Assembly (NCBI GenBank): GCA_025435555.1
Contig: JAIWWG010000072.1
Location: 117,437-181,436 of the forward strand
Length of the DNA: 64,000 nt
From: Chytriomyces cf. hyalinus JEL632
Taxonomy: Eukaryota > Chytridiomycota > Chytridiomycetes > Chytridiales > Chytriomycetaceae
Direction: 5' to 3'
Part shown: positions 1 to 64,000 of the stretch, one piece after another
How positions within the stretch are numbered: the stretch's first letter is position 1
How the letters are laid out: each line of letters begins with the position of its first letter
The notes under the pieces: model-generated
The model's database searches: none
Seen by the model: the letters and a program-made list of their open reading frames with translations, nothing else
What the model was told of the DNA's origin: nothing
Position numbers and translations under genes: made by a program

Positions 1-514
1 GCACAAGTTGCAGCTGAGATCGCTCGTCTTCAACCACGCCCATCACAGGTGTTCCTTGAATTCGTGTCAGGGCCTGTGGATTGTCCAGTTCCAGACAGAG
101 AAGGTTTGAAAAGGAAGCCGGCAGAGAGAGTAGGTACGGCTTGTACGGCGTGTCATTGATGCGTGCGTACATGAGCAACAAGCACAGCGCTAGATGAGGG
201 TCATAGTGGTCCATGAGAGGCGGAGCAGACTGCGACGACTCTGTCTCAGTCACTTCAGCCTGTGAGGTATCATGGCTCGCTCCAAACACTTGAACCAGCA
301 CACGGCCCAGATCAGACTTGACGCGCCATGCTGCTGATGCGGACAACAGCACATGCGCAGGGACTCGCAGCACGATCGAGTCCTTGACCATGCCCACTCT
401 TGCACGCAGCACGCGACCCTGGGTTGCCGCATCCGCCTGCGACGCTGTCATCGGAATATCCTCCTCTTTCCCGCAGACCCATTCAATGAGCTGCAAAGTG
501 GTTGCACTGTCCAT
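1..514 (-). CDS. SET-domain protein lysine methyltransferase (RuBisCO-LSMT/SETD6-like), N-terminal part
   Basis: The reverse strand reads from an ATG at 514 without a stop to the window edge, giving about 171 residues. The start MDSATTLQLIEWVC, the segment GRVLRAR..IVLRVPAHVLLS, and later LALCLLLMYARINDTPYKPY followed by LLSLPASFSN and RIQGTPVMG match the layout of the N-terminal SET region of LSMT/SETD-type enzymes, where the leucine-rich helix, the KPYL-LP motif and the L-x-GT element precede the SET insertion. These enzymes transfer methyl groups from S-adenosylmethionine to protein lysines. The catalytic NH motif and the substrate-binding domain lie outside the window. No intron is needed in the visible part. 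Its promoter must lie between 515 and the tRNA gene at 572, or overlap it. Family assignment is from remembered motifs only. Confidence 0.7.
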   Translation of the reverse strand, partial: MDSATTLQLIEWVCGKEEDIPMTASQADAATQGRVLRARVGMVKDSIVLRVPAHVLLSASAAWRVKSDLGRVLVQVFGASHDTSQAEVTETESSQSAPPLMDHYDPHLALCLLLMYARINDTPYKPYLLSLPASFSNLLCLELDNPQALTRIQGTPVMGVVEDERSQLQLV

Positions 515-551
515 TTGTTGCGTTTTTGCGCCAAGAAAATAATTGCTCGAG

Positions 552-569
552 GAAAAAAAGTCAAAAGAC
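552..569 (-). terminator. Pol III terminator of tRNA-Asn
   Basis: Reading off the tRNA on the reverse strand there is a T4 run three bases after the tRNA end, then a T7 run. T runs on the non-template strand terminate RNA polymerase III. Confidence 0.7.
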
Positions 570-571
570 AA

Positions 572-645
572 CGCCCGGTAGTGGGATCGAACCACTGACC
601 TTGAGGTTAACAGCCCCACGCTACTACCAGCTGAGCCAACCGGGC
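572..645 (-). tRNA. tRNA-Asn (anticodon GTT)
   Basis: On the reverse strand the sequence folds as a cloverleaf: acceptor GCCCGGT pairs perfectly with ACCGGGC, the anticodon stem TGGGG/CCTCA encloses loop CTGTTAA (anticodon GTT), and the T-arm carries GGTTCGATCCC (the B box). The discriminator base is G. There is no intron. Downstream on the same strand lie a CTTTTG and then a run of seven Ts near 552-560, suitable Pol III terminators. The 5' end is only nine bases from a retrotransposon insertion, so the element abuts the expected transcription start. Confidence 0.95.
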
Positions 646-654
646 GGATGCTCA

Positions 655-846
655 TGTTGCGTAATAACGCCAGTTCCTCCATTGTGTCCATTTTACTTGA
701 CTTTAATTTTTCCTTCAAAATTCCGGAGATAGAAACTTCTCGAAAACAACAAAGTTCAAATCACCCTCACCACAGCAGTATAAAAGCCAGTGTCCTTCTA
801 CCAATAAAGATCATCTATCAACCAACATTGCTTTATTTCCGTAACA
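655..846 (+). repeat. 5' LTR of element 1
   Basis: 192-bp direct repeat of 5701-5892. It starts TG and ends CA, contains a TATAAAAG box near 779 and an AATAAA polyadenylation signal near 802, so U3 and R boundaries lie in its last third. The left neighbour GCTCA is the target-site duplication. Confidence 0.95.
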
Positions 847-848
847 TT

Positions 849-861
849 TGGTAGCATCGGC
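849..861 (+). other. Primer-binding site of element 1
   Basis: TGGTAGCATCGGC starts two bases after the LTR. The complement ends in GCTA-CCA, as expected of a fungal initiator tRNA-Met 3' end (initiator tRNAs begin AGC and end GCU-ACCA). The same 13 bases occur in element 2 (63010-63022), and at least the first 12 occur in element 3. The identity of the priming tRNA is inferred. Confidence 0.75.
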
Positions 862-864
862 TAG

Positions 865-2031
865 ATGTCCTCCTCCTCTACCAGCCCAGAATCCATGACC
901 AACGAGCCATTTGCTGCTTCCCAAGCCTCAACATTCTTTGCCGACGTAAATGGCCGTATTGTGACCACCAATGACATTGTATCAACCTTGGATGAACTTG
1001 TTCAGTTCATGAACACACTCAAGACCCGTGACACTGCCAGCTTTGCAACCTCACCAAAACCAATTGAAGAAACCAAGCTCCTGTCTCGAAAGGACTTCCG
1101 TATGCCAAGTATCAAGCCACTACCATTCAGTGGAAAACTTGGAAACAGACCTGCCCATGAAATCCAGAACATTCTTGACGACTACCTTGAACGTAACTTG
1201 GAGAACTGCCGTCTCTACAACCTTGCACCTGATATCAACTCAATTACTCACAATGGCCAACCGACATATGTTCAATTTGTTTCCTCTGGACTTACCGACA
1301 CTGCACGCCAACGCTGGAGACAATTACCAGAATCAACAAGAGATGAAATGACTTGGCCAGAATACGCCCAATGGATCAACAAACGTTTCGGATCTCAGCT
1401 AGCACTCTCCCAAGCCATTGACGCATTGGACACCATTCAGCAAACAGGATCAGCAGTCATCTACTCAAGTGCCTTCAATGAATTAGTATCTGCAACTTCT
1501 TCTGCCAATGTTCACCTTCCCGAAGCCTTCCTTTGTGTAAAGTACCTCAATGGACTCAAGCCACATCTTCAAGTGATTCCAGAACTCGGTAACATCTCTG
1601 GTGACCTCAGTAAGCTCCAAGCAGAAGCAGAACGCCTTGATGATGTGTACTACCGACGAAACATGCGTTCCAAGACCTCAGCCTATCCTCGTAACCGTTT
1701 CAAGCTCCAAGCCCAACAAGTTCCTCCAGCCAGTCACTCTCCTGGACCTTTCCAGAATGAGCCCATGGACCTAGATGCTCTGCAGCAAGGGAGGCCTTCC
1801 AGACTTCTCACTCCAGTCCAGAAAGCTGAATACCGTTCAAAAGGATGGTGTGTTTATTGTCAGTCCAAAGATCATTCAATCGACAAGTGTAGCAAGCTCA
1901 AGAACAAAGTTACCTTTGAAGAAAGACCACGACCCAGCCGATCCTTCCATCAAGAAAGACACCCTTCAGTCAATCATGCCACACAAGCAGATTCAGACTC
2001 AGAGCCAACAATTGATGAAAGTGCCTGTTGA
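865..2031 (+). CDS. Gag-like capsid polyprotein, element 1
   Basis: 388 residues. The central part (roughly residues 75-260) is a retrotransposon Gag domain with the typical W-x(n)-F pattern, here QRWRQLPESTRDEMTWPEY and INKRFGSQ, and a helix-rich capsid region. Near the C terminus WCVYCQSKDHSIDKCSKL is a CCHC zinc knuckle (C-x2-C-x4-H-x4-C) for RNA binding. The protein should assemble virus-like particles that package element RNA. The stop at 2029-2031 lies inside the overlapping pol frame, so Pol must be made by +1 frameshifting. The start chosen is the first ATG after the primer-binding site. Confidence 0.92.
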   Translation: MSSSSTSPESMTNEPFAASQASTFFADVNGRIVTTNDIVSTLDELVQFMNTLKTRDTASFATSPKPIEETKLLSRKDFRMPSIKPLPFSGKLGNRPAHEIQNILDDYLERNLENCRLYNLAPDINSITHNGQPTYVQFVSSGLTDTARQRWRQLPESTRDEMTWPEYAQWINKRFGSQLALSQAIDALDTIQQTGSAVIYSSAFNELVSATSSANVHLPEAFLCVKYLNGLKPHLQVIPELGNISGDLSKLQAEAERLDDVYYRRNMRSKTSAYPRNRFKLQAQQVPPASHSPGPFQNEPMDLDALQQGRPSRLLTPVQKAEYRSKGWCVYCQSKDHSIDKCSKLKNKVTFEERPRPSRSFHQERHPSVNHATQADSDSEPTIDESAC

Positions 2032-5000
2032 AAGCCTTGTTCTCAGCAAGCCCTGCCAACCTTTACCCTCAGTCTCAGCCTTACCAGAAAACAAAACAAC
2101 GGAAAATTTTACCTCTGATTGCCCCCGTCAAACAAACGCAGCCACACTATCCCTCCACCACCTGCAAGAACGCACCAACCAGCCAGGACTACTCATTTGC
2201 CAAGGTGTAATCAATCACCAGCCAGTATCCATTCTCATTGACTCTGGAGCCAATCCCAGTTTCATTCAATCCAAATATGCCAGCAGCTACGTGGACAAGA
2301 ATTCCAGTACCGTATTGATCAAATTGGCAGACAAAACAATGATTCGAGGGCATTGTACCCTCCCAATTCCCTTTATTGTCAAAGACAATGAATTCCAAGA
2401 TTCCCATTCCTTCACGGCAGTCCCGTCTCTAGCCTACGACCTGATCCTTGGAAAGGACTGGTTAAACAAACATAATCCTGTTATCGACTGGCCGTCAAAT
2501 ACCGTAAAGATCAAAAACCATACCTGGACCTGCGCCACTCCAAGAAAAATTCCAGAGATCCTGTCACCAATACAGTTCAAGAAAATCATCCGTAAACCCA
2601 TGCACGACATGCTGTGTGGAGTCCTAATTCCTTCCGAGCCTTCGAATGGCCCTTCGCAATTGACTACTGAAGATAGCAATCAGCTTGACAGAGAAGCAAA
2701 ATCGAAATTGAATCCAGACCTGCAGCAGCTTTTGGATCGTTATCCAAAAGTGTTTTGTACATTCGAGGGACTCCCTCCATCCAGAACCACCGACCTGAAG
2801 ATTGAAACAAGCCCAGAATCCACGCCACCATGGCGACCAATTTATCCAATGAACGAGAAAGAGTTGTCAACCCTCCGAGACGAGCTTGATTTCCTACTCA
2901 AGCATGGCCGAATCAAAGAATCCATTTCACCGTATGGAGCCCCAGTATTCTTTGTCAAACAAAAGGACAAACTCAGATTAGTTTTTGACTACCGAGCATT
3001 GAACAAACTCACTGTCAAGAATCGAGCACCCTTGCCCAACATTCTGGAGTCCCTAGACCGCCTGGGAAAAGCCAAATTCTTCAGCAAAATTGACCTTGCC
3101 TCTGGTTACCATCAAATAAGAATTCTACCTGCCGACACACACAAGACTGCATTTCGATCAAAGTACGGACATTTCGAATGGATCGTGATGCCATTTGGAC
3201 TTGCAAACGCGCCCGGAACCTTCCAAGCCACAATCAACTCAATTTTTCGCGACCTGGTCGACCGTTTCCTTTCCTGCTACATTGATGACCTGTTAATCTA
3301 CTCCGAGACCTACGCAGAACACATGAATCACCTCAGTATAGTCCTCCAACGCCTTCAAGAAAACAATTTCCATGTTCGACTTCACAAGTGTCAATTCTTC
3401 ACTGAATCATTGGAGTACCTTGGTTACAAGATTTCTCAAGGGAAGATCAGCGTCTTACCAAGTCGATACATGGCCATCCAGAATTACGACGAGCCCCAGT
3501 CCTTTACTGATCTACGTGGTTTCCTTGGACTAGCCAACACTATCCACCGTTTTGTAAGAAATCATGCCAGCCTGTTAGCACCTCTATCAGACCTCCTTAA
3601 AGGACACAAAACCGTACCTTTCCATCAAGTTTGGACCAAAGAAGCACAAGACCTGTTTCAGAAAGCCAAGAAAGCCCTAGCTGACCCATCCTCACTTGCC
3701 ATGTTTGACCCAAACAAACCAGTCCACTTGTACACCGACTGGTCTAAGCGAGCCATCTCCAGTTACGTAGCCCAGCCAGACGAGAATTCGATAGATCAGC
3801 CGGTAGCCTTTCACTCACGCAAATGTAATGACGCCGAATCAAAATACCATCCCTATGAAGGAGAAATATTGGCACTCGTCAAAGCACTACGACATCATCG
3901 AGCTTACGTTCATGATGCCCGAGTTTTTGTGTTCACGGACCATCAGTCCCTTCGGAGAATCCTTGACCAGCCAAAACTTCGCCCAGTCCATCACCGCTGG
4001 ATTGCCGACATTCTTGCTTACGACTTCCAGATTCAGTGGAAACCTGGACAATGGAACAAGATTGCAGACGCACTGTCACGATTAAAGCACTCTCAAGAAA
4101 TTGGAATTCAAGTCTCACCTGGCGTAAATCAGACAATTTCCAACATCCAAGAGCCTCAAGCTGACCAGTTATTTGCGACTGAGCTTTCGATAACAGAGGA
4201 CCTGATGGATGACATCAAATCCATGAACCCAGATGATCCGCAATACCAAGAAATCTCAAAGTACCTTATCGACCCAGAAGATCCTGATACATTCGAGAAT
4301 GACCCTGCATTGGTTCCAGCTTCCCTCAAGAATACGATTTCCAGATACAAACTTCACAGCGGCCTATTGTATTACACCGACAAGACTCATGCAAGAGTTT
4401 TCGTCCCAATGCCCCTTCGAAATCAGCTGGTTCGATCTGCTCATTCGTATGGACCAGTTATTCACAACAATTGGGAACGAACAGCCGAAAGACTTACAAG
4501 ATATTTCCACTGGCCCAAGATCCACAAAGACATTCAGCAATTTGTCCAATCCTGCGACGCGTGCCAACGGCACAAGATTGCACGACGACTCCCGTATGGA
4601 TTGCTCCAGCCTCACGCAATCCCACCACACCCTTGGCACACCATCTCAATGGATTTTATTACCAAACTCCCACAAACCAAGTCTGGACACACTGCACTCA
4701 TGGTCATTGTTGACTCCTTCACCAAACGCACCCGACTTTTTCCCTGCCATGACACCTCCACCGCCAAGGACATTGCAAACATCTTTTTCAACGATGTATT
4801 CAAACACCACGGACTCCCTCGACGATTCATCAGTGACCGAGACTCAAAGTTCACGTCAAACTTCTGGAATTCTTTGTGTCAGTCTCTCAAGATAGAATTG
4901 GCCATGACAACAGCTTACCATCCCCAAGCCGACGGGCAAACCGAGCAAAAGAACGACTGGGTACTCTCTGCCCTACGTTCCGAAGTTAATTACTGGCAAG

Positions 5001-5710
5001 ACGACTGGGATGAGCACTTACCCAAGGTTGAATTCGGTATAAATGACACTGTGAGCTCCACCACTGGCTACACTCCATACCATCTGGAATACGGGCGACA
5101 CCCTGCATCATTCATTGATGTTGGATTAACACCATATGATCCGCTCACGCTGAGAGATTTACAAGCCACTCACCAAGCCACATGCGACAGAATTCGCGAC
5201 TCCCAAGACCGTTACGCATCCGCTGCCAATCGACGACGCCTAGAATCGCCTTTCCAGGTCGGAGATCTTGTCCTGCTATCGTTGCGCGATTTTCGGCCCA
5301 AGATTCTTGAAGACCGACCGATCGCGAAATTGTCGGACTGCTACTCTGGACCTTACGAGATCACAGAGCTGATCGGCGATGTTCCGCTGTGTCGACTCAA
5401 GATTCCTGATGAATGGAATATCCACAAGGTCTTCCACCCTGAGAAATTAAAAATGTATTACTGGGACTCAGCGAAACCTCACCCGCTGCAGTCGCTCCCG
5501 CCAGATTTACGAACCATCGAATCGGTGCTCGCGGCGCGGAAACTTCAAGGAAAAACTCAGGTCCTAATAAAATGGAAGGATCATAGCCCCATTTTCAACT
5601 GTTGGTTAGATGCCACTCCAGAGCTACGCCAAAGACTCAAGAAAGACGTACATGAACCCAAGCAACGACCTTTCTCATCGCGTACGCTCTTGGAGGCGGG
5701 TGTTGCGTAA
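1775..5710 (+). CDS. Pol polyprotein (protease, RT, RNase H, integrase, chromodomain), element 1
   Basis: Open frame of 1311 codons in +1 relative to gag, overlapping gag by 257 nt; the ATG at 1775 lies within gag and is probably not used. Visible domains: aspartic protease with LIDSGANPSF near residue 155; reverse transcriptase with the YIDDLL catalytic pair near 500; RNase H with LYTDWS near 650; integrase zinc finger (H-H-C-C, ending CDACQRHK) near 900-935; integrase DDE core with MDFITKLP, SDRDSKF and E in DGQTEQKN near 958-1055; and a chromodomain-like tail with VLIKWKDHSPIFNCWL near 1265-1280. The final codons and the stop are supplied by the first bases of the 3' LTR. No internal stop is present. 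Confidence 0.95.
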   Translation: MLCSKGGLPDFSLQSRKLNTVQKDGVFIVSPKIIQSTSVASSRTKLPLKKDHDPADPSIKKDTLQSIMPHKQIQTQSQQLMKVPVESLVLSKPCQPLPSVSALPENKTTENFTSDCPRQTNAATLSLHHLQERTNQPGLLICQGVINHQPVSILIDSGANPSFIQSKYASSYVDKNSSTVLIKLADKTMIRGHCTLPIPFIVKDNEFQDSHSFTAVPSLAYDLILGKDWLNKHNPVIDWPSNTVKIKNHTWTCATPRKIPEILSPIQFKKIIRKPMHDMLCGVLIPSEPSNGPSQLTTEDSNQLDREAKSKLNPDLQQLLDRYPKVFCTFEGLPPSRTTDLKIETSPESTPPWRPIYPMNEKELSTLRDELDFLLKHGRIKESISPYGAPVFFVKQKDKLRLVFDYRALNKLTVKNRAPLPNILESLDRLGKAKFFSKIDLASGYHQIRILPADTHKTAFRSKYGHFEWIVMPFGLANAPGTFQATINSIFRDLVDRFLSCYIDDLLIYSETYAEHMNHLSIVLQRLQENNFHVRLHKCQFFTESLEYLGYKISQGKISVLPSRYMAIQNYDEPQSFTDLRGFLGLANTIHRFVRNHASLLAPLSDLLKGHKTVPFHQVWTKEAQDLFQKAKKALADPSSLAMFDPNKPVHLYTDWSKRAISSYVAQPDENSIDQPVAFHSRKCNDAESKYHPYEGEILALVKALRHHRAYVHDARVFVFTDHQSLRRILDQPKLRPVHHRWIADILAYDFQIQWKPGQWNKIADALSRLKHSQEIGIQVSPGVNQTISNIQEPQADQLFATELSITEDLMDDIKSMNPDDPQYQEISKYLIDPEDPDTFENDPALVPASLKNTISRYKLHSGLLYYTDKTHARVFVPMPLRNQLVRSAHSYGPVIHNNWERTAERLTRYFHWPKIHKDIQQFVQSCDACQRHKIARRLPYGLLQPHAIPPHPWHTISMDFITKLPQTKSGHTALMVIVDSFTKRTRLFPCHDTSTAKDIANIFFNDVFKHHGLPRRFISDRDSKFTSNFWNSLCQSLKIELAMTTAYHPQADGQTEQKNDWVLSALRSEVNYWQDDWDEHLPKVEFGINDTVSSTTGYTPYHLEYGRHPASFIDVGLTPYDPLTLRDLQATHQATCDRIRDSQDRYASAANRRRLESPFQVGDLVLLSLRDFRPKILEDRPIAKLSDCYSGPYEITELIGDVPLCRLKIPDEWNIHKVFHPEKLKMYYWDSAKPHPLQSLPPDLRTIESVLAARKLQGKTQVLIKWKDHSPIFNCWLDATPELRQRLKKDVHEPKQRPFSSRTLLEAGVA

Positions 5711-5892
5711 TAACGCCAGTTCCTCCATTGTGTCCATTTTACTTGACTTTAATTTTTCCTTCAAAATTCCGGAGATAGAAACTTCTCGAAAACAACAAAG
5801 TTCAAATCACCCTCACCACAGCAGTATAAAAGCCAGTGTCCTTCTACCAATAAAGATCATCTATCAACCAACATTGCTTTATTTCCGTAACA
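5701..5892 (+). repeat. 3' LTR of element 1
   Basis: Matches 655-846 without a difference that I can see. The purine stretch GGAGGCGGG directly before it is the likely polypurine tract and is also pol coding sequence. GCTCA follows at 5893-5897. Confidence 0.95.
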
Positions 5893-5897
5893 GCTCA

Positions 5898-6173
5898 TAA
5901 AGGGGAATTGACCAATACCTGCGGCGTGGCTACGTGATCAATTAAGGAGTTTGGATTGAGTTGGAGAGTGCTAAGAACAGAGAGAAGATTGAGAGGAGAC
6001 TGATCTTTATTGAGGTGATAATGCACGCTTTAAATAGCGTTACAGGATAAAGAGGAAGTAAACGATTGGTGAAGGGGCATTGTGGAGGGTGTGTCATTGT
6101 ATTCGGTCAAGAAAAAGGGTGTCCATTGTTCTCAATTAGAGACGCGTGACGTAATCCGACAGATTACGTAACA
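5898..6173 (-). repeat. Solo LTR of the element-3 family
   Basis: The reverse complement aligns along its whole length with the LTR at 63355-63682 except for one 52-bp repeat unit present only there. It starts TGTTACGTAATC and ends CCCTTTA where element 3 ends CCTATCA, so the terminal CA has mutated. GCTCA flanks it on both sides (5893-5897 and 6174-6178), showing an original 5-bp target duplication and loss of the internal region by LTR-LTR recombination. It contains an AATAAA signal. Element 1 later inserted exactly into its left GCTCA copy. Confidence 0.9.
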
Positions 6174-6220
6174 GCTCAAGGTAAAAATAGCCAAAATATA
6201 ATAATATTTACAACGGAATT

Positions 6221-6460
6221 TTAAACTTTTTTGCTCTGCTTCTTTCTTCTAATTGTTGAAGGGGGTATCGCAGACGATTTGGCCAGCTGAGTAGGTTCGC
6301 TACCTTTGGATGGTTCTTCACGCGGAGGAGTTAGTTGAAGCAACGCGCAGATGGAAGGCGCCATTTTTGCATGTGCGCCTGGCGACTGAGAAGTCAAGGG
6401 CCTGATCACATACGCCTTATGTTCATTATGTTCTTGTTTCGCAATAACGGGCAAAAACAC
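6221..6460 (-). CDS. Small open frame in the 6.18-6.80 kb interval, uncertain
   Basis: The only thing of note in this 620-bp interval is a 79-codon frame ending in the basic tail RRKKQSKKV. Amino-acid composition looks coding, but there is no recognisable domain and the frame is not clearly linked by splicing to the gene beginning at 6803. It could be an alternative last exon of that gene (a GTAAAA donor exists near 6900 on the reverse strand) or chance. Confidence 0.2.
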   Translation of the reverse strand: MFLPVIAKQEHNEHKAYVIRPLTSQSPGAHAKMAPSICALLQLTPPREEPSKGSEPTQLAKSSAIPPSTIRRKKQSKKV

Positions 6461-6802
6461 TCATCAAGTAGCTGTGCCAAAAAGACTTTTGCAACACCTC
6501 CTAAAAACCAGTCCTGATTTCAGCCTGCGTAACTAAGGCAAGTTTGATGGAATCAGGTCAAAAATCAATCAATAATGCCGGGCTGATACGATAACGTGTG
6601 TTTATAACATTGGTCGAAGATAGAAAAGAGTCAATGAAAGATAAGAATTAAACTACAAGCAACAGCGTCAATAAATCTGTGTGAGATTGGTCAGCTCATG
6701 TATCTCAATCAAGGCACCCTGAACTTACATGAACGAGAGTTTTTGATCATACTTGCAAATGCAACTAAAATATAATAAGCAAACGGTTGGTAAGAAATGC
6801 AG

Positions 6803-8560
6803 CTACCAATCCAGTTTGAAAGGAGTGAATGAGTCTGTCCATGCGAAAAACATATTCAGCACTCTGGGTAAAAAAGCTTCGTTCAAGAAAGAAGTTTTAC
6901 CATTATTCTCCTCTAACAAAGCGCCGAGGCAGTCTGATTCTGGCTGAGAAGCGTCTCCGCTGGAATTCTGCAGCGCACTCAAGTTCCAGAATCCAAGTCT
7001 GTCGACTTGGTCGCCACTCACTGTTTCACAAGAATCTGTCAAGCTTGCTGCGTTGGAATCTCTGGGCGGTGTAGGAAAAGTAGCCAAATTATTGCCAGGA
7101 ACACCGTCCGCGCTAGTTACAGTGGTTTGGCCCGCTTGTTGAATAAACCCGGTATCGTAACTCAGCATGTTTGGAATCATGAGATCCGCTGAAGGTTGCC
7201 CGTAATTTGGAGTGTAGAATATGCCAAATGGATGTTGCTGCGGTTGCGCGTGAAACAGTGGGCTCGAAATGAACGGGGATGGAAAGCTGGACGGTGCCGA
7301 TGCTCCCAAAAATACGCTGGCTTGGTTCATGTATCCATTTTGCAACGCTGTGGAAGAGGGCGTCAAATTCCCTTGAGCAAGTAGCCCCAAGAAAGACATT
7401 TCGTCAGAGGTACCAGTTTGGTCCATGGCTGATGGGGATACTTGCTGATAATAAGATAGAGAATCCGGATGATTCGCATTTGGTGACGCAGCGGACATGT
7501 ACTGATCTTCCTTCAAGACAGAGGGTGTGGAGGTAGAGGCGGGCGAGGCTCCTGATTCAGAGGCAGACTTTCCTGACGCCATGGCTTCATTCAGAGATTG
7601 CTGTGCAGCGCGAAGAACTGCGCTCAATCCAAAGCTGCGTGAAACAGGCAAACTTTCACTCCGGTTTCCAATAGTTTGAGTGGCATTGTGACCAGCATCC
7701 CCGTGTTGAGAAATAGAGCCACTGCGAAGCGCGAGAAGACCCGGTACATCCAGGCTGCTCAAACTCCCGCGTCGCTTGACTACATTTCCCACCGCATCCT
7801 TGTACCGAGTCATGGACGTTTCACTTTTCTCTGACATGGATGGACCACAACTGCGTGCAACCACAGCCCCCACTGGAAGCGGTCGCGCAACGTCCGAGCC
7901 CGGCACAGCATTAAATCTCCCCAAGGACGCAGAGCTCCTTCTTGATGAACGCGTGGAGGATGAGGAGGTGAGCTTTTGATGAGGAATCATGGGAGGCAAT
8001 CCAAAGCTGGTGGAAGTGACTGGGACAAATTCTTGTATGGATGAATTTGTGGCACGCATTCGGGGCTCCGAATCGGGGGATGCAACTGGGTTCTTTCGCT
8101 TTGAGGCCTGCGATAAAAGGCAAGTAACTTGTTCAGAGCGGGTGTTGAGTTTTAACTAACGAAGCTATACAGACCTTGCCATGCTTTGAAGATGGTTCTG
8201 AGTGCATGGGTGTGGCAAGCTTAAAAAATTCAGACACATTTTAAATGTTCAATGGCACAGTTAGACTCTTTTTGAAGGCACGGCAGGCGCAGCACTCACA
8301 ACATCCGTGGACGGAAAGACCGAAGATGTATACGTCCGATTCCCAAACAAGTCGGAAGGACACGCCGTAGCCATCATATGCATGGGGTTCATGCTCATAG
8401 CGTGCCGATCCGCAGCATATGTGAAGTAGCCGGGAAGACCCACTTGAGAAAACGAGGCAGACATAGACAGGGATTCAAAGTTTGCTCGTATTAGCTCTGG
8501 ATTCAATGAGGGCTCCGAGTTTCTGCGTCGGTTTGGGGAGTTGACAGATGTGGTGTCCAT
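6803..8560 (-). CDS. Hypothetical disordered protein, three exons
   Basis: Exons 8300-8560, 8175-8219 and 6803-8107 join in frame (donors GTGAGT and GTCTGT, acceptors AAG and CAG) to give about 536 residues. The sequence is rich in Ser, Asn, Gln, Pro and Ala, with a basic patch (residues about 100-107, KHGKASKRK) and no recognised fold, membrane segment or signal peptide. Such composition is common in fungal regulators and RNA-binding cofactors, but nothing in the sequence fixes a role. The ATG at 8560 is the first in frame in exon 1 (MDTTSVNSPNRRRNSEPS). Confidence 0.6.
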
Positions 8561-8921
8561 GTTGCTGTGGGTGTGCGTATATGTGACTGTGCGTATGTTT
8601 GCGAGGACTGCGCTGAGAGTACCCCGAGTCTGGCGGAGTGTTGGATGGATGGCGTGTGTTTCAGATCGGTTTCTTGAACCGGTCTTTTGTTATTGAGTTT
8701 TGTTTTTGCGGTCTAAGCATGACCGATTGGTTTTATTGAATTTGTGGAACACAGCCAAGCATCCGATTTGTGCGACGGATTCTTGTCAAATCACCCAGTC
8801 ACGTTGCCTTGTCTGTCAGCATCCTCGGCGATGCAGTGGTTGTATCCAGGCCCTGTATGTGCATGGTCGTTGGTACTGCAGGTCGGCGTCAACGTCAAGC
8901 AGTTTAATAGGCAGGAACAAC

Positions 8922-9374
8922 TTAAGAACCCGTCCTCTCCATCGCCAGAGCCAGCGTGGCAAACTCCATCAACACCGACGACTTTTCCACACTAAGCCCA
9001 CACCGAGCCTCTCTCCACCTCCATACTCGCATAGACTCGTCATACATCTTCTGCAACTCGAGCTTATAATACTGATGGCGTTCATGCGCAATGATCGCCA
9101 GTTCTTGTACACTAAGTTCGCCTTAATTGAGAGCGTTACTTTCTCGGATATAGCTATGATACTTCATTTGGGAGTTCTGCCGCAGTTGTCTTGATGCAGC
9201 TTCGAAGGCGTTCCGAGTATGGTCGTCCACTCGGCTTAGAAGATGCTTACGCGTGATGGAGTCGGTGTGGATGTGCCTTCTTGAGTGCGCGTGAGTTTGC
9301 TTCATCGAGACAAAGAGTCCGGGTGGGAATGGTCGCCGGTGTTTATTTTTCCCGACCCGTTCTCTCGATCGCAT
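8922..9374 (-). CDS. Small hypothetical protein, probably two exons
   Basis: A reverse-strand frame from 9374 is broken by a TAA near 9123 but resumes in the same frame downstream. A 51-nt GT-AG intron at 9112-9162 removes the stop and keeps the frame, giving about 133 residues (or fewer if the later ATG of MKQTHAHSRR is used). The spliced product is helical and charged, with RVDDHTRNAFEAASRQLRQ and later ELAIIAHERHQYYKLELQ, and ends TLALAMERTGS. I recognise no family; mitochondrial accessory proteins of this size look similar. If the intron is not real, this is a pseudogene with one nonsense codon. Confidence 0.4.
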
Positions 9375-10290
9375 TTTACGAGATTATGTAATGCATTATG
9401 AAAAGCGCTGTGTTGGTGGTGAGGTGCCTGCGGCCAAGAGGCGTTGTCGGCCTAGGGCTAACTGCAAACTGAATTACGCGTTTCTGTCCCGTGCACAATC
9501 ATCCATCATCCATCGAAGGTTGTTTTCGATCCTGTGACTTGCGCGTTTTCAGGTATTTTGGTATTAATATATTCGCGTTGACAATTATTCATGTTATTCA
9601 GAGGATCATGTTGCTGCGTATAACTGGGTCTATACATTAGAGACCAGTTGGATCTCTTGAAGTTGGCTGCGCAATGGTTCGCAAATTCAAGTTACGGAGA
9701 ACATCCACCTGGAATGTTTGAATATACCAAGGTTTATGCATTCTTTCCATCTTCACACCAACGAAGCTTATGCGCCTGCATTTGCATTTGCTCCAGATTC
9801 TTTCCAGCCTGGGTTGGGCATACCATATGATACCGCACAAGTGGGGTGTCCCCAGCTTCAAGTGGCCAAAGAAGTCCCCAAATGAAAGTTCTATCACATT
9901 CAAGATTTCCCTATCGCCAGCATGATCTCCTCGAAAGCTCGATCGATTCTTCAAGAGCTGTTTCTCTTTTGCATTGAAACCCAACCCAGAAACAGCATTC
10001 TGCATCGGCATGCTGTATTTATACGGTCCAACTCCATCAGCCATCGCACTCTTCTTGGCGGACTAAAGCCAAACTCCTCTGTTATCCCATTCAATATCTC
10101 AAACCCAACTAGAAGTCATTTACCAGCGGAGGAGTCTCCAACAACCCCGAAACATTCAGAACCGCTGAGCATCGAAAAGCAGGTGCAAAATGAATCGTCA
10201 AGACTGGCCTGAGACAATGGACTCGCATCCCCCGAAATCAGATTTCTCAACTTGCATCGTGACCCAGTGAATACCTGTCCCTCGCCATCG
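9375..10290. other. Region with coding-like but unresolved frames
   Basis: Two competing signals overlap here. On the plus strand an open stretch from about 9650 to 9883 includes EAYAPAFAFAPDSFQPGLG and ends VAKEVPK-stop; on the reverse strand a 135-codon frame (9637-10044) begins MADGVGPYKYSMPMQNAVSG. Neither resembles a known protein to me. 9375-9640 is AT-rich with nothing recognisable. Confidence 0.25.
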
Positions 10291-10299
10291 CCGATGCAG

Positions 10300-11130
10300 G
10301 GTCAGCCATATGCAACCGTGGCATCGAAGACATTTCGCATCAAAGTCACTGCTTACTCACGCCTTCTTTTTGTTTTCTTTCGATCCGATGCAGTGAACGA
10401 AACGAGTTGCGGAGGAGTCTTTCGCGGGACTTGGACGTCGTTACGAAAGATTTACGGCAACGATGGCATGAGGGGACTGTACCGAGGCGTTGTCCCGTCC
10501 ATGTGGGGCGCATCTTTGTCCTTGGGCTTCTACTTGGCGACGTAATTTTACAGGTCCCCCAACACACACTAACAACAACCACCCATTGACTGCAGCTACG
10601 ATTCCATCAAAGACCAAATGCAGCGACACATTGACAACTCAAACGGCTATATGCAACCAAACGACTCGAACGACGCGCACAAAGTCAAATCAGCATCTCG
10701 ATTAACTCCAGCCCGCCATCTCGTTGCATCCATAGTGGAGATGTGAATAAGCTGGATACATGGGATTACATGGGTATGGCTACGACAGCGAAAGTGTTGC
10801 GATGTTGATCACATATCCGTACCAAGTTGTGAGAGCCAGAATTCAGGTAACTTAATGACGGCGTTGTTTAAACTCGAATCTTTTCAGCTCAACGAATGCG
10901 TTTTTGGAAAATAGAATGAGAGAGCAGCTGAAGCAGGCGTGTATAAATCAACACTTGGAACTATCCGAATCATTTATCGAAACGAGAAAATAGCTGGGTT
11001 TTACAAAGGAAAGGGATGGGCCCCAATTTGATTCGAGTTTTGCCTGAATCCGTTCTAACCTTTGTCGTCTATGAGGTAATAACAACTGTGTCCTTTCTCG
11101 AAATTGATCTCCCTTCCCGCCGGCAGTCTG
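10300..11130 (+). pseudogene. Mitochondrial carrier pseudogene (FAD/folate transporter, SLC25A32/Flx1-like)
   Basis: Exon-like blocks 10394-10541, 10596-10846 and 10915-11075 keep GT-AG introns and encode recognisable carrier segments: RKIYGNDGMRGLYRGVVPS, SMWGASLSLGFYLATYDSIK, ITYPYQVVRARIQ and IRIIYRNEKIAGFYKG, then VLTFVVYE. The ITYPYQVVR and GFYKG-x-x-PNLIRV pattern is typical of the folate/FAD branch of the SLC25 family, which moves FAD or folates across the inner mitochondrial membrane. It is broken by a TGA at 10744-10746, a frameshift before AMLITYPYQ near 10795 and an insertion near 11008. The first third is only weakly visible (10300-10350). Retained introns mean a DNA-level duplicate, not a processed copy. 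Confidence 0.8.
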
Positions 11131-11301
11131 TAAGTAATTTCTGCCGCCTCTACTTATCGTAAAATCAAGCATGGACTGCAAATAAAGCAGATTACAGTTT
11201 ATACATTACATTCTCATTTTCGCGCGGTGCCTCAAACCAGATAAACATAAGAGATACAAACAGGCGTATTTCCAAACCCGAACCCCCCAACATACTCTCC
11301 T

Positions 11302-11811
11302 TCACAAACTCAATCCCTCATCCATGGACGCGTTCAAGGTACACGCAGATTCCATGCATTCCGAAAACTTGGCTGGAACCTTTTCAGTCAAAGCCGCGGC
11401 GTGAGATGACAACACCGCCGAATCCGCTTCTTGTCCCAGATCTACATTCATAGTGCAAGCTCCGTGGCTCTCCATGGCAGGCACTGCCTCGTTGACGTGC
11501 ACGCCTGGTTTATCCACAACTGGAGTCAACACACCCACAGGTCTCTTTCCAAAAATCCCGCAATCAACAACCGCATCCATTGTATCATGGTCCATGTACG
11601 CAAACGAAGAAGACAAGGTGATGGCTGTAACGGACAGGGATTTTCGGGGAATCTGGATGGCACTTTCGAACCGGCGGAACACGGTGAAACGTGTCCGATT
11701 GTCGGCGGGATTCGATTCCACCGGGTGCTGATTATGATCGTGCGGGTTCCTGGTTACGAAGATGGACGGTGCTGAGCGGTAAATCACGTCGTGTGTTTTT
11801 GTGGCGGTCAT
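11302..11811 (-). CDS. Hypothetical 169-residue protein, intronless
   Basis: Single open frame beginning MTATKTHDVIYRSAPSIF. No membrane segment, signal peptide or known motif. The composition is balanced and the frame is the longest on either strand here, so it may be a lineage-specific gene, but the overlapping plus-strand frame at 11431-11775 shows that open frames in this GC-balanced stretch can arise by chance. Confidence 0.4.
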   Translation of the reverse strand: MTATKTHDVIYRSAPSIFVTRNPHDHNQHPVESNPADNRTRFTVFRRFESAIQIPRKSLSVTAITLSSSFAYMDHDTMDAVVDCGIFGKRPVGVLTPVVDKPGVHVNEAVPAMESHGACTMNVDLGQEADSAVLSSHAAALTEKVPAKFSECMESACTLNASMDEGLSL

Positions 11812-11948
11812 TCACAGGTTTTTTCTTGTATTTTTGGAGTTTTCCTTTCAATTTTTTGGCCCGGGAGAAAAAAAGGGAGTTGAAAAATCAAGGCGCGCTT
11901 TTTCTGTTTGGTACGTCACGTTTCAGAGCTAACGCCTCTTGACTTGTT

Positions 11949-12179
11949 TTATCCTTGCAAGATGGATGACAGCGTGTTATACAGCCGGAAGAGTTGAACC
12001 AACCACACGGGAAGCAGGACTGTCACGAACGGTAACTGGTAATCGAGAACATCATCCAAACCAAGCGCTTCTTCGACCCTACTCATCCCGCCTAGCACCG
12101 ACCAGTACAATCTGTTGCTGCCGTAATCATGCGTTGGACTCTGGTTCCGCAGGCCATTATGCTCCAATCTCTGCTGCAC
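11949..12179 (-). CDS. Possible small membrane protein
   Basis: 76 codons. After a hydrophilic N-terminal half comes a hydrophobic helix (VTVLLPVWLVQLFRLYNTL) close to the C terminus, a tail-anchor-like layout. No family is recognised and there is no independent support. Confidence 0.25.
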   Translation of the reverse strand: MQQRLEHNGLRNQSPTHDYGSNRLYWSVLGGMSRVEEALGLDDVLDYQLPFVTVLLPVWLVQLFRLYNTLSSILQG

Positions 12180-12339
12180 TCGTAATGGCCAGGTTTTTAA
12201 AACAACCCCCAGCTACTATGTTCCGATAACTATGTGTACCGACAGTGCCAGACAGATATAACGCCAGGGGGAAAATAGCGGTGGAAATAAATCAGCTTTT
12301 TTTCTTGCAGCCCCCTTATCATTTATTCCTGCGCTAATA

Positions 12340-12510
12340 GACGACAGAAGGAGCATTTCAAAACGAAAAAGGAGAACCAATTATACAGTAGAACGAACGC
12401 GCCATCTTGTTGAATGAAATAATCATTTTTTTCAACGCTGGAGACAATGAAGTTGATTTGTTCTTGTGTCAACTGCACTGACAGCCCTTTTCCCATTGAG
12501 CATCATCTCA
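12340..12510 (-). pseudogene. Decayed duplicate of the 3' end of the gene at 13019-14063
   Basis: 12340-12500 resembles 12900-13090 base for base over long stretches, including the last coding bases and the 3' flank. On the reverse strand the copy reads LTQEQINFIVSSVEKN where the gene reads LTQEQVNFISLQRLKK. Only the last exon and flank are present and the frame drifts at the end, so this is a partial tandem duplicate. The surrounding 12.18-13.02 kb is AT-rich and otherwise empty. Confidence 0.7.
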
Positions 12511-13018
12511 CAATCACGCTGACCCAACTTTGCCAGACTGGCCATGCTCTCAATTTGTCATTTAAATTCTTTTTTTGCAGGCAACAGATGGAAAATAGGT
12601 GAACCCAGGAAACAGTTGCATCTGAATGAGAATACAGTCAAGTTAGAGATCATATTTAGGCTACTGGATAAATGGGGGCAGGTGTATTGTCAACTGCTCA
12701 CAATTCCATGTATTTCTCAAAATCCGATGAGTGTTTTATCGCCCATGTTTGACCAATAACAAATGTGGTGAATTTATAGTAGCGCGTGTATGTGTGCGAA
12801 TGTATGTGTGTGGGAACATAGCATTTGTGTGGGAACACGAGCCGTAATGACTGGGCCTTACATTTAACGTCTGGATTAATCCAAAGAGACTTTATTCTGC
12901 ATTTATTGCCGCAGTCTTGTCACAAACGGAACGAGGAAACATGCCGTTTTCAAAACAAAAAGTAGAACCGTGTTGACAGTAAAGAGGAACGCGAACTCTT
13001 ATTGAAGAAATAAAACTG

Positions 13019-14063
13019 TCACTTTTTCAAACGTTGGAGACTGATGAAGTTGACTTGTTCTTGTGTCAACCGCGTCGACTGCCCTTTTGCGGGTGGTCGG
13101 TAGACCCGCTTCCTCTTGTTTTTGCCTTTGGAGCCGGAGGAAGCACTGGAACCTTGGGACTTGATCGCCGGCTGTGATGGTGCATGGTTCCCGGCAGTGT
13201 TTTCTTGGCTTGGTAACGCAGGGACGACCTCAGGATTCTTTTTGGTGCAAAATGAGATGTTTAGACTGCAGCGTAAGTTAAAATCCATTCAAATACGCTT
13301 ACGTTTTCAGAACATTGTTGATTTGAGGGTTCGCTTGTTTCCTGCTTTCGCAGAAGGAACAAAGAACGCACCAACGTTTGAGTATATAACCGGTCAGATA
13401 TAGAGCAATCCAAAGCAACTCTCGATGGGCAAACTTACGCCGTTGGTTACAACTGGGTCGCATGGACCGTCGGTATCAATGAACTCAACATCGTGGGCTG
13501 AGCATTCCATTGCGGCTGCTTGGGCGGTCCACCAAGCCATTTCGGCGGCAATAACCTGCTTTGCAAACTTGTTCAATACTTGTCCTCTGCAGGAACGGTT
13601 AGGTCACCTTTGAGTCCATGAATGAAGAGTAGAGGAAATGTTCAGCTTCCTTTGAGGTCTCTCCATCAACTGGCTCATCATTCATTCTGATGACGGTAGC
13701 CGTGTGCTGTTCATCCTAACCCCGCATTTTAGATGAACAAGGGTGAGAAATAACAACAAGGATCTAACTCACAGTTTCAGGAACACTGGCATCACCCAGC
13801 AGAGTAATCTCACTCTCCAGCGGACGCAGCTGCACCATACAGGGCACATTTTTGACAGCGTCGCGGTCTGTTTGAACATGCTCGCAAACGCCAGCAGCAG
13901 CTACAATGTCCAACATAGGAAGTTGGACATTGCAGTTACCAGCTGCCATGAGCGATTCAACGATCATCATCGCTTGGTCGAATTTCCCCACCACATCCAA
14001 GCGAAGAGCGACGAGATTATTGTGCAGTTCGTGCAGTGTAGCGATTTGTGCTGGGGTCAACAT
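13019..14063 (-). CDS. Hypothetical protein, five exons
   Basis: Exons 13773-14063, 13608-13715, 13439-13567 (or -13555), 13303-13341 and 13019-13237 join in phase 0 with GTGAGT, GTGACC, GTAAGT and GTAAGC donors to give about 261 residues. The N-terminal half is helical (MLTPAQIATLHELHNNLVAL), the C-terminal part is low complexity with a lysine/arginine patch (SKGKNKRKRVYRPPAKG), a possible nuclear or nucleolar signal, before LTQEQVNF. I recognise no family. The second intron is very short (40 or 52 nt) and its acceptor is uncertain. A partial duplicate of the last exon lies about 600 bp downstream. Confidence 0.6.
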
Positions 14064-15060
14064 CTTTCAATCTACCGTTTGAAAATGACCATGAGAATCC
14101 ATCAGGTGTGGTTATGGGTGTGGAAGACACTGTCTTGAGGGAGGGAGAGGGATTTACAGTCCGTGACAATTCCGTGTCTTGTTCGACAGCCATCGGGACA
14201 GAGACAACTCGCGCTTCCATCCACAGCCCGACATGGAAATTAAAGCTTACACTCATGTCGCATGGATGGTAGCTTCATCGACCGCGCTCAGAAAGAAGCT
14301 GGCAGGCTGGGGAACGAAGGCAAAGAGGAAATAGTTGGGGGACTGGACGCGCTCAGCTTACATTATGTTATTAACTGAGGGTTCTTTAGCGTCTTGGCTG
14401 GTGGTTCAAGCGCTCTTGTTATGACTGAGGAGGAAACAAAATGACACTATGAGACGACAAGACAACATCCGCGCAGAACAAGTACAAAGGGTGAAGTGGG
14501 AGAGTTGGAAGAGTAAGTGGGTAGTATACTAGTGGTAGTCGTAAGGGAGTAGGTCCAACTCGATGTGGGAAGGGGGGGTCAAGCTGGAGAAAGTGGGAAG
14601 AGGATGGGATTCACCTTTTTGCGACGCTGCTCTCGAAAGAAACGCGCAAGAGGAAAATCAGATAAAAAAATGGTAAATAAACGAGATGCACGGTATACTT
14701 ACGTGTGCTGGGGGCAGCCAGCGGCACAGCGGTTGAACCAAAACTACCTATTCAACTGGAGGAAGCCGCGTGATAAATTCGAACGCTCGGCACTCGCTTG
14801 CTGGATGCAGAGGGACGACGGAATCGTTGCGCAGGAGGGCCTTGATATCTACGTCCGACCCAGCAATGAATCTGTGTTTCGAGTGCCGAATCAGCCACTC
14901 ACACGAATCCCTTGTGTTTGGCCTCCAAATAAACCCATCTCGAAAAGTAGATCACGGAAACACGGCTCAAACATGTCCGAATCTACTGCCTCGCGACCAC
15001 GAAACTGCGACCTATTTACTCGCTCGGCATGAGGTAACACCGTCGTTCAATCGAATGCCG
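14064..15060. other. Interval without a recognisable gene
   Basis: Open frames (for example plus 14565-15032) have no recognisable content. 14064-14290 is presumably leader sequence of the reverse-strand gene ending at 13019. Confidence 0.4.
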
Positions 15061-15082
15061 AAACAGGATTGGTGTTTCATGT

Positions 15083-15420
15083 TTGTCCAGATGGATTCGG
15101 ACTAATGATTTTGAAGTTCGCGCCGCTGCCAGGGAGGGAAGGTGCATTTGCTGTTCTTCCGACGATCGAACGACACAAGCTGACCACATGTTCATCTCAG
15201 TGGCAAAGCGCTGCCAATTTCTGCAGTGGCTCAACGCGTATCATCTTGCAGGAATACACGTCTGAAAAGAGGTCCATTTGCTCTGTCAATCCAGCGCAAT
15301 CCAGCGCGACATGAACCAATCCACCGTGGCATCCATTGAATTCAGCGCGTGGGGATGATATTTCGCTTGGTTCCCAATGTTGAGGTTTCCAGAGACAAAA
15401 GCCAACACAACAAGGTATCA
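15083..15420 (+). pseudogene. Possible remnant of an HNH-type nuclease exon
   Basis: From 15083 the plus strand reads FEVRAAAREGRCICCSSDD followed by TQADHMFISVAKRCQFLQW. The order arginine-rich lead, C-x-x-C-like pair and A-x-H-x-F resembles the start of fungal HNH_2 proteins. Stop codons follow at about 15265 and 15352, with MNQSTVASIEFSAWG between. The match is from memory and weak; it could be coincidental. Confidence 0.25.
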
Positions 15421-16734
15421 TTCGATATTGTAGGATTTTCGTTTTCGAAGCCTTTGCTCATGTCGCGTTCGCAGAGGATTTGCCGTCAGCGCAGTGACGT
15501 TTGGAAATTGGCGCGGCAGTTCGCCGTCGAAAGAGCGCGCTAGACCCTCAATATTCAGATGGATGCTCGAACAGCAAGGTGTAAATACGACGAAGTTGAC
15601 TCACGTAGCGACTGCCTGGGAAACGACCAATCTTATGGTGATTTAGATACGCCATGTATTCTTGAGGTATTCGGCTCTAGTAATCAAAGCAGTGATATAA
15701 CGCACCATAGCTATTCAGAGGTCGCTCTGTTTTATGCTGCATGGCACTTTTGTGGGTCTTTTCTTTTGGGTTCACATTGTTTCGACTCAAAATCACACTA
15801 TGCCATCAATCTGGGCATACCTGCGTCTTAATCGATTCATGCGAGACGTAGACTTGCATATTCGAGCCGGTCGGTTGGGTTAGTGGAGCATGCGGAAATG
15901 GACCGGCTTTGTCGTAGGCCCTCCAAATATCGCAAAATCGGCGAAAAACTTACTGCGCTCATCCGGAGAAACTAAATCGAAAACCGACCAGAGACCGATT
16001 TCAAATCTTCTTCGCCCGATGTTCACCTCAGTTTCTATCCGACCCCTTCGATTTTGTCCCATTTAGAAGGCGGCTTCGAGGATCTGAATAGTATCGATCA
16101 ACGCTTCAACTGATGCAAATGGCGAGTGCTGTGTCAGTGGAGTGGCATGCTTGAGATGGCTGGGATTTCAATCACTCTTTCCTTGAGCTCGCGTTTATCG
16201 CAGACTTCGTGTGTGGAGTCGATGGCAGCCTTGAAGCAGTTATCAGTTTCCTTTTGACGGTACTGCAGCTCTTTCTGGCAAGAACTCCACCGGTTCTCCT
16301 CGCTGCAATTTCGTGTCAATACAGTTGATCAGCATCCCGCAAGTTTAGCGACCTTCTTTTCTGTCATTTGGTATGGCAATGATATGCTCTGGACACAGAC
16401 TTTCTACTTCGGATTTTCTGAAAGCGACTTTGTATTGGAACTTCAGAAGTTGATGTAATGAATCAGCATTTTATTGTTTTCGCATCCTTGCGTGCAACGC
16501 GCCTGACACTACAACCGCGATTTATATGCAAGTATCGTAAAGTCTGGTTAAAAACCAGCTTTGGCTGTGAGCCTTGAACGCACAGTCGTGAACTCGTTTC
16601 AGTTCTTGACCAATCTTTGTTTGCTTTGAGTTTATTTCCTTTTTGACTATTGTTCATCAATATTTAAACACTCATCGCATGCCCAGAGTACAGGGTCCTC
16701 CCCACAACAAAAAGATAAAAAAATGACCCAGAGA
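15421..16734. other. Interval with only weak coding signals
   Basis: Reverse-strand 16134-16460 looks exon-like (EENRWSSCQKELQYRQKETD; and CPEHIIAIPNDRKE upstream of a GT...CAG segment), but the two pieces do not join in frame, so it is either decayed or I have the wrong exon limits. Nothing else is recognisable. Confidence 0.3.
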
Positions 16735-18120
16735 TCACTCGCTTTTGGCAAGCTTCGCCTGTTCCTTTTGTGTCTTTTTGATAAACTCGGCTTTGGTCAT
16801 AACCTGCCCACTTGACGAACGGACCAGGTTTCCAGTGCTGGTGTTCTTGCGCTTGGGCTTCTTTTTATCGACCGTTTCGGGTTCAGCCTGAACTCCCTCG
16901 GTATCCACCGGTTGTTGCTGCTGCTGCTGAGTCGTGTTCTTTCTGCTTCGCGCTTTCTTAGCAGCCTTCTTTGGAATGGCTTCTTCAGAATCAGATTCTT
17001 CTTGAGTTTCAACAGCCTCGGCCACTTCATCTTCGACTTCGGACACTTCCATTTTCTTTCCCAAGCTTCCGATCCACGCAGGAATCCCAATAATTGTTTC
17101 CGGCAGCTGAACCACAAGCGTCTTGCTGATGCTTGGCTTCAAGGTTTCAAGGTACTTGGCAGCCTCAGCGCCTTCGTCCCTAAACTCTTCCTCCTGGTGT
17201 TCAATCGTAATCAATCCGTCCAACTCAGGCATCTTCAAGATTTCAGCCACAGCCACGCCGTTACGAATCGCCTTCTTGACAGCTGCGGGGGGTTCTGGGT
17301 GGCCGGCCTTCTTGAGCATACGACGCAGGTTGGTGTATGTCAAGTCGTTGCTTGTTTTGGTTTCGACAACCTCAAACACGGTGGTATCAATCTTGTGTTT
17401 GATTTGACGGTATTGGACTTCCTGGATCAAGTATTGGCCGATACTGATTGCAATCACCAGGAAGGAGAGGATGAAGGGGAGACCTGGTTTGTATCTGTTT
17501 TAGGGGGCGAAGGTGAGGGGTTGAATGAGATTTTTTGGAAAGGTTTCCCGTTGAGAAGTGAAAAAAAAAACCCAACAGAATATATACCTGGCAACGTAGT
17601 AGCCTGTTCCTCTCCAAGTGGGAATTCCAGTGCTGCGGTGTTTGTCGTATCTCTCGCGCATGTCCTTGTCCTTCAAGACTGTGTTAATTGAGGTCAAGAG
17701 AGCGTACCTGACGATGGATGAGGGAGAGCATTCAGCAACAGTGATCCCACATATTTTTACACTATTTCACTCACAAAGAAGCAGCCTCCGGAGCTGGATT
17801 CTTGTCCGGGTGCAGCTCGAGGGATTGTTTTCTGTAAGCGCGGCTAATTTGGATTGGTGTGGCAGTGTGGGGAACTTCGAGGGCCCCGTAAAAGTCAATG
17901 CGTTTGCCCTTTGCATCCTTTTCCCCCTTGATCTTGACGAGTTTGTCGTGCTGTGGGTTGAAAAGAGAATGCAATTTGTTGGGAGATGATGGGTTAGTTT
18001 GGGCGAGGGATGGGGATTCAAACGCACCAGATCGAAGATGGCGTAGTCTTCCTTCTCCCAGGCCAGGGCGCACAAGCTGAGACAGCAGATCAGCAGGAAG
18101 GTCAGCACTGATGATCGCAT
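16735..18120 (-). CDS. ER-membrane DnaJ protein (ERdj1/Erj5-like)
   Basis: Exons 18028-18120, 17775-17950, 17588-17707 and 16735-17494 join in frame (382 residues). Residues 1-20 are a signal peptide (MRSSVLTFLLICCLSLCALA). The J domain follows, with DFYGALEVP, helix II AYRKQSLELHPDKN (HPD at about 78-80) and the helix IV remnant DKDMRERYDKHR. A membrane span lies near 131-152 (GLPFILSFLVIAISIGQYLI). The C-terminal half is acidic, then lysine-rich. The layout lumenal J domain, one span, charged cytosolic tail is that of ERdj1/DNAJC1 and fungal Erj5, which stimulate Hsp70 (BiP/Kar2) in the ER. Divergent from the uracil phosphoribosyltransferase gene, with starts about 230 bp apart. Confidence 0.88.
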
Positions 18121-18351
18121 GTTTTATTTTGCGACTGTTTTTTTTATTTCATTCCCATTTGACACGTTGGAATCAGAATCACTTCTCCCGACATCCTCAT
18201 CAAGGACATCACCGACGCGTGTCGATCCGTAAACAAGTGAAAGACAAGGCTAGAACCGCCAATAAGTGACACGCATTTATTGTATGGACGAGAAAGCCCG
18301 TTTAAATGATCCCATATTCCCATTTTAACTTTCAAGCAAATAAACATCAAA

Positions 18352-19534
18352 ATGGCAAACACTCCGCAGCAGCGTGAGTACAACGACCCCCTTGGTCCCC
18401 CAACACTGCATGCACCCCTCAATCAAACTGCGGACCGCGTCACCCCATCTCTCATTATCCTGATGGGACATCGATACCATGCTTCCCCCCATTCAAAAGA
18501 CACTGCAGACACTACAGCTGACAACACACATCCCCTGCATCATCAACAGACCCGCTCATTGCACACAAGATTTCTCTGCTGAGAGACAAGCGCGTCAAGC
18601 CAAAGCAGTTCCGTGAGCTTGTCAATGAACTGGGCGTCTTGATTGGATACCAAGCCACGGCGAACCTGGACTTGATCGAGACGAAGCAGGTATGTCCTGT
18701 CTCTATTTGCGAGAAAAACATTCTTGGACTTTTGTGCATTTGCTCAAGCGGAAGTGCCCCCCTTCTCATTTTCTCATTTTGTGTTTGCAAAAAGGTCGAA
18801 AGCCCCGTCGCGCCATTCACCGGAGTCAAACTGAAGGATGAGATTGCAATTTTCCCAATCATGCGTGCGGGACTTGGCCTTGTGGATTGTTGAGTTGTTT
18901 TACGTTTTTTGCTTTTCTTTGTTGCGCTGATCCAAGTGGCACCTTTCAAACAGCGTTGCTCACTCTGATCCCAACGGCGCGAGTGCACCACCTCGGACTC
19001 TACAGAGAACACGTGAGAACTCCATCTCTATTTTAAACAGCCGTCTGTCCGACTCATATGTTTTTGCTCGATTCTTCCAGTCCACTCTCCTCCCCGTCGA
19101 ATACTACAACAAGCTTCCACAAGAATGCACGGTGGATGTCGGATTCGTTGTTGATCCAATGATCGCCACTGGTGGAACAGCTGTCGCTGCCATCAACATG
19201 CTGAAGGAATGGGGGTTGAAGAAGATCAAGTTTATTGGCTTGATTGGATCCACCTTTGGAATCAAGGTGTTGCGTGATGCGCATCCTGTAAGTGTTTCTC
19301 TTTCATGCGCGTGGTAGTTTTTCCAAGATGTGCTGGCAACTGAAATAGCTTTTTGTTTTGATGAAAGGATGTCGAAATTCACGTCGGAGTGATTGATGAG
19401 AATCTCACGGACGAGGTATTATTTCTTTCTGACTGGACATCTGTCGCATCCGTTTAACATGACACAATGGAAAACAGGGTTACATTATTCCAGGGTGCGG
19501 TGATGCAGGCGACCGAATTTTCAAGACTCTTTAA
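18352..19534 (+). CDS. FUR1: Uracil phosphoribosyltransferase
   Basis: Seven exons (18352-18373, 18550-18689, 18795-18888, 18954-19012, 19081-19287, 19368-19415, 19478-19534) join in frame to 208 residues, the usual family length. It converts uracil and PRPP to UMP in pyrimidine salvage. Visible hallmarks: [16 protein letters not shown] at the N terminus, [13 protein letters not shown], the PRPP loop [10 protein letters not shown] and the C-terminal uracil-binding loop [11 protein letters not shown]. The first exon is only 22 nt. The third intron uses a GTTGAG donor, the weakest of the set. Nothing suggests inactivation. Confidence 0.93.
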
Positions 19535-19684
19535 ATATTTACCTTTTGGGTGTTTTTTTTTCTTCGCTGTTGCCTTCCCTGTTGAAATGATGTGGTGGCT
19601 CAAATAAGTCTCTGCTTTGTCGCTGCTGATGCCAAAAAAACAAAGTTTGAGATGGACAGATGGTGTTTTATTCTGGAAACTCGT

Positions 19685-20125
19685 TCAGTGCCACTTGGTC
19701 ACATACACAGCCTTGCTGGAATCCAACACTGGCACATTGCCCGGGTTCAAAGCCGCATAGCTCAACGTGTATTGCAGCTTTCCCAACCCTCTGAGTCCAT
19801 AAGAACACGTCGCAACTTTCTGCGCAGGATTACACGTTACCATATCATTTGCAGCCGCAACACCATTCCTGGACGGAGTTTTACATTTCGAACAAGCAAG
19901 CTGACAAAGCGTTGAATTTGGAAACGCCTTCTCACATGCGGAAGAAAGCAGGTAATATTTTGGGTAGCATAGTCCTTTTGGCGCGTACGTTGTTGGACAG
20001 GAGAAGCGGCAGTTGAGGTCTGGAGAGATTGCACAGGCTCCGTTGAATTGGTAGCAGTCTTGGCAGCTTACTGTGCAGTTTGAGAAGGAGTTGTGGCAGA
20101 TGGTTGGGACGCGGAGTGTCGTCAT
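19685..20125 (-). CDS. Cysteine-rich hypothetical protein
   Basis: Intronless frame of 146 residues with 14 cysteines, most of them in residues 10-85 (for example CHNSFSNCTVSCQDCYQF and CQLACSKCKTP). Regular cysteine spacing suggests a disulfide-rich extracellular fold, yet the N terminus MTTLRVPTICHN lacks a signal peptide. An upstream exon carrying one is possible but I could not find it in 20126-20300. The family is not recognised. Confidence 0.5.
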   Translation of the reverse strand: MTTLRVPTICHNSFSNCTVSCQDCYQFNGACAISPDLNCRFSCPTTYAPKGLCYPKYYLLSSACEKAFPNSTLCQLACSKCKTPSRNGVAAANDMVTCNPAQKVATCSYGLRGLGKLQYTLSYAALNPGNVPVLDSSKAVYVTKWH

Positions 20126-20566
20126 TTTTTTTTGTTGTTCTTTTGAATTGCGGTGGTGATGTTGTTTTAAATCCCTTTAGAGTGTTGTTGTTGTTCTAGG
20201 TGGGTAGGGGGGGGCGGGGAGTTCGACCAATCAGACCTGTTGACCCAATCAGGATTTTGATAATGCCAATAACAAACAACTTGTCTGACAATTCCAACAA
20301 CAACAATGGTCATTTTTTTAACAATGATAAAGTCGATCCACTTCGGAATATTCTTTTTCACCGCCCAAAACTGAAAACAAGCAGCCAGAGACATCGAGCA
20401 TCCACAAAAGCGTTGGGTGAGGATGGGGAACATTCCAATTTCATTTGTCTCATTTTTGTAACTCCGCGGCAAGTTTTTTTTTGGCGGTACAAACGACCGC
20501 CCGAAGGGAAAAAAGGAAAACGTCCCGCACCATAATCAACATTATTTTTTTTTTTATCCATCTTCA
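20126..20566. other. Intergenic interval, nothing recognised
   Basis: Contains short AAC/AAT-rich stretches and T-runs that probably belong to the leader of the gene at 19685 and the 3' flank of the gene at 20567. Confidence 0.5.
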
Positions 20567-21801
20567 TCACATTAATCCGGCGCTGCTCAAGTTGTCAGTG
20601 ATACTTTTCCCATTCTTGCGAGATCCCGCCCGCTTCAAGTTCACTGACCAACTGCTTTCACGTGAAGCAATGCTTTCCGAGTCCTGTTTAGGCCAGTGCT
20701 GTTTCTTGACGCTCGGGTACTCAAAATCGAACTCGTTATCTTGAGAATGGACAATGGAACGGACGGTGGATCTCCGTCGCCGTTCGTGCGATTGATGTTG
20801 TTGTGGGGGTGTTCTGATTGCTTGAGAATGCCGAAGGGATGAGGATGTTGTTGGGACGGGTTCTTGGAGGAATGGATACATGGGAGCTGATCTGAATGAA
20901 TGAGATCCGTGTTCGGAAGGTGTTGAATAGAAGGATGAGGTCGGTGAGTCTGCGAGAGACGAGAGTCGCATGCTGCTCATGGAAGATTGTACAATGAGTT
21001 CAGGGACGGGCGAGGGTGTTTGGTTCGTTGAGGAAGTTGAGTTGGCGAGGGACTGTTTCCGTTGGCCAAAGCCATTGAAGCTCTGTTTTTGTAAGTTGGG
21101 GAATAATCAAATGAGAAAACGCAGAATAAAAATTTGCATGCGTGCGTGGAGGGGAAACAACACCTACATCGTTTACGATATCGAGCTCGTGCTGGAGTTC
21201 GATGGCTTCTGTCCGCATCGGGCCGCCTGATTTGAATTTCGACGAAATGGCTTCGATCCAGATTTTCCTCAGCGGACGGTTGTTTGCCACGAGACTGGCA
21301 CGGCGAAAAAAGAGAAAAGAACGGGGTGAGTCTCGAGGTGTTGGCATAAATAAACACAACTCACATCCACGACTTTAACTGTCCCGAAGATGTCAACCCT
21401 GCAACCTCAAAAGCATGCGCGATCCCGGGTGTGGGCCTCAGCTTAACGCACGCGGGATGACGCAAGTTGAATGCATCGAGTGGGAGGGACGAAGGGTCAG
21501 CCGTGTTGAACATGTACAGTCGTCCAGCGAACTGCACAAAGAATCTTCGCGAGTAGACGGAGGGATCGTCTCCATCGGTGATCAAGTTGAGGTAGCCTGA
21601 TATAACATTGCATGCGCTGGATGTGAAGTCTGACAGACGAGGGGGTTTTTCGTTTTTGACTGTTGCCAGTTTGAGGGGTGAGTTGGGTTGTTGGAAAGAC
21701 CGCAAGCATGTATGCATACCTTCACAGGAGCCGGCAAGCAGCGTGGCCAAGGAATCATCGAGATCGGCCAGGAGGGCGTCGTAGTCTTGCAAGGGCGCCA
21801 T
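20567..21801 (-). CDS. PH-domain protein
   Basis: Exons 21720-21801, 21365-21659, 21168-21294 and 20567-21082 join in frame to 339 residues. The N terminus is MAPLQDYDALLADLDDSLA. A pleckstrin-homology fold is suggested between about residues 43 and 148: VISGYLNLITDG, RRFFVQFAGRLYMFNTADPS, then SLPLDAFNLRHP, HAFEV and finally RKIWIEAISSKF, with the invariant tryptophan of the C-terminal helix. PH domains bind phosphoinositides or proteins at membranes. The rest is Ser/Pro/Gln-rich and disordered, with a basic RERRRR-like patch. The start at 21801 is the first ATG; upstream, 21830-22055 is open in another frame (MGVMNLSDRSM) but not joined. Confidence 0.75.
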
Positions 21802-22502
21802 CCCAATTTCCAAGAGAGAAGTGGGGTGATTTCAATCTCCGCAAAAATCACCCTGAAATTGTCGCTCACAAAATGCCCCGTCCAATCCCAATCCCAATTT
21901 GTCACCCGAGTCAACAATGGGCACATGGGATCAAGCATGAGCATGTTCACGCGTTGCTGCGATGCTTCCAGTCGACTTGTTCTGTCGTGGTTGTCCACTT
22001 GTTCAGGCCTCCTCATGGTGATCATGCTCCGGTCCGATAGATTCATCACACCCACGTCCGAGCACTGACTGGCATCATCTTATCATCGTGATTGCCATTT
22101 CGCTGCGTTTAGCATAGACAACAATCATTCTTTGCTGTCTTTTGTCAACGCCGAGAGTCTGCGAACAAATGGGCAGCGTGTTCAGTTCAGAGCGCATTTT
22201 GCCTCAATTTTGATGCTCCGTCCAAGCAAGAGAGTGGCATGCATACGCGACAGCAAACGATGTCGTGACGGTCGGTCCTGTGTCTATAAAGACTGGCGCC
22301 AAGAAGAGCAAACAGCGGGGGACAACTGCCCAAGTCCATTGGATAGGGTAAGCTGTGGCGTGCTTCTCTAATTCGGGGGTATCGCTTAGTCCGCGTTTGA
22401 TGCTGGTGCAGTGGAATGCGCGGGCAAGAAATGTCGGACATTTTTTGAGTTCATTTTTGATTTTCTCCCACATTTTCTCTCCATTTTATTTTAACGCTTG
22501 GT
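21802..22502. other. Intergenic interval between divergent genes
   Basis: A reverse-strand frame (start 22055) has plausible codon use for about 75 residues but no motif and could be an upstream exon or a uORF of the PH-domain gene. 22060-22500 shows nothing recognisable. Confidence 0.35.
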
Positions 22503-23029
22503 ATGTTCGTAAATGTGCAAAGCGGCAGTAAAGTCAGCGACAGCGTCGCCGCCGTGCTTGACCATCTTCGCGGCAACGGTTCAACTGCACAGGTGAGACC
22601 CTATATTCCATTCGCCCAGATCTCAGAAGAGAGACCTCGACTAACCACACGTCTTGGATCAGCCCCTCGAAAACACACCCGTCACTGTAACGATCCGTGC
22701 AAAAGACAAAGCCATGAACAAAGCCATCTCAGTTGTAGAGATTGCAAAGAGAGAGTTTGGCGCTTCAAAGTTGACACAAAAGACGGCCATCTCATATTAC
22801 ACGCCAAAGTGAGCCTCCCCTCTCCGTCTTGAAACTGGCGTCTTGTTTGCACAACTGACTGCGTGCGTGCGTATTCTGCATTAGACCGAAGGAGACTGAC
22901 ACGGACCCGTTGAAGAAGACACGGAAGAAGAAGGAGGAAGTGGAAGGAACGACGGGTAAAAAGGCCACATCAGCAAAAGTGCCCAGCATCAGCATCACTC
23001 TCACACTCACGCAAATAAAACAAACTTAA
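22503..23029 (+). CDS. Alba-family DNA/RNA-binding protein (Rpp20/Rpp25-like)
   Basis: Exons 22503-22592, 22663-22808 and 22885-23029 join in frame to 126 residues. The body fits the Alba fold: MFVNVQSGSKVSDSVAAVLD (strand-helix), VTVTIRAKDKAMNKAISVVE (the conserved AxGxAI-K-V/E region) and IAKREFGASK. In eukaryotes such proteins are RNase P/MRP subunits or general RNA-binding Alba proteins. The tail is lysine-rich (KKTRKKKEEVEG), consistent with nucleic-acid binding. The next gene, also an RNA-processing factor, starts 62 bp downstream on the same strand. Confidence 0.7.
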
Positions 23030-23091
23030 ATGAAGAGAAATAATGACGAGAAATAGCGTTCATTTTCCTTTCTATTTCTTTTTTAAAAAAA

Positions 23092-23802
23092 ATGGCGCCA
23101 AACGCAAGACCGAAAGACGCCAAGGGCAAAGATTCCAAAGGCAAGGATGGCAAGAGCAGGGGAGACTCCAAAGGCAGAGACTTCAAAGGCAAGGACAGCA
23201 AAGGCAAGGTTTCCAAGGGTGGCAGCGGCGGCGGCGGCGGCGGCGGCGGCGGCAAGAGCTTCAGCAAAGGCAAAGGAAGGAAAGGAAAGCACGAGAAAGT
23301 GAAGCCGTACTCATTCAAAGTGTCGGCAAAGGCGAAAAAGAACCAAGAAGACCTGATTGAATATGACGATGCATCGCGGAGGTGAGCTTCGAGGTTAGCG
23401 ATACAGGCAAAGCGAATACTGACAGGCTATTGTTGTTGGGGGGAACAGCGACTATCTCACTGGCTTCCATAAACGGAATCTGGAAAAGATCAAGAAGGCG
23501 AAAGAGAGAGATGCCGCGCTGGATCGCGAAACACTGCGAGAGAGCAGGAAAGAAAAGGTCTGTTCTGTGTTGCGATTGAATGTGCAAAGTTCGGAGGTAC
23601 TGACCAAAAAAAAACTCAGCGGTTGCGCATCTCGGGTGTGATGGACGAGATTGAGCACATTGAGAGCATTAACGAATCACGGAGGCAGGCGCAGATGCAA
23701 CGCGAGAGCGAGGGCGAAAGGAGTTCGAATTTCATCGAAAAGAAATTTGTCTCCAAATCCAACAAACTCGTCACCGTCACCATTGAGGATTTCGAGATGT
23801 GA
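23092..23802 (+). CDS. RRP17: Nop25/NOL12/Rrp17-family rRNA-processing protein
   Basis: Exons 23092-23381, 23449-23557 and 23620-23802 join in frame to 193 residues. The family signature DYLTGFHKRNLEKIKKAKER is at the second exon start, followed by a long charged helix (RETLRESRKEKRLRISG, MDEIEHIES). Rrp17/NOL12 proteins act in the nucleolus on pre-60S rRNA 5' processing. The N-terminal 75 residues are a lysine/glycine low-complexity extension with a run of nine glycines (residues about 45-54) encoded by GGC repeats, not part of the core family. Ends NKLVTVTIEDFEM. Confidence 0.82.
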
Positions 23803-23931
23803 TGCCCCCAATAAAAAAAACTACTCATGAATGGCAATCATTATTTTTGTAGATGAGTAAAAAGTCGGTTAAAATCATCGAAAGCGTCAGCTGGCACTCG
23901 TGCATCCCATGTATTTTTTAAAAACGCAACG

Positions 23932-26900
23932 TTACTGAAAAAACTGCGACCCAGCCCCAGGATTCATGTCAAACGATGCAGAATCTATATAGTGCAAGTT
24001 CCAGATATCAGATATTCCACCCACACCACCCCCTTGACGGTCCTGCCTTGATGCAGTCCCATTCGACCCCACAACTCCTCGCACCCCACCACCATTCCCA
24101 ACATCAAACCCTGTACGCGTCGCATCGTAATTCCGTACATGATTCATTGTCGAAACATCGGGAATTCCTGCCAACCAGTTATTGATGCCATGCACGCTTG
24201 AAGTTGAGCTGCTGGATCCCAGAGTAGTAGGAACGGTACTGATACTGTTTGCATTCAAACTGCCGTGCGACAAAAACTGGGCATCTCTCCTGTGTAGTTC
24301 AATCACCTCTTCGGAAATTTGCCTTTGGTGATGTTGCGAAGAGTTCACACCAATGTTATTCCCATTGAGGGGTAATTGTTGGTGTTGCCCTTGCAGCTGC
24401 TGAAGTGGGAGCTGGCTTTGAAAAGGGTAGTTTTGAAACGGGTTTTGAAATTGCGCGGATTGTCGATGCTGCGGCATCTGCTGCATCGGTAGATGCTGCT
24501 GTTTTTGGTACTGCTGCTGGGGCTGGTGCTGGTGCTGAAGGTGGTGCTGCTGCAGATGCTGCTGCTGCAATCTCGGTGGCTGTACTTGCGGCTGAGATGA
24601 TTGAATCGGCGGTGGCTGTTGTTGCTGCTGCTGCTGTGGTGCCTGTCGACTGTTCGTCTGCCACGCGGAAGAATCCGTCACAACACCCCTCGAAACACAC
24701 GCGTCACACAACACTTTGGCCCCACTATTCTTGACAGCTTCTTCCTTCGCCGCTTCAATCAACGCCAAAAGACTCCCACACAACTTGACAGCAATGCCCC
24801 AATCGCGACTGAATCCTTTCAACGCATCCGCGTGCAGCAGCGCATCCTGGCAAGACCGGTCCGCGTCCGAGTGGTGGCATGAGACTTGCCCGCGGATTAA
24901 ATGAATAAGCGCGCTTTGGAAGATTGCAAAACAGGTAATGAAAGGCGTGAAATGGATCAGGTGTGGGTTTGTGGTTCGAACGCGTGTTAGGAGTTGCGTG
25001 ATTTGGGTTGCGTGGAATAAACTCTTTTTGAAGCCTTCCTGAAGCGGGATGGAAGAATGGTGCTGGGAGGATGGGAGAACTCGCAGCATGTGCATGAGTT
25101 TAGGTTTGTGGACAAGGATGTGGGATATGTGGTAAAACAGGTGGAGATGGTTCTTCAAGTTTTTGTCCGAATCCAACTCAGACAGTAACGACAATGTGTT
25201 TGCTGGGCTTGAAAAGTGGCTGAGCTCCGCACCGGTCAATGAATTCGAAAGAGCCAAAGATTCTGGAAGAAGCCTCGCCCATGAATGCAGACTTGCTTCC
25301 AAGATTTGCATTTGCTGATCAATTTCAGGTTTATTGAAGTCTGCTGGCAAGGTCAAGGGTCGATGCTGGGCGGTTGGTGGATGCGTTGTTGCGGTTTTGT
25401 ACACTTTTGTAAAGTCAATTATCCGGCCAAACAGCTTGCACAGAATGAGAAAATAGCTGTGAGTTGGCTGCAGATTCGTGAAGGGCACAAAGGCATTCGA
25501 AGACGCGAAATCCAAGGTATGCCTTTGTTTAAAGTCCAGCGAGAGTGGTGTTTCGCGATCGATGGGCCGACCGGCATCCCAGTCATTTATATTCGAGGGA
25601 AAGTGAACTTTACAATCTAACGAGGATGATGATCAGTAAACTTGCATTCATTCTCGGGCAATAATGGGTCATTCTCACCCGTGTCGACCAGGATCATTGG
25701 TCTGTCCGATGCCACTGCAGCATATCGATCTCCGACGTAGCAGCTCCACCACAGCCTCCTCCGCTTCTCACGTTCGATCCATTCCACGCCGTGCCCGGCA
25801 CCCGTCCCATCTGCATCCGCAAGCGCATCTAGCGTAGCAGCCAAGTCATCTTCTACCGTGTTTGTACGTCTCAAATCTTTCAACATACTGATTGCCATTC
25901 CCGAGTACATCCAAGACGCAGAAACGCGGCCCGAGCCTGTTTTTCAATGGCACTCTTAAATATAAACAAAAACAGCAATTGACAAAAAAAAACTCACCCG
26001 CGCACAAACATTTCAACAAACAAAACGCAGCAATCGTCGAAACACGTGGGAAATCCATAAACTGATCAACCAAATCCCTCGCTTTGAAATAAAACGCATC
26101 GCAAGCCCGTGCATGAAGCTCTTCCATCGTCGTTGACGCGCTCCCATTCGCGGAGCTGCAGTACAACGCGCCAATCGCCAACACTGCTGGATGCTTACAG
26201 TATCGAGCTGCCATGGCATAGATTGTGTGAAGCAGAAGCGGACTTTCCGCCTCTTTCGAATCATGAAATGATTGTCTGTGCAGTATGTGCATCATTGGGT
26301 CGATATATTTGAAATAGAGTCCGATAAGTTCATTTTTTGCATCTTGCGGTAAAGAGGCAAGAGGATCCGGCGGTTTCGAGAGAGGATATTGATTCGCGTG
26401 AACAAGGGCAGCAGGGAGGGAACTGAAATTCGGTCGGGATATCGAACTCTGCACTGTCTGAAGCAGCACATTTGATGCTGAAGATACGGAACTAGTTTGA
26501 GTATGAGCAGGCCTGGACGGGGTATACGGCTGGCTGGCCAGAGTCGGCGGCCTCTGGTTTGAAGTCGCCGTCCCAATTCGAGAACTCGACAACACGCCAC
26601 CAAATTGGGCAATCCTTGACGAAGAAGGCACTTGCGATTTTTGATGCGCGGAAACGCTTCCAATAGAACTGTGAAGAACTGGAGCATTGGATTGTGAACT
26701 TCGCGAAGATGGGATCTGCCCAGCAAGCTGCACCGTTGAAGGCATTGAATTCGAAAAAGGAAGCTGAGCCACAGGTTGCTGATTCGTCTGTACTCCTGGT
26801 GGTACAATTGCCACAGCATGCGCCGCAGCAGCTGGATTCAACGGCACAGATGGGTTTTGAACCATGTCGCTGGCATCGTCCGTTCTGGGCCTCTTTCCCC

Positions 26901-27278
26901 GAGTCGACTCGCCCAATCGCTCGTACGAACAAGCCCGTCCGTTCTTGGAACACATTCCACAGTTTGGTCGGACTCCATCACACTTGATTTTCTGAAAGCC
27001 AAGATTTAGAATGGACCCCAGGGGAAAAGGGAAGAGAAAAGTTGAACCTTGGAATTGCATGTATCGCATGCGGGTATGCGCTTCTTTTTGACGGCGTTCG
27101 ACGGTGCATGTGCGACAGGAGAACCGTAAGTGGGTCTAATGGGAGGCAGGTTTGATGGTGGGTTCGAAGATGTGCTGCTGGCAGCAGGTAAGAGGTTGTT
27201 TTGTGTTCGAATCAGGGTGGAGGGGTCAGTTCTGTTTGTGGAGACAGTTGTGCTGGGGACATGGGTTGTCGGATCCAT
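23932..27278 (-). CDS. Zn2Cys6 fungal transcription factor with middle homology region
   Basis: Exons 27048-27278, 25998-26991, 25679-25936 and 23932-25616 join in frame to about 1055 residues. The zinc cluster is ACDTCNSKKIKC...NCGMCSKNGRAC, six cysteines at about 71-98 with spacing 2-6-6-2-6, the Gal4-type DNA-binding module; an intron splits it. A fungal-specific middle homology region runs from about 300 to 640, with LIGLYFKYIDPMMHILHR, RRRLWWSCYVGDRYAA and FPSNINDWDAGRPIDRE. A glutamine-rich stretch near 790-900 (QQQHLQQHHLQHQHQ type) looks like an activation region. Target genes cannot be inferred. It is nuclear by family. Confidence 0.9.
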
Positions 27279-27732
27279 AGAACGAGGGTCAACTTAAAAA
27301 GTTGGGATATCCAAAATGTTTTGTTGACAGGCGAAGAACCCCCTCCCCCCCTTCACCCTTCACGCCCAGCGCTTAAAACCAACGTGCCTCTCGCACTGTT
27401 GTCAGCAATTGTGGCCATCACCATAGCGGCATCTAATAAAATTGTCATACTTTGAATTTGACAACGATATTTACCATAACGATGATCTCACCTTTGCATC
27501 GTCGCAACAGTTCCCACCAGCACTTTGACGCAACTCCAAACATACATCACACATCTCCGACACCTTTGAAACGCGCTTCTTGCTTTTTTTTTTAATTTTT
27601 TTAATTTTTATTTTCGGTGTTCTCCAAATCACGTTGGCTGACAACTTGCTCAAGTTTGCTTTTTAAGTATTGCATTTATTACATTATTAACTTGGTACAT
27701 CAGAAACTTGGAAGAGATAAAGGAAAAAGCAG
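27279..27732. other. Intergenic interval, nothing recognised
   Basis: Leader of the zinc-cluster gene to about 27400, then AT-rich sequence with T runs near 27580-27620. No gene seen. Confidence 0.5.
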
Positions 27733-27954
27733 CTAAGCAGTGTCCTCCCTTGCATGCCCTATCCGTTCCGACGAAGCTGGTCTGGAAGATGGCTCCTTGC
27801 CAGCGTAATGCTTTGCATACCATTGGTCCCACTCTAGCTTGGCCCAAACAGGGTCAAAAGCACTGGGATCGTCAATGTCTGGAGTGCTTTTGGCGGCGGC
27901 CTTCGAGTGGAGCTTGTGTGCGGCTGCGTTTATACTTTGGATCAGAGATGGCAT
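27733..27954 (-). CDS. Small hypothetical protein (73 residues)
   Basis: Single frame MPSLIQSINAAAHKLHSK..., with a tryptophan-rich centre (VWAKLEWDQWYAKHYAGK) and a hydrophilic end. The N-terminal amphipathic stretch could be a helix. No family recognised, but composition and frame strength are better than background here. Confidence 0.45.
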   Translation of the reverse strand: MPSLIQSINAAAHKLHSKAAAKSTPDIDDPSAFDPVWAKLEWDQWYAKHYAGKEPSSRPASSERIGHAREDTA

Positions 27955-28099
27955 CCTCTTTTTTTTTGTTTAGTTGTGATGTTGTGGGTTTTGATAGCTT
28001 GCTTTTTGCGTGTATGTGTGTGTGGGATGAGTTCCGTTTTTATAATGCGGTGGTGCTTGACCACTCGTAATCGATACATTCGAAATCTCAAGTAATGAT

Positions 28100-28437
28100 G
28101 CTGACAAGCGACTGCTCCGCCTCATCTTACGTGTCAAAGCGCATGATTTCTGTGATAAGTCCCACTCCTTGCAGACAATGCTACCCCTGGGTCTCCTGAC
28201 GAGTGATTCTGGGTTCTGCCACTGACAACCTGCTTCATTCACAATGCATTCTCTGGTTCGGCAGGCCGCAAAATAATTCTGCAACAAAGTGTAAGAGCAG
28301 GGTGAGATGATGAGGGGTGGAAACGCGTAGAAATATGCATCTTTCACACGAAAAAACGTTTTGCGCCCTTCAAAACCAAAAAAAACTCACCTATGAACAA
28401 CCAATCGACATACGCATGACTAAAGCCATTCTGCTCA
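28100..28437 (-). pseudogene. Exon-like fragment next to the rDNA segment
   Basis: A reverse-strand piece reads MNEQNGFSHAYVDWLFI up to a GTGAGT donor at 28389, and a second piece after a TTGTTGCAG acceptor near 28285 reads NYFAACRTRECIVNEAGCQW and VCKEWDLSQKSCAL, cysteine-rich, before a GTAAGA donor. The two pieces do not stay open when joined in the obvious phase, and the upstream side meets ITS/LSU sequence within 30 bp. It looks like part of a gene cut off by the rDNA fragment; the identity is unknown. Confidence 0.3.
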
Positions 28438-28459
28438 TTCATCACAATACCGAAGGCTT

Positions 28460-28619
28460 AGTGCCACTCTAGGAAACCCGGTCCGGTCCCAGCTTCCATG
28501 TGGCCTTGGGCTACCCGGTGCAGCAGACTCGGTTGCTATTGTCCTTCGAGACAGGCGCAGTGTATACGACTCACCTATGCCAGGCGGCTGCGACTTGTCG
28601 CGGTCGATTACCTGAACAT
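28460..28619 (+). other. ITS2-like spacer 5' of the LSU fragment
   Basis: Sequence directly upstream of the LSU start ends GGTCTCAAATCAAGCAAG, the usual ITS2/LSU junction context. No 5.8S is visible before it. The left limit is arbitrary. Confidence 0.5.
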
Positions 28620-28653
28620 TTGGTCTCAAATCAAGCAAGAAAACTCGCTGAAC

Positions 28654-28685
<32 letters not shown>

Positions 28686-28950
28686 CAACAGGGATTCCCC
28701 TAGTAACGGCGAGTGAAGCGGGAAGAGCTCAAATTTGAAATCTCACTGGTTTCCAGTGCGAATTGTAGTTTCAAGAAGCGTTTTCGGGGACGACTTGGGT
28801 CCAAGTCTGTTGGAACGCAGCGCCAGAGAGGGTGAGAGCCCCGTTCGGCCCGATGTTCGTTCCTGTATGATACGTTTTCAAAGAGTCGCATAGTTTGGGA
28901 ATGCTGTGCAAAGTGGGTGGTAAATATCATCTAAAGCTAAATATTGGCGA

Positions 28951-28984
<34 letters not shown>

Positions 28985-29190
28985 ATGAAAAGAACTTTGA
29001 AAAGAGAGTTAAATAGTACGTGAAATTGTCAAAAGGGAAACGCTTGGAACCAGTATTGGGCCTAGATTATCAGCCGCAAGGTGCACTAGTCTAGGTCCGG
29101 GTCAGCATCAGTTTGGTTTGGAGTAAAAAACCAGTGGAAGGTAGCTTCGGTGTTATAGCCGCTGGTCATGCTCTGGACTGGACTGAGTTC
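28620..29190 (+). rRNA. Partial 28S (LSU) rRNA, 5' D1-D2 part only
   Basis: Contains CTCGCTGAACTTAAGCATAT (LR0R region), the GGAGGAAAAGAAACCAACAG and AGTAACGGCGAGTGAAGCGG motifs, AACAAGTACCGTGAGGGAAA and much of D2 (GTCAGCATCAGTTTGG). About 570 nt of the roughly 3.3-kb LSU is present. After GGACTGGACTGAG the canonical continuation (towards CTTGAAACACGGACC) is absent and unrelated sequence follows. Conserved positions look intact, so it is either a recent partial copy or an assembly join. It cannot make functional rRNA. Confidence 0.9.
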
Positions 29191-29417
29191 CCGTCAAAAG
29201 CCGACAAATCTCCATCAATAGGGGCACCTTCGTGGAACCATCACGTCAGAATTTTAAACCCGCCTCGCGCAACCGTGTCGGCATTGTAGGAAAGCTATGC
29301 AATGTAGCGGGGCGCCGTCGCCTCCGCTTGTAAGATTGCAGGAAACCATCATCTCGATGTCTCCGTATTTGTTGTTCTAAAGCACTGCTGGTGCGAAGCT
29401 CCAAGAAAAAGCAAAAA
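29191..29417. other. Unassigned sequence between LSU fragment and tRNA-Thr
   Basis: GC-rich start (CCTCGCGCAACCGTGTCGG, GCGGGGCGCCGTCGCC) but not recognised as rDNA; no gene seen. Confidence 0.4.
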
Positions 29418-29493
29418 TGTGCCTCAGACCAGGATTGAACTGATGACCTTCTCCTTACTAGGGAGACGCGCTACCGCTACGCCACTGAGGCAC
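29418..29493 (-). tRNA. tRNA-Thr (anticodon AGT)
   Basis: On the reverse strand GTGCCTC pairs with GAGGCAC, the anticodon stem TCTCC/GGAGA encloses CTAGTAA (AGT), and the T-arm is ATCAG-TTCAATC-CTGGT. The discriminator is A. No intron. No retroelement lies within several kb. Confidence 0.92.
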
Positions 29494-29879
29494 ATGCTTG
29501 ATAGATTTTTAACTTGCATATTATCCCACTCACTTTTGCTGGTTTCAAAGCCCTCAAAGTTTGAATTGCACTTGTCTGATGCAGAGAGTCCCTAAATGAA
29601 CCTTTTATTTCTTACATGCAGGCCAAGTAATTGCCTGAACCCACACCATCTCGCCTTTGAAGACAAAAATGAAGCGAAGTGAAAAAAAACCAAATTCGCA
29701 GGGCCCGAAAAATGAAGCCAAAAGAGCCAAAAAACGAAAATAAAAATACATATACCCCGCCCTCGTTCAAAATGCGGACGAAAAAAAAAAAAGGATGATA
29801 AAATAGAAAGGGGGAAGGGCCACGCAACCTCAATTGCATCACATCACGCACACTCACAAGGGACGACAAAAAAATACAA
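29494..29879. other. Intergenic interval
   Basis: 3' flank of the CBS-PB1 gene, with A-rich tracts near 29780 (a 13-base A run). No gene seen. Confidence 0.5.
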
Positions 29880-32723
29880 TCACATTCGCTGCATCCGTGA
29901 AATCACAAACGCAGCTGCAATCACAATTCCAGCCGATAAAGCAACATTCACAGCCAACGGCGCGTCTCGCAGGAAATCTGCGACAGCCGCCGACGCGCCG
30001 CCTTGTTGAGCGCTTTCAACACTCGAAATGCTGCCTCTCCGTTTACTGCTTTTGGAGGTGGACTTTCCAGCAGCGCCCTCTTTACCTGCTTTTTCCACGG
30101 GAGCAGCAACAGCAACTGTTTCGCCCACGTGCAGAATCAACCGCTCCCATCCAAATCGTCTCGCCATACCAACAGCTTCTTCGACATCCGCGTTGCTTCC
30201 AAGAAGCACCAAATCTCCGTCTTCATCTTCGTAGCTGACGACCATGGCGGACCCGCCGCTGCCAGTTTTGGTTCGAATCGTGGAATAAATGTCAGAGATT
30301 TGTGAACTGGAGCTGGTAAAACGGTGAACTTTTCCGCTTCGTTTGTCACGCAGCTTGTACCCAAATTGGGATGCGTCCATTCCGCCAGAAAAAATGGTTG
30401 ACGCGGGTGGAAGAGCAGATTGTTGGTATTGTTGTTGTTGGTATTGTTGCTGGTATTGTTGTTGGTGCTGTTGTGGTGGTTGTTGCTGCTGCTGCTGCTG
30501 TTGAAACTGATGTTGTGGTGGAGATTGTTGTGCAGAAAAGTGATTCACTGCTGCAGAATTATTGCTGAAAAGAGAGTGACGACCACCAGACGGCCGCGGC
30601 AGAGAAATATGGGTTGCTTGAGGACTGGTATGCGGGAATAAACTGTTGGATGAGACGGAGCGATGGTCATCCTCCATTGAGGCATGCGACTCAGTCTCGA
30701 CAACAGATCCTGCATTGAATGTCGAATTCCAGAAGCGGTTCCACATGGGCCCATCGCCAGTGACGCTTGTTGTGACTGCTGCATCCGCGCTTTCGCCATC
30801 ATTGGATGTCTCTTTGTTCATCTACGTTGAGTGAGTTAGACGCGTTCGATAGATTCTTTGAGAGTAGGAGTACCAAATAGTTGAGCATTCCCATAGTCAG
30901 AGTCAGCACATCTACGAGACCAACAGGAGTTTCATCCTCAACAACAGGCAAGTGCAGGTAGTGACCGACTAAAACGGATCGCAAGAGAATTAGACAAGCA
31001 TTCATCGTTTGAGGCAGGACTTTTACCATGCAATTTTTTCAACGCTTCAAGAATAGAAACAGAGGAATCCACGGAATCTGGGTGTGGCGTCATGACACGC
31101 ACAACTGATGTGACGGAGGGATCCAAACCAGCAGCAATTACTCTCAAAACAATATCTTGCAATTAAGAGTGTCATTTTAGGATAAACGAAGGCATGGATC
31201 GTCAATCGAAAAAAGGGAAACTCACCTTTCGTCGTAAAGATACCACCCAGCTTATCCTCAACCCCGTTTCCCGAACTCAGAACTAACACGGCAGTTTGAT
31301 GACACTGCTTCATCACTTTCGCCGCATCTCGCACAGTCGCTCGAATGCCAACTTCAGGCATTTCTCCCCCTTGCTTTGTGAGAATCGAATGCAAATCCGG
31401 ACATCCATGCTGAGATCGAACCAATCCCACTTGTTCGGTATCCAAATGTCCGCGTCGTTCGAGTGCTTCCATTGCAGCCACAATGTTGGCGTCTTCAAGA
31501 ACCTTTTTTTCCAAATCGTCCAAACGATCAAACACGCATTTTGTGATGTCCAAGAGCCCAACAACGTTTGTTGACGTTGCTGCTGTAGAGTCTATATTTT
31601 TTTTTTCATGCAATTCGCGCATAATTTGAAAGCAGAAAAAATGATGGATGGGGTAAGCAAATTGTGTAGTTTGCGGAAGAATGATTAGAACAAACCAATT
31701 TCGGATCCTCCTTCCATATGGCCGTCGTCTTCTTCAGCCGAAATCACCGGCAAGTGCCTGAATCGCCTGGACACCATCACCGACAAGGCTTCATTTCGAG
31801 GACCTTTATCCAACACGGCGACTGGATTACGCGTCATGCATTGGCTTACAGTTGTGCTGCGAAGGTCCAATCCTTCCGCTACAACGCGGAATGCAATATC
31901 TGTTTTGGAAGAGGAACGAAAAACACGTTTTGTTTTAGTGAGCTATTTGAAGTTTTTTTATGGTTGAGAAGTGGTTTGGAACCTTTATCCGTGAGGATTC
32001 CGCTCAGTTGGCCCTCTTCATTCACGACGAGAACTGCGTCGGCGCGTTTTGCGGCCATCAACTGGGCAGCCTGAAAAAACAAAATGGTTGGTTACACAGT
32101 GAAATATGACTGTTGACGCATCATGTATGCGCAGGAAAAAAAAAAAAATTTGATGCAGGTTCAAAAAGTCCGAACAACGAATTCTTCCGTCATTCCACCC
32201 CCGATCATATCGTTTAAAATCTATCTGATGCCTCCCTCGCCATCAAAAATAGCCAATATCGGAGAGAGCGAACAAGTACCTGCACGATTCGAGCTGTTTC
32301 GAGGACAGTGATTGCCTGAACGGGTTTAAGAGACGCCACCGTATTCGAGTATCCTTTCGGTCGTCTATTAACGGGTGGAGTTTGGGTAATGGGAGTGACG
32401 GAAGCGACAGACATGCGCTTCGAGGGGACCTTTCTTGACAACTGAACAACGGGTCGAAATTGAGAATAAAAAAACCGTGAATACGATGGAATGGGGAGTA
32501 TTGGTACCTCTGTCTCTGCCTTCTTTCTGATGGAATCGTCTCTTCTTGAGGTGCGTGATCTGTGTATTGTGCCTTGCTGGTCGCGCAGTCCCTGCAGCGA
32601 GGGAGCAGATTGTGGCATGGATTGAGACATTGTGCGAGTTGGTGCTGGGACGGCCGCTGGGGTGGAAGGGGTCTGTGTTTGAGGTTGGGGTGTTTGGGTC
32701 GACGACAGCATCTCAATTTCCAT
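29880..32723 (-). CDS. CBS-PB1 domain membrane-anchored protein (S. pombe Mug70-like)
   Basis: Eight exons (32508-32723, 32280-32441, 31983-32070, 31696-31899, 31226-31591, 31027-31155, 30874-30968, 29880-30821) join in frame to 733 residues. Four CBS modules are visible as two pairs: VASLKPVQAITVLETARIVQ with ADAVLVVNEEGQLSGILTDK; STTVSQCMTRNPVAVLD with FRHLPVISAEEDDG then VVGLLDITKCVFDRL; IRATVRDAAKVMKQCHQTAV; and VVRVMTPHPDSVDSS with HYLHLPVVEDETPVGLVDVL. A PB1 domain (KLRDKRSGKVHRFTSSSSQI, SYEDEDGDLVLLGSNADVEE) lies near 570-655 and a C-terminal hydrophobic anchor at about 711-730. CBS pairs usually sense adenine nucleotides and PB1 mediates heterodimerisation. Between CBS4 and PB1 is a glutamine tract. 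The role is unproven; the architecture is conserved in fungi. Confidence 0.88.
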
Positions 32724-33363
32724 GCTTTTATAAATATTGTGTTCAATGTAAATATTTAAATATTCCAACAACTTGTTTATCCTCTTTGTTGTAGTTAACA
32801 TGCTATTTTGTTCAGTCTTCGCACAGTTTCTTTTGTGAGGAAGCAGAGTTGCGCCGAGTGCATGCGAGATCTCAGCTGTGCAAAAAAATTACGCGTGTCC
32901 GAGAGACGGGAGGGGAGGGACACTTGTCGACGCAGTGCCACTCTGTCCACGCAGCCAGCGCATGCATCCCAACGCAGAGTACAGACCCAGAGAGCGCCTC
33001 AACAAGCCCCGCAATCCCAAACACACACAAACACAAAGACACGACGGCATTAATAACTCGTGTGGCGCCCATTTCTAATCGACCCAATCCCGCGAACAAG
33101 TGGACCCACCACTCCCACCGCCCCCATCCGCCTCCCAGCACAGGACATTACATGCATACCAATACAGCACACTGCACGTACACCAACACACACACCATCA
33201 CACACGCGGGCATAACAGAGAAAAGCCGCCAAAGGCACACGTACTAAAATTTTCGGACTGTGTTTCACACGCTGAAAAATGCGTTTCGCTTTTTTCTTCA
33301 CTTGATGCCTCCCCCTCTCCAAGAGAAATCTAAAAATATCTCTCCTCCAAATCAAACAAACAA
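32724..33363. other. Divergent promoter region
   Basis: Separates the CBS-PB1 gene and the calmodulin-like gene. It contains CA-rich stretches (33000-33240, ACACACAAACACAAAG type). No gene or clear TATA box. Confidence 0.4.
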
Positions 33364-33816
33364 ATGGCCGCCCAACTCACCGAAGAGCAGACCCTCCACT
33401 TCCAAGAAGCCTTCTCCCTCTTTGCCAAGAACGGCTCTACTATCTCTGCCAAGGACCTCGGTGATGTCTTCCGCACTGTCGGCCAGTCCGTCAGCGACGA
33501 TGTTCTTGCCGAGATGATCAAGGCTGTGGACACCAAGGGCAAGGGCTCTGTCGATGTCAACGAATTCCTGGCCATGATGGCGTCGCACCCAGCCAGCGCT
33601 GAGGCTGAGGAGGAGCTGAAGGAGGCTTTCCGGGTGTTTGACAAGGCGGGAAGCGGATTCATTACCAGCTCCGACTTTAGCCACGTGATGAACAACTTCC
33701 TGGGGGAGAAGGTGACCTCTTCTGAGGTGGATGAGATGGTTCAGGACTGCGACGTTGACGGGGACGGACGCATCAACTACGAAGAGTTTGTGAAGATGAT
33801 GCTGCCCAAGCACTGA
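33364..33816 (+). CDS. Divergent calmodulin-like EF-hand protein
   Basis: 150 residues, intronless. The start [16 protein letters not shown] and the spacing of four EF-hands match calmodulin. Loop 4 ([12 protein letters not shown]) keeps all calcium ligands. Loop 1 ([11 protein letters not shown]) has lost its first aspartate and one residue, loop 2 ([12 protein letters not shown]) has Lys at positions 3 and 5, and loop 3 ([12 protein letters not shown]) has Ala and Ser at 3 and 5 and Asp at 12. Only the fourth site should bind calcium well, so this is not canonical calmodulin; a myosin light chain-like or specialised sensor role is more likely. Confidence 0.88.
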
Positions 33817-34287
33817 TGGACCGACTCTTCTTTTTTTTTTTCATGTCAAGCACCACGAGCCTGAGTCTATTAAAATCACACACGTTTCCTCATTCGATTG
33901 ATTCGATTGTTTGTGTTTGTCCAATTTAAATTTATTTAACGGATCAGACCCCTTTCCAGACCCCCCTTTCTTTGGATAAGAATGTTAAATTTGTAATTGG
34001 CAGATACCCCCCTCCTCCCTTGGCACTTGGCACTCTGACACATGGATTACTAATCACTCCTTTTCAGAGAGAGACTCCTCTTCCATGCGTGCATGCATTA
34101 TCGGACAACTGCGAAAGTGAACGCATGAATTATTTGGTCCGAACAACAAAAACAGAAAACAAATAAAAGGACGCGTTTTTCTTCAAAAACACTGCCAAAA
34201 AACAAAGCGCGCGTTTTGAATTCTGATCGAAAATCAACATTTCTTTTACTCTGCTCAGTTTGCTCAACAATCACTCGCAAAAAAGAC
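33817..34287. other. Intergenic interval
   Basis: 3' flanks of two convergent genes; T10 run near 33831, otherwise nothing. Confidence 0.5.
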
Positions 34288-35175
34288 TTAAGTAGTCATA
34301 TCTCGAGTACCGGCACTAGTAGGCCTGACAATCAACACCCCAACGCCCACACTGGTACCATTTGGCTTCACCCCGCGAACCCGATGCAACACAATCTTCA
34401 TCCCCAACAACGACAACACACACCCACTCGCAAAGGACTGTGCAACAGCAACAACCACCATCTGCAGATCCGCGTCACTGATACAAACACCAATCACATA
34501 CATTGACATGCAAGAAAAGTTCCAAAAACTTGAAGAGATGCCAAACATGGCAATCCACTGAAACCGCGTGTCTCCCTCCGCATTTAACCCTGCACCACGC
34601 AAATACTTGCTAAACGCTGCAATAAACATGAAATCCAACAGTGTACTGCAGACTGCCAAGATGCCAAACAAGATTTCCCTCACGTTCAAAAATCCGTGAT
34701 TCATGTAACCAGGATCAATCATGAGAGCAATCGCAGGGACAACCGGTGCATATATAAACACGCATAGGATCATGAGCGTGCGTTCGAGAAGCTTGAAATG
34801 CTCTTTGAAAATGAGGCGAATGATTTTGAACGACCTCCACCAGGAAAATAAAAAGTTTGCGTGAACTGCCAGTGCGAGTGAGAGGTCGGGTCCAAAATAG
34901 AGACTGGGCGGGATTTCGTGTCCATGTAAAATGAGAGTGTGCGACTTTGCATTGCACAGGTAAAAGCTAATGAGCGCCAGCATCCCGATAAAAAGCGTGC
35001 AGTTGAGATGCGTGAATAGCGAGGTCAAAGCTACTTTCTTTGACGACTGAATCGTTTCGCAGACAAGAACTTGATACGCGAAAAGAAGGACGCAGCCGGC
35101 CTGTATGCTCGCACAAGTGTAGTTGATGACGGTCACTTTTTGTAAAGCTGTTGCCGAGAATGGATTGTCGGCCAT
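34288..35175 (-). CDS. Orphan seven-helix membrane protein
   Basis: 295 residues, intronless. Seven hydrophobic segments can be counted (for example CASIQAGCVLLFAYQVLVC, LFIGMLALISFYLC, LMILCVFIYAPVVPAIALMI, ILFGILAVCSTLLDFMFIAA, VVVAVAQSFASGCVLSLLGM) with short loops and a hydrophilic C-terminal tail. The N terminus MADNPFSATALQKVTVINYT has no cleavable signal. The topology is receptor-like, but I see no class-defining motif. A second protein of similar build lies at 43982-45271. Confidence 0.7.
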   Translation of the reverse strand: MADNPFSATALQKVTVINYTCASIQAGCVLLFAYQVLVCETIQSSKKVALTSLFTHLNCTLFIGMLALISFYLCNAKSHTLILHGHEIPPSLYFGPDLSLALAVHANFLFSWWRSFKIIRLIFKEHFKLLERTLMILCVFIYAPVVPAIALMIDPGYMNHGFLNVREILFGILAVCSTLLDFMFIAAFSKYLRGAGLNAEGDTRFQWIAMFGISSSFWNFSCMSMYVIGVCISDADLQMVVVAVAQSFASGCVLSLLGMKIVLHRVRGVKPNGTSVGVGVLIVRPTSAGTRDMTT

Positions 35176-35694
35176 TCCCTGTCTTGTCTAGTTTGAAGGG
35201 ATTTACAGCGGTGGTTTATTTCTTGCGTCGATTTATGTAAGTGAGAATATGTCACTCTGTCATCAACTAGATGTCAATCAGAGAGTGATGCTGAAATAGT
35301 GCAGTTTGGTGTACCTGTGCATGCTAATGCCCAAATGGAACGAGCGTTATTTATACACTTTTGGATTGGATAACGGAACCGCATGTCATCAGCTGGAGCC
35401 GTGCATTTCTGATCCTTAGTGGTCCAGATATCTGCTTGGGACCACAACAGTCATGAAATCACCAAGTGTTCAATTGTGACAGCCAAGAATTGTTATTCTT
35501 TTTTTTTTTTTTTTTTTTTTTTTGCTCAAGCATGGAACCAACCGCTCCATCGAATCACTGGAAGCGGAGTACCAAGCGAGCGAACTTAGAGGACACAAGC
35601 ACGCGGTATGAATCCCAAATGTGAGGCCGAATGTTGTCAAGATCTTGGAGGAGGAAGGGATATTGGAATGGGGCCTTGACTGACATTTATTTCA
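35176..35694. other. Intergenic interval with a long T run
   Basis: A T run of about 25-30 bases at 35498-35523. The stretch 35530-35640 on the plus strand reads RSIESLEAEYQASELRGHKHAV then stop, unrecognised. No gene supported. Confidence 0.4.
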
Positions 35695-35721
35695 ATTATT
35701 ATTATTATTATTATTATTATT
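35695..35721 (+). repeat. ATT microsatellite, left flank of the MULE
   Basis: About nine ATT units directly abutting the left terminus of the transposon; continues as the same repeat on the right side. Confidence 0.9.
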
Positions 35722-35809
35722 AGGAAAAGTCTATTTGCCCCCCCCAAAATGGTTATTTCCCCCCCCCCCCCCCCCCCCCCCCTGAGTCCGAAACTGCCGT
35801 CGCACAAAT
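35722..35809 (+). repeat. Left terminal inverted repeat of the MULE
   Basis: 88 bp, containing a C8 tract and then a C tract of about 24 bases. The inner 20 bases are CCGAAACTGCCGTCGCACAA. Confidence 0.92.
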
Positions 35810-35827
35810 CATTTTCTTTCACAATAA

Positions 35828-37762
35828 ATGAACCTAGGAGTTTTTCCGGATCGTCAGCAACTTATTGACGCTGTCAAGGCCCATTATATTGCATCAAGCA
35901 TATCTGTCACGCTGCACAAGCGCAGTGACAAGCGACGAGTCATTTTCAAGTGCTATCATGGCGGCAAGTACAGGAACCCATTGCATCTGACAAACGAGTC
36001 TCGACGGCGAAACAGCGCAAGTCGCTTGCTCGGATGTCCTTTCAAGGTTGTTGCAAAACTGCATGTGGCTGGATGGACTGTCATAACTGCTGATGAAACA
36101 CACAACCATGAGCTGCCTTCAAACATTGGCGGGTACTCAACTGTGCGGAAGCTGGCTGCTGATGAAAAGGCTGCAGTGAGGACACTTTCAGATGCTTGCA
36201 TACCAACATCATCTGTCTTGTCATATCTGAGGGCCAACTTTGACAATCAGTGGTCAACTCGAAAGGAGATCAGCAATGAAAAAGCAGCAGCGCGAAGAGA
36301 ATTCCTTGCAGGTCGTTCTTCGATTCAAGCTTTGTTTGATGTAGTAAGCGGCGGTGGATTTCTCTACAAGTTCAAAGTTGATGCTTCTGGATCATTCAAC
36401 GGTCTATTTTTCGCGCACCAATCATCTGCTGATCTTGCGAGGCGCTTTTCAAGCACATTTGTTATGGATTGTACATACGACAAACCGCTTTGGAATGCCA
36501 TTACTGAATATTGTGGGGATCACTGCAACGTACGAGACATTCAATGCTGGATTTGTGTTCATGTGCTCTGAAACAGAATCAGAGTATGTTTGGGCATTGA
36601 CTGCATTTTCAACCATTGTTGTTCCTGGCATCATTGTCACAGATCGCGAATTGTCTTTGATGAGAGCAATAAGAGCTGTATTTCCTTCATTGAACAATTT
36701 TCTTTGCGTTTGGCATGTCAACAAGAATATTGTTGCAAATTGCAAACGACTCGGCTGGTCTGCAGATGAATTTGATGAATTTATGAAAGGGTGGAATGAA
36801 GTGGTGCAAGAACCGGATGTTGATCAGTTCCATGTCAGATGGAATGCATTCAATCACAAGTGGAATGCTACCAATGGAGCAGCAGTTGACTACCTGAATC
36901 GGACCTGGATTGTGCACAAGGAAAAGATCATGCGCTGTTGGACAAATCAGCACCCCCATTTGGAACATCCTCAACGTCAAGAGGGGAAGGGAATCATTTT
37001 GTTATCAAGAGACATCTCAAAATTGCAAATGGTGACCTGCTGATGGTCCTTCAAAACTTGGTGAAACTGCTGGATGCACAATTCACTGCTTTAAACGCGG
37101 CTATGGAAAGCCAGAAACTCGTGATTGCGCATCAACACAATCTACCAATTATGCAGCTGTTGGTGAAAAATATCTCGCAGTTTGCTCTAGACAAACTGCT
37201 GCAACAGTACAATGAATCTCTGAAAATGCAAGCCTTTGATACTTGCAGCGGCGGATTTCGAAGAACATACGGGATCCCATGCAAGCATGAAATTAAAGTC
37301 AGATTGCAGCAAGGAGGTCGATTTTCTGTTGATGACATTCATCAGCAATGGGTCTTGCGACAGAATCCTTTGTTCAGCTCTGCAACCACTTTCCCACCCC
37401 CATCTCCCTCCACTTTGGCACCACTATCACCGCGACGCAACATGATGCAAGCACTTCAGCAGAAATTGTACACAGTTGCTGATGATCAGGTCCCAACCAT
37501 GTTAGTGCAGCTTGAAGAACTGGTCGATCGCCCCGGAATTCCTCTATCCAATCCTGTTCCATTAGCAAAGAAACGCGGTCGCCTGTTGGCTCTATCAAAA
37601 GGGCTAACCAAAGAGATAGATCCCAATTTGAGTATGTTGCTCGGAGGAAGTGCGGCAAATGCGGTGTCATTGGGCACAATGCAAGGACATGCAATCAGTA
37701 AAACATTCTCTGCTCGTGCGTTTCACGCTTGTTTGTTCCCAGTGAATCTTTATTGTGGTTAA
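35828..37762 (+). pseudogene. MULE transposase with two frameshifts
   Basis: Three consecutive frames form one transposase: 35828 to about 36478, about 36478 to 36955, and about 36955 to 37762. The N terminus carries a FAR1/WRKY-GCM1-type zinc module (FKCYHGG..., LGCPFKVVAK, DETHNHELP). The MULE core follows: FVMDCTY (first Asp), IIVTDRELSLMRAI (second Asp), FLCVWHVNKNI, then TSSTSRGEGNHFVIKRHL and a late RRTYGIPCKHEI, a SWIM-like end. The shifts occur after CTY and in a C5 run (HPH/PPFG). As read it cannot give one protein, so it is either inactive or carries sequencing errors in short homopolymers. Confidence 0.88.
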
Positions 37763-37764
37763 TA

Positions 37765-38036
<272 letters not shown>

Positions 38037-38273
38037 TTCTGCGGCGTTTTGGTTTGGAAATATTGGCGCTGGTGGTATGAGGGCCGGAGGTGCCTGCGTT
38101 CGAATCTTGGCGCGCTTAAAGCAAGTCATCAACGAGAGAATGTCAAAGATCACGAGTCGGAAACGTTGTTGAGGCAAGTCTCATCGCATGTTTGACAGAT
38201 TCGAAACTCTCGACGCCGTTTGAGCTTGGCAACACACCAAAAGTGCAGAAATATTTTTTGTCCGCAAAATCAC

Positions 38274-39551
38274 ATGCGGAATGTCGCCGTGTACATCCAC
38301 TGGCCCTTCTGCCTAAAACTATGCCCGTACTGCTCATTCAACAAGCAGCGCTTGCCTCGCTCAGCCACGACCCGCTTCGAAACAGAAACAAGACTATGCA
38401 ACGCCATCGAGCGAGACCTCGCATCCGAACTCACTCTCCTTTCACAAAGAAACCCGTCCACGCACATCAACATCTCATCCCTCCACTTTGGCGGTGGAAC
38501 TCCGTCTCTAATGCCGCCTGATTGGATCCAAACAATCCTACACCGCTTACAGTCCACGCACGATTCCATATCCACAGCACCAAACCTCGAAGTTGCGCTC
38601 GAATCATCTCCATCCAGTCTCACACTCGACAACTTGCACCGCTTTAAACAAGCAGGCGTCACGCGCGTTTCGATTGGGATCCAAAGTCTACGAGATGGAC
38701 ATTTGAAGTTTTTGGGTCGAGATCATTCGGCCGAGTCGGCGCTCGAATCTGTGAGACACGCGCTGAAAGTTTTCAATGGAGAAAGGGATGTTGTTTCGGT
38801 GGATCTCATGTATGGCCTGCCGGGGCAGATTGTTTCTGAGTGGGAGGCGGATGTTTGTAAAGTGCTGAACGTGTTTGATGAAGCGAAAACTGTTGGGGGA
38901 GGCGGCCGCCATTTTTCCGCATATCAGTTGACATACGAACCTGGGACACCGTTGTGGCGGGATGTAAAACGGCAAGGGATTCTGGACCAGGTTGTGAAGC
39001 CATCGGATGCGGCAGCTGAAATGTACGAGGCCGTTTTGAAGATTTGCGATGCTACAAACAGCGGAATGCAGCAGTACGAAGTGAGCAATTTCGCGCAAAA
39101 AGGTTGCGAAAGCCGGCACAATTTGGCGTATTGGCGCGGATGGGATTACATTGGCGTTGGACCTGGCGCACACGGTCGATGGTCCGATCACAACACAAAA
39201 ACACGGTATCGCAGTGCAAAAGTTGCTGGCGTGGAGAGCTACATTGAGCAATGTCTTGTCAAAGGACACGGAACGCAAACGCTTACTGAAATGACACTCC
39301 ATGAAAGCGCCAAGGAGCTGATGGTGCTGGGTCTTCGCGTGAAGGAGGGGCTGGACTTGGACAAGCTGAGCGAACTCAATTTCGGGAATAATGTCAGAGA
39401 TGCTCTTGATTGGGATGCGGTTTCAAGGTTTGCTGATATGGGGTTGCTCGAGTTTTCAGACTCGGGAAAATCAGTTTTGAGGCCAACTTCAAAGGGATTG
39501 GCTGTGATTGACGTGATTCTATCTGATATCCTGGTGTCAATAAAGCGGTGA
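38274..39551 (+). CDS. RSAD1: HemW/RSAD1-type radical SAM protein (coproporphyrinogen oxidase-like)
   Basis: 426 residues from the ATG at 38274. The radical-SAM cluster motif is FCLKLCPYCSF (C-x3-C-x2-C), placed after VAVYIHWP as in HemN/HemW. FGGGTPSLM, RVSIGIQSLRDGHLKFLGR, VDLMYGLPGQ, YQLTYEPGTPLW, HNLAYWRGWDYIGVGPGAHG and LRVKEGL are family landmarks. HemW proteins are heme chaperones of mitochondria or bacteria rather than true oxidases. The ATG leaves only five residues before the core and no mitochondrial presequence. The frame is open back to 38196, and an arginine-rich ATG frame from 38078 (MRAGGACVRILARLKQ) could be a spliced leader exon. The MULE lies 430 bp upstream. Confidence 0.9.
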   Translation: MRNVAVYIHWPFCLKLCPYCSFNKQRLPRSATTRFETETRLCNAIERDLASELTLLSQRNPSTHINISSLHFGGGTPSLMPPDWIQTILHRLQSTHDSISTAPNLEVALESSPSSLTLDNLHRFKQAGVTRVSIGIQSLRDGHLKFLGRDHSAESALESVRHALKVFNGERDVVSVDLMYGLPGQIVSEWEADVCKVLNVFDEAKTVGGGGRHFSAYQLTYEPGTPLWRDVKRQGILDQVVKPSDAAAEMYEAVLKICDATNSGMQQYEVSNFAQKGCESRHNLAYWRGWDYIGVGPGAHGRWSDHNTKTRYRSAKVAGVESYIEQCLVKGHGTQTLTEMTLHESAKELMVLGLRVKEGLDLDKLSELNFGNNVRDALDWDAVSRFADMGLLEFSDSGKSVLRPTSKGLAVIDVILSDILVSIKR

Positions 39552-39991
39552 CTTTCAGCAAGCAACTTTGTGATCTTGCATCGTGTTTTTTGTTTGCCCA
39601 CTGAAACCGCGTTTTAAATCGCGTAGCTGTTAAGAAACAGTTAAACGTATGAAATGGGGAGGTGGAACAGTGTTGTGTTTTCATTAATTCTTGGTTTTCC
39701 TCCCCTGCGCAAAAAAAGAAATAAGGTGGCAAAAGAAGAATAAGACTGGAATGTGAAATTAAGAATTTGAAATCAGAGGCGAGCGACGAAGGGATGGGGG
39801 GTGTTGGTAAAGGGGTTTGCAGACTCATCCATGGATCGAGAGTATCAACGCAATAACGAACAGGAGATAAACTAAAATGAAATGAACAAGTAAAATAAAT
39901 CATAGATGCAGGCAAGGAGCGACACCTTCCTTTCCATCCAAAAATGTTTGTTTCAAAAAGAGCAGGAAAAAAAAAATGTCAAAAAAAAATA
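39552..39991. other. Intergenic interval between convergent genes
   Basis: 3' flanks only; A-rich near 39965. Nothing else seen. Confidence 0.5.
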
Positions 39992-40417
39992 TCAAATAAT
40001 AACACAATCTTTTCCCTTCCCTTTCCCCGGCCTAGTTGATGAACCGCTTTGTCTCCTACGAATGTGTTTGTTGCTTGACCCTGCAGCAAGAGCAGCGCGC
40101 ATTCCATGTTCAAAGACTTCTCGGACACCTTCCTGTTTTCTTGCTGAGCATTCAACGTAACGGTACGCGCCGATTTTTGCTGCAAGATCTCGCCCCTGTG
40201 GGTTCAACGAGAAGGAGTGAGGTATTTCAGCAACTCGTGCCGATCACAATTGTGAATTTTGTTTTTACCTGAGCCGCTTCAATGGGGGATTGCCCGTTTT
40301 TGGCAAGTGTTGCCATTACGGCAGGATCATTTCGAAGATCCGTTTTCAGTGCGACCAACAGGAAAGGTGTGCCTTTGCAGTAATGGACGACTTCTGGTAG
40401 CCACTGTGTGTAAATTA

Positions 40418-40457
<40 letters not shown>

Positions 40458-41063
40458 GAGTAAAGAAAGGTTGTCAGCCAAATGGAGTTTCGACAGAGTG
40501 ATAGTATATGCGTCCCAGTCCTCCAAATCACTTGATGCATGCGTCCAAAACAGACACACACAAGTCCGCCCATGAGGTGAATTGGATGTCCAATCAAGTT
40601 TGGTGTTCATTCCGTCACACCAAAATTCCCACAGACCATCAAAGCTCTTTCAAAAACAAACAGAACATACTTGTGTCCGAATGTTGTCAAAGGAATCAGG
40701 GATATCGACAGAGTAGCAAATGAGAATAACGTCCGAATCAGGATACGAGAGCGGCCGCAGTCGACTGTAGTCCTCTTGGCCGGCCGTATCCCAGAGTGCA
40801 AGCAGGTAACTCCGGCCGTCGATCTGAATGTCGGTTACTTGGTTCTCAAAGACTGTGGGGACGTAGACCTGCAAAAAGAGGGGAAAAGGGTGAGTCTGGG
40901 GGGGGGGGGGGGGGGGGGGGTGACAGCTGTTCAATAAGGGATCACACCACACCTCTGGAAACTCGCCCTTGGTGTAGACAAAGAGCATGCATGTCTTGCC
41001 AGTGTATCCGTCTCCGACAACGACAAACTTCTTTTTGGGAAGGTTGGCATCTCCGGCGAGCAT
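39992..41063 (-). CDS. Rho-family GTPase, copy 1 (unusual P-loop)
   Basis: Exons 40953-41063, 40671-40868, 40269-40403 and 39992-40195 give 215 residues. G1 is GDGYTGKT, where Rho proteins normally have GDGACGKT or GDGAVGKT; switch I is YVPTVFEN, G3 is [18 protein letters not shown]4 is ALKTDLRND within the Rho insert region, G5 is ECSAR. It ends in a basic stretch and the CAAX box CVII, so it should be prenylated and membrane-bound. Tyrosine at the position of Ala13 and Thr at 14 may alter nucleotide handling. Two introns contain long homopolymers (A run near 40420-40454, G run near 40901-40920). An upstream in-frame ATG at 41123 is possible but would add atypical residues. Confidence 0.92.
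40420..40454 (+). repeat. Poly-A tract inside a Rho-1 intron
   Basis: About 35 A residues on the plus strand (T on the gene strand, upstream of the acceptor of exon 3). Confidence 0.85.
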
Positions 41064-41466
41064 TTTTTGTAAAGTTTGTGTGAGTCGGCGGAGTGAGTGG
41101 TTCAAGTCACAGAAAATTTTCATACGTCAAAATTCATGCGATGTGATTCGGCCACTTGCGACAACGCATCCCTTCAGCTCCTCCTCTCCCTCCTCCTGCT
41201 CCCTCTGGTTCACCCGCGTGCATGATCCCTCCTTACCATCAGTCAGCTGCTTTTCGAGAAACGCCTCGGCATAGCGAGGGTATATTACAAACAAGAACAG
41301 AAACAGGAAAAAAAGGTGTGAATACCAGCGAAACCAAAAAACCACCCAAAAGCGCAAGTGACGTGAAGAAAAAAAGCCAAACTACTTGTCACAGCAAAAC
41401 ACCCCTCTCCCCCCCGGGAGACAGAAAAAGAGGAATTGTCACCCAAATATTGAAAGTGGGGGGTCC

Positions 41467-42402
41467 CTACAGCAACATACAGTCTCCTTTCGCTTTTTTG
41501 CCATGGCTCTGCTTCGTTCCATTCGATGGCTTTTTCAAGCTGGCAAGGGAGGCACGGGTGGCCGTGTCAAACACTTGTCGGACACCTTCCCGTGTTCGTG
41601 CTGAGCATTCGAGATACGAGTATGCGCCAATTCGCCGTGCCATGTCTTGTCCCTATTCGATACACCCAAACAAAAAAAAAAAAAGAGTTTTTGGTGTTTT
41701 AAAGGGTTAAGATAACGTTGTGTTTTTCCTTTTTCTTTTCGATTTGGGGGTAGGGGGAGGAGCCTTCTCACCTCTTGGAAAGAAACGGGTCTCTCTCCAG
41801 TCTTTGCGAGGGCACGGGCGACATTAGGATCATCCCGAAGATCCGATTTGCAGCCGACAAGAATGATGGGAATACCAGGGCAGTAGTGCAAAACTTCGGC
41901 AATCCACTGTGCACACAGGAACAAAAAAGTCAGTTGACTTTAAATTGGACAACAAGCAAATCCTCCCTTACCTTTTCGGCAATGTTCGCAAGGGAGGTGG
42001 GGCTGTCGATAGCAAAGCAGATCATTGTGACATGGGTGTCGGTGTAACTGAGTGGGCGGAGACGGTCGTAGTCCTCCTGTCCGGCAGTGTCCCACAGTGC
42101 AAGCTGAACACGGACGTTATCGACGCTGACGTCAGCCATATAGTTCTCAAAGACAGTTGGGACATAGACCTAACAAGCGAATGCATGGCGGAGGGGTGGG
42201 ATCGATTGGTATGTGCGGGGTTAGGTAATGCTCGGGGAGGCAACAGTGAAGCGCTCTCTCTCACATCTGGGAACTGGTTCTTGGAGTAGACAATCAGCAG
42301 ACAGGTCTTTCCACAGGCACCATCGCCCACGACTACTAGCTTGCGCTGGACGGTTTGCACATATCCGGCATTGGTGGTGCTGGTGTTGTTGGCGGACAGC
42401 AT
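41467..42402 (-). CDS. Rho-family GTPase, copy 2
   Basis: Exons 42265-42402, 41972-42169, 41772-41906 and 41467-41652 give 218 residues. Canonical G1 [11 protein letters not shown], effector loop [11 protein letters not shown]3 [18 protein letters not shown]4 [10 protein letters not shown]5 ECSAR and CAAX box CMLL (geranylgeranyl type). An N-terminal extension of about 18 residues ([18 protein letters not shown]) precedes the G domain. Rho GTPases control actin, polarity and cell-wall synthesis at membranes. Its exon 2 and exon 3 have the same lengths (198 and 135 nt) as in the other three copies. Confidence 0.95.
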
Positions 42403-42607
42403 TTCAGAAAAAGTTTATTTCCTGAAAAGAAAAAGAGGGCGGACTCTCAATTCAGACTGGGCGTTTTTTTTAACGCGTGTTCGTGTTCTTCAGAGGGTGA
42501 ATCTCGACGTGTTCTCCTTCTACAACGTAAATGGCCCGCTTTATATTCCCCCGCAAAATGAAATCAAAAAAACCCCATGTCCCCTCTTTGCAGCGCTAAC
42601 GGGAAGC

Positions 42608-43475
42608 TTAAAACAGTGTGCAGCATCCTTCAGCAGCAGCAGCCCCGCTTGCTTGAGCAGGTGCTCCGGCATTCTGCTTGGGAAGGGATGCACGCGTCAC
42701 TGCTTGGAACAACTCCTGGATACCTTCGCGGTTTCTGGCTGAGCATTCCATGTATGTCACAGCACCGATTCTACGAGCCATGTCGGCACCCTGATGATGC
42801 AGTTCATGGGGAAAGAGTGACAAAAGTCTATTCAGCACACAGCCTTCCCATTCTTATTTTTCCAAGTTAAAACGATGCTTCATACCTGGTGCTGAGACAC
42901 GGGCGTCGATCCTGATTTTGCAAGGTCTGCGATAACAGCTGGATCATTTCTCAAATCCTTCTTGAGTCCAATCAGAATAATTGGCACTCCGGGGCAATAC
43001 TGGGCCACTTCTGGGTACCACTGAAACAGGCATCACCAAAAAAAAAACCTGTTCAGCAATCTCCTGCGTGCCAACACACTCCCCAATAACAAAAGAAAAC
43101 AAAACACGCACCTTTTCCTGTACGTTATCCAACGAGTCTGGGTTGTCGATCGCAAAAGTAACCAACACGCTGTTGGTGTCTGGGTAGGAAAGAGTGCGGA
43201 GACGGTCAAAGTCCTCCTGCCCAGCAGTGTCCCACAAGGTCAGCTCGACATTGCGACCGTCAATGTTGATGCTTGTAGTGTGGTTCTCAAACACGGTGGG
43301 AACGTATGCCTGTGTGTAGATACAGGAGAGTCGGTCGAAACGCCCGTGTTGAACAACAAGATCAAAGCGCACGCACCTCTGGAAACTCGTTGCGCACAAA
43401 GACAATGAGCAGACACGTCTTTCCGCATGCACCGTCACCGACAATGACGATCTTTCTGCGTGGGATCTCGCTCAT
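42608..43475 (-). CDS. Rho-family GTPase, copy 3
   Basis: Exons 43377-43475, 43112-43309, 42886-43020 and 42608-42790 give 204 residues. Starts [20 protein letters not shown]; switch [12 protein letters not shown]3 [18 protein letters not shown]4 [10 protein letters not shown]5 ECSAR; CAAX box CTLF after an alanine-rich, non-basic hypervariable region ([15 protein letters not shown]). The lack of a polybasic tail and the extra upstream cysteine suggest palmitoylation for membrane targeting, as in some fungal Rho2/Rho3 types; that is inference. Confidence 0.95.
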
Positions 43476-43981
43476 CTGCATCGCTTTTCTGGGTTCTTGT
43501 TCTCGGTTTCAGTGTGAATAGAAAGAGCGTCCCGTCCTTGTTCAAAAGGAAATTTTTTTTAAAAAAATATGGGTAAAAAATTCATGCGTTTTGCCTTTCA
43601 CCGCTCTGAGCTCTGCTTGCTTGCTTGCTTGCTTCAGGCACGGGCTGCAGCGACGGTGAGTCTTTGCCAGACCAGACGTCTCCTACCGAGAAGATACGCG
43701 TGCAAGTGCGTGTTGCAAAGGTCCGTCGCTGCTCTATCCCCCCTTTTTTAAACGGGTCGTGTTCAATGGTTGGTTGGTTCAACGCGATCGATCCATTCTC
43801 AAACATTGAACACTGAACATCTGAAATTCACGAACAAAAGCAAGCAACTCTGTCTGGAACAATGCGTCAACAACAACAACAACAACAGAGGAAGAAGGAG
43901 TTTAAGCTGCATCTAACCAGCAGCCACATATCTTCCGACGCAAAATCAAGTACCACCTCTAGGTGTATATTTTTATTTTTG
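43476..43981. other. Intergenic interval
   Basis: Promoter side of Rho copy 3 and 3' flank of the seven-helix gene; contains a CTTG repeat (43615-43634) and a CAACAA run near 43868. No gene seen. Confidence 0.5.
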
Positions 43982-45271
43982 TCATGGCGCATCCGAGGGC
44001 GTAAACTCGCACACTTTCCCAGCTTGACTACTGTTGCGCTCGGTAGACGACCTTGGCCCTTCTCGCTCTCGCATGAAATGCAGCCGCACCTTAAGCGCAA
44101 ACAGCGCCACAAACGTATTCACAAGACAAAACATGGACAACGCAACAAGGATCGTTGCTTCATCGCTCCCATCGATTGATCGACCCGGCGCAATAATAAA
44201 CACATACGACAACAGCAGGGACCCACTGGCGTATAATCCATGGACTGATATAGTCTTCAATTGTGGGTTTGCTCCGATTTCTTGATTCAGACGATGCAAT
44301 GCACGCGAGAAACAAAATGCAAACAAAAAGTCAAATACGGTCCCGATTCCACCGCAAACAAGCTTCAGTGTTCTGTTTGTTAAAACGAGCCTGGCGTCGG
44401 TTGGGAAGATGACCTTGGCAATGCTAATTGTGAGGTTGCCGATAAGAAGGAATGGGAATAGAACTTGCACACAGATCCGGATGAAGTTGAATGAACGCGG
44501 GAACTGGCAGCGGATTTCGGCCTCGGATCGTTTGAATGCAAAACATGCAAACGAGATTTGCCAGAAACAAAGGCCAACGCTCGACCAAAATTCACAGAAT
44601 CGGATTGCTCGTTGGTCATATGAGCTGTGGAATGCCTTGTATTTTACGGCAGTGAGGGATGCTGTCAGAGTCAAAACACCGACAATCCCCACGAAAAGAC
44701 TCATGTTCAAGACAGTCAAAACAGCCTTGCTGCCGTCTCCGCGTTTGATCATTTCGTAAAGCAGCACAAAGCCCAAAAACGCGAGCAGCAAAATCCCAGA
44801 TAAAAGAGCAGCTCCGAGATTTGAGTAAATCCCAAAGTATGGGCCGTACGTCCCAGTCAAGCGCGCAAAACATTCGGAACTTTGATGAAGCAGACTTTCT
44901 GGAATCTGAAGTTGGAACCCAAAAAACTGAAAGTGTTTAAAGAAGGAAATCTTGGTGAAGAGGGTTGGATTGTCGTAAATCTCCTGCAGCGAGGCGGTCA
45001 TCGTTTTGACGGTGGTTGAATTAATGGTGATGTTTAAGAATCTGTCGAGCGCAGATTCTGGAGAACCAGTGCTGTGAAGCAGACAAAGTGTGTGGCAAAG
45101 CGATTGAGTGATTGGATCGACCGACGCGTCAAAGTCAATCAGAGGAGTGAGGGCGGGGTAGTCGATGTTGCCCATGCCCGCCTGAGCAACGGAGTCTTGG
45201 GTATAGTTGGCGCAAACAAAGAGGGCTTGGAAGTCTGGTGCGGCTGTGAGGTACTCGAAGGACACCGCCAT
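43982..45271 (-). CDS. Orphan seven-helix protein with an extracellular N-terminal domain
   Basis: 429 residues, intronless. Roughly the first 145 residues are hydrophilic with three or four cysteines and N-x-S/T sites (ANYTQDS, LNITINSTT), then seven hydrophobic segments follow (for example LGAALLSGILLLAFLGFVLL, MSLFVGIVGVLTLTASL, CVQVLFPFLLIGNLTISIA, GLYASGSLLLSYVFIIAP, ILVALSMFCLVNTFVALFAL) and a charged tail. No cleavable signal peptide is evident. The build is that of a GPCR-like receptor, though no class motif is visible. It resembles 34288-35175 only in topology. Confidence 0.7.
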   Translation of the reverse strand: MAVSFEYLTAAPDFQALFVCANYTQDSVAQAGMGNIDYPALTPLIDFDASVDPITQSLCHTLCLLHSTGSPESALDRFLNITINSTTVKTMTASLQEIYDNPTLFTKISFFKHFQFFGFQLQIPESLLHQSSECFARLTGTYGPYFGIYSNLGAALLSGILLLAFLGFVLLYEMIKRGDGSKAVLTVLNMSLFVGIVGVLTLTASLTAVKYKAFHSSYDQRAIRFCEFWSSVGLCFWQISFACFAFKRSEAEIRCQFPRSFNFIRICVQVLFPFLLIGNLTISIAKVIFPTDARLVLTNRTLKLVCGGIGTVFDFLFAFCFSRALHRLNQEIGANPQLKTISVHGLYASGSLLLSYVFIIAPGRSIDGSDEATILVALSMFCLVNTFVALFALKVRLHFMREREGPRSSTERNSSQAGKVCEFTPSDAP

Positions 45272-45970
45272 TTATGAACAAAAACTTTTAAGTTACATAA
45301 CGTTTTCCAAACAACTATGGACCATGTAATGCACTGGTTGCCCCTGCGAGAGGCATCTAGCTACTCAGTGAGCGAGACGCAGTTGTTGTTGTCAGATGTT
45401 GGGGTCATCCCAGTCAGGAGCATAGCTTGATGGTTGCCCACACATTTCCTCCGACACAGAATGCCTCCGACCATCCCCAACTAAAATCCCCTCGCACACA
45501 AATGCAAGCTGTTTGACGTGAAGACCAGACTGCGAAAGGACCCTGTGAAACAGACCAAGTCAGATCAGCTTATTAAATTTATTTACTTTTTTGTCCAAAT
45601 TGCGAGAACGTGGCTTGTGACTAACGCGGGATTTGAAACCTGGTTTCGGTCAAACTTCCGACGATCAGTCGTTGTTTCCAGTGTCAATTCAGCAGTTTGG
45701 ATACAGTCCTGGATGCAGTCCGCTCCTGGTGCTGGATGTATGTAACCTGCTACCACACTCTGACTACTGCCAACTACCTCCCCCCATCTCCGCATCTCAA
45801 GTCCTCAGTCACAAGTCACCCTAACACTTGAAAAATTCAATCGAGTGGAATGAGGTCGGAATGACACATCACGTGAATAGCATGCCACCTACTTTTTGAC
45901 TAATTGGCGTATATAACCACACACCCCCTTTACTCATCCAATTCCTTCAAACCCAACAAACAAATATACA
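45272..45970. other. Divergent intergenic region
   Basis: Between the seven-helix gene and the GH16 gene. No open frame of substance; contains the TATA box listed next. Confidence 0.5.
45910..45916 (+). promoter_or_regulatory. TATA box of the GH16 gene
   Basis: TATATAA, about 55 bp before the ATG at 45971, followed by a C/A-rich leader typical of highly expressed fungal genes. Its closeness to the ATG argues against a missing upstream exon. Confidence 0.6.
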
Positions 45971-47458
45971 ATGGCATCTCATCTGGCACCAAGAGCTGTG
46001 ACATGGACACCCAACCCAGACGGCGGCGCCTGGGCCTACTCCTGCGATTGGACTGGCAATGACATTGCCAGCTTCAACGTTCGCGCCGCCGACTGCGGGT
46101 CCAAGTGTGTTGCCACGTCTGGATGCACCCACTTTTCATGGAACAACGTCAACGGCGGTACTTGCTGGGTCAAGCGCAACGTTGTCGCGCCAAGCAATGC
46201 CTTCTCCATCACTCCCAAGGACGCCGTGTGTGGGTACCTCAAAATTGTCCAGCCGCCCCCTCCCTCTGCCGGTGGTGCTGTAACTGGCTGGCATACTGAA
46301 ACCGACTGCCAATGGGCCCAGAACTGTGACTTTAAAAACGGCGACATTACCAGCGTTCAAGCCGAAGCAAGCTCATGCACCTGGCGCTGTAAAGCCATTT
46401 CTGGATGCACCCACTTTGCCTGGACCAACGCAAACGGAGGAACTTGCTGGATGAAGACTGGAGCAGTGACCAACAGCAATGCAATCGTCAACAGCGCCAC
46501 CGGTTCCATGTGCGGATTCCTCACTTCGTCAAACCCAACCCCACAGCCACCAACCCCTGCACCGTCCGGCCCATACAAGCTCATCAAGAACCACACTCCA
46601 CAATCGATGCTCGCAGGAGACGGCTGGTCCTTCTTCACTCAGCCTGACCCAACCCATGGACACGTTCAGTATATTAGCCGCACGGAAGGTATCTCCGCAG
46701 ACATGTTCAAGATTGGCAACGATGACGGCCAGTACCTGTACATGGGCTCCAAGCAAAACGGCGGGGGTGCACCAAAGAGTTTGCGCTTGACTTCAATTGA
46801 CGGAATCAACTCTGGACTCGTGATTTTCGATGCGCTGCACATTCCTTCTGGCTGCGGAACTTGGCCCGCGTTCTGGACAGTTGGAACCGACTGGCCCAAC
46901 CACGGAGAAATCGATTTCATGGAAGGTGTCAACGGAGTCGGCAACAACATCATGACCCTCCACACTGGCCCAGGCTGCTCCATGAACTTGGACAACCAGC
47001 TCAAGAGTTGTCAAGGAAACCAAGGATGCGGCACTCAAACCTCCAAAACCGGAACATTTGGAAACTCCTTCAACAGCCAACGCGGTGGTGTATACGCTAT
47101 GGAATGGGTTCCCAAACAATCCAACGGTTCACCCGGATTCATCAAAGTCTGGAACTTTGCAAGAAACGCCATCCCAGCAGACATTACAAACGGTAACCCC
47201 AACCCAGCAAGCTGGCCTACAAACAGCGGGTTTGCCTACTTTGGGTTCGGAAACAACTGCCAGCCGTCCGCGTTCTCTACTCAACAGATTGTCATCAACT
47301 TGACGTTCTGTGGTGACTGGGCCGGTGGTGTGTTTGCCAATCAGTGCAGTGCTGCCGCTGGTGGCCGCTCTTGCGCTGATTTCGTTAGCAACGATGGACG
47401 CGCCTTGAGTGAAGCTTTCTTCAAAATCAAGGGCGTCAAGGTTTATCAACTGGCTTGA
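45971..47458 (+). CDS. GH16 glycosidase with two N-terminal cysteine-rich (PAN/apple-like) modules
   Basis: 495 residues, intronless. Two similar modules at about 15-92 and 105-180 share C-x3-C-x5-GCTHF(S/A)W-x4-N-GGTCW-K spacing (CVATSGCTHFSWNNVNGGTC; CKAISGCTHFAWTNANGGTC), like PAN/apple carbohydrate- or protein-binding domains. After a proline-rich linker (about 185-203) comes a GH16 fold with the catalytic motif GEIDFMEGV (E, D, E near 312-317) and CGTWPAFWTVG before it. The enzyme probably cleaves beta-1,3/1,4-glucans of cell walls or plant or algal debris. No signal peptide is visible at MASHLAPRAVTWTPN, odd for this family; secretion may be unconventional or the start misassigned. Confidence 0.9.
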   Translation: MASHLAPRAVTWTPNPDGGAWAYSCDWTGNDIASFNVRAADCGSKCVATSGCTHFSWNNVNGGTCWVKRNVVAPSNAFSITPKDAVCGYLKIVQPPPPSAGGAVTGWHTETDCQWAQNCDFKNGDITSVQAEASSCTWRCKAISGCTHFAWTNANGGTCWMKTGAVTNSNAIVNSATGSMCGFLTSSNPTPQPPTPAPSGPYKLIKNHTPQSMLAGDGWSFFTQPDPTHGHVQYISRTEGISADMFKIGNDDGQYLYMGSKQNGGGAPKSLRLTSIDGINSGLVIFDALHIPSGCGTWPAFWTVGTDWPNHGEIDFMEGVNGVGNNIMTLHTGPGCSMNLDNQLKSCQGNQGCGTQTSKTGTFGNSFNSQRGGVYAMEWVPKQSNGSPGFIKVWNFARNAIPADITNGNPNPASWPTNSGFAYFGFGNNCQPSAFSTQQIVINLTFCGDWAGGVFANQCSAAAGGRSCADFVSNDGRALSEAFFKIKGVKVYQLA

Positions 47459-47596
47459 TCAACCCTTTTTTATTGTATTTTACAGAAGACGAGAAATAAG
47501 AGAAAATAAAACTCATTACATGGCACACACTTCACTGTTCTTGGTTGCAATTTCCATCCGATGCGTCAAAAAAATTAGCAGCCAACAAAAAAAAAC

Positions 47597-47669
47597 CGAG
47601 CGTACCAGGGGTCGAACCTGGAATCTCCTGATTCGTAGTCAGACGCGGTAACCATTTTGCCATACGCCC
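47597..47669 (-). tRNA. tRNA-Arg (anticodon ACG)
   Basis: Reverse strand: acceptor GGGCGTA pairs with TACGCTC (one G-U), antic. stem TCTGA/TCAGG encloses CTACGAA (ACG), T-arm CCAGG-TTCGACC-CCTGG. Discriminator G. No intron, and no retroelement nearby. T-rich sequence follows 3' (TTTTTTTTTGTTGGC on the reverse strand), a Pol III terminator. Confidence 0.93.
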
Positions 47670-48107
47670 GCGACATTGTGAGATTTTCGTTTATCTATCA
47701 ACATAGTGCGTCTGAAGTCATCCCTTGCTATGAGCCACCAGTTCCCACCGCAACCTCAAGTCAGTTTCCAACTCAAACGTCAACCCACTTTATCCGTCGC
47801 ATAGAAAACACAACAACAACCAAATATGCACGAAAGCAGCGAGAAGTAGACAGAAAAAGAAGGAAACATGATGGGTCTGAGCAAAAGCACGCACGAGAAA
47901 GGAGGGAAAAAGGAAAAGAAAAAGGGGAAAAAGCGTTTCAAAATCACATTCTAAAAGGAAAAACGAGAGAGAGAGAGAGAGAGAGAGCGCAAGCAAAAAA
48001 GACAAAGAAAGAAAAAGAAAAGCTGGAGGGGGTCACGACAAGCAATCGACCTGAAATATATCCCACCAAAGGCCAACAAAATCATCCGACGAAGTCCCCC
48101 TTTCTCT
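47670..48107. other. Intergenic interval
   Basis: GA-rich, with a (GA)n stretch at about 47963-47987. Open frames here are low complexity (KKEKEKLEG) and not credible genes. Confidence 0.5.
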
Positions 48108-49416
48108 TTAAACCAGCATGCAGCCCTTGGCCTTTGGCTTCTTTGCGCCACCCGATGATGCACCTCCGCCCCGGTTCGTCAAAGCAGCACGCGTGGCGTG
48201 CTCGAATACTTCAGCTACACCTTCGCCGGTACGCGCTGAGCATTCGAGGTAGCGGTACGCACCAATCTTTTCCGCAACAGCTTGTCCCTGCAGCAGTTAG
48301 TTGCATGATTTAGTTCAACAGAAGAACGCGAGAGAGATAAAAGACAAGATGCAAAAAACCTGTTGCGGTTGGACAGGAGATTGCCCAGTCTTGCGCAAAT
48401 CGTCAATCACACGTGGGTCGTTTCTCAAATCTTTTTTGCATGCAACGAGAATAATGGGAAGACCGGCGCAGAAGTGAAGCACTTCAGAGATCCACTGCGA
48501 GATGCGCAGTCAGAGACAGAGACACGAAAAAAACAAAGAGAAGGGTCAGCATAAACTTTCCTTGAAGATAATCAAATTGGGAGATAGTAAATACGCCCTG
48601 CGGCGTAATCACACGCACCTTTTCCTGAACGTTATCCAACGAATCGGGGCTGTCGACCGCAAAGCAAATCAAAATCACGTGCGAGTCTGGGTACGACAGC
48701 GGGCGGAGACGATCATAGTCCTCCTGACCAGCAGTATCCCACAGGGCCAGCTCAACCCGTCGTCCATCAATGTTGATGTCGGCGATATAGTTTTCAAAGA
48801 CGGTGGGGACATAAACCTGGATACATTAATATGCAAATGAGTTTATGGTGATGAGTTTTCAAAGATATTTCGTTTGATGAGAGAGCGCCTCTTTTTGCTG
48901 CATTCCTCCGCACAGCGCCAGTCTTTCACAGAAGCTTTGAATGGAGAAGTTTCCAAAGTTGCGTCACGAAATTGGCAGATTTGTCGATACTCAAACGCCC
49001 TTCCAATCTCGCTTCCAACGTTATCCTCCCCCCGGCTTCCAGAAATGCTCTTCATATTCGTCCGCTATTTTTGTTCGTTCGGTGTTTCGATTCGCCGCAG
49101 CTGACGTCTTTTTGAAAAATTGACCCCCTTTGTGCTGGGATGCGATACTCCGATCAAGTCACCCCGTTCCGACAGACAGAATAGAACTGCGAAGTGACAG
49201 GACTCAATGACGAGCCATCCAACAATGCCTAGACTGCCCTCCCACCATCGCCCGCCCTCCCCTGAGACCCTTCCTTCGCAAGACACCGACACTCAAAGCA
49301 AACTCGCTGCGCTCTCTCACCTCAGGAAACTGCTTCTTGGAGTAAACAATGAGCAGACACGTCTTTCCGCACGCTCCGTCTCCGACAATGACGAGTTTCC
49401 TTCTGACGTCGCCCAT
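48108..49416 (-). CDS. Rho-family GTPase, copy 4 (Rho1/RhoA-like)
   Basis: Exons 49321-49416, 48619-48816, 48360-48494 and 48108-48287 give 202 residues. G1 [16 protein letters not shown], switch [12 protein letters not shown]3 [18 protein letters not shown]4 [10 protein letters not shown]5 ECSAR, a lysine-rich hypervariable region (KKPKAKG) and CAAX box CMLV. This is the closest of the four to canonical Rho1/RhoA, which in fungi activates glucan synthase and protein kinase C. The first intron is about 504 nt, the longest in the set, and a CAG repeat lies just upstream of the ATG. Confidence 0.95.
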
Positions 49417-49513
49417 ACCTTTTTTATTTGAGTTGATAAAAATTTACAACGACAGCGATGGGTGTTCTGGAACGAGCCAATAAAAAAGCATCTACCTGCA
49501 TCACCGTTGCTGT

Positions 49514-49516
<3 letters not shown>

Positions 49517-49550
<34 letters not shown>
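49517..49550 (-). repeat. CAG trinucleotide repeat upstream of Rho copy 4
   Basis: About eleven CTG units on the plus strand, 100-135 bp upstream of the Rho-4 start codon, so CAG in a probable 5' leader. Confidence 0.8.
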
Positions 49551-49815
49551 AGAGGACTACCGATGAAGTAAAGGTGGCCAACACCAGAACAGTGACTGTT
49601 GGGTGGTGTTCTCAGCCAGCAGCCGACATACATGCCCATCAGCGTACGTAGTCCGACTAAGGAGTCAGCAGCAGTCTCTGCGCCAGTCGCAGTGGCAGCC
49701 AGTGTCGTTTGAAGACAACAACGCCGCTTTGCACCGCGTTGCACAAACCCGCACCAATCAATTTGCACAACCCCATGTGCACAATATAATCATCCCTCAC
49801 AAATCAGCGACACTC

Positions 49816-51386
49816 ATGATCCCCCTCCTCTTGCTCCTCACTCTTCTCGCTTCCATCGTATTCTGGCTGCACCAGACCGGCACGAGGACCCAGCCACGCC
49901 GCATGTCCGTCTTTAGCGAGATTCTGGCACACGAGACAGGTATGGAAACCTCACTCCCCCACCCTCCCGGCAGCTGTCACTGACTCTTGCCCACCCACCC
50001 ATGCAGGCTCCTTCCCCAAGAAGACAGAGTGCCCGCCAACCACCATCCACGGTGCCATTTTTCTCGAGAAGCTGCCACCCGTGGAATCCCTCATAGCTCT
50101 GTTCCGAGAAAAGATCAAGTCCGAGGAGCGCTTCATGTCCACCATTGCATATGACTTTATGCGTGGCAAGTATGACTTTGTCCCTGCCAGGGGTGAGATC
50201 GACTTCCATGGACACCACATTATTCAAGCCACAGTCGCCGACGAGGCTGGAATCCGTGCCTACGTTGAAGGCACCTTCAACCGCACGTGGAAGCAGGAAA
50301 TGGCCGAGGGTCGTCCGCTGTGGTACTTCCACCTGCTCGAAAACACGAGTGGTCTGTCTGCTATCGTGCTCGAGCTGCATCACGCCATTGGCGATGGAAT
50401 GAGTCTCGTTCTCTTTTTCTCCAGTTTGTACACGGACGAGGACGGACAGAATCTGCCCATGCCCGATGCCACCAAGACCGTTTCGAAATCTAAAAAGAGG
50501 GTCAACCCATACTACGCCGCCGCAGTTATCGTCAGGGCCTTCTTCAAAATTGTGTTGGGATCCGTCATCATGGCAGACTCGCAGACACTCATCAAGACCC
50601 CGCATCAAGGATTCGTCTATGACCACGGCGTTAGAAAGATTTACCAATTCCCAGCAATGAGTTTGGAGGCAGTCAAACAGATTAAGAATGCTGTCGGTTG
50701 CTCAGTGAACGACATTATGACCTCTGCCCTTGGAGGAGCTCTTCGAAGGTAAATTTTCGCGCTTTGAAATCTTCCCTCTTCCTCAACACGCTGTCAACAG
50801 ATATCTTCGCCACCGCAATGATCCACTCGTTTACTCTCCGTTCCTCCAAATCCGAACTCTCATGCCTTACGCATTCCCTCGTCGTGCCCCTGTTCCCGAT
50901 CAACCTCAATCCATCCTCAAGAACGGTTGGACCCTCATCTCCGTTCCCCTGTCAGTCCGAGCAACCCGCAACGCCACCGCCCGTGCCAAGGAAACCCAGG
51001 CCACCATGGACATGATCAAACTGTCCGGCGAACCATACATTGCCTCCACACTGCAAGACCTCGTATACAACGTGGCCGGTTACGATGTGGCCGCACAGAT
51101 CCAGGCAGACTTTGTGTTCCGGCATTCAATGACTTTTACAAATGTTCCTGCGTTTGACAAGAACCCATACATTTGCGGGGAACGAATCCTGCATGTGCAG
51201 CCATATGTGTGCAACGCGGTTCCTCAAATGAGCATCATGAGTTGCGCAGGTGGACTGTATGGAAACTTTGTGGTGAACCCAGAGACTTTTGTGGAGGCTG
51301 AGTTGCTGGGACAGTTTGTTGTCAAGGAGTTGGAGGAGCTCGCGAAGGAAAATGGAATCACGACGCCGATTTTGCTGCAAGTATGA
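49816..51386 (+). CDS. WS/DGAT-like acyltransferase, membrane-anchored
   Basis: Exons 49816-49939, 50007-50748 and 50801-51386 give 483 residues. Residues 1-18 are a hydrophobic anchor (MIPLLLLLTLLASIVFWL). The acyltransferase motif HHAIGDG lies near 166-172 within IVLELHHAIGDGMSL, matching the HHxxxDG active site of wax synthase/diacylglycerol acyltransferases and related CoA-dependent acyltransferases. CSVNDIMTSALGGALRR and later TNVPAF...CGERIL fit the WES_acyltransf and DUF1298 halves. It probably esterifies fatty acyl-CoA to an alcohol or diacylglycerol in the ER or lipid droplets; the substrate cannot be read. Confidence 0.85.
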
Positions 51387-51915
51387 GTCTTGGGTGCTGG
51401 TAGAAGTGCTCTTGCGTTCCTGTACTATTTTCCTGCTCTTCACGTTTTCGTTTTTTCGTTCCTCATACTTATTTTTCTTCACTTTTTTTCGCGCCTCCTT
51501 GCCTGGTATGTCGCCACGCACTAGTAAAAGAGTCTCATAACGTTTGAATATGTTTTGCTACATAATAACAACCCCTGAACAACAGACCCTTTCTGCAACT
51601 CTGATTCACACGCGCAAATCAACAAGAATGCCCTGGTCCCAAACACACCCTCACACGCTTACTTCTGTGTCAAACATCTCCTTCACTTCTTTATGTAATC
51701 AAGCAAAGCTAGCCACTCCACACCAATTCGTGCGGATTGCATCCCTGACGTGACATATCAGTCGATTCCAACGGATACACGTCGTCTAAACTGCACACTG
51801 TATTCGCACTACACATCTTTGAGTCAACTCCACTTCATTTTATTCAACAAACAACGCAGCAAACGGTGATAAAAAGAGAAAAAAAGAAAAGAAAACACCC
51901 CCAAAAGAACAGTTC
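51387..51915. other. Intergenic interval between convergent genes
   Basis: 3' flanks only; no gene or repeat seen. Confidence 0.5.
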
Positions 51916-54105
51916 TCAACAACCAACCATCTGCGTCATAATCATTTGCTGCTGCTTTTGAAGCGCCGCTTGCGTGGTAGTGTCGGCTCCCATCATTTGG
52001 TTCTGAAGTCCATTAATCTGTGCTCTGAAGGCGTTGCAGTTTGCATTCATGCCGGTTGTCCATCCGTTGTTCCAGTTCCACGAGTTTGCGTTTGCGTTCC
52101 ATCCAGTGACTCCAGCTTGCGCGTTCATGATCGCAACGATTTGTCTCTGGATTTGTTCTTGAACGGCGGGGGTAGCACCGACCTGCTGAGCTTGCAAAGC
52201 CTGGATTTGAGCCTGGTACGCGGTGGCAGCCGAGGAAACTCCAGCTTGCGCATTCAAAATCGCAACAATTTGCTGCTGGAGCTGGGTTTGAACGGCGGGG
52301 GTAGCACCAACCATCTGCGCCTGCAGTGCTTGAATCTGCGCCTGGTACGCGGTCGCGGCCGAGGAGACTCCAGATTGGGCATTCAAAATCGCAACAATTT
52401 GTCTCTGGATCTGCTCTTGAACGGCAGGGGTAGCACCGACCTGTTGAGCTTGCAAAGCTTGAATTTGAGCCTGGTACGCGGTAGCAGCTGACGAAACTCC
52501 AGCCTGCGCATTCAAAATCGCAACAATTTGTCTCTGGATCTGCTCTTGAACGGCAGGGGTAGCACCGACCTGTTGAGCTTGCAAAGCTTGAATTTGAGCC
52601 TGGTACGCGGTAGCAGCTGACGAAACTCCAGCCTGCGCATTCAAAATCGCAACAATTTGTTGCTGGAGCTGGGCTTGAACGGCAGGGGTAGCACCGACCA
52701 TCTGCGCCTGCAGTGCTTGAATCTGCGCCTGGTACGCGGTCGCGGCCGAGGAGACTCCAGATTGGGCATTCAAAATCGCAGCAATCTGTCTCTGGATCTG
52801 CTCTTGAACGGCAGGGGTAGCACCGACCTGTTGAGCTTGCAAAGCCTGGATTTGAGCCTGGTACGCGGTGGCAGCCGACGAAACTCCAGCTTGCGCATTC
52901 AAAATCGCAACAATCTGTCTCTGGATCTGCTCTTGAACGGCAGGGGTAGCACCGACCTGTTGAGCTTGCAAAGCCTGGATTTGAGCCTGGTACGCGGTGG
53001 CAGCCGAGGAAACTCCAGCCTGCGCATTCAAAATCGCAACAATTTGTTGCTGGAGCTGGGCTTGAACGGCAGGGGTAGCACCGACCATCTGCGCCTGCAG
53101 TGCTTGAATCTGCGCCTGGTACGCGGTCGCGGCCGAGGAGACTCCAGATTGGGCATTCAAAATCGCAGCAATCTGTCTCTGGATCTGCTCTTGAACGGCA
53201 GGGGTAGCACCGACCTGTTGAGCTTGCAAAGCTTGAATTTGAGCCTGGTACGCGGTAGCAGCTGACGAAACTCCAGCCTGCGCATTCAAAATCGCAACAA
53301 TTTGTCTCTGGATCTGCTCTTGAACGGCAGGGGTAGCACCGACCTGTTGAGCTTGCAAAGCTTGAATTTGAGCCTGGTACGCGGTAGCAGCTGACGAAAC
53401 TCCAGCCTGCGCATTCAAAATCGCAACAATTTGTTGCTGGAGCTGGGCTTGAACGGCAGGGGTAGCACCGACCATCTGCGCCTGCAGTGCTTGAATCTGC
53501 GCCTGGTACGCGGTCGCGGCCGAGGAGACTCCAGATTGGGCATTCAAAATCGCAGCAATCTGTCTCTGGATCTGCTCTTGAACGGCAGGGGTAGCACCGA
53601 CCTGTTGAGCTTGCAAAGCCTGGATTTGAGCCTGGTACGCGGTGGCAGCCGACGAAACTCCAGCTTGCGCATTCAAAATCGCAACAATCTGTCTCTGGAT
53701 CTGCTCTTGAACGGCAGGGGTAGCACCGACCTGTTGAGCTTGCAAAGCCTGGATTTGAGCCTGGTACGCGGTGGCAGCCGACGAAACTCCAGCTTGCGCA
53801 TTCAAAATCGCAACAATTTGCTGCTGGATCTGCTCTTGAACGGCAGGGGTAGCACCGACCTGTTGAGCTTGCAAAGCCTGAATTTGAACCTGGTGCGCGG
53901 TAGCGGCCGTGGAGACTCCAGCTTGCGCATTAACTGCAGCACCAATCTGCTGCTGAATCTGGGCTTGAACCGCTGGAGCAGCGCCGACTTGTTGGGCCTG
54001 GAGAGCTTGGATTTGTTCAGCGGTCTGGCGTCGGTCCAGTGCGACTGGCGATTGGTGGGAAAGGCCGACAGAGACGAGCAAGCAGAGGAGGGTGGGGAAG
54101 AGCAT
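51916..54105 (-). CDS. Secreted 15-repeat Gln/Ala-rich protein
   Basis: 729 residues, intronless. Residues 1-20 form a signal peptide (MLFPTLLCLLVSVGLSHQS), followed by a possible dibasic processing site (LDRRQ). Then come fifteen copies of a 43-residue unit, for example IQALQAQQVGATPAVQEQIQ, containing one cysteine-free amphipathic helix and the SSAATAYQ linker. The C-terminal 60 residues differ: Trp/Asn-rich (NANANSWNWNNGW), a cysteine pair and a final cysteine. This looks like a fibrous or surface/cell-wall protein, perhaps a coiled coil or adhesin. No known family recognised. The start is clear: TATA box about 55 bp upstream. Confidence 0.9.
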   Translation of the reverse strand: MLFPTLLCLLVSVGLSHQSPVALDRRQTAEQIQALQAQQVGAAPAVQAQIQQQIGAAVNAQAGVSTAATAHQVQIQALQAQQVGATPAVQEQIQQQIVAILNAQAGVSSAATAYQAQIQALQAQQVGATPAVQEQIQRQIVAILNAQAGVSSAATAYQAQIQALQAQQVGATPAVQEQIQRQIAAILNAQSGVSSAATAYQAQIQALQAQMVGATPAVQAQLQQQIVAILNAQAGVSSAATAYQAQIQALQAQQVGATPAVQEQIQRQIVAILNAQAGVSSAATAYQAQIQALQAQQVGATPAVQEQIQRQIAAILNAQSGVSSAATAYQAQIQALQAQMVGATPAVQAQLQQQIVAILNAQAGVSSAATAYQAQIQALQAQQVGATPAVQEQIQRQIVAILNAQAGVSSAATAYQAQIQALQAQQVGATPAVQEQIQRQIAAILNAQSGVSSAATAYQAQIQALQAQMVGATPAVQAQLQQQIVAILNAQAGVSSAATAYQAQIQALQAQQVGATPAVQEQIQRQIVAILNAQAGVSSAATAYQAQIQALQAQQVGATPAVQEQIQRQIVAILNAQSGVSSAATAYQAQIQALQAQMVGATPAVQTQLQQQIVAILNAQAGVSSAATAYQAQIQALQAQQVGATPAVQEQIQRQIVAIMNAQAGVTGWNANANSWNWNNGWTTGMNANCNAFRAQINGLQNQMMGADTTTQAALQKQQQMIMTQMVGC
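52130..53990 (-). repeat. 129-bp tandem repeat array with 387-bp higher-order period
   Basis: Units come in three types that alternate A-B-C: A ends RQIVAILNAQAGV, B ends RQIAAILNAQSGV, C has QMVGATPAVQAQLQQQIVA. Order in the protein after two founder units is ABC four times, with the last set slightly changed. Adjacent 387-bp blocks are nearly identical in DNA, indicating recent amplification of a three-unit block. Confidence 0.9.
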
Positions 54106-54162
54106 TGTGAATTTGTGAGTTTGTGTTTTTGGTGCTTTGAAGGCTTTGAAAAGGTCAGGGCT

Positions 54163-54169
54163 TATATAG
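54163..54169 (-). promoter_or_regulatory. TATA box of the repeat-protein gene
   Basis: TATATAAG on the reverse strand about 58 bp before the ATG at 54105. Confidence 0.6.
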
Positions 54170-54779
54170 TGGTTTGGAGACTAAGGTGGGAATGGAAGAT
54201 TTTGGTTTGAACAATGCGGAGCGTGTGAACAGGTGTTTTGGGGGAAAAAATGCGCCAGTGCGCAAGAGTGCAGTTTTCATGTTTGAGAGCGTTCAACGTG
54301 TTTGTGAAATGGCTTCCTTGGTAAGGTTGCTTCGAGAGTTTATAAAGCACAGAACGTTTTTGAAGCTGGTGAAGAAGCTCATACGCGACAGTTACCGACA
54401 CGCCGACGCTACTGGGACTCAGAAACTCTGATAAAATAAGATTTGTTGAGCGGATCCCTTCGATGCGAGAAAGCTTGGAGAGTAGTGAACAGCATCGGGA
54501 GCCCAGTTTTTCTCTCGCTGTGAACATATTAACTTGGCATCGCTGACAAGAGCGTAGACGTATGATAAAGAAGCAAAAGTCGGTATGAATGCAATAGACA
54601 CTCAGCTGGAAGGGCATGATTTTTATGGTGGTGCTTTCCACCCAGAGTAATAGAAAAGTAAGTGAAGCGAAAGAGATGGACCAGAAATGTTTCAACTGAC
54701 AAAAGTCTACAGCTTTGATTGCTCGTGAATATGGTCGGACTGAGTCTGAAAATTTGCGTGACGCTTTGGGGCAGAGATG
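54170..54779. other. Intergenic interval
   Basis: Promoter of the repeat-protein gene and 3' flank of the helicase gene. A reverse-strand frame 54162-54695 overlaps the TATA box and is listed among the rejected items. Confidence 0.5.
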
Positions 54780-56543
<1,764 letters not shown>

Positions 56544-56811
56544 TTTTAAGATTTTTTATGAATTGAAACGCTGAAAAAAAAAAAAAAAAGAAAGACGCTG
56601 TTGAGGCAATTTTTTCCATTGAATTTTTTTTAAGATTTTTTGTTTGACAAGTTTGACGCGTTTCAGGTTTCGTGAAATATTCACAGCGACAATTCCGTGC
56701 ATTAAGCTGCTGCTCTGCTGGACTGGTCGCGCTGCTTGCGAGGTGTCGTTGCTGCATTCCTCATGGCCACAACGGCATTCATTCGACTGACTCCAACTGC
56801 GCCGACTGATT

Positions 56812-57538
56812 TGTCGCAATATTGGTGTCGTTCATTCGGACATGGGTCCAGATGCTCGAATTCTTCTGGGTCTGCTGGGTTGTTTCATTCTCACTCAAGT
56901 CACTGAGATTGCCTCACCCCCGCAGACAAGGCAAGAAAATCAGCGCAGGAGTACAAGCGTAGTATCTGGAAGAACCATCCGTCATGGTCAAGGAAATTGC
57001 AAGCATCACGCAGGAATTTACCCAGTCTGGGTGAGTGAAGTTTTTGGGATGGGAAACCAGAAAGGAAGCACTGATGATCCGACATCTAATTCAGAGGTGT
57101 TCGTCCATTCGGTATGTCGCTATTGATTGCTGGTTTCGACGACTTGGGACTATCCTTATATCAAGTGGACCCATCCGGCTCGTAATTTGCATGGAAAGCT
57201 TCTGCCATTGGCAAAAGCATGATCAACGCAAAAACATTCTTGGAAAAAAAGGCACCCCACGCGTTGACGCAATCTACGCGCCCCCATAGGACTCTGACGC
57301 CCTTATTCTCCGCTTTCGTTTCCCCAGGTATTCGGAAACTATGGAGTTCGAAGATGCCCTCCACACTGCCATCCTGACTCTCAAAGAAGGTTACGAAGGT
57401 GCTATGGCTGAATCAGGAATCGAAATTGGAATTGCGTATTTGGAACATACCACCACAAAAGAAATAGACAAGATTCAGCAGGGACGCTTCAAAAAGCTTT
57501 CGGAACCGGAAATTAAAGATAACTTGGCGAATCTTTAA
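56812..57538 (+). pseudogene. PRE8: 5'-truncated proteasome alpha-2 (PSMA2/Pre8) pseudogene
   Basis: Exon-like blocks 56812-56869, 56926-57030, 57095-57251 and 57328-57538 encode IGVVHSDMGPDARILL, KARKSAQEYKRSIWKNHPS, VMVKEIASITQEFTQSG, GVRPFGMSLLIAGFDDLGLS, WKASAIGKSMINAKTFLEK and EFEDALHTAILTLKEGYEG, a clear alpha-2 20S subunit from about residue 75 to the end. There is a frameshift between NHPS and VMVKE, a TAA at 57183-57185 after DPSGS, and the donor after TFLEK lacks GT. The first third of the gene is missing, and the helicase gene starts 270 bp away on the other strand. Introns are retained, so it is a DNA duplicate. Confidence 0.88.
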
Positions 57539-57829
57539 AATCACCCTACTATTTTGGCATATTGTCGCAGGCATCTGAGACTTCAAAATGAATGGTTTTT
57601 TTTGTACTCTTGATTCACCCGTCAGCCTGTCAGCCATTCAAAAGACGTTCACAGCAACCGAGTCCTTTTTCATGTGCTGCATCGAATAAACTGCCTGGGA
57701 GCTAATTTGCTCGTTCACACACAAGCCGAGTTGGCTGCAACAACGATTGAGCACACAAAAATCGGCTTTTTGAACGCACACAGAAACCTCATCGGAGAAG
57801 TGAATAAAGCATAATTACAAATGAATTAC
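57539..57829. other. Interval left of element 2
   Basis: No tRNA, 5S or other Pol III gene was found on either strand; ATTAC at 57825-57829 is the target-site copy. Confidence 0.5.
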
Positions 57830-58154
57830 TGTTACGGAAGTAGTCAGGAGCTCGATTGCAGCTTCAAGACTGGGAGAGGACTTGAGAGGAGTTGAGAGAG
57901 TTAAGAGATTATTGAGAGACTTTCTTTTCTTTTATTGAATCAAGAAAGGCCTTCTTAAATAGCCTTTGTGGCAAATGTAAGGAAGACAACAGTGGCACTT
58001 GAAATGATAGAAAAAGTAATAACGAAGACGCGATCGTGTCTGGGGAGTGTTAGAGTGTTGGAATTGCTGTGAGTAAATTTTGTGTCTGTGGGAATTTTGA
58101 TTGACGTGGCGAAGCTTCTGGACGTGCGTGACGGAATCTGTAGATTACGTGACA
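57830..58154 (-). repeat. 3' LTR of element 2
   Basis: 325 bp, TGTCACGTAATC...CTTCCGTAACA in element orientation. Supplies the last codons and the TAA of pol. Confidence 0.95.
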
Positions 58155-61100
58155 CCCGCCTCCAAGAGCGTACGCGATGAAAAGGGGAGTGAACTTGGCG
58201 GAGGTTGGTCTTGCTTGACGTGTTGCATGAGTTCTGGAGTCGCGTTTAACCAACAGTTGTAGACAGGGTGGTGGTCTTTCCATTGGATGAGGACTTGCTT
58301 GTGACCGTCAAGAATACGAGAAGAGAGGACTTTGTCAATGACGCGTAAAGCAATGGGCTGGTTGTCAAGAGGATGTTTGGCTGTGTCGAAGAAGTAAGGT
58401 CGAAGTTTTTCAGGGTGGAAGACAGGGTGGACTCCCCAATCTGTGGGAAGAGCTAGCTTGCAGGACGGGACAGGTCCGACAAGTTCGATGATCTTGTAGG
58501 GGCCGGAGTACTGTTCAGAGAGCTTGTTGGTCTGTCGGTATCGAAGGTTGGGAGGCTTGAATTCCTTGGCTGAGACAAGAACTAGATCTCCAACTTTGAA
58601 GGGGGATTCGAGGCGCTTGCGATTGGCAATGGCAGCGTACTTGTCTTGAGAGTCACGAACTCGATCCTTGGCAACTTGGTATTCTGCGCGGATGTCCTTG
58701 ATAGAGAGGGAGGTGTCAGGCGGGAGGTTGATGTTGATCATGGAGCGAGGGTGGCGACCGTACTCGAGGAAGAAAGGTGTGTAACCAGTACTTGAATTGA
58801 CTGTATCGTTGATCCCAAATTCGATCTTGGGTAGGTGGATGTCCCAGTCGTCTTGGTAGGGAGCAACAAAGTGTCGTAGTGCTTGGAGGATCCAGTCGTT
58901 CTTTTGTTCTGTCTGGCCGTCAGTTTGAGGATGGGAAGAGCTGGAGATCGTCAGCTTGATTCGGAGGGACTTGCAGAGTGCTTGCCAAAAGTTGGAGGTA
59001 AACTTGGTGTCTCGATCAGAGATGAAATGGACTGGAATACCATGGTGCGGGAAGATGTGAGTTTCGAAGAGATTGGCAATATCACGTGCAGTTGAGGTGG
59101 TGTGGCACGGGATTAATCTTGTTCGTTTGGTTCCAGAGTCGACAACTACCATGAGGGCATCGTATCCTGACTTGGTGAGAGGGAGCTTGGTCATGAAGTC
59201 CATGGAGCAAGTGTGCCATGGGAAGGGCGGGACGTCGTGAGGCTGGAGGAGTCCATAAGGGGCGTGGCGTGCTACCTTGAGGCGTTGGCAGTTATCGCAG
59301 TTCTGGCAGAGTCGCTGGACATCGCGATGGAGTTTTGGCCAGTGGAAGTATCTGGTGAGGCGTTCGGAGGTGCGTTCCCAGTTGTTGTGGATTGCTGGAC
59401 CGTAGGAGTGAGCTTTCTTGAGTAGCGAGTTGCGGAGAGGGGCTGGAACGTAGAGTCTTGCGTGGGTTTTGTCAACGTAGTGGAGGAAACCGTCGCGGAG
59501 TCGATATCTTGAGATCTGAGGGAGGAGGTGCTTGGGAGCCTTGGATGGGTCGTGGTCGTAGGTTTCTGGGTCCAGTGGGTCAACTAAAAACTGCGCTATT
59601 TCTAAGAACTGGGGGTCGGTAGTGTTCATGTCCTTGATATCGTTCATGAGGTTATCAGTGATGGTCAGGGTCGTGGTGTTGAGCAGGAGGTAAGATTCTG
59701 GGATCTGGACGGTAGAATGGACGGTGTTTCCTTGGAGGTTGACTTGAACGGAGGCATCAGTTGCGAATCTTCTTCTTGACAGTGCGTCAGCAATGGTGTT
59801 CCACTCCCCCGGAGTCCACTGGATCTGGAAATCGTAGGCCAGCAGGTCGGCTAACCAGCGATGGTGGACAGGGCGGAGCTTGGGTTGGGTGAGGATGTGG
59901 CGAAGGGACTGGTGGTCGGTAAAGGCGAGGATTTGATTGCCATGAATGTAATGGCGAAAATGGTTGAGGCATTCAACAAGAGCGAGGATTTCGCCCATGT
60001 AGGGGTGGTACTTGGATTCTTCTGGCTTGAGCTTGCGGGAGTAGTAGGCAATGGGCTGGTCAGTTCCGGTAGAGTCTGGTTGGGCGATGTAGCCACCAAT
60101 GGCGCGGGCGGACCAGTCGGTGTAAAGATGGACAGGAAGTTCAGGGTTGAAGATGGCGAGCAATTCTGGAGAGGCGAGGATCCGTTTGATGTTGATGAAA
60201 TGGCTGCGGGCTGTGTCATTCCACTTGTCGGAGAAGGAGGTAGTCTTGTGGTCACGGAGGATGTCTGAGAGAGGTGCAATGAGGGCGGCGTGGTGCTTGA
60301 TAAAGCGATGGACGGTGTTGGCGAGTCCCAGGAAGGAACGAAGTTCGGAGTAGTTGGAAGGTTCTTCAAAGTCAGTGATGGAGCTGGTTCTGGATGGTAG
60401 GACAGAGATGGAACCTCTAGCAATCCAATAGCCAAGGTATTCGAGTTCTTGCTGGAGGAAGGAGCACTTGGAAAGGCGAACGTGGAGCTTGTTGGCTTGG
60501 AGGCGTTGCAGTACTTGGTCTATGTGCTTGAGGTGGTCTTTGAGGGTCTCGGAGAAGATGAGGAGGTCGTCAATGTAGACAGTGAGGAAGGCGTCAATGA
60601 AGTCACGGAATATGGAGCCGAGGGTAGTCTGGAATACGGGGGGAGCATTTGCAAGGCCAAAGGGCATAACGACCCATTCGTAGTGGCCATACTTGGTGCG
60701 GAAGGCAGTCTTGTGGATGTCGGATTCTTGGATGCGGATCTGGTGGAAGCCGGAGGAGAGGTCGATCTTGGTGAAGTACTTGGCTTTGGAGAGGCGGTCG
60801 AGGGACTCGAGGATGTTTGGGAGGGCAGCGCGATTCTTGATGGTGAGTTTGTTCACGGCGCGGTAGTCGAAGACAAGGCGTAGTTTACCCTTTTGCTTGA
60901 CAAAGAAGACAGGAGCTCCGTAAGGGGAAGTGGAGGCTCTGATGCGTTGGTGCTTGAGGAGGTAAGTGATTTCTTCTTGGAGGGCCTTGAGTTCTGGGGC
61001 GCTCATTGGGTAGATTGGTCAGTAGGGAGGGCTGGAGTTAGCAGAAGGATCTACATCGATCTTCATGTCGGTAGGTCTGGATGGCGGTAGGCCCTCGAAT

Positions 61101-62479
61101 GGGGCAAAGACATCTGGATATCGGTCCACGATCGTCTGGAGGTTTGGCGGGAGAGAGGTACGTATAGATTCGTCGGCTCTGTCACTGTCGGACGTAGTAA
61201 CCTTTATCTTTTGAGGCAGGATGGCTCCGAGGAAATCGTCGGGCTGAAGGGTCTGGAGGAGATTGATGAATTGCTGCGCGGTAAGGACTTCCGGAGAGGA
61301 ACGCGGAGAACGGCATTTCCAGCTGTGTGGACCAATGCAGACATGGTTTGTTGGCCAGTCAATGGAGGGATTGTGGGCATCGAGCCAGTCTTTTCCGAGG
61401 ATCAGGTCGTATGCGAGGTCAGGGACAGTAGTAAAAGAACGGTAGTCTTGGAAGGAAGTATTGTTTATTTTCACTTGTAGAGGCTCGGTACGCTGGCCTT
61501 TAACAACAGAACCATTGGCGAGCTTGATCTTGCAGGCTTGAGGAACGAGGGACTTGTTTTGGAGGAACGGTAGGCTTGAGTTGATGAAACTTGGATTGGC
61601 TCCAGAGTCAATGAGGATGGAGATGGGGTGTTCATTGATGGTACCTTGGCAGACGAGGAGGCCGGGACTGTCGGCGTAGGGTGTGGAGTGCTGGGTCTGG
61701 ACTTGGAACAGGGGAAGCTTGGGACAGTGGACTTGAACGGAAGGAGCAGGGACAGTAACTGGGGTCAGGTGGTCGGGTGGATTGTCAAAGGGGAGGGCAG
61801 AGAACCAATTAGAGTTCGACTTCGCTGTCTGCTTCTTCACCTTCGGCTTGGGTTGAGGCATTGTTAATTCTGGCTGGGGGCTTGGTGGCAAGCTGGGCTT
61901 GACGGTTACGGAGTTTGGAGCAGTGGTCGGTATCATGGTCTTTGGCTTGACAGTAAACGCACCAGCCATTGGAACGGTAGAGTGCTTTCTGTTCTGGGGT
62001 GAGACGTGGGTAGGGTGTTGTTTGCTGAGTGTTCCCAAGGTCCATCGGGTCGTTGGTTTCGGGGATGGCTGTTTTGAAGGAGTGGCCTTGGGCTGATCGA
62101 AAGGACTGATTGGTTGAAGCGCGGGACGTGGAGGCCATTGAGGGGTTCTTGCGAATTTCAGCGGCGTTGCGTTTGTTGTGACGGAAAGTGAGGTCATTAA
62201 GTTTTTCAGCTTCTTGTTGGAGGTGGTCAAGGTCTTCGTCGATGGCAAAGATGGCTGGGTTGGTACGGATGTGGAACTTGAGGCCTTGGAGGTACTTGAC
62301 GCAGAGATGCTTGACTGGGTACTGGACACTTGAGGCGGCAATAGCAGAGACGAGTTCATTGAACTTGGAGGTGTAGAGGGTGGCTGAGCTGGTCTGTTGG
62401 AGGTCTTCCATGGCTTCAATGGCTTGCTTGAGAGTGAGGTGGGAACCAAAGGCTTTCTGGATCCAGGCGGCGTAGTCAT
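58145..62479 (-). CDS. Pol polyprotein of element 2, interrupted by one TGA
   Basis: The frame 62479-61019 ends at a TGA (61019-61021) and resumes in the same frame to 58145. Where element 1 has Trp-Arg-Pro-Ile-Tyr-Pro before the RT, this copy has a stop in place of the arginine codon (CGA to TGA type change). Otherwise intact: protease LIDSGANPSF, RT YIDDLLIF, RNase H LYTDWSARAIGGY, integrase zinc finger ending CDNCQRLK, DDE with SMDFMTKLP, ISDRDTKF and DGQTEQKN, and chromodomain-like VLIQWKDHHPVYNCWL near the end. Pol is in +1 relative to gag. The copy should be defective for RT and integrase unless the stop is read through. 61019-62479 alone is protease plus the N-terminal spacer. Confidence 0.93.
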
Positions 62480-62939
62480 TCCAGGTCATGTGGTGGCGTT
62501 CTTGTTTGGGGAAACGGCGCCAGGCAACACGGGCAGTTTCAGAGAGACCAGAGGAAACAAATTGGACGTAGGTAGGCTGGTTCTGTTGGGTCAGGTCATT
62601 GGTGGAAGGAGCAAAACCATAGAGGGTACAGATTTCACGGGAGCGTTCGAGGTAATCGTCGAGGTAGTTCTGGATTTCATGAGCGGGACGGTTGCGGTGG
62701 TTCCCAGAGAAGATGAGGGGCTTGACAGCTGGCATTCTGAAGAGAGGCAATGGACGTTGGATGGTGGCAGGAGGTTCGCTTGGGGTGGTCTGGACTGGTA
62801 CTGGAGGTGTGCGGAGGGCTGCTACTTCGTTGTAGAGGTTGTCGAGGGCTTCACGGTACTCAGAGAGTTGGTCTTCGTACCTCTGGATTACTGCTTGAAA
62901 CTGGACTTGGACTTGTTCACTTGGGGCTTCTGGATTCAT
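61809..62939 (-). CDS. Gag-like protein, element 2
   Basis: 376 residues starting MNPEAPSEQVQVQFQAVIQR. A coiled-coil-like start (YEDQLSEYREALDNLYNEV) is followed by the Gag capsid domain (ARVAWRRFPKQERHHMTW, QKAFGSHLTLKQAIEAM) and a CCHC knuckle CVYCQAKDHDTDHC. Intact. The stop at 61809 lies in the pol frame overlap. Confidence 0.93.
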   Translation of the reverse strand: MNPEAPSEQVQVQFQAVIQRYEDQLSEYREALDNLYNEVAALRTPPVPVQTTPSEPPATIQRPLPLFRMPAVKPLIFSGNHRNRPAHEIQNYLDDYLERSREICTLYGFAPSTNDLTQQNQPTYVQFVSSGLSETARVAWRRFPKQERHHMTWNDYAAWIQKAFGSHLTLKQAIEAMEDLQQTSSATLYTSKFNELVSAIAASSVQYPVKHLCVKYLQGLKFHIRTNPAIFAIDEDLDHLQQEAEKLNDLTFRHNKRNAAEIRKNPSMASTSRASTNQSFRSAQGHSFKTAIPETNDPMDLGNTQQTTPYPRLTPEQKALYRSNGWCVYCQAKDHDTDHCSKLRNRQAQLATKPPARINNASTQAEGEEADSEVEL

Positions 62940-63009
62940 TTCTTGATTCGTGATGGGACGCGTTTTTCTTGGGGTTTTCTTGGAGGTCGGTAGTTACTTG
63001 GAGGAATTT

Positions 63010-63022
63010 GCCGATGCTACCA
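63010..63022 (-). other. Primer-binding site of element 2
   Basis: TGGTAGCATCGGC on the reverse strand, two bases after the 5' LTR, identical to element 1. Confidence 0.8.
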
Positions 63023-63024
63023 AT

Positions 63025-63349
63025 TGTTACGGAAGTAGTCAGGAGCTCGATTGCAGCTTCAAGACTGGGAGAGGACTTGAGAGGAGTTGAGAGAGTTAAG
63101 AGATTATTGAGAGACTTTCTTTTCTTTTATTGAATCAAGAAAGGCCTTCTTAAATAGCCTTTGTGGCAAATGTAAGGAAGACAACAGTGGCACTTGAAAT
63201 GATAGAAAAAGTAATAACGAAGACGCGATCGTGTCTGGGGAGTGTTAGAGTGTTGGAATTGCTGTGAGTAAATTTTGTGTCTGTGGGAATTTTGATTGAC
63301 GTGGCGAAGCTTCTGGACGTGCGTGACAGAATCTGTAGATTAAGTGACA
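63025..63349 (-). repeat. 5' LTR of element 2
   Basis: Differs from 57830-58154 at two sites near its outer end (A for G, A for C on the plus strand). Flanked by ATTAC at 63350-63354. Confidence 0.95.
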
Positions 63350-63354
63350 ATTAC

Positions 63355-63682
63355 TGTTACGTAATCAACTCGATTCCGTCACGCGTCTCTAATTGAGAAC
63401 AATGGACACTCTTTTTCTTGACCGTACACAATGACATCACCTCCACAATGCCTCATCACCAATCGTTTCTTGACTGTACACAATGACATCACCTCCACAA
63501 CGCCTCATCACCAATCGTTTCTTTCCTCTTTATTCAGTAACGCTATTTAAAGCGCACGTTATCACTTCAATAAAGATCAGTCTCCTCTCAATCTTCTCTC
63601 TGTTCTTAGCACTCTCCAACTCAATCCAAACTCCTTAATTGATCACGTAGCCACGCCGCAGCTCTTGGTCAATTCCCTATCA
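63355..63682 (+). repeat. 5' LTR of element 3
   Basis: 328 bp, TGTTACGTAATC...CCTATCA. Contains two tandem copies of a 52-bp unit (about 63417-63520, beginning CTTGACCGTACACAATGACA), AATAAA near 63570 and a TATTTAAA-like box near 63544. Confidence 0.92.
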
Positions 63683-63770
63683 ATTGGTAGCATCGGAAAT
63701 CCCTCCGTCCAAGAAACCTCCAACCAACCGTCTAAGTCCTAAAGAAATACTTGCCTTCCAGCCGTCCATA

Positions 63771-64000
63771 ATGAACCCAGAAACCCCAAACGACCGTAAT
63801 CAAGACCACATCATCCAGCGGTACGAAACTCAGTTGGCCCAACTGACTGAAGCTGTCCAACGACTGTTCGCTGAAGTAACTACCCTACATGAACGTGAAC
63901 CTCCCAACCCTCCAGTACCAGTACCAGCCCCAACTATCAACCAGGCCATCCTGGACGAATCTAATGCCCCAGTCCCAGCTCAACGTCGACTACCTATCTT
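63771..64000 (+). CDS. Gag-like protein of element 3, N-terminal part
   Basis: Begins MNPETPNDRNQDHIIQRY and resembles element 2 gag (MNPE..., QRYE-x-QL, later valine/proline spacer). Open to the window edge; about 76 residues visible. Confidence 0.88.
   Translation, partial: MNPETPNDRNQDHIIQRYETQLAQLTEAVQRLFAEVTTLHEREPPNPPVPVPAPTINQAILDESNAPVPAQRRLPI

Follow-up and report, generated by a model that had tools for sequence, protein, structure and literature searches.

Position-specific integration of Ty3-like retrotransposon families upstream of Pol III promoters in a Chytriomyces-like fungus

The Ty3-like elements described here show position-specific targeting to Pol III promoters. This targeting is real, since LTR ends form a narrow peak 7–12 nt from tRNA genes, tRNA-like targets are used at the same distance, and stacks of insertions recur, against approximately 0.07 tRNA contacts expected by chance. 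At least three sister Ty3-group families in a Chytriomyces-like chytrid very probably integrate at one fixed place before Pol III promoters; they duplicate 5 bp of the target, lie in either orientation, and most likely work as yeast Ty3 does, with integrase docking on TFIIIB. The window, the whole stretch of DNA that was analyzed, is 64,000 nucleotides long. Its host had been described as early-diverging, in agreement with a window protein that shares 86–89% identity with Chytriomyces hyalinus.

Insertions in the window

The pentamer GCTCA is found six times within positions 646–6178. Three copies had been noted to flank element 1 and a solo LTR in series, and both their coordinates and the LTR borders check out (Table 1). 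Each of the three sits exactly at LTR borders, and they are the only ones of the six to do so; the additional copies are at 1896, 4439, and 5143. Chance recurrence of GCTCA was ruled out by these exact borders and by the general pattern in the genome. The proximal copy had been placed at −5 to −9 from the tRNA-Asn gene, which agrees with the Infernal gene end at 645; Aragorn places the gene at 571–646, one base more at each end. The solo LTR begins with TGTTACG at 6173 and is hence read on the minus strand. Its far end is CCCCTTTA, the corresponding end in other copies is CCCTATCA, and other family 2 copies align to it from base 6 onward. Both adjacent GCTCA copies adjoin the solo LTR despite its CCCCTTTA end.

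The two LTRs of element 1 are identical to each other (192/192). Its pol domains are arranged between the LTRs in the order protease, RT, RNase H, and integrase, as in the Ty3 group (Metaviridae), and the 5-bp target duplication of this group is also present. The narrow window upstream of Pol III genes is that of Pol III-targeted Ty3-like elements. The pol start at 1775 is nominal and refers to the first ATG. The chromodomain-like segment is alike in family 4. The PBS-like sequence presumably resembles the 3' end of initiator tRNA-Met.

The sequences flanking the PBS and PPT are similar across families. Integrase pieces of family 1 share 63–65% identity with those of families 2 and 4, while families 2 and 4 share 88% identity. 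The original prediction of two distinct families with the same targeting thus holds for the distinctness of the families and for the common targeting, but not for their independence: these are sister families, so that one ancestral habit suffices to explain the common targeting.

A second Ty3-like element, which the original prediction did not mention, lies near the window end. It belongs to family 4, and its LTRs are identical at 323 of 325 positions. The window end is also the contig end and cuts the family-2-like element that follows.

Table 1. Features of the insertion loci in the window.
Feature	Position	Strand	Evidence
tRNA-Asn(GTT), Pol III gene upstream of which the elements inserted	572..645	-	Infernal, 54.7 bits
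GCTCA, gene-proximal; 5-bp duplication of element 1	650..654	+	sequence
Element 1 (family 1), whole	655..5892	+	LTR pair, 192 bp each
5' LTR of element 1, TGTTGC...GTAACA	655..846	+	LTR pair and sequence
PBS-like TGGTAGCATCGG of element 1	849..860	+	read from sequence
gag of element 1	865..2031	+	PF03732, E=3.5e-09; ORF
pol of element 1: protease, RT, RNase H, integrase, SH3-like domain	1775..5710	+	Pfam; Ty3 Gag-Pol 7q5b, E=3.4e-124
Chromodomain-like segment, integrase tail of element 1	5513..5608	+	PF00385, 17.1–17.9 bits against a cut-off of 25.1
Purine-rich tract preceding the 3' LTR of element 1	5690..5700	+	sequence; alike in family 2
3' LTR of element 1	5701..5892	+	pairwise comparison with 5' LTR
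GCTCA, second copy; border common to element 1 and solo LTR	5893..5897	+	sequence
Solo LTR of family 2	5898..6173	-	45 family matches listed in the genome
GCTCA, distal copy	6174..6178	+	sequence
ATTAC, first copy; duplication flanking the second Ty3-like element	57825..57829	+	sequence
Family 4 element, 325-bp LTRs at 57830–58154 and 63025–63349	57830..63349	-	sequence, LTR pair
ATTAC, second copy	63350..63354	+	sequence
5' LTR of family-2-like element, which runs past the contig end	63355..63682	+	sequence

Genome-wide distribution of insertions

Insertions of three Ty3-like families (1, 2, and 4) were mapped in the assembly to which the window belongs (37.8 Mb). All totals count among the matches listed, and the insertion lists are lower bounds. 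Predicted partner flanks lying off the LTR ends (C188, C156, C112, C232:84.8k, and C178 left) were left out, as was the C156:166k flank, which extends into the internal region. A total of 152 matches to copia RT domains are also present in the assembly.

Among the matches listed, a tRNA gene adjoins 53 of 86 insertion records, with 47 of these genes called by Aragorn and 6 assigned from their first bases because the flanks were short. The 54 LTR-to-tRNA gaps all fall within 7–12 nt (7, 20, 19, 5, 2, and 1 cases at 7, 8, 9, 10, 11, and 12 nt, respectively), 39 of them at 8 or 9 nt, and the duplicated pentamer mostly lies 4–9 nt before the gene's first base. The original prediction was thereby upheld genome-wide: the distance plot has a sharp peak, and a lack of tRNA enrichment, which was to count against targeting, was not what we found (53/86 records against about 0.07 by chance). 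From the side of the genes, 6 of 63 top-scoring tRNA genes chosen independently of insertions have an LTR end of family 1, 2, or 4 within 10 nt. The B box is more distant in Leu and Ser tRNAs, yet the gap is unchanged (8.8, n=9, versus 8.6 for the others, n=39). Insertions have the same orientation as the gene in 27 cases and the opposite one in 35 (n=62), and no firm bias is claimed. A perfect 5-bp duplication is present in 49 of the 64 records with both flanks read and absent in 15.

The remaining 33 records include 10 that adjoin tRNA-like A/B-box sequences, 8 that belong to stacks with a tRNA gene at the end, 3 judged tRNA-like by eye, 1 ambiguous record, and 11 without an assigned target, among them the truncated LTR at C13, neither side of which shows a Pol III target. 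The gap to the A/B-box sequences is 7–10 nt in the 10 records, the same distance as for tRNA genes. An Rfam search of 15 loci with non-tRNA targets gave no tRNA match, so these targets are A/B-box sequences and not called tRNAs. The targeting of tRNA genes originally proposed was therefore right in its position specificity; exclusivity for tRNA genes is contradicted by the 10 A/B-box records. A search of the assembly for 5S genes as a further target found none. One of the repeats concerned, repeat (a), was included in the Rfam search. It is an LTR-like sequence of 873 bp with TG...CA ends, a GGGAG duplication at C73, and tRNA-like A/B boxes approximately 325 bp inside. A single position within a dispersed repeat has been struck repeatedly by insertions. 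As a small control, Aragorn found no tRNA near repeat (a) in the fetched stretches (C73, C219, C236, C8, and C173:315k). Because insertions also occur at tRNA-like promoters inside another repeat, a Pol III promoter suggests itself as a sufficient target, with no need for a working tRNA gene.

Serial insertion at one pentamer, as predicted for the window, was encountered at further tRNA genes, where the pentamer is reused as such or shifted by one base. TCAAC is present three times in the C224 stack, and in the C166 and C57 stacks the members' own duplications are sometimes offset by one base. The stacks combine different families, their members with two flanks read mostly bear their own 5-bp duplication, and the site shifts by 0–2 nt between insertions at the same gene.

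Targeting mechanism and alternative explanations

By analogy with yeast Ty3, TFIIIC would position TFIIIB via the A and B boxes, and the integrase complex would dock on TFIIIB and cut at or just upstream of a presumed transcription start. The chromodomain region in the Ty3 integrase tail contacts TFIIIB, as described in passages of PMC8632968. CA with C at −4 is present in 13 of 23 upstream regions, which is only a hint on start sites. Each insertion would leave a copy of the pentamer and an intact promoter at its old distance, so that the same site would be offered to the next element. In the window, the family-2 element, now a solo LTR, probably came first, and element 1 later inserted between it and tRNA-Asn.

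A contact other than TFIIIB, be it TFIIIC, Pol III as such, or the local chromatin, is improbable as the route of targeting. Sequence data are neutral as to the bound factor, and Ty1 uses Pol III subunits according to passages of PMC5911963; the Ty1 insertions described there, however, spread over about 1 kb, whereas all contacts found here fall inside a span of 6 nt, and element 1 is kin to Ty3, not Ty1 (Pfam; 7q5b). A sequence motif as the determinant was rejected on account of the diversity of the pentamers. The 40 gene-oriented pentamers have a weak bias, with A/G as the first base in 31 and C/T as the last in 27, but distance to the gene start is the constant feature and no assigned record is clearly at a motif copy away from a Pol III promoter, which makes recognition of a short DNA motif extremely unlikely.

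It is hardly more credible that integration is unspecific and that insertions near tRNA genes survive since they are harmless, even though avoidance of genes is the usual account for such sites in PMC5911963 and PMC5006619. Survival selection would yield neither a 7–12 nt window on the 5' side only nor repeated strikes inside a dispersed repeat, and survival bias alone was rejected on the grounds of this narrow range of distances and the recurrent strikes at a single repeat spot. Recombination between such elements does happen, as at C207, where two opposed family-2 elements swapped duplication halves. As a general source of the pentamer repeats, however, recombination or duplication of inserted elements is very unlikely compared with separate integrations, given the mixed families and the own, sometimes 1-base-shifted, duplications in the stacks. 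Docking on TFIIIB upstream of Pol III promoters remains the preferred reading.

Relation to known elements and implications

Targeting of this kind has precedents in yeasts and Dictyostelium, and the present case is a sharp further example. Like Ty3 of Saccharomyces cerevisiae, the elements combine a Ty3-group pol (7q5b, E=3.4e-124) with few-nt precision upstream of tRNA genes and both orientations. Ty3 has a chromodomain in its integrase tail and element 1 a chromodomain-like tail with a weak match; the LTR end here lies 7–12 nt from the gene start, with a presumed role of TFIIIB. Tj1 of Schizosaccharomyces japonicus (LTR 244 bp) also shares Ty3-group membership, a 5-bp duplication, and proximity to tRNA genes; in the passages of PMC4600332 most of its listed tRNA insertions are 5–11 nt from the mature tRNA and have a single orientation only, in contrast to the 27 same and 35 opposite cases here. 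A table in PMC5911963 lists Ty3-group elements upstream of tRNA genes in ascomycete hosts (Tyl3, Tyl6, and Ylt1 in Yarrowia, Tca8 in Candida), a likeness by description and not by sequence. Position-specific insertion upstream of tRNA genes is also described for DGLT-A and NLTR-A in Dictyostelium species. DGLT-A inserts 13–33 bp upstream, compared to 7–12 nt here, and NLTR-A 2–6 bp upstream, but the latter is a non-LTR element. Frequent co-localization with tRNA genes, as here, is reported for Ty3/gypsy elements of the basal fungus Rhizopus oryzae in passages of PMC2699053 that give no distances. Within the open literature searched, a chytrid-like host for such targeting is apparently new.

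Repeat (a) resembles Helenus, a type of LTR element that carries a tRNA-like promoter, and TRIMp3 in being LTR-like with internal tRNA-like A/B boxes; the likeness to Helenus consists of the internal boxes and the TG...CA ends alone. The term 'chytrid' does not occur in the main text of the Helenus paper. Also apparently new, in the same literature, is the use of a Pol III-like promoter within a different LTR-like repeat as an insertion site. Rather tentatively, any assembled Pol III initiation complex might be read, and not tRNA genes as such; repeats with their own Pol III promoter (the LTR-like repeat of 873 bp and another repeat that is tRNA-like) might then be moving landing pads that multiply safe sites, and single-site Pol III targeting, seen in yeasts, Rhizopus, and a chytrid-like fungus, might go back a long way within one fungal Ty3 lineage instead of having arisen several times.

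These results document base-precise Pol III targeting in a very probable chytrid, a host distant from the yeasts studied so far, and provide at least three families with dozens of natural insertions on which to study it. The stacks are a record of insertion order at single tRNA genes and reveal how finely the site is set. The pentamers predict Pol III start positions in the Chytriomyces-like host.

Elements beside the tRNA-Asn gene

In the window (C213:117437-181436), element 1, a full Ty3-like element (family 1), and a solo LTR of family 2 lie in series upstream of a tRNA-Asn gene. The pentamer GCTCA occurs six times within 646-6178, and only three copies are at LTR borders. As the original prediction stated, these three copies sit exactly at the borders, the nearest 5-9 nt upstream of the gene. 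The best solved-structure match of element 1 is Ty3 Gag-Pol 7q5b (E=3.4e-124), and the top pol relative (54%) carries the name Chytriomyces confervae. A HemW-like protein of the window shares 86-89% identity with three Chytriomyces hyalinus records. A Chytriomyces-like chytrid is very probably the host. A 28S rRNA piece was identified at 28644-29259 (RF02543 positions 24-664 of 3401), with a tRNA-Thr gene (29420-29491) 160 nt from it. The stretch 57830-64000 holds an element of family 4 (57830-63349, ATTAC duplication), after which a family-2-like 5' LTR closes the contig; the arrangement predicts that a Pol III gene lies past the contig end.

Coordinates of the main features (window positions unless a contig, C, or fetched stretch, L, is named)
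Feature	Position	Remarks
tRNA-Asn	572-645	minus strand
GCTCA, gene-proximal	650-654	-5 to -9 from tRNA-Asn
Element 1	655-5892	192-bp LTRs
gag of element 1	865-2031	
pol of element 1	1775-5710	protease, RT, RNase H, integrase
GCTCA, middle copy	5893-5897	between element 1 and solo LTR
Solo LTR, family 2	5898-6173	minus strand; family other than that of element 1
GCTCA, distal	6174-6178	outer border of solo LTR
C207 element pair	about 72.9-78.7 kb and 116.7-122.2 kb	L168, L169, L170, L177, L182
Repeat (a) at C73	L052:1178-1500 and L042:1777-2331	
Repeat (a), uninterrupted copy	L021:1780-2613	

Genome-wide map of insertions

The assembly (37.78 Mb, 242 contigs) was searched with the LTRs of families 1, 2 and 4, giving at least 41, 45 and 40 matches, respectively, which are lower bounds because only about 40 of the 56, 75 and 53 candidates were scored. 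A pol search gave 36 matches, from which nine family-2 copies without a listed LTR were taken and eight used (C156 was dropped). Manual pairing of the matches yielded 86 insertion records, 28 of family 1, 35 of family 2 and 23 of family 4. Excluded before counting were an LTR fragment (C166:282.8k), five family-2 fragments (two each in C188 and C64, one in C63), further pol-search matches without listed LTRs, and five family-4 LTRs (C123:78084, C190:184055, C190:190327, C173:75329 and C90:325307), four of which adjoin family-2 insertions. Gaps were measured from the LTR end to the first base of the gene, whose place was fixed by the tRNA's T8.

A tRNA gene adjoins 53 of the 86 records (16, 22 and 15 of families 1, 2 and 4), making 54 contacts, since the C199 insertion sits between two tRNA genes. 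The distance plot proposed with the original prediction gave a narrow peak, with all 54 gaps at 7-12 nt (7, 20, 19, 5, 2 and 1 contacts at 7, 8, 9, 10, 11 and 12 nt); the pentamer thus usually lies within -4 to -9, and its outermost positions are -3 and -12. Within the 105-150 nt or so inspected past each LTR, the 5' end of the gene faces the LTR in every contact. Aragorn called the tRNA in 47 of the 53 records; in six with short flanks, the opening bases of the gene served to identify it as a tRNA (C204, judged by eye; C215; C178; C207 twice; C187). LTR and gene orientation are the same in 27 cases and opposite in 35 (n=62). Perfect 5-bp duplications flank 49 of the 64 records that were read on both sides (15/17, 20/26 and 14/21 for families 1, 2 and 4), some of the misses being due to composites and truncated LTRs.

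When all 1887 loose tRNA candidates were taken as genes with an 8-nt window at either end, 0.07 contacts were expected by chance per 89 insertions, and the probability of at least 53 is 7e-140 (89 being a provisional count). In a reverse control, 63 listed, best-scoring tRNA matches were picked independently of insertions. By coordinates, an LTR end of family 1, 2 or 4 lies at most 10 nt upstream in six of them (C38, C166, C65, C240, C223, C199), and family 1 or 2 is present in 4 of the 30 with fetched flanks; at C13 a partial family-1 LTR ends 36 nt off. A tRNA-Lys gene (C188:251877, L067) and a tRNA-Ala gene (C168:320143, L088) have a common upstream element, 96% identical, that ends 8-9 nt before each gene. 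Over 157 nt its similarity to element 1 is 72-73%, and it is probably another targeted Ty3-like family. Further common upstream blocks do not end at the gene and mostly involve tRNA genes of one type. At C165, a family-1-like pol copy (189507-192614) lies beside a tRNA match (189241-189312) and, by coordinates only, one LTR would fit between them.

Among the 33 records without a tRNA contact, 10 adjoin tRNA-like sequences with A and B boxes at gaps of 7-10 nt, and eight belong to stacks, series of insertions at one target, that lead up to an observed tRNA gene (C57 and C224; C213, C166, C65 and C63; C187 and C232:291k, the last a composite with LTRs in opposite orientation). For three (C25, C7, C236) the target was judged tRNA-like on visual inspection, and C173:259735 has a B-box-like sequence only. 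The remaining 11 have no assigned target: C188, C186, C8 and C59 (family 1), C112, C90 and C13 (family 2), and C213, C90, C196 and C59 (family 4). The truncated LTR at C13 shows a Pol III target on neither side, and no Pol III gene was reached in the two flanks read at C59.

Stacks and tRNA-like targets

Serial insertion recurs at other tRNA genes. The order outward from tRNA-Val at C224 is family 2, family 1, another LTR, and every junction carries TCAAC. From tRNA-Glu at C187 it is family 2, then family 4 (ACAAG three times), and from tRNA-Thr at C65 family 1, then family 2 (CTTCG at both junctions). At C166 (AGTAA, GTAAT) and C57 (GGGCT, GGCTT) the second site lies one base off the first, and at C232 (CATTT, CACAT) two bases off. 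Such reuse would arise if each insertion restores the pentamer at an unchanged distance from an intact promoter. The element nearest the gene would then be the youngest. In the window stack, the LTRs of the near element are identical (192/192), and one end of the outer solo LTR is atypical. Several elements (C23, C187, C57, C64, C173:177k) have a further repeat, starting near AGAGAATAGG or GAGAATGGG, next to their distal pentamer, possibly one more stacked family. At C207, two family-2 elements at tRNA-Thr and tRNA-Asn lie in opposite orientation with duplication halves AAGCA/TAACT exchanged, as an inversion of the intervening stretch through recombination would leave them; the pattern may instead reflect an assembly error.

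The B box lies about 9 nt further off in Leu and Ser tRNA genes, and their mean gap is 8.8 (n=9) versus 8.6 for the others (n=39), which argues that distance is held to the gene start or the A box. Targets also include dispersed tRNA-like repeats. Families 1 and 2 use one spot in repeat (a), in six records with A/B boxes (C219, C173:315k, C164, C73, C134, C210) and, by eye, at C236 and C7. A joined-flank query, which covers the middle of the repeat, found at least 40 uninterrupted copies (40 of 156 candidates scored; 39 of full query length, one to base 243), so the empty site exists. At C73, repeat (a) is 873 bp long, with TG...CA ends, a 5-bp duplication (GGGAG) and internal tRNA-like A/B boxes. 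From its sequence it looks LTR-like with a Pol III promoter inside, a feature described for Helenus (PMC10886601), and may be a Helenus/TRIMp3-like LTR in a chytrid-like fungus. Repeat (b) is a target of families 1, 2 and 4 (C25, C70, C167:332k, C178). Rfam called no tRNA in the scanned loci of these tRNA-like targets, so that their binding of Pol III factors is putative.

Family kinship and comparison with known elements

The original prediction proposed that two distinct families share targeting. The sharing is borne out, and independence of the families is not: integrase pieces of families 1 and 2 are 65% identical (63% for 1 and 4; 88% for 2 and 4, the family-2 piece ending at a stop), and PBS and PPT flanks are alike. 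The two families are sisters, and one inherited habit accounts for both.

In Ty3, the integrase binds TFIIIB, insertion falls 1-4 bp away from the start site (PMC5911963), and a chromodomain positions the enzyme (PMC8632968). The integrase tail of element 1 has a chromodomain-like segment scoring under the Pfam cut-off, and the family 4 tail is alike. CA with C at -4, a plausible transcription start judging by sequence, occurs in 13 of 23 tRNA upstream regions (the 30 fetched minus six with an LTR end and L069, dropped by hand). Both orientations are used, as in Ty3 and unlike Tj1 (PMC4600332).

Targeting of Pol III genes is already known from ascomycete yeasts and Dictyostelium (PMC5911963), and co-localisation with tRNA genes has been reported in the basal fungus Rhizopus oryzae (PMC2699053). 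No chytrid case of such targeting was found in the open literature searched. The kind of targeting is itself known, and the present case is of interest for how precise the insertions are, for the stacks and for the use of tRNA-like targets.
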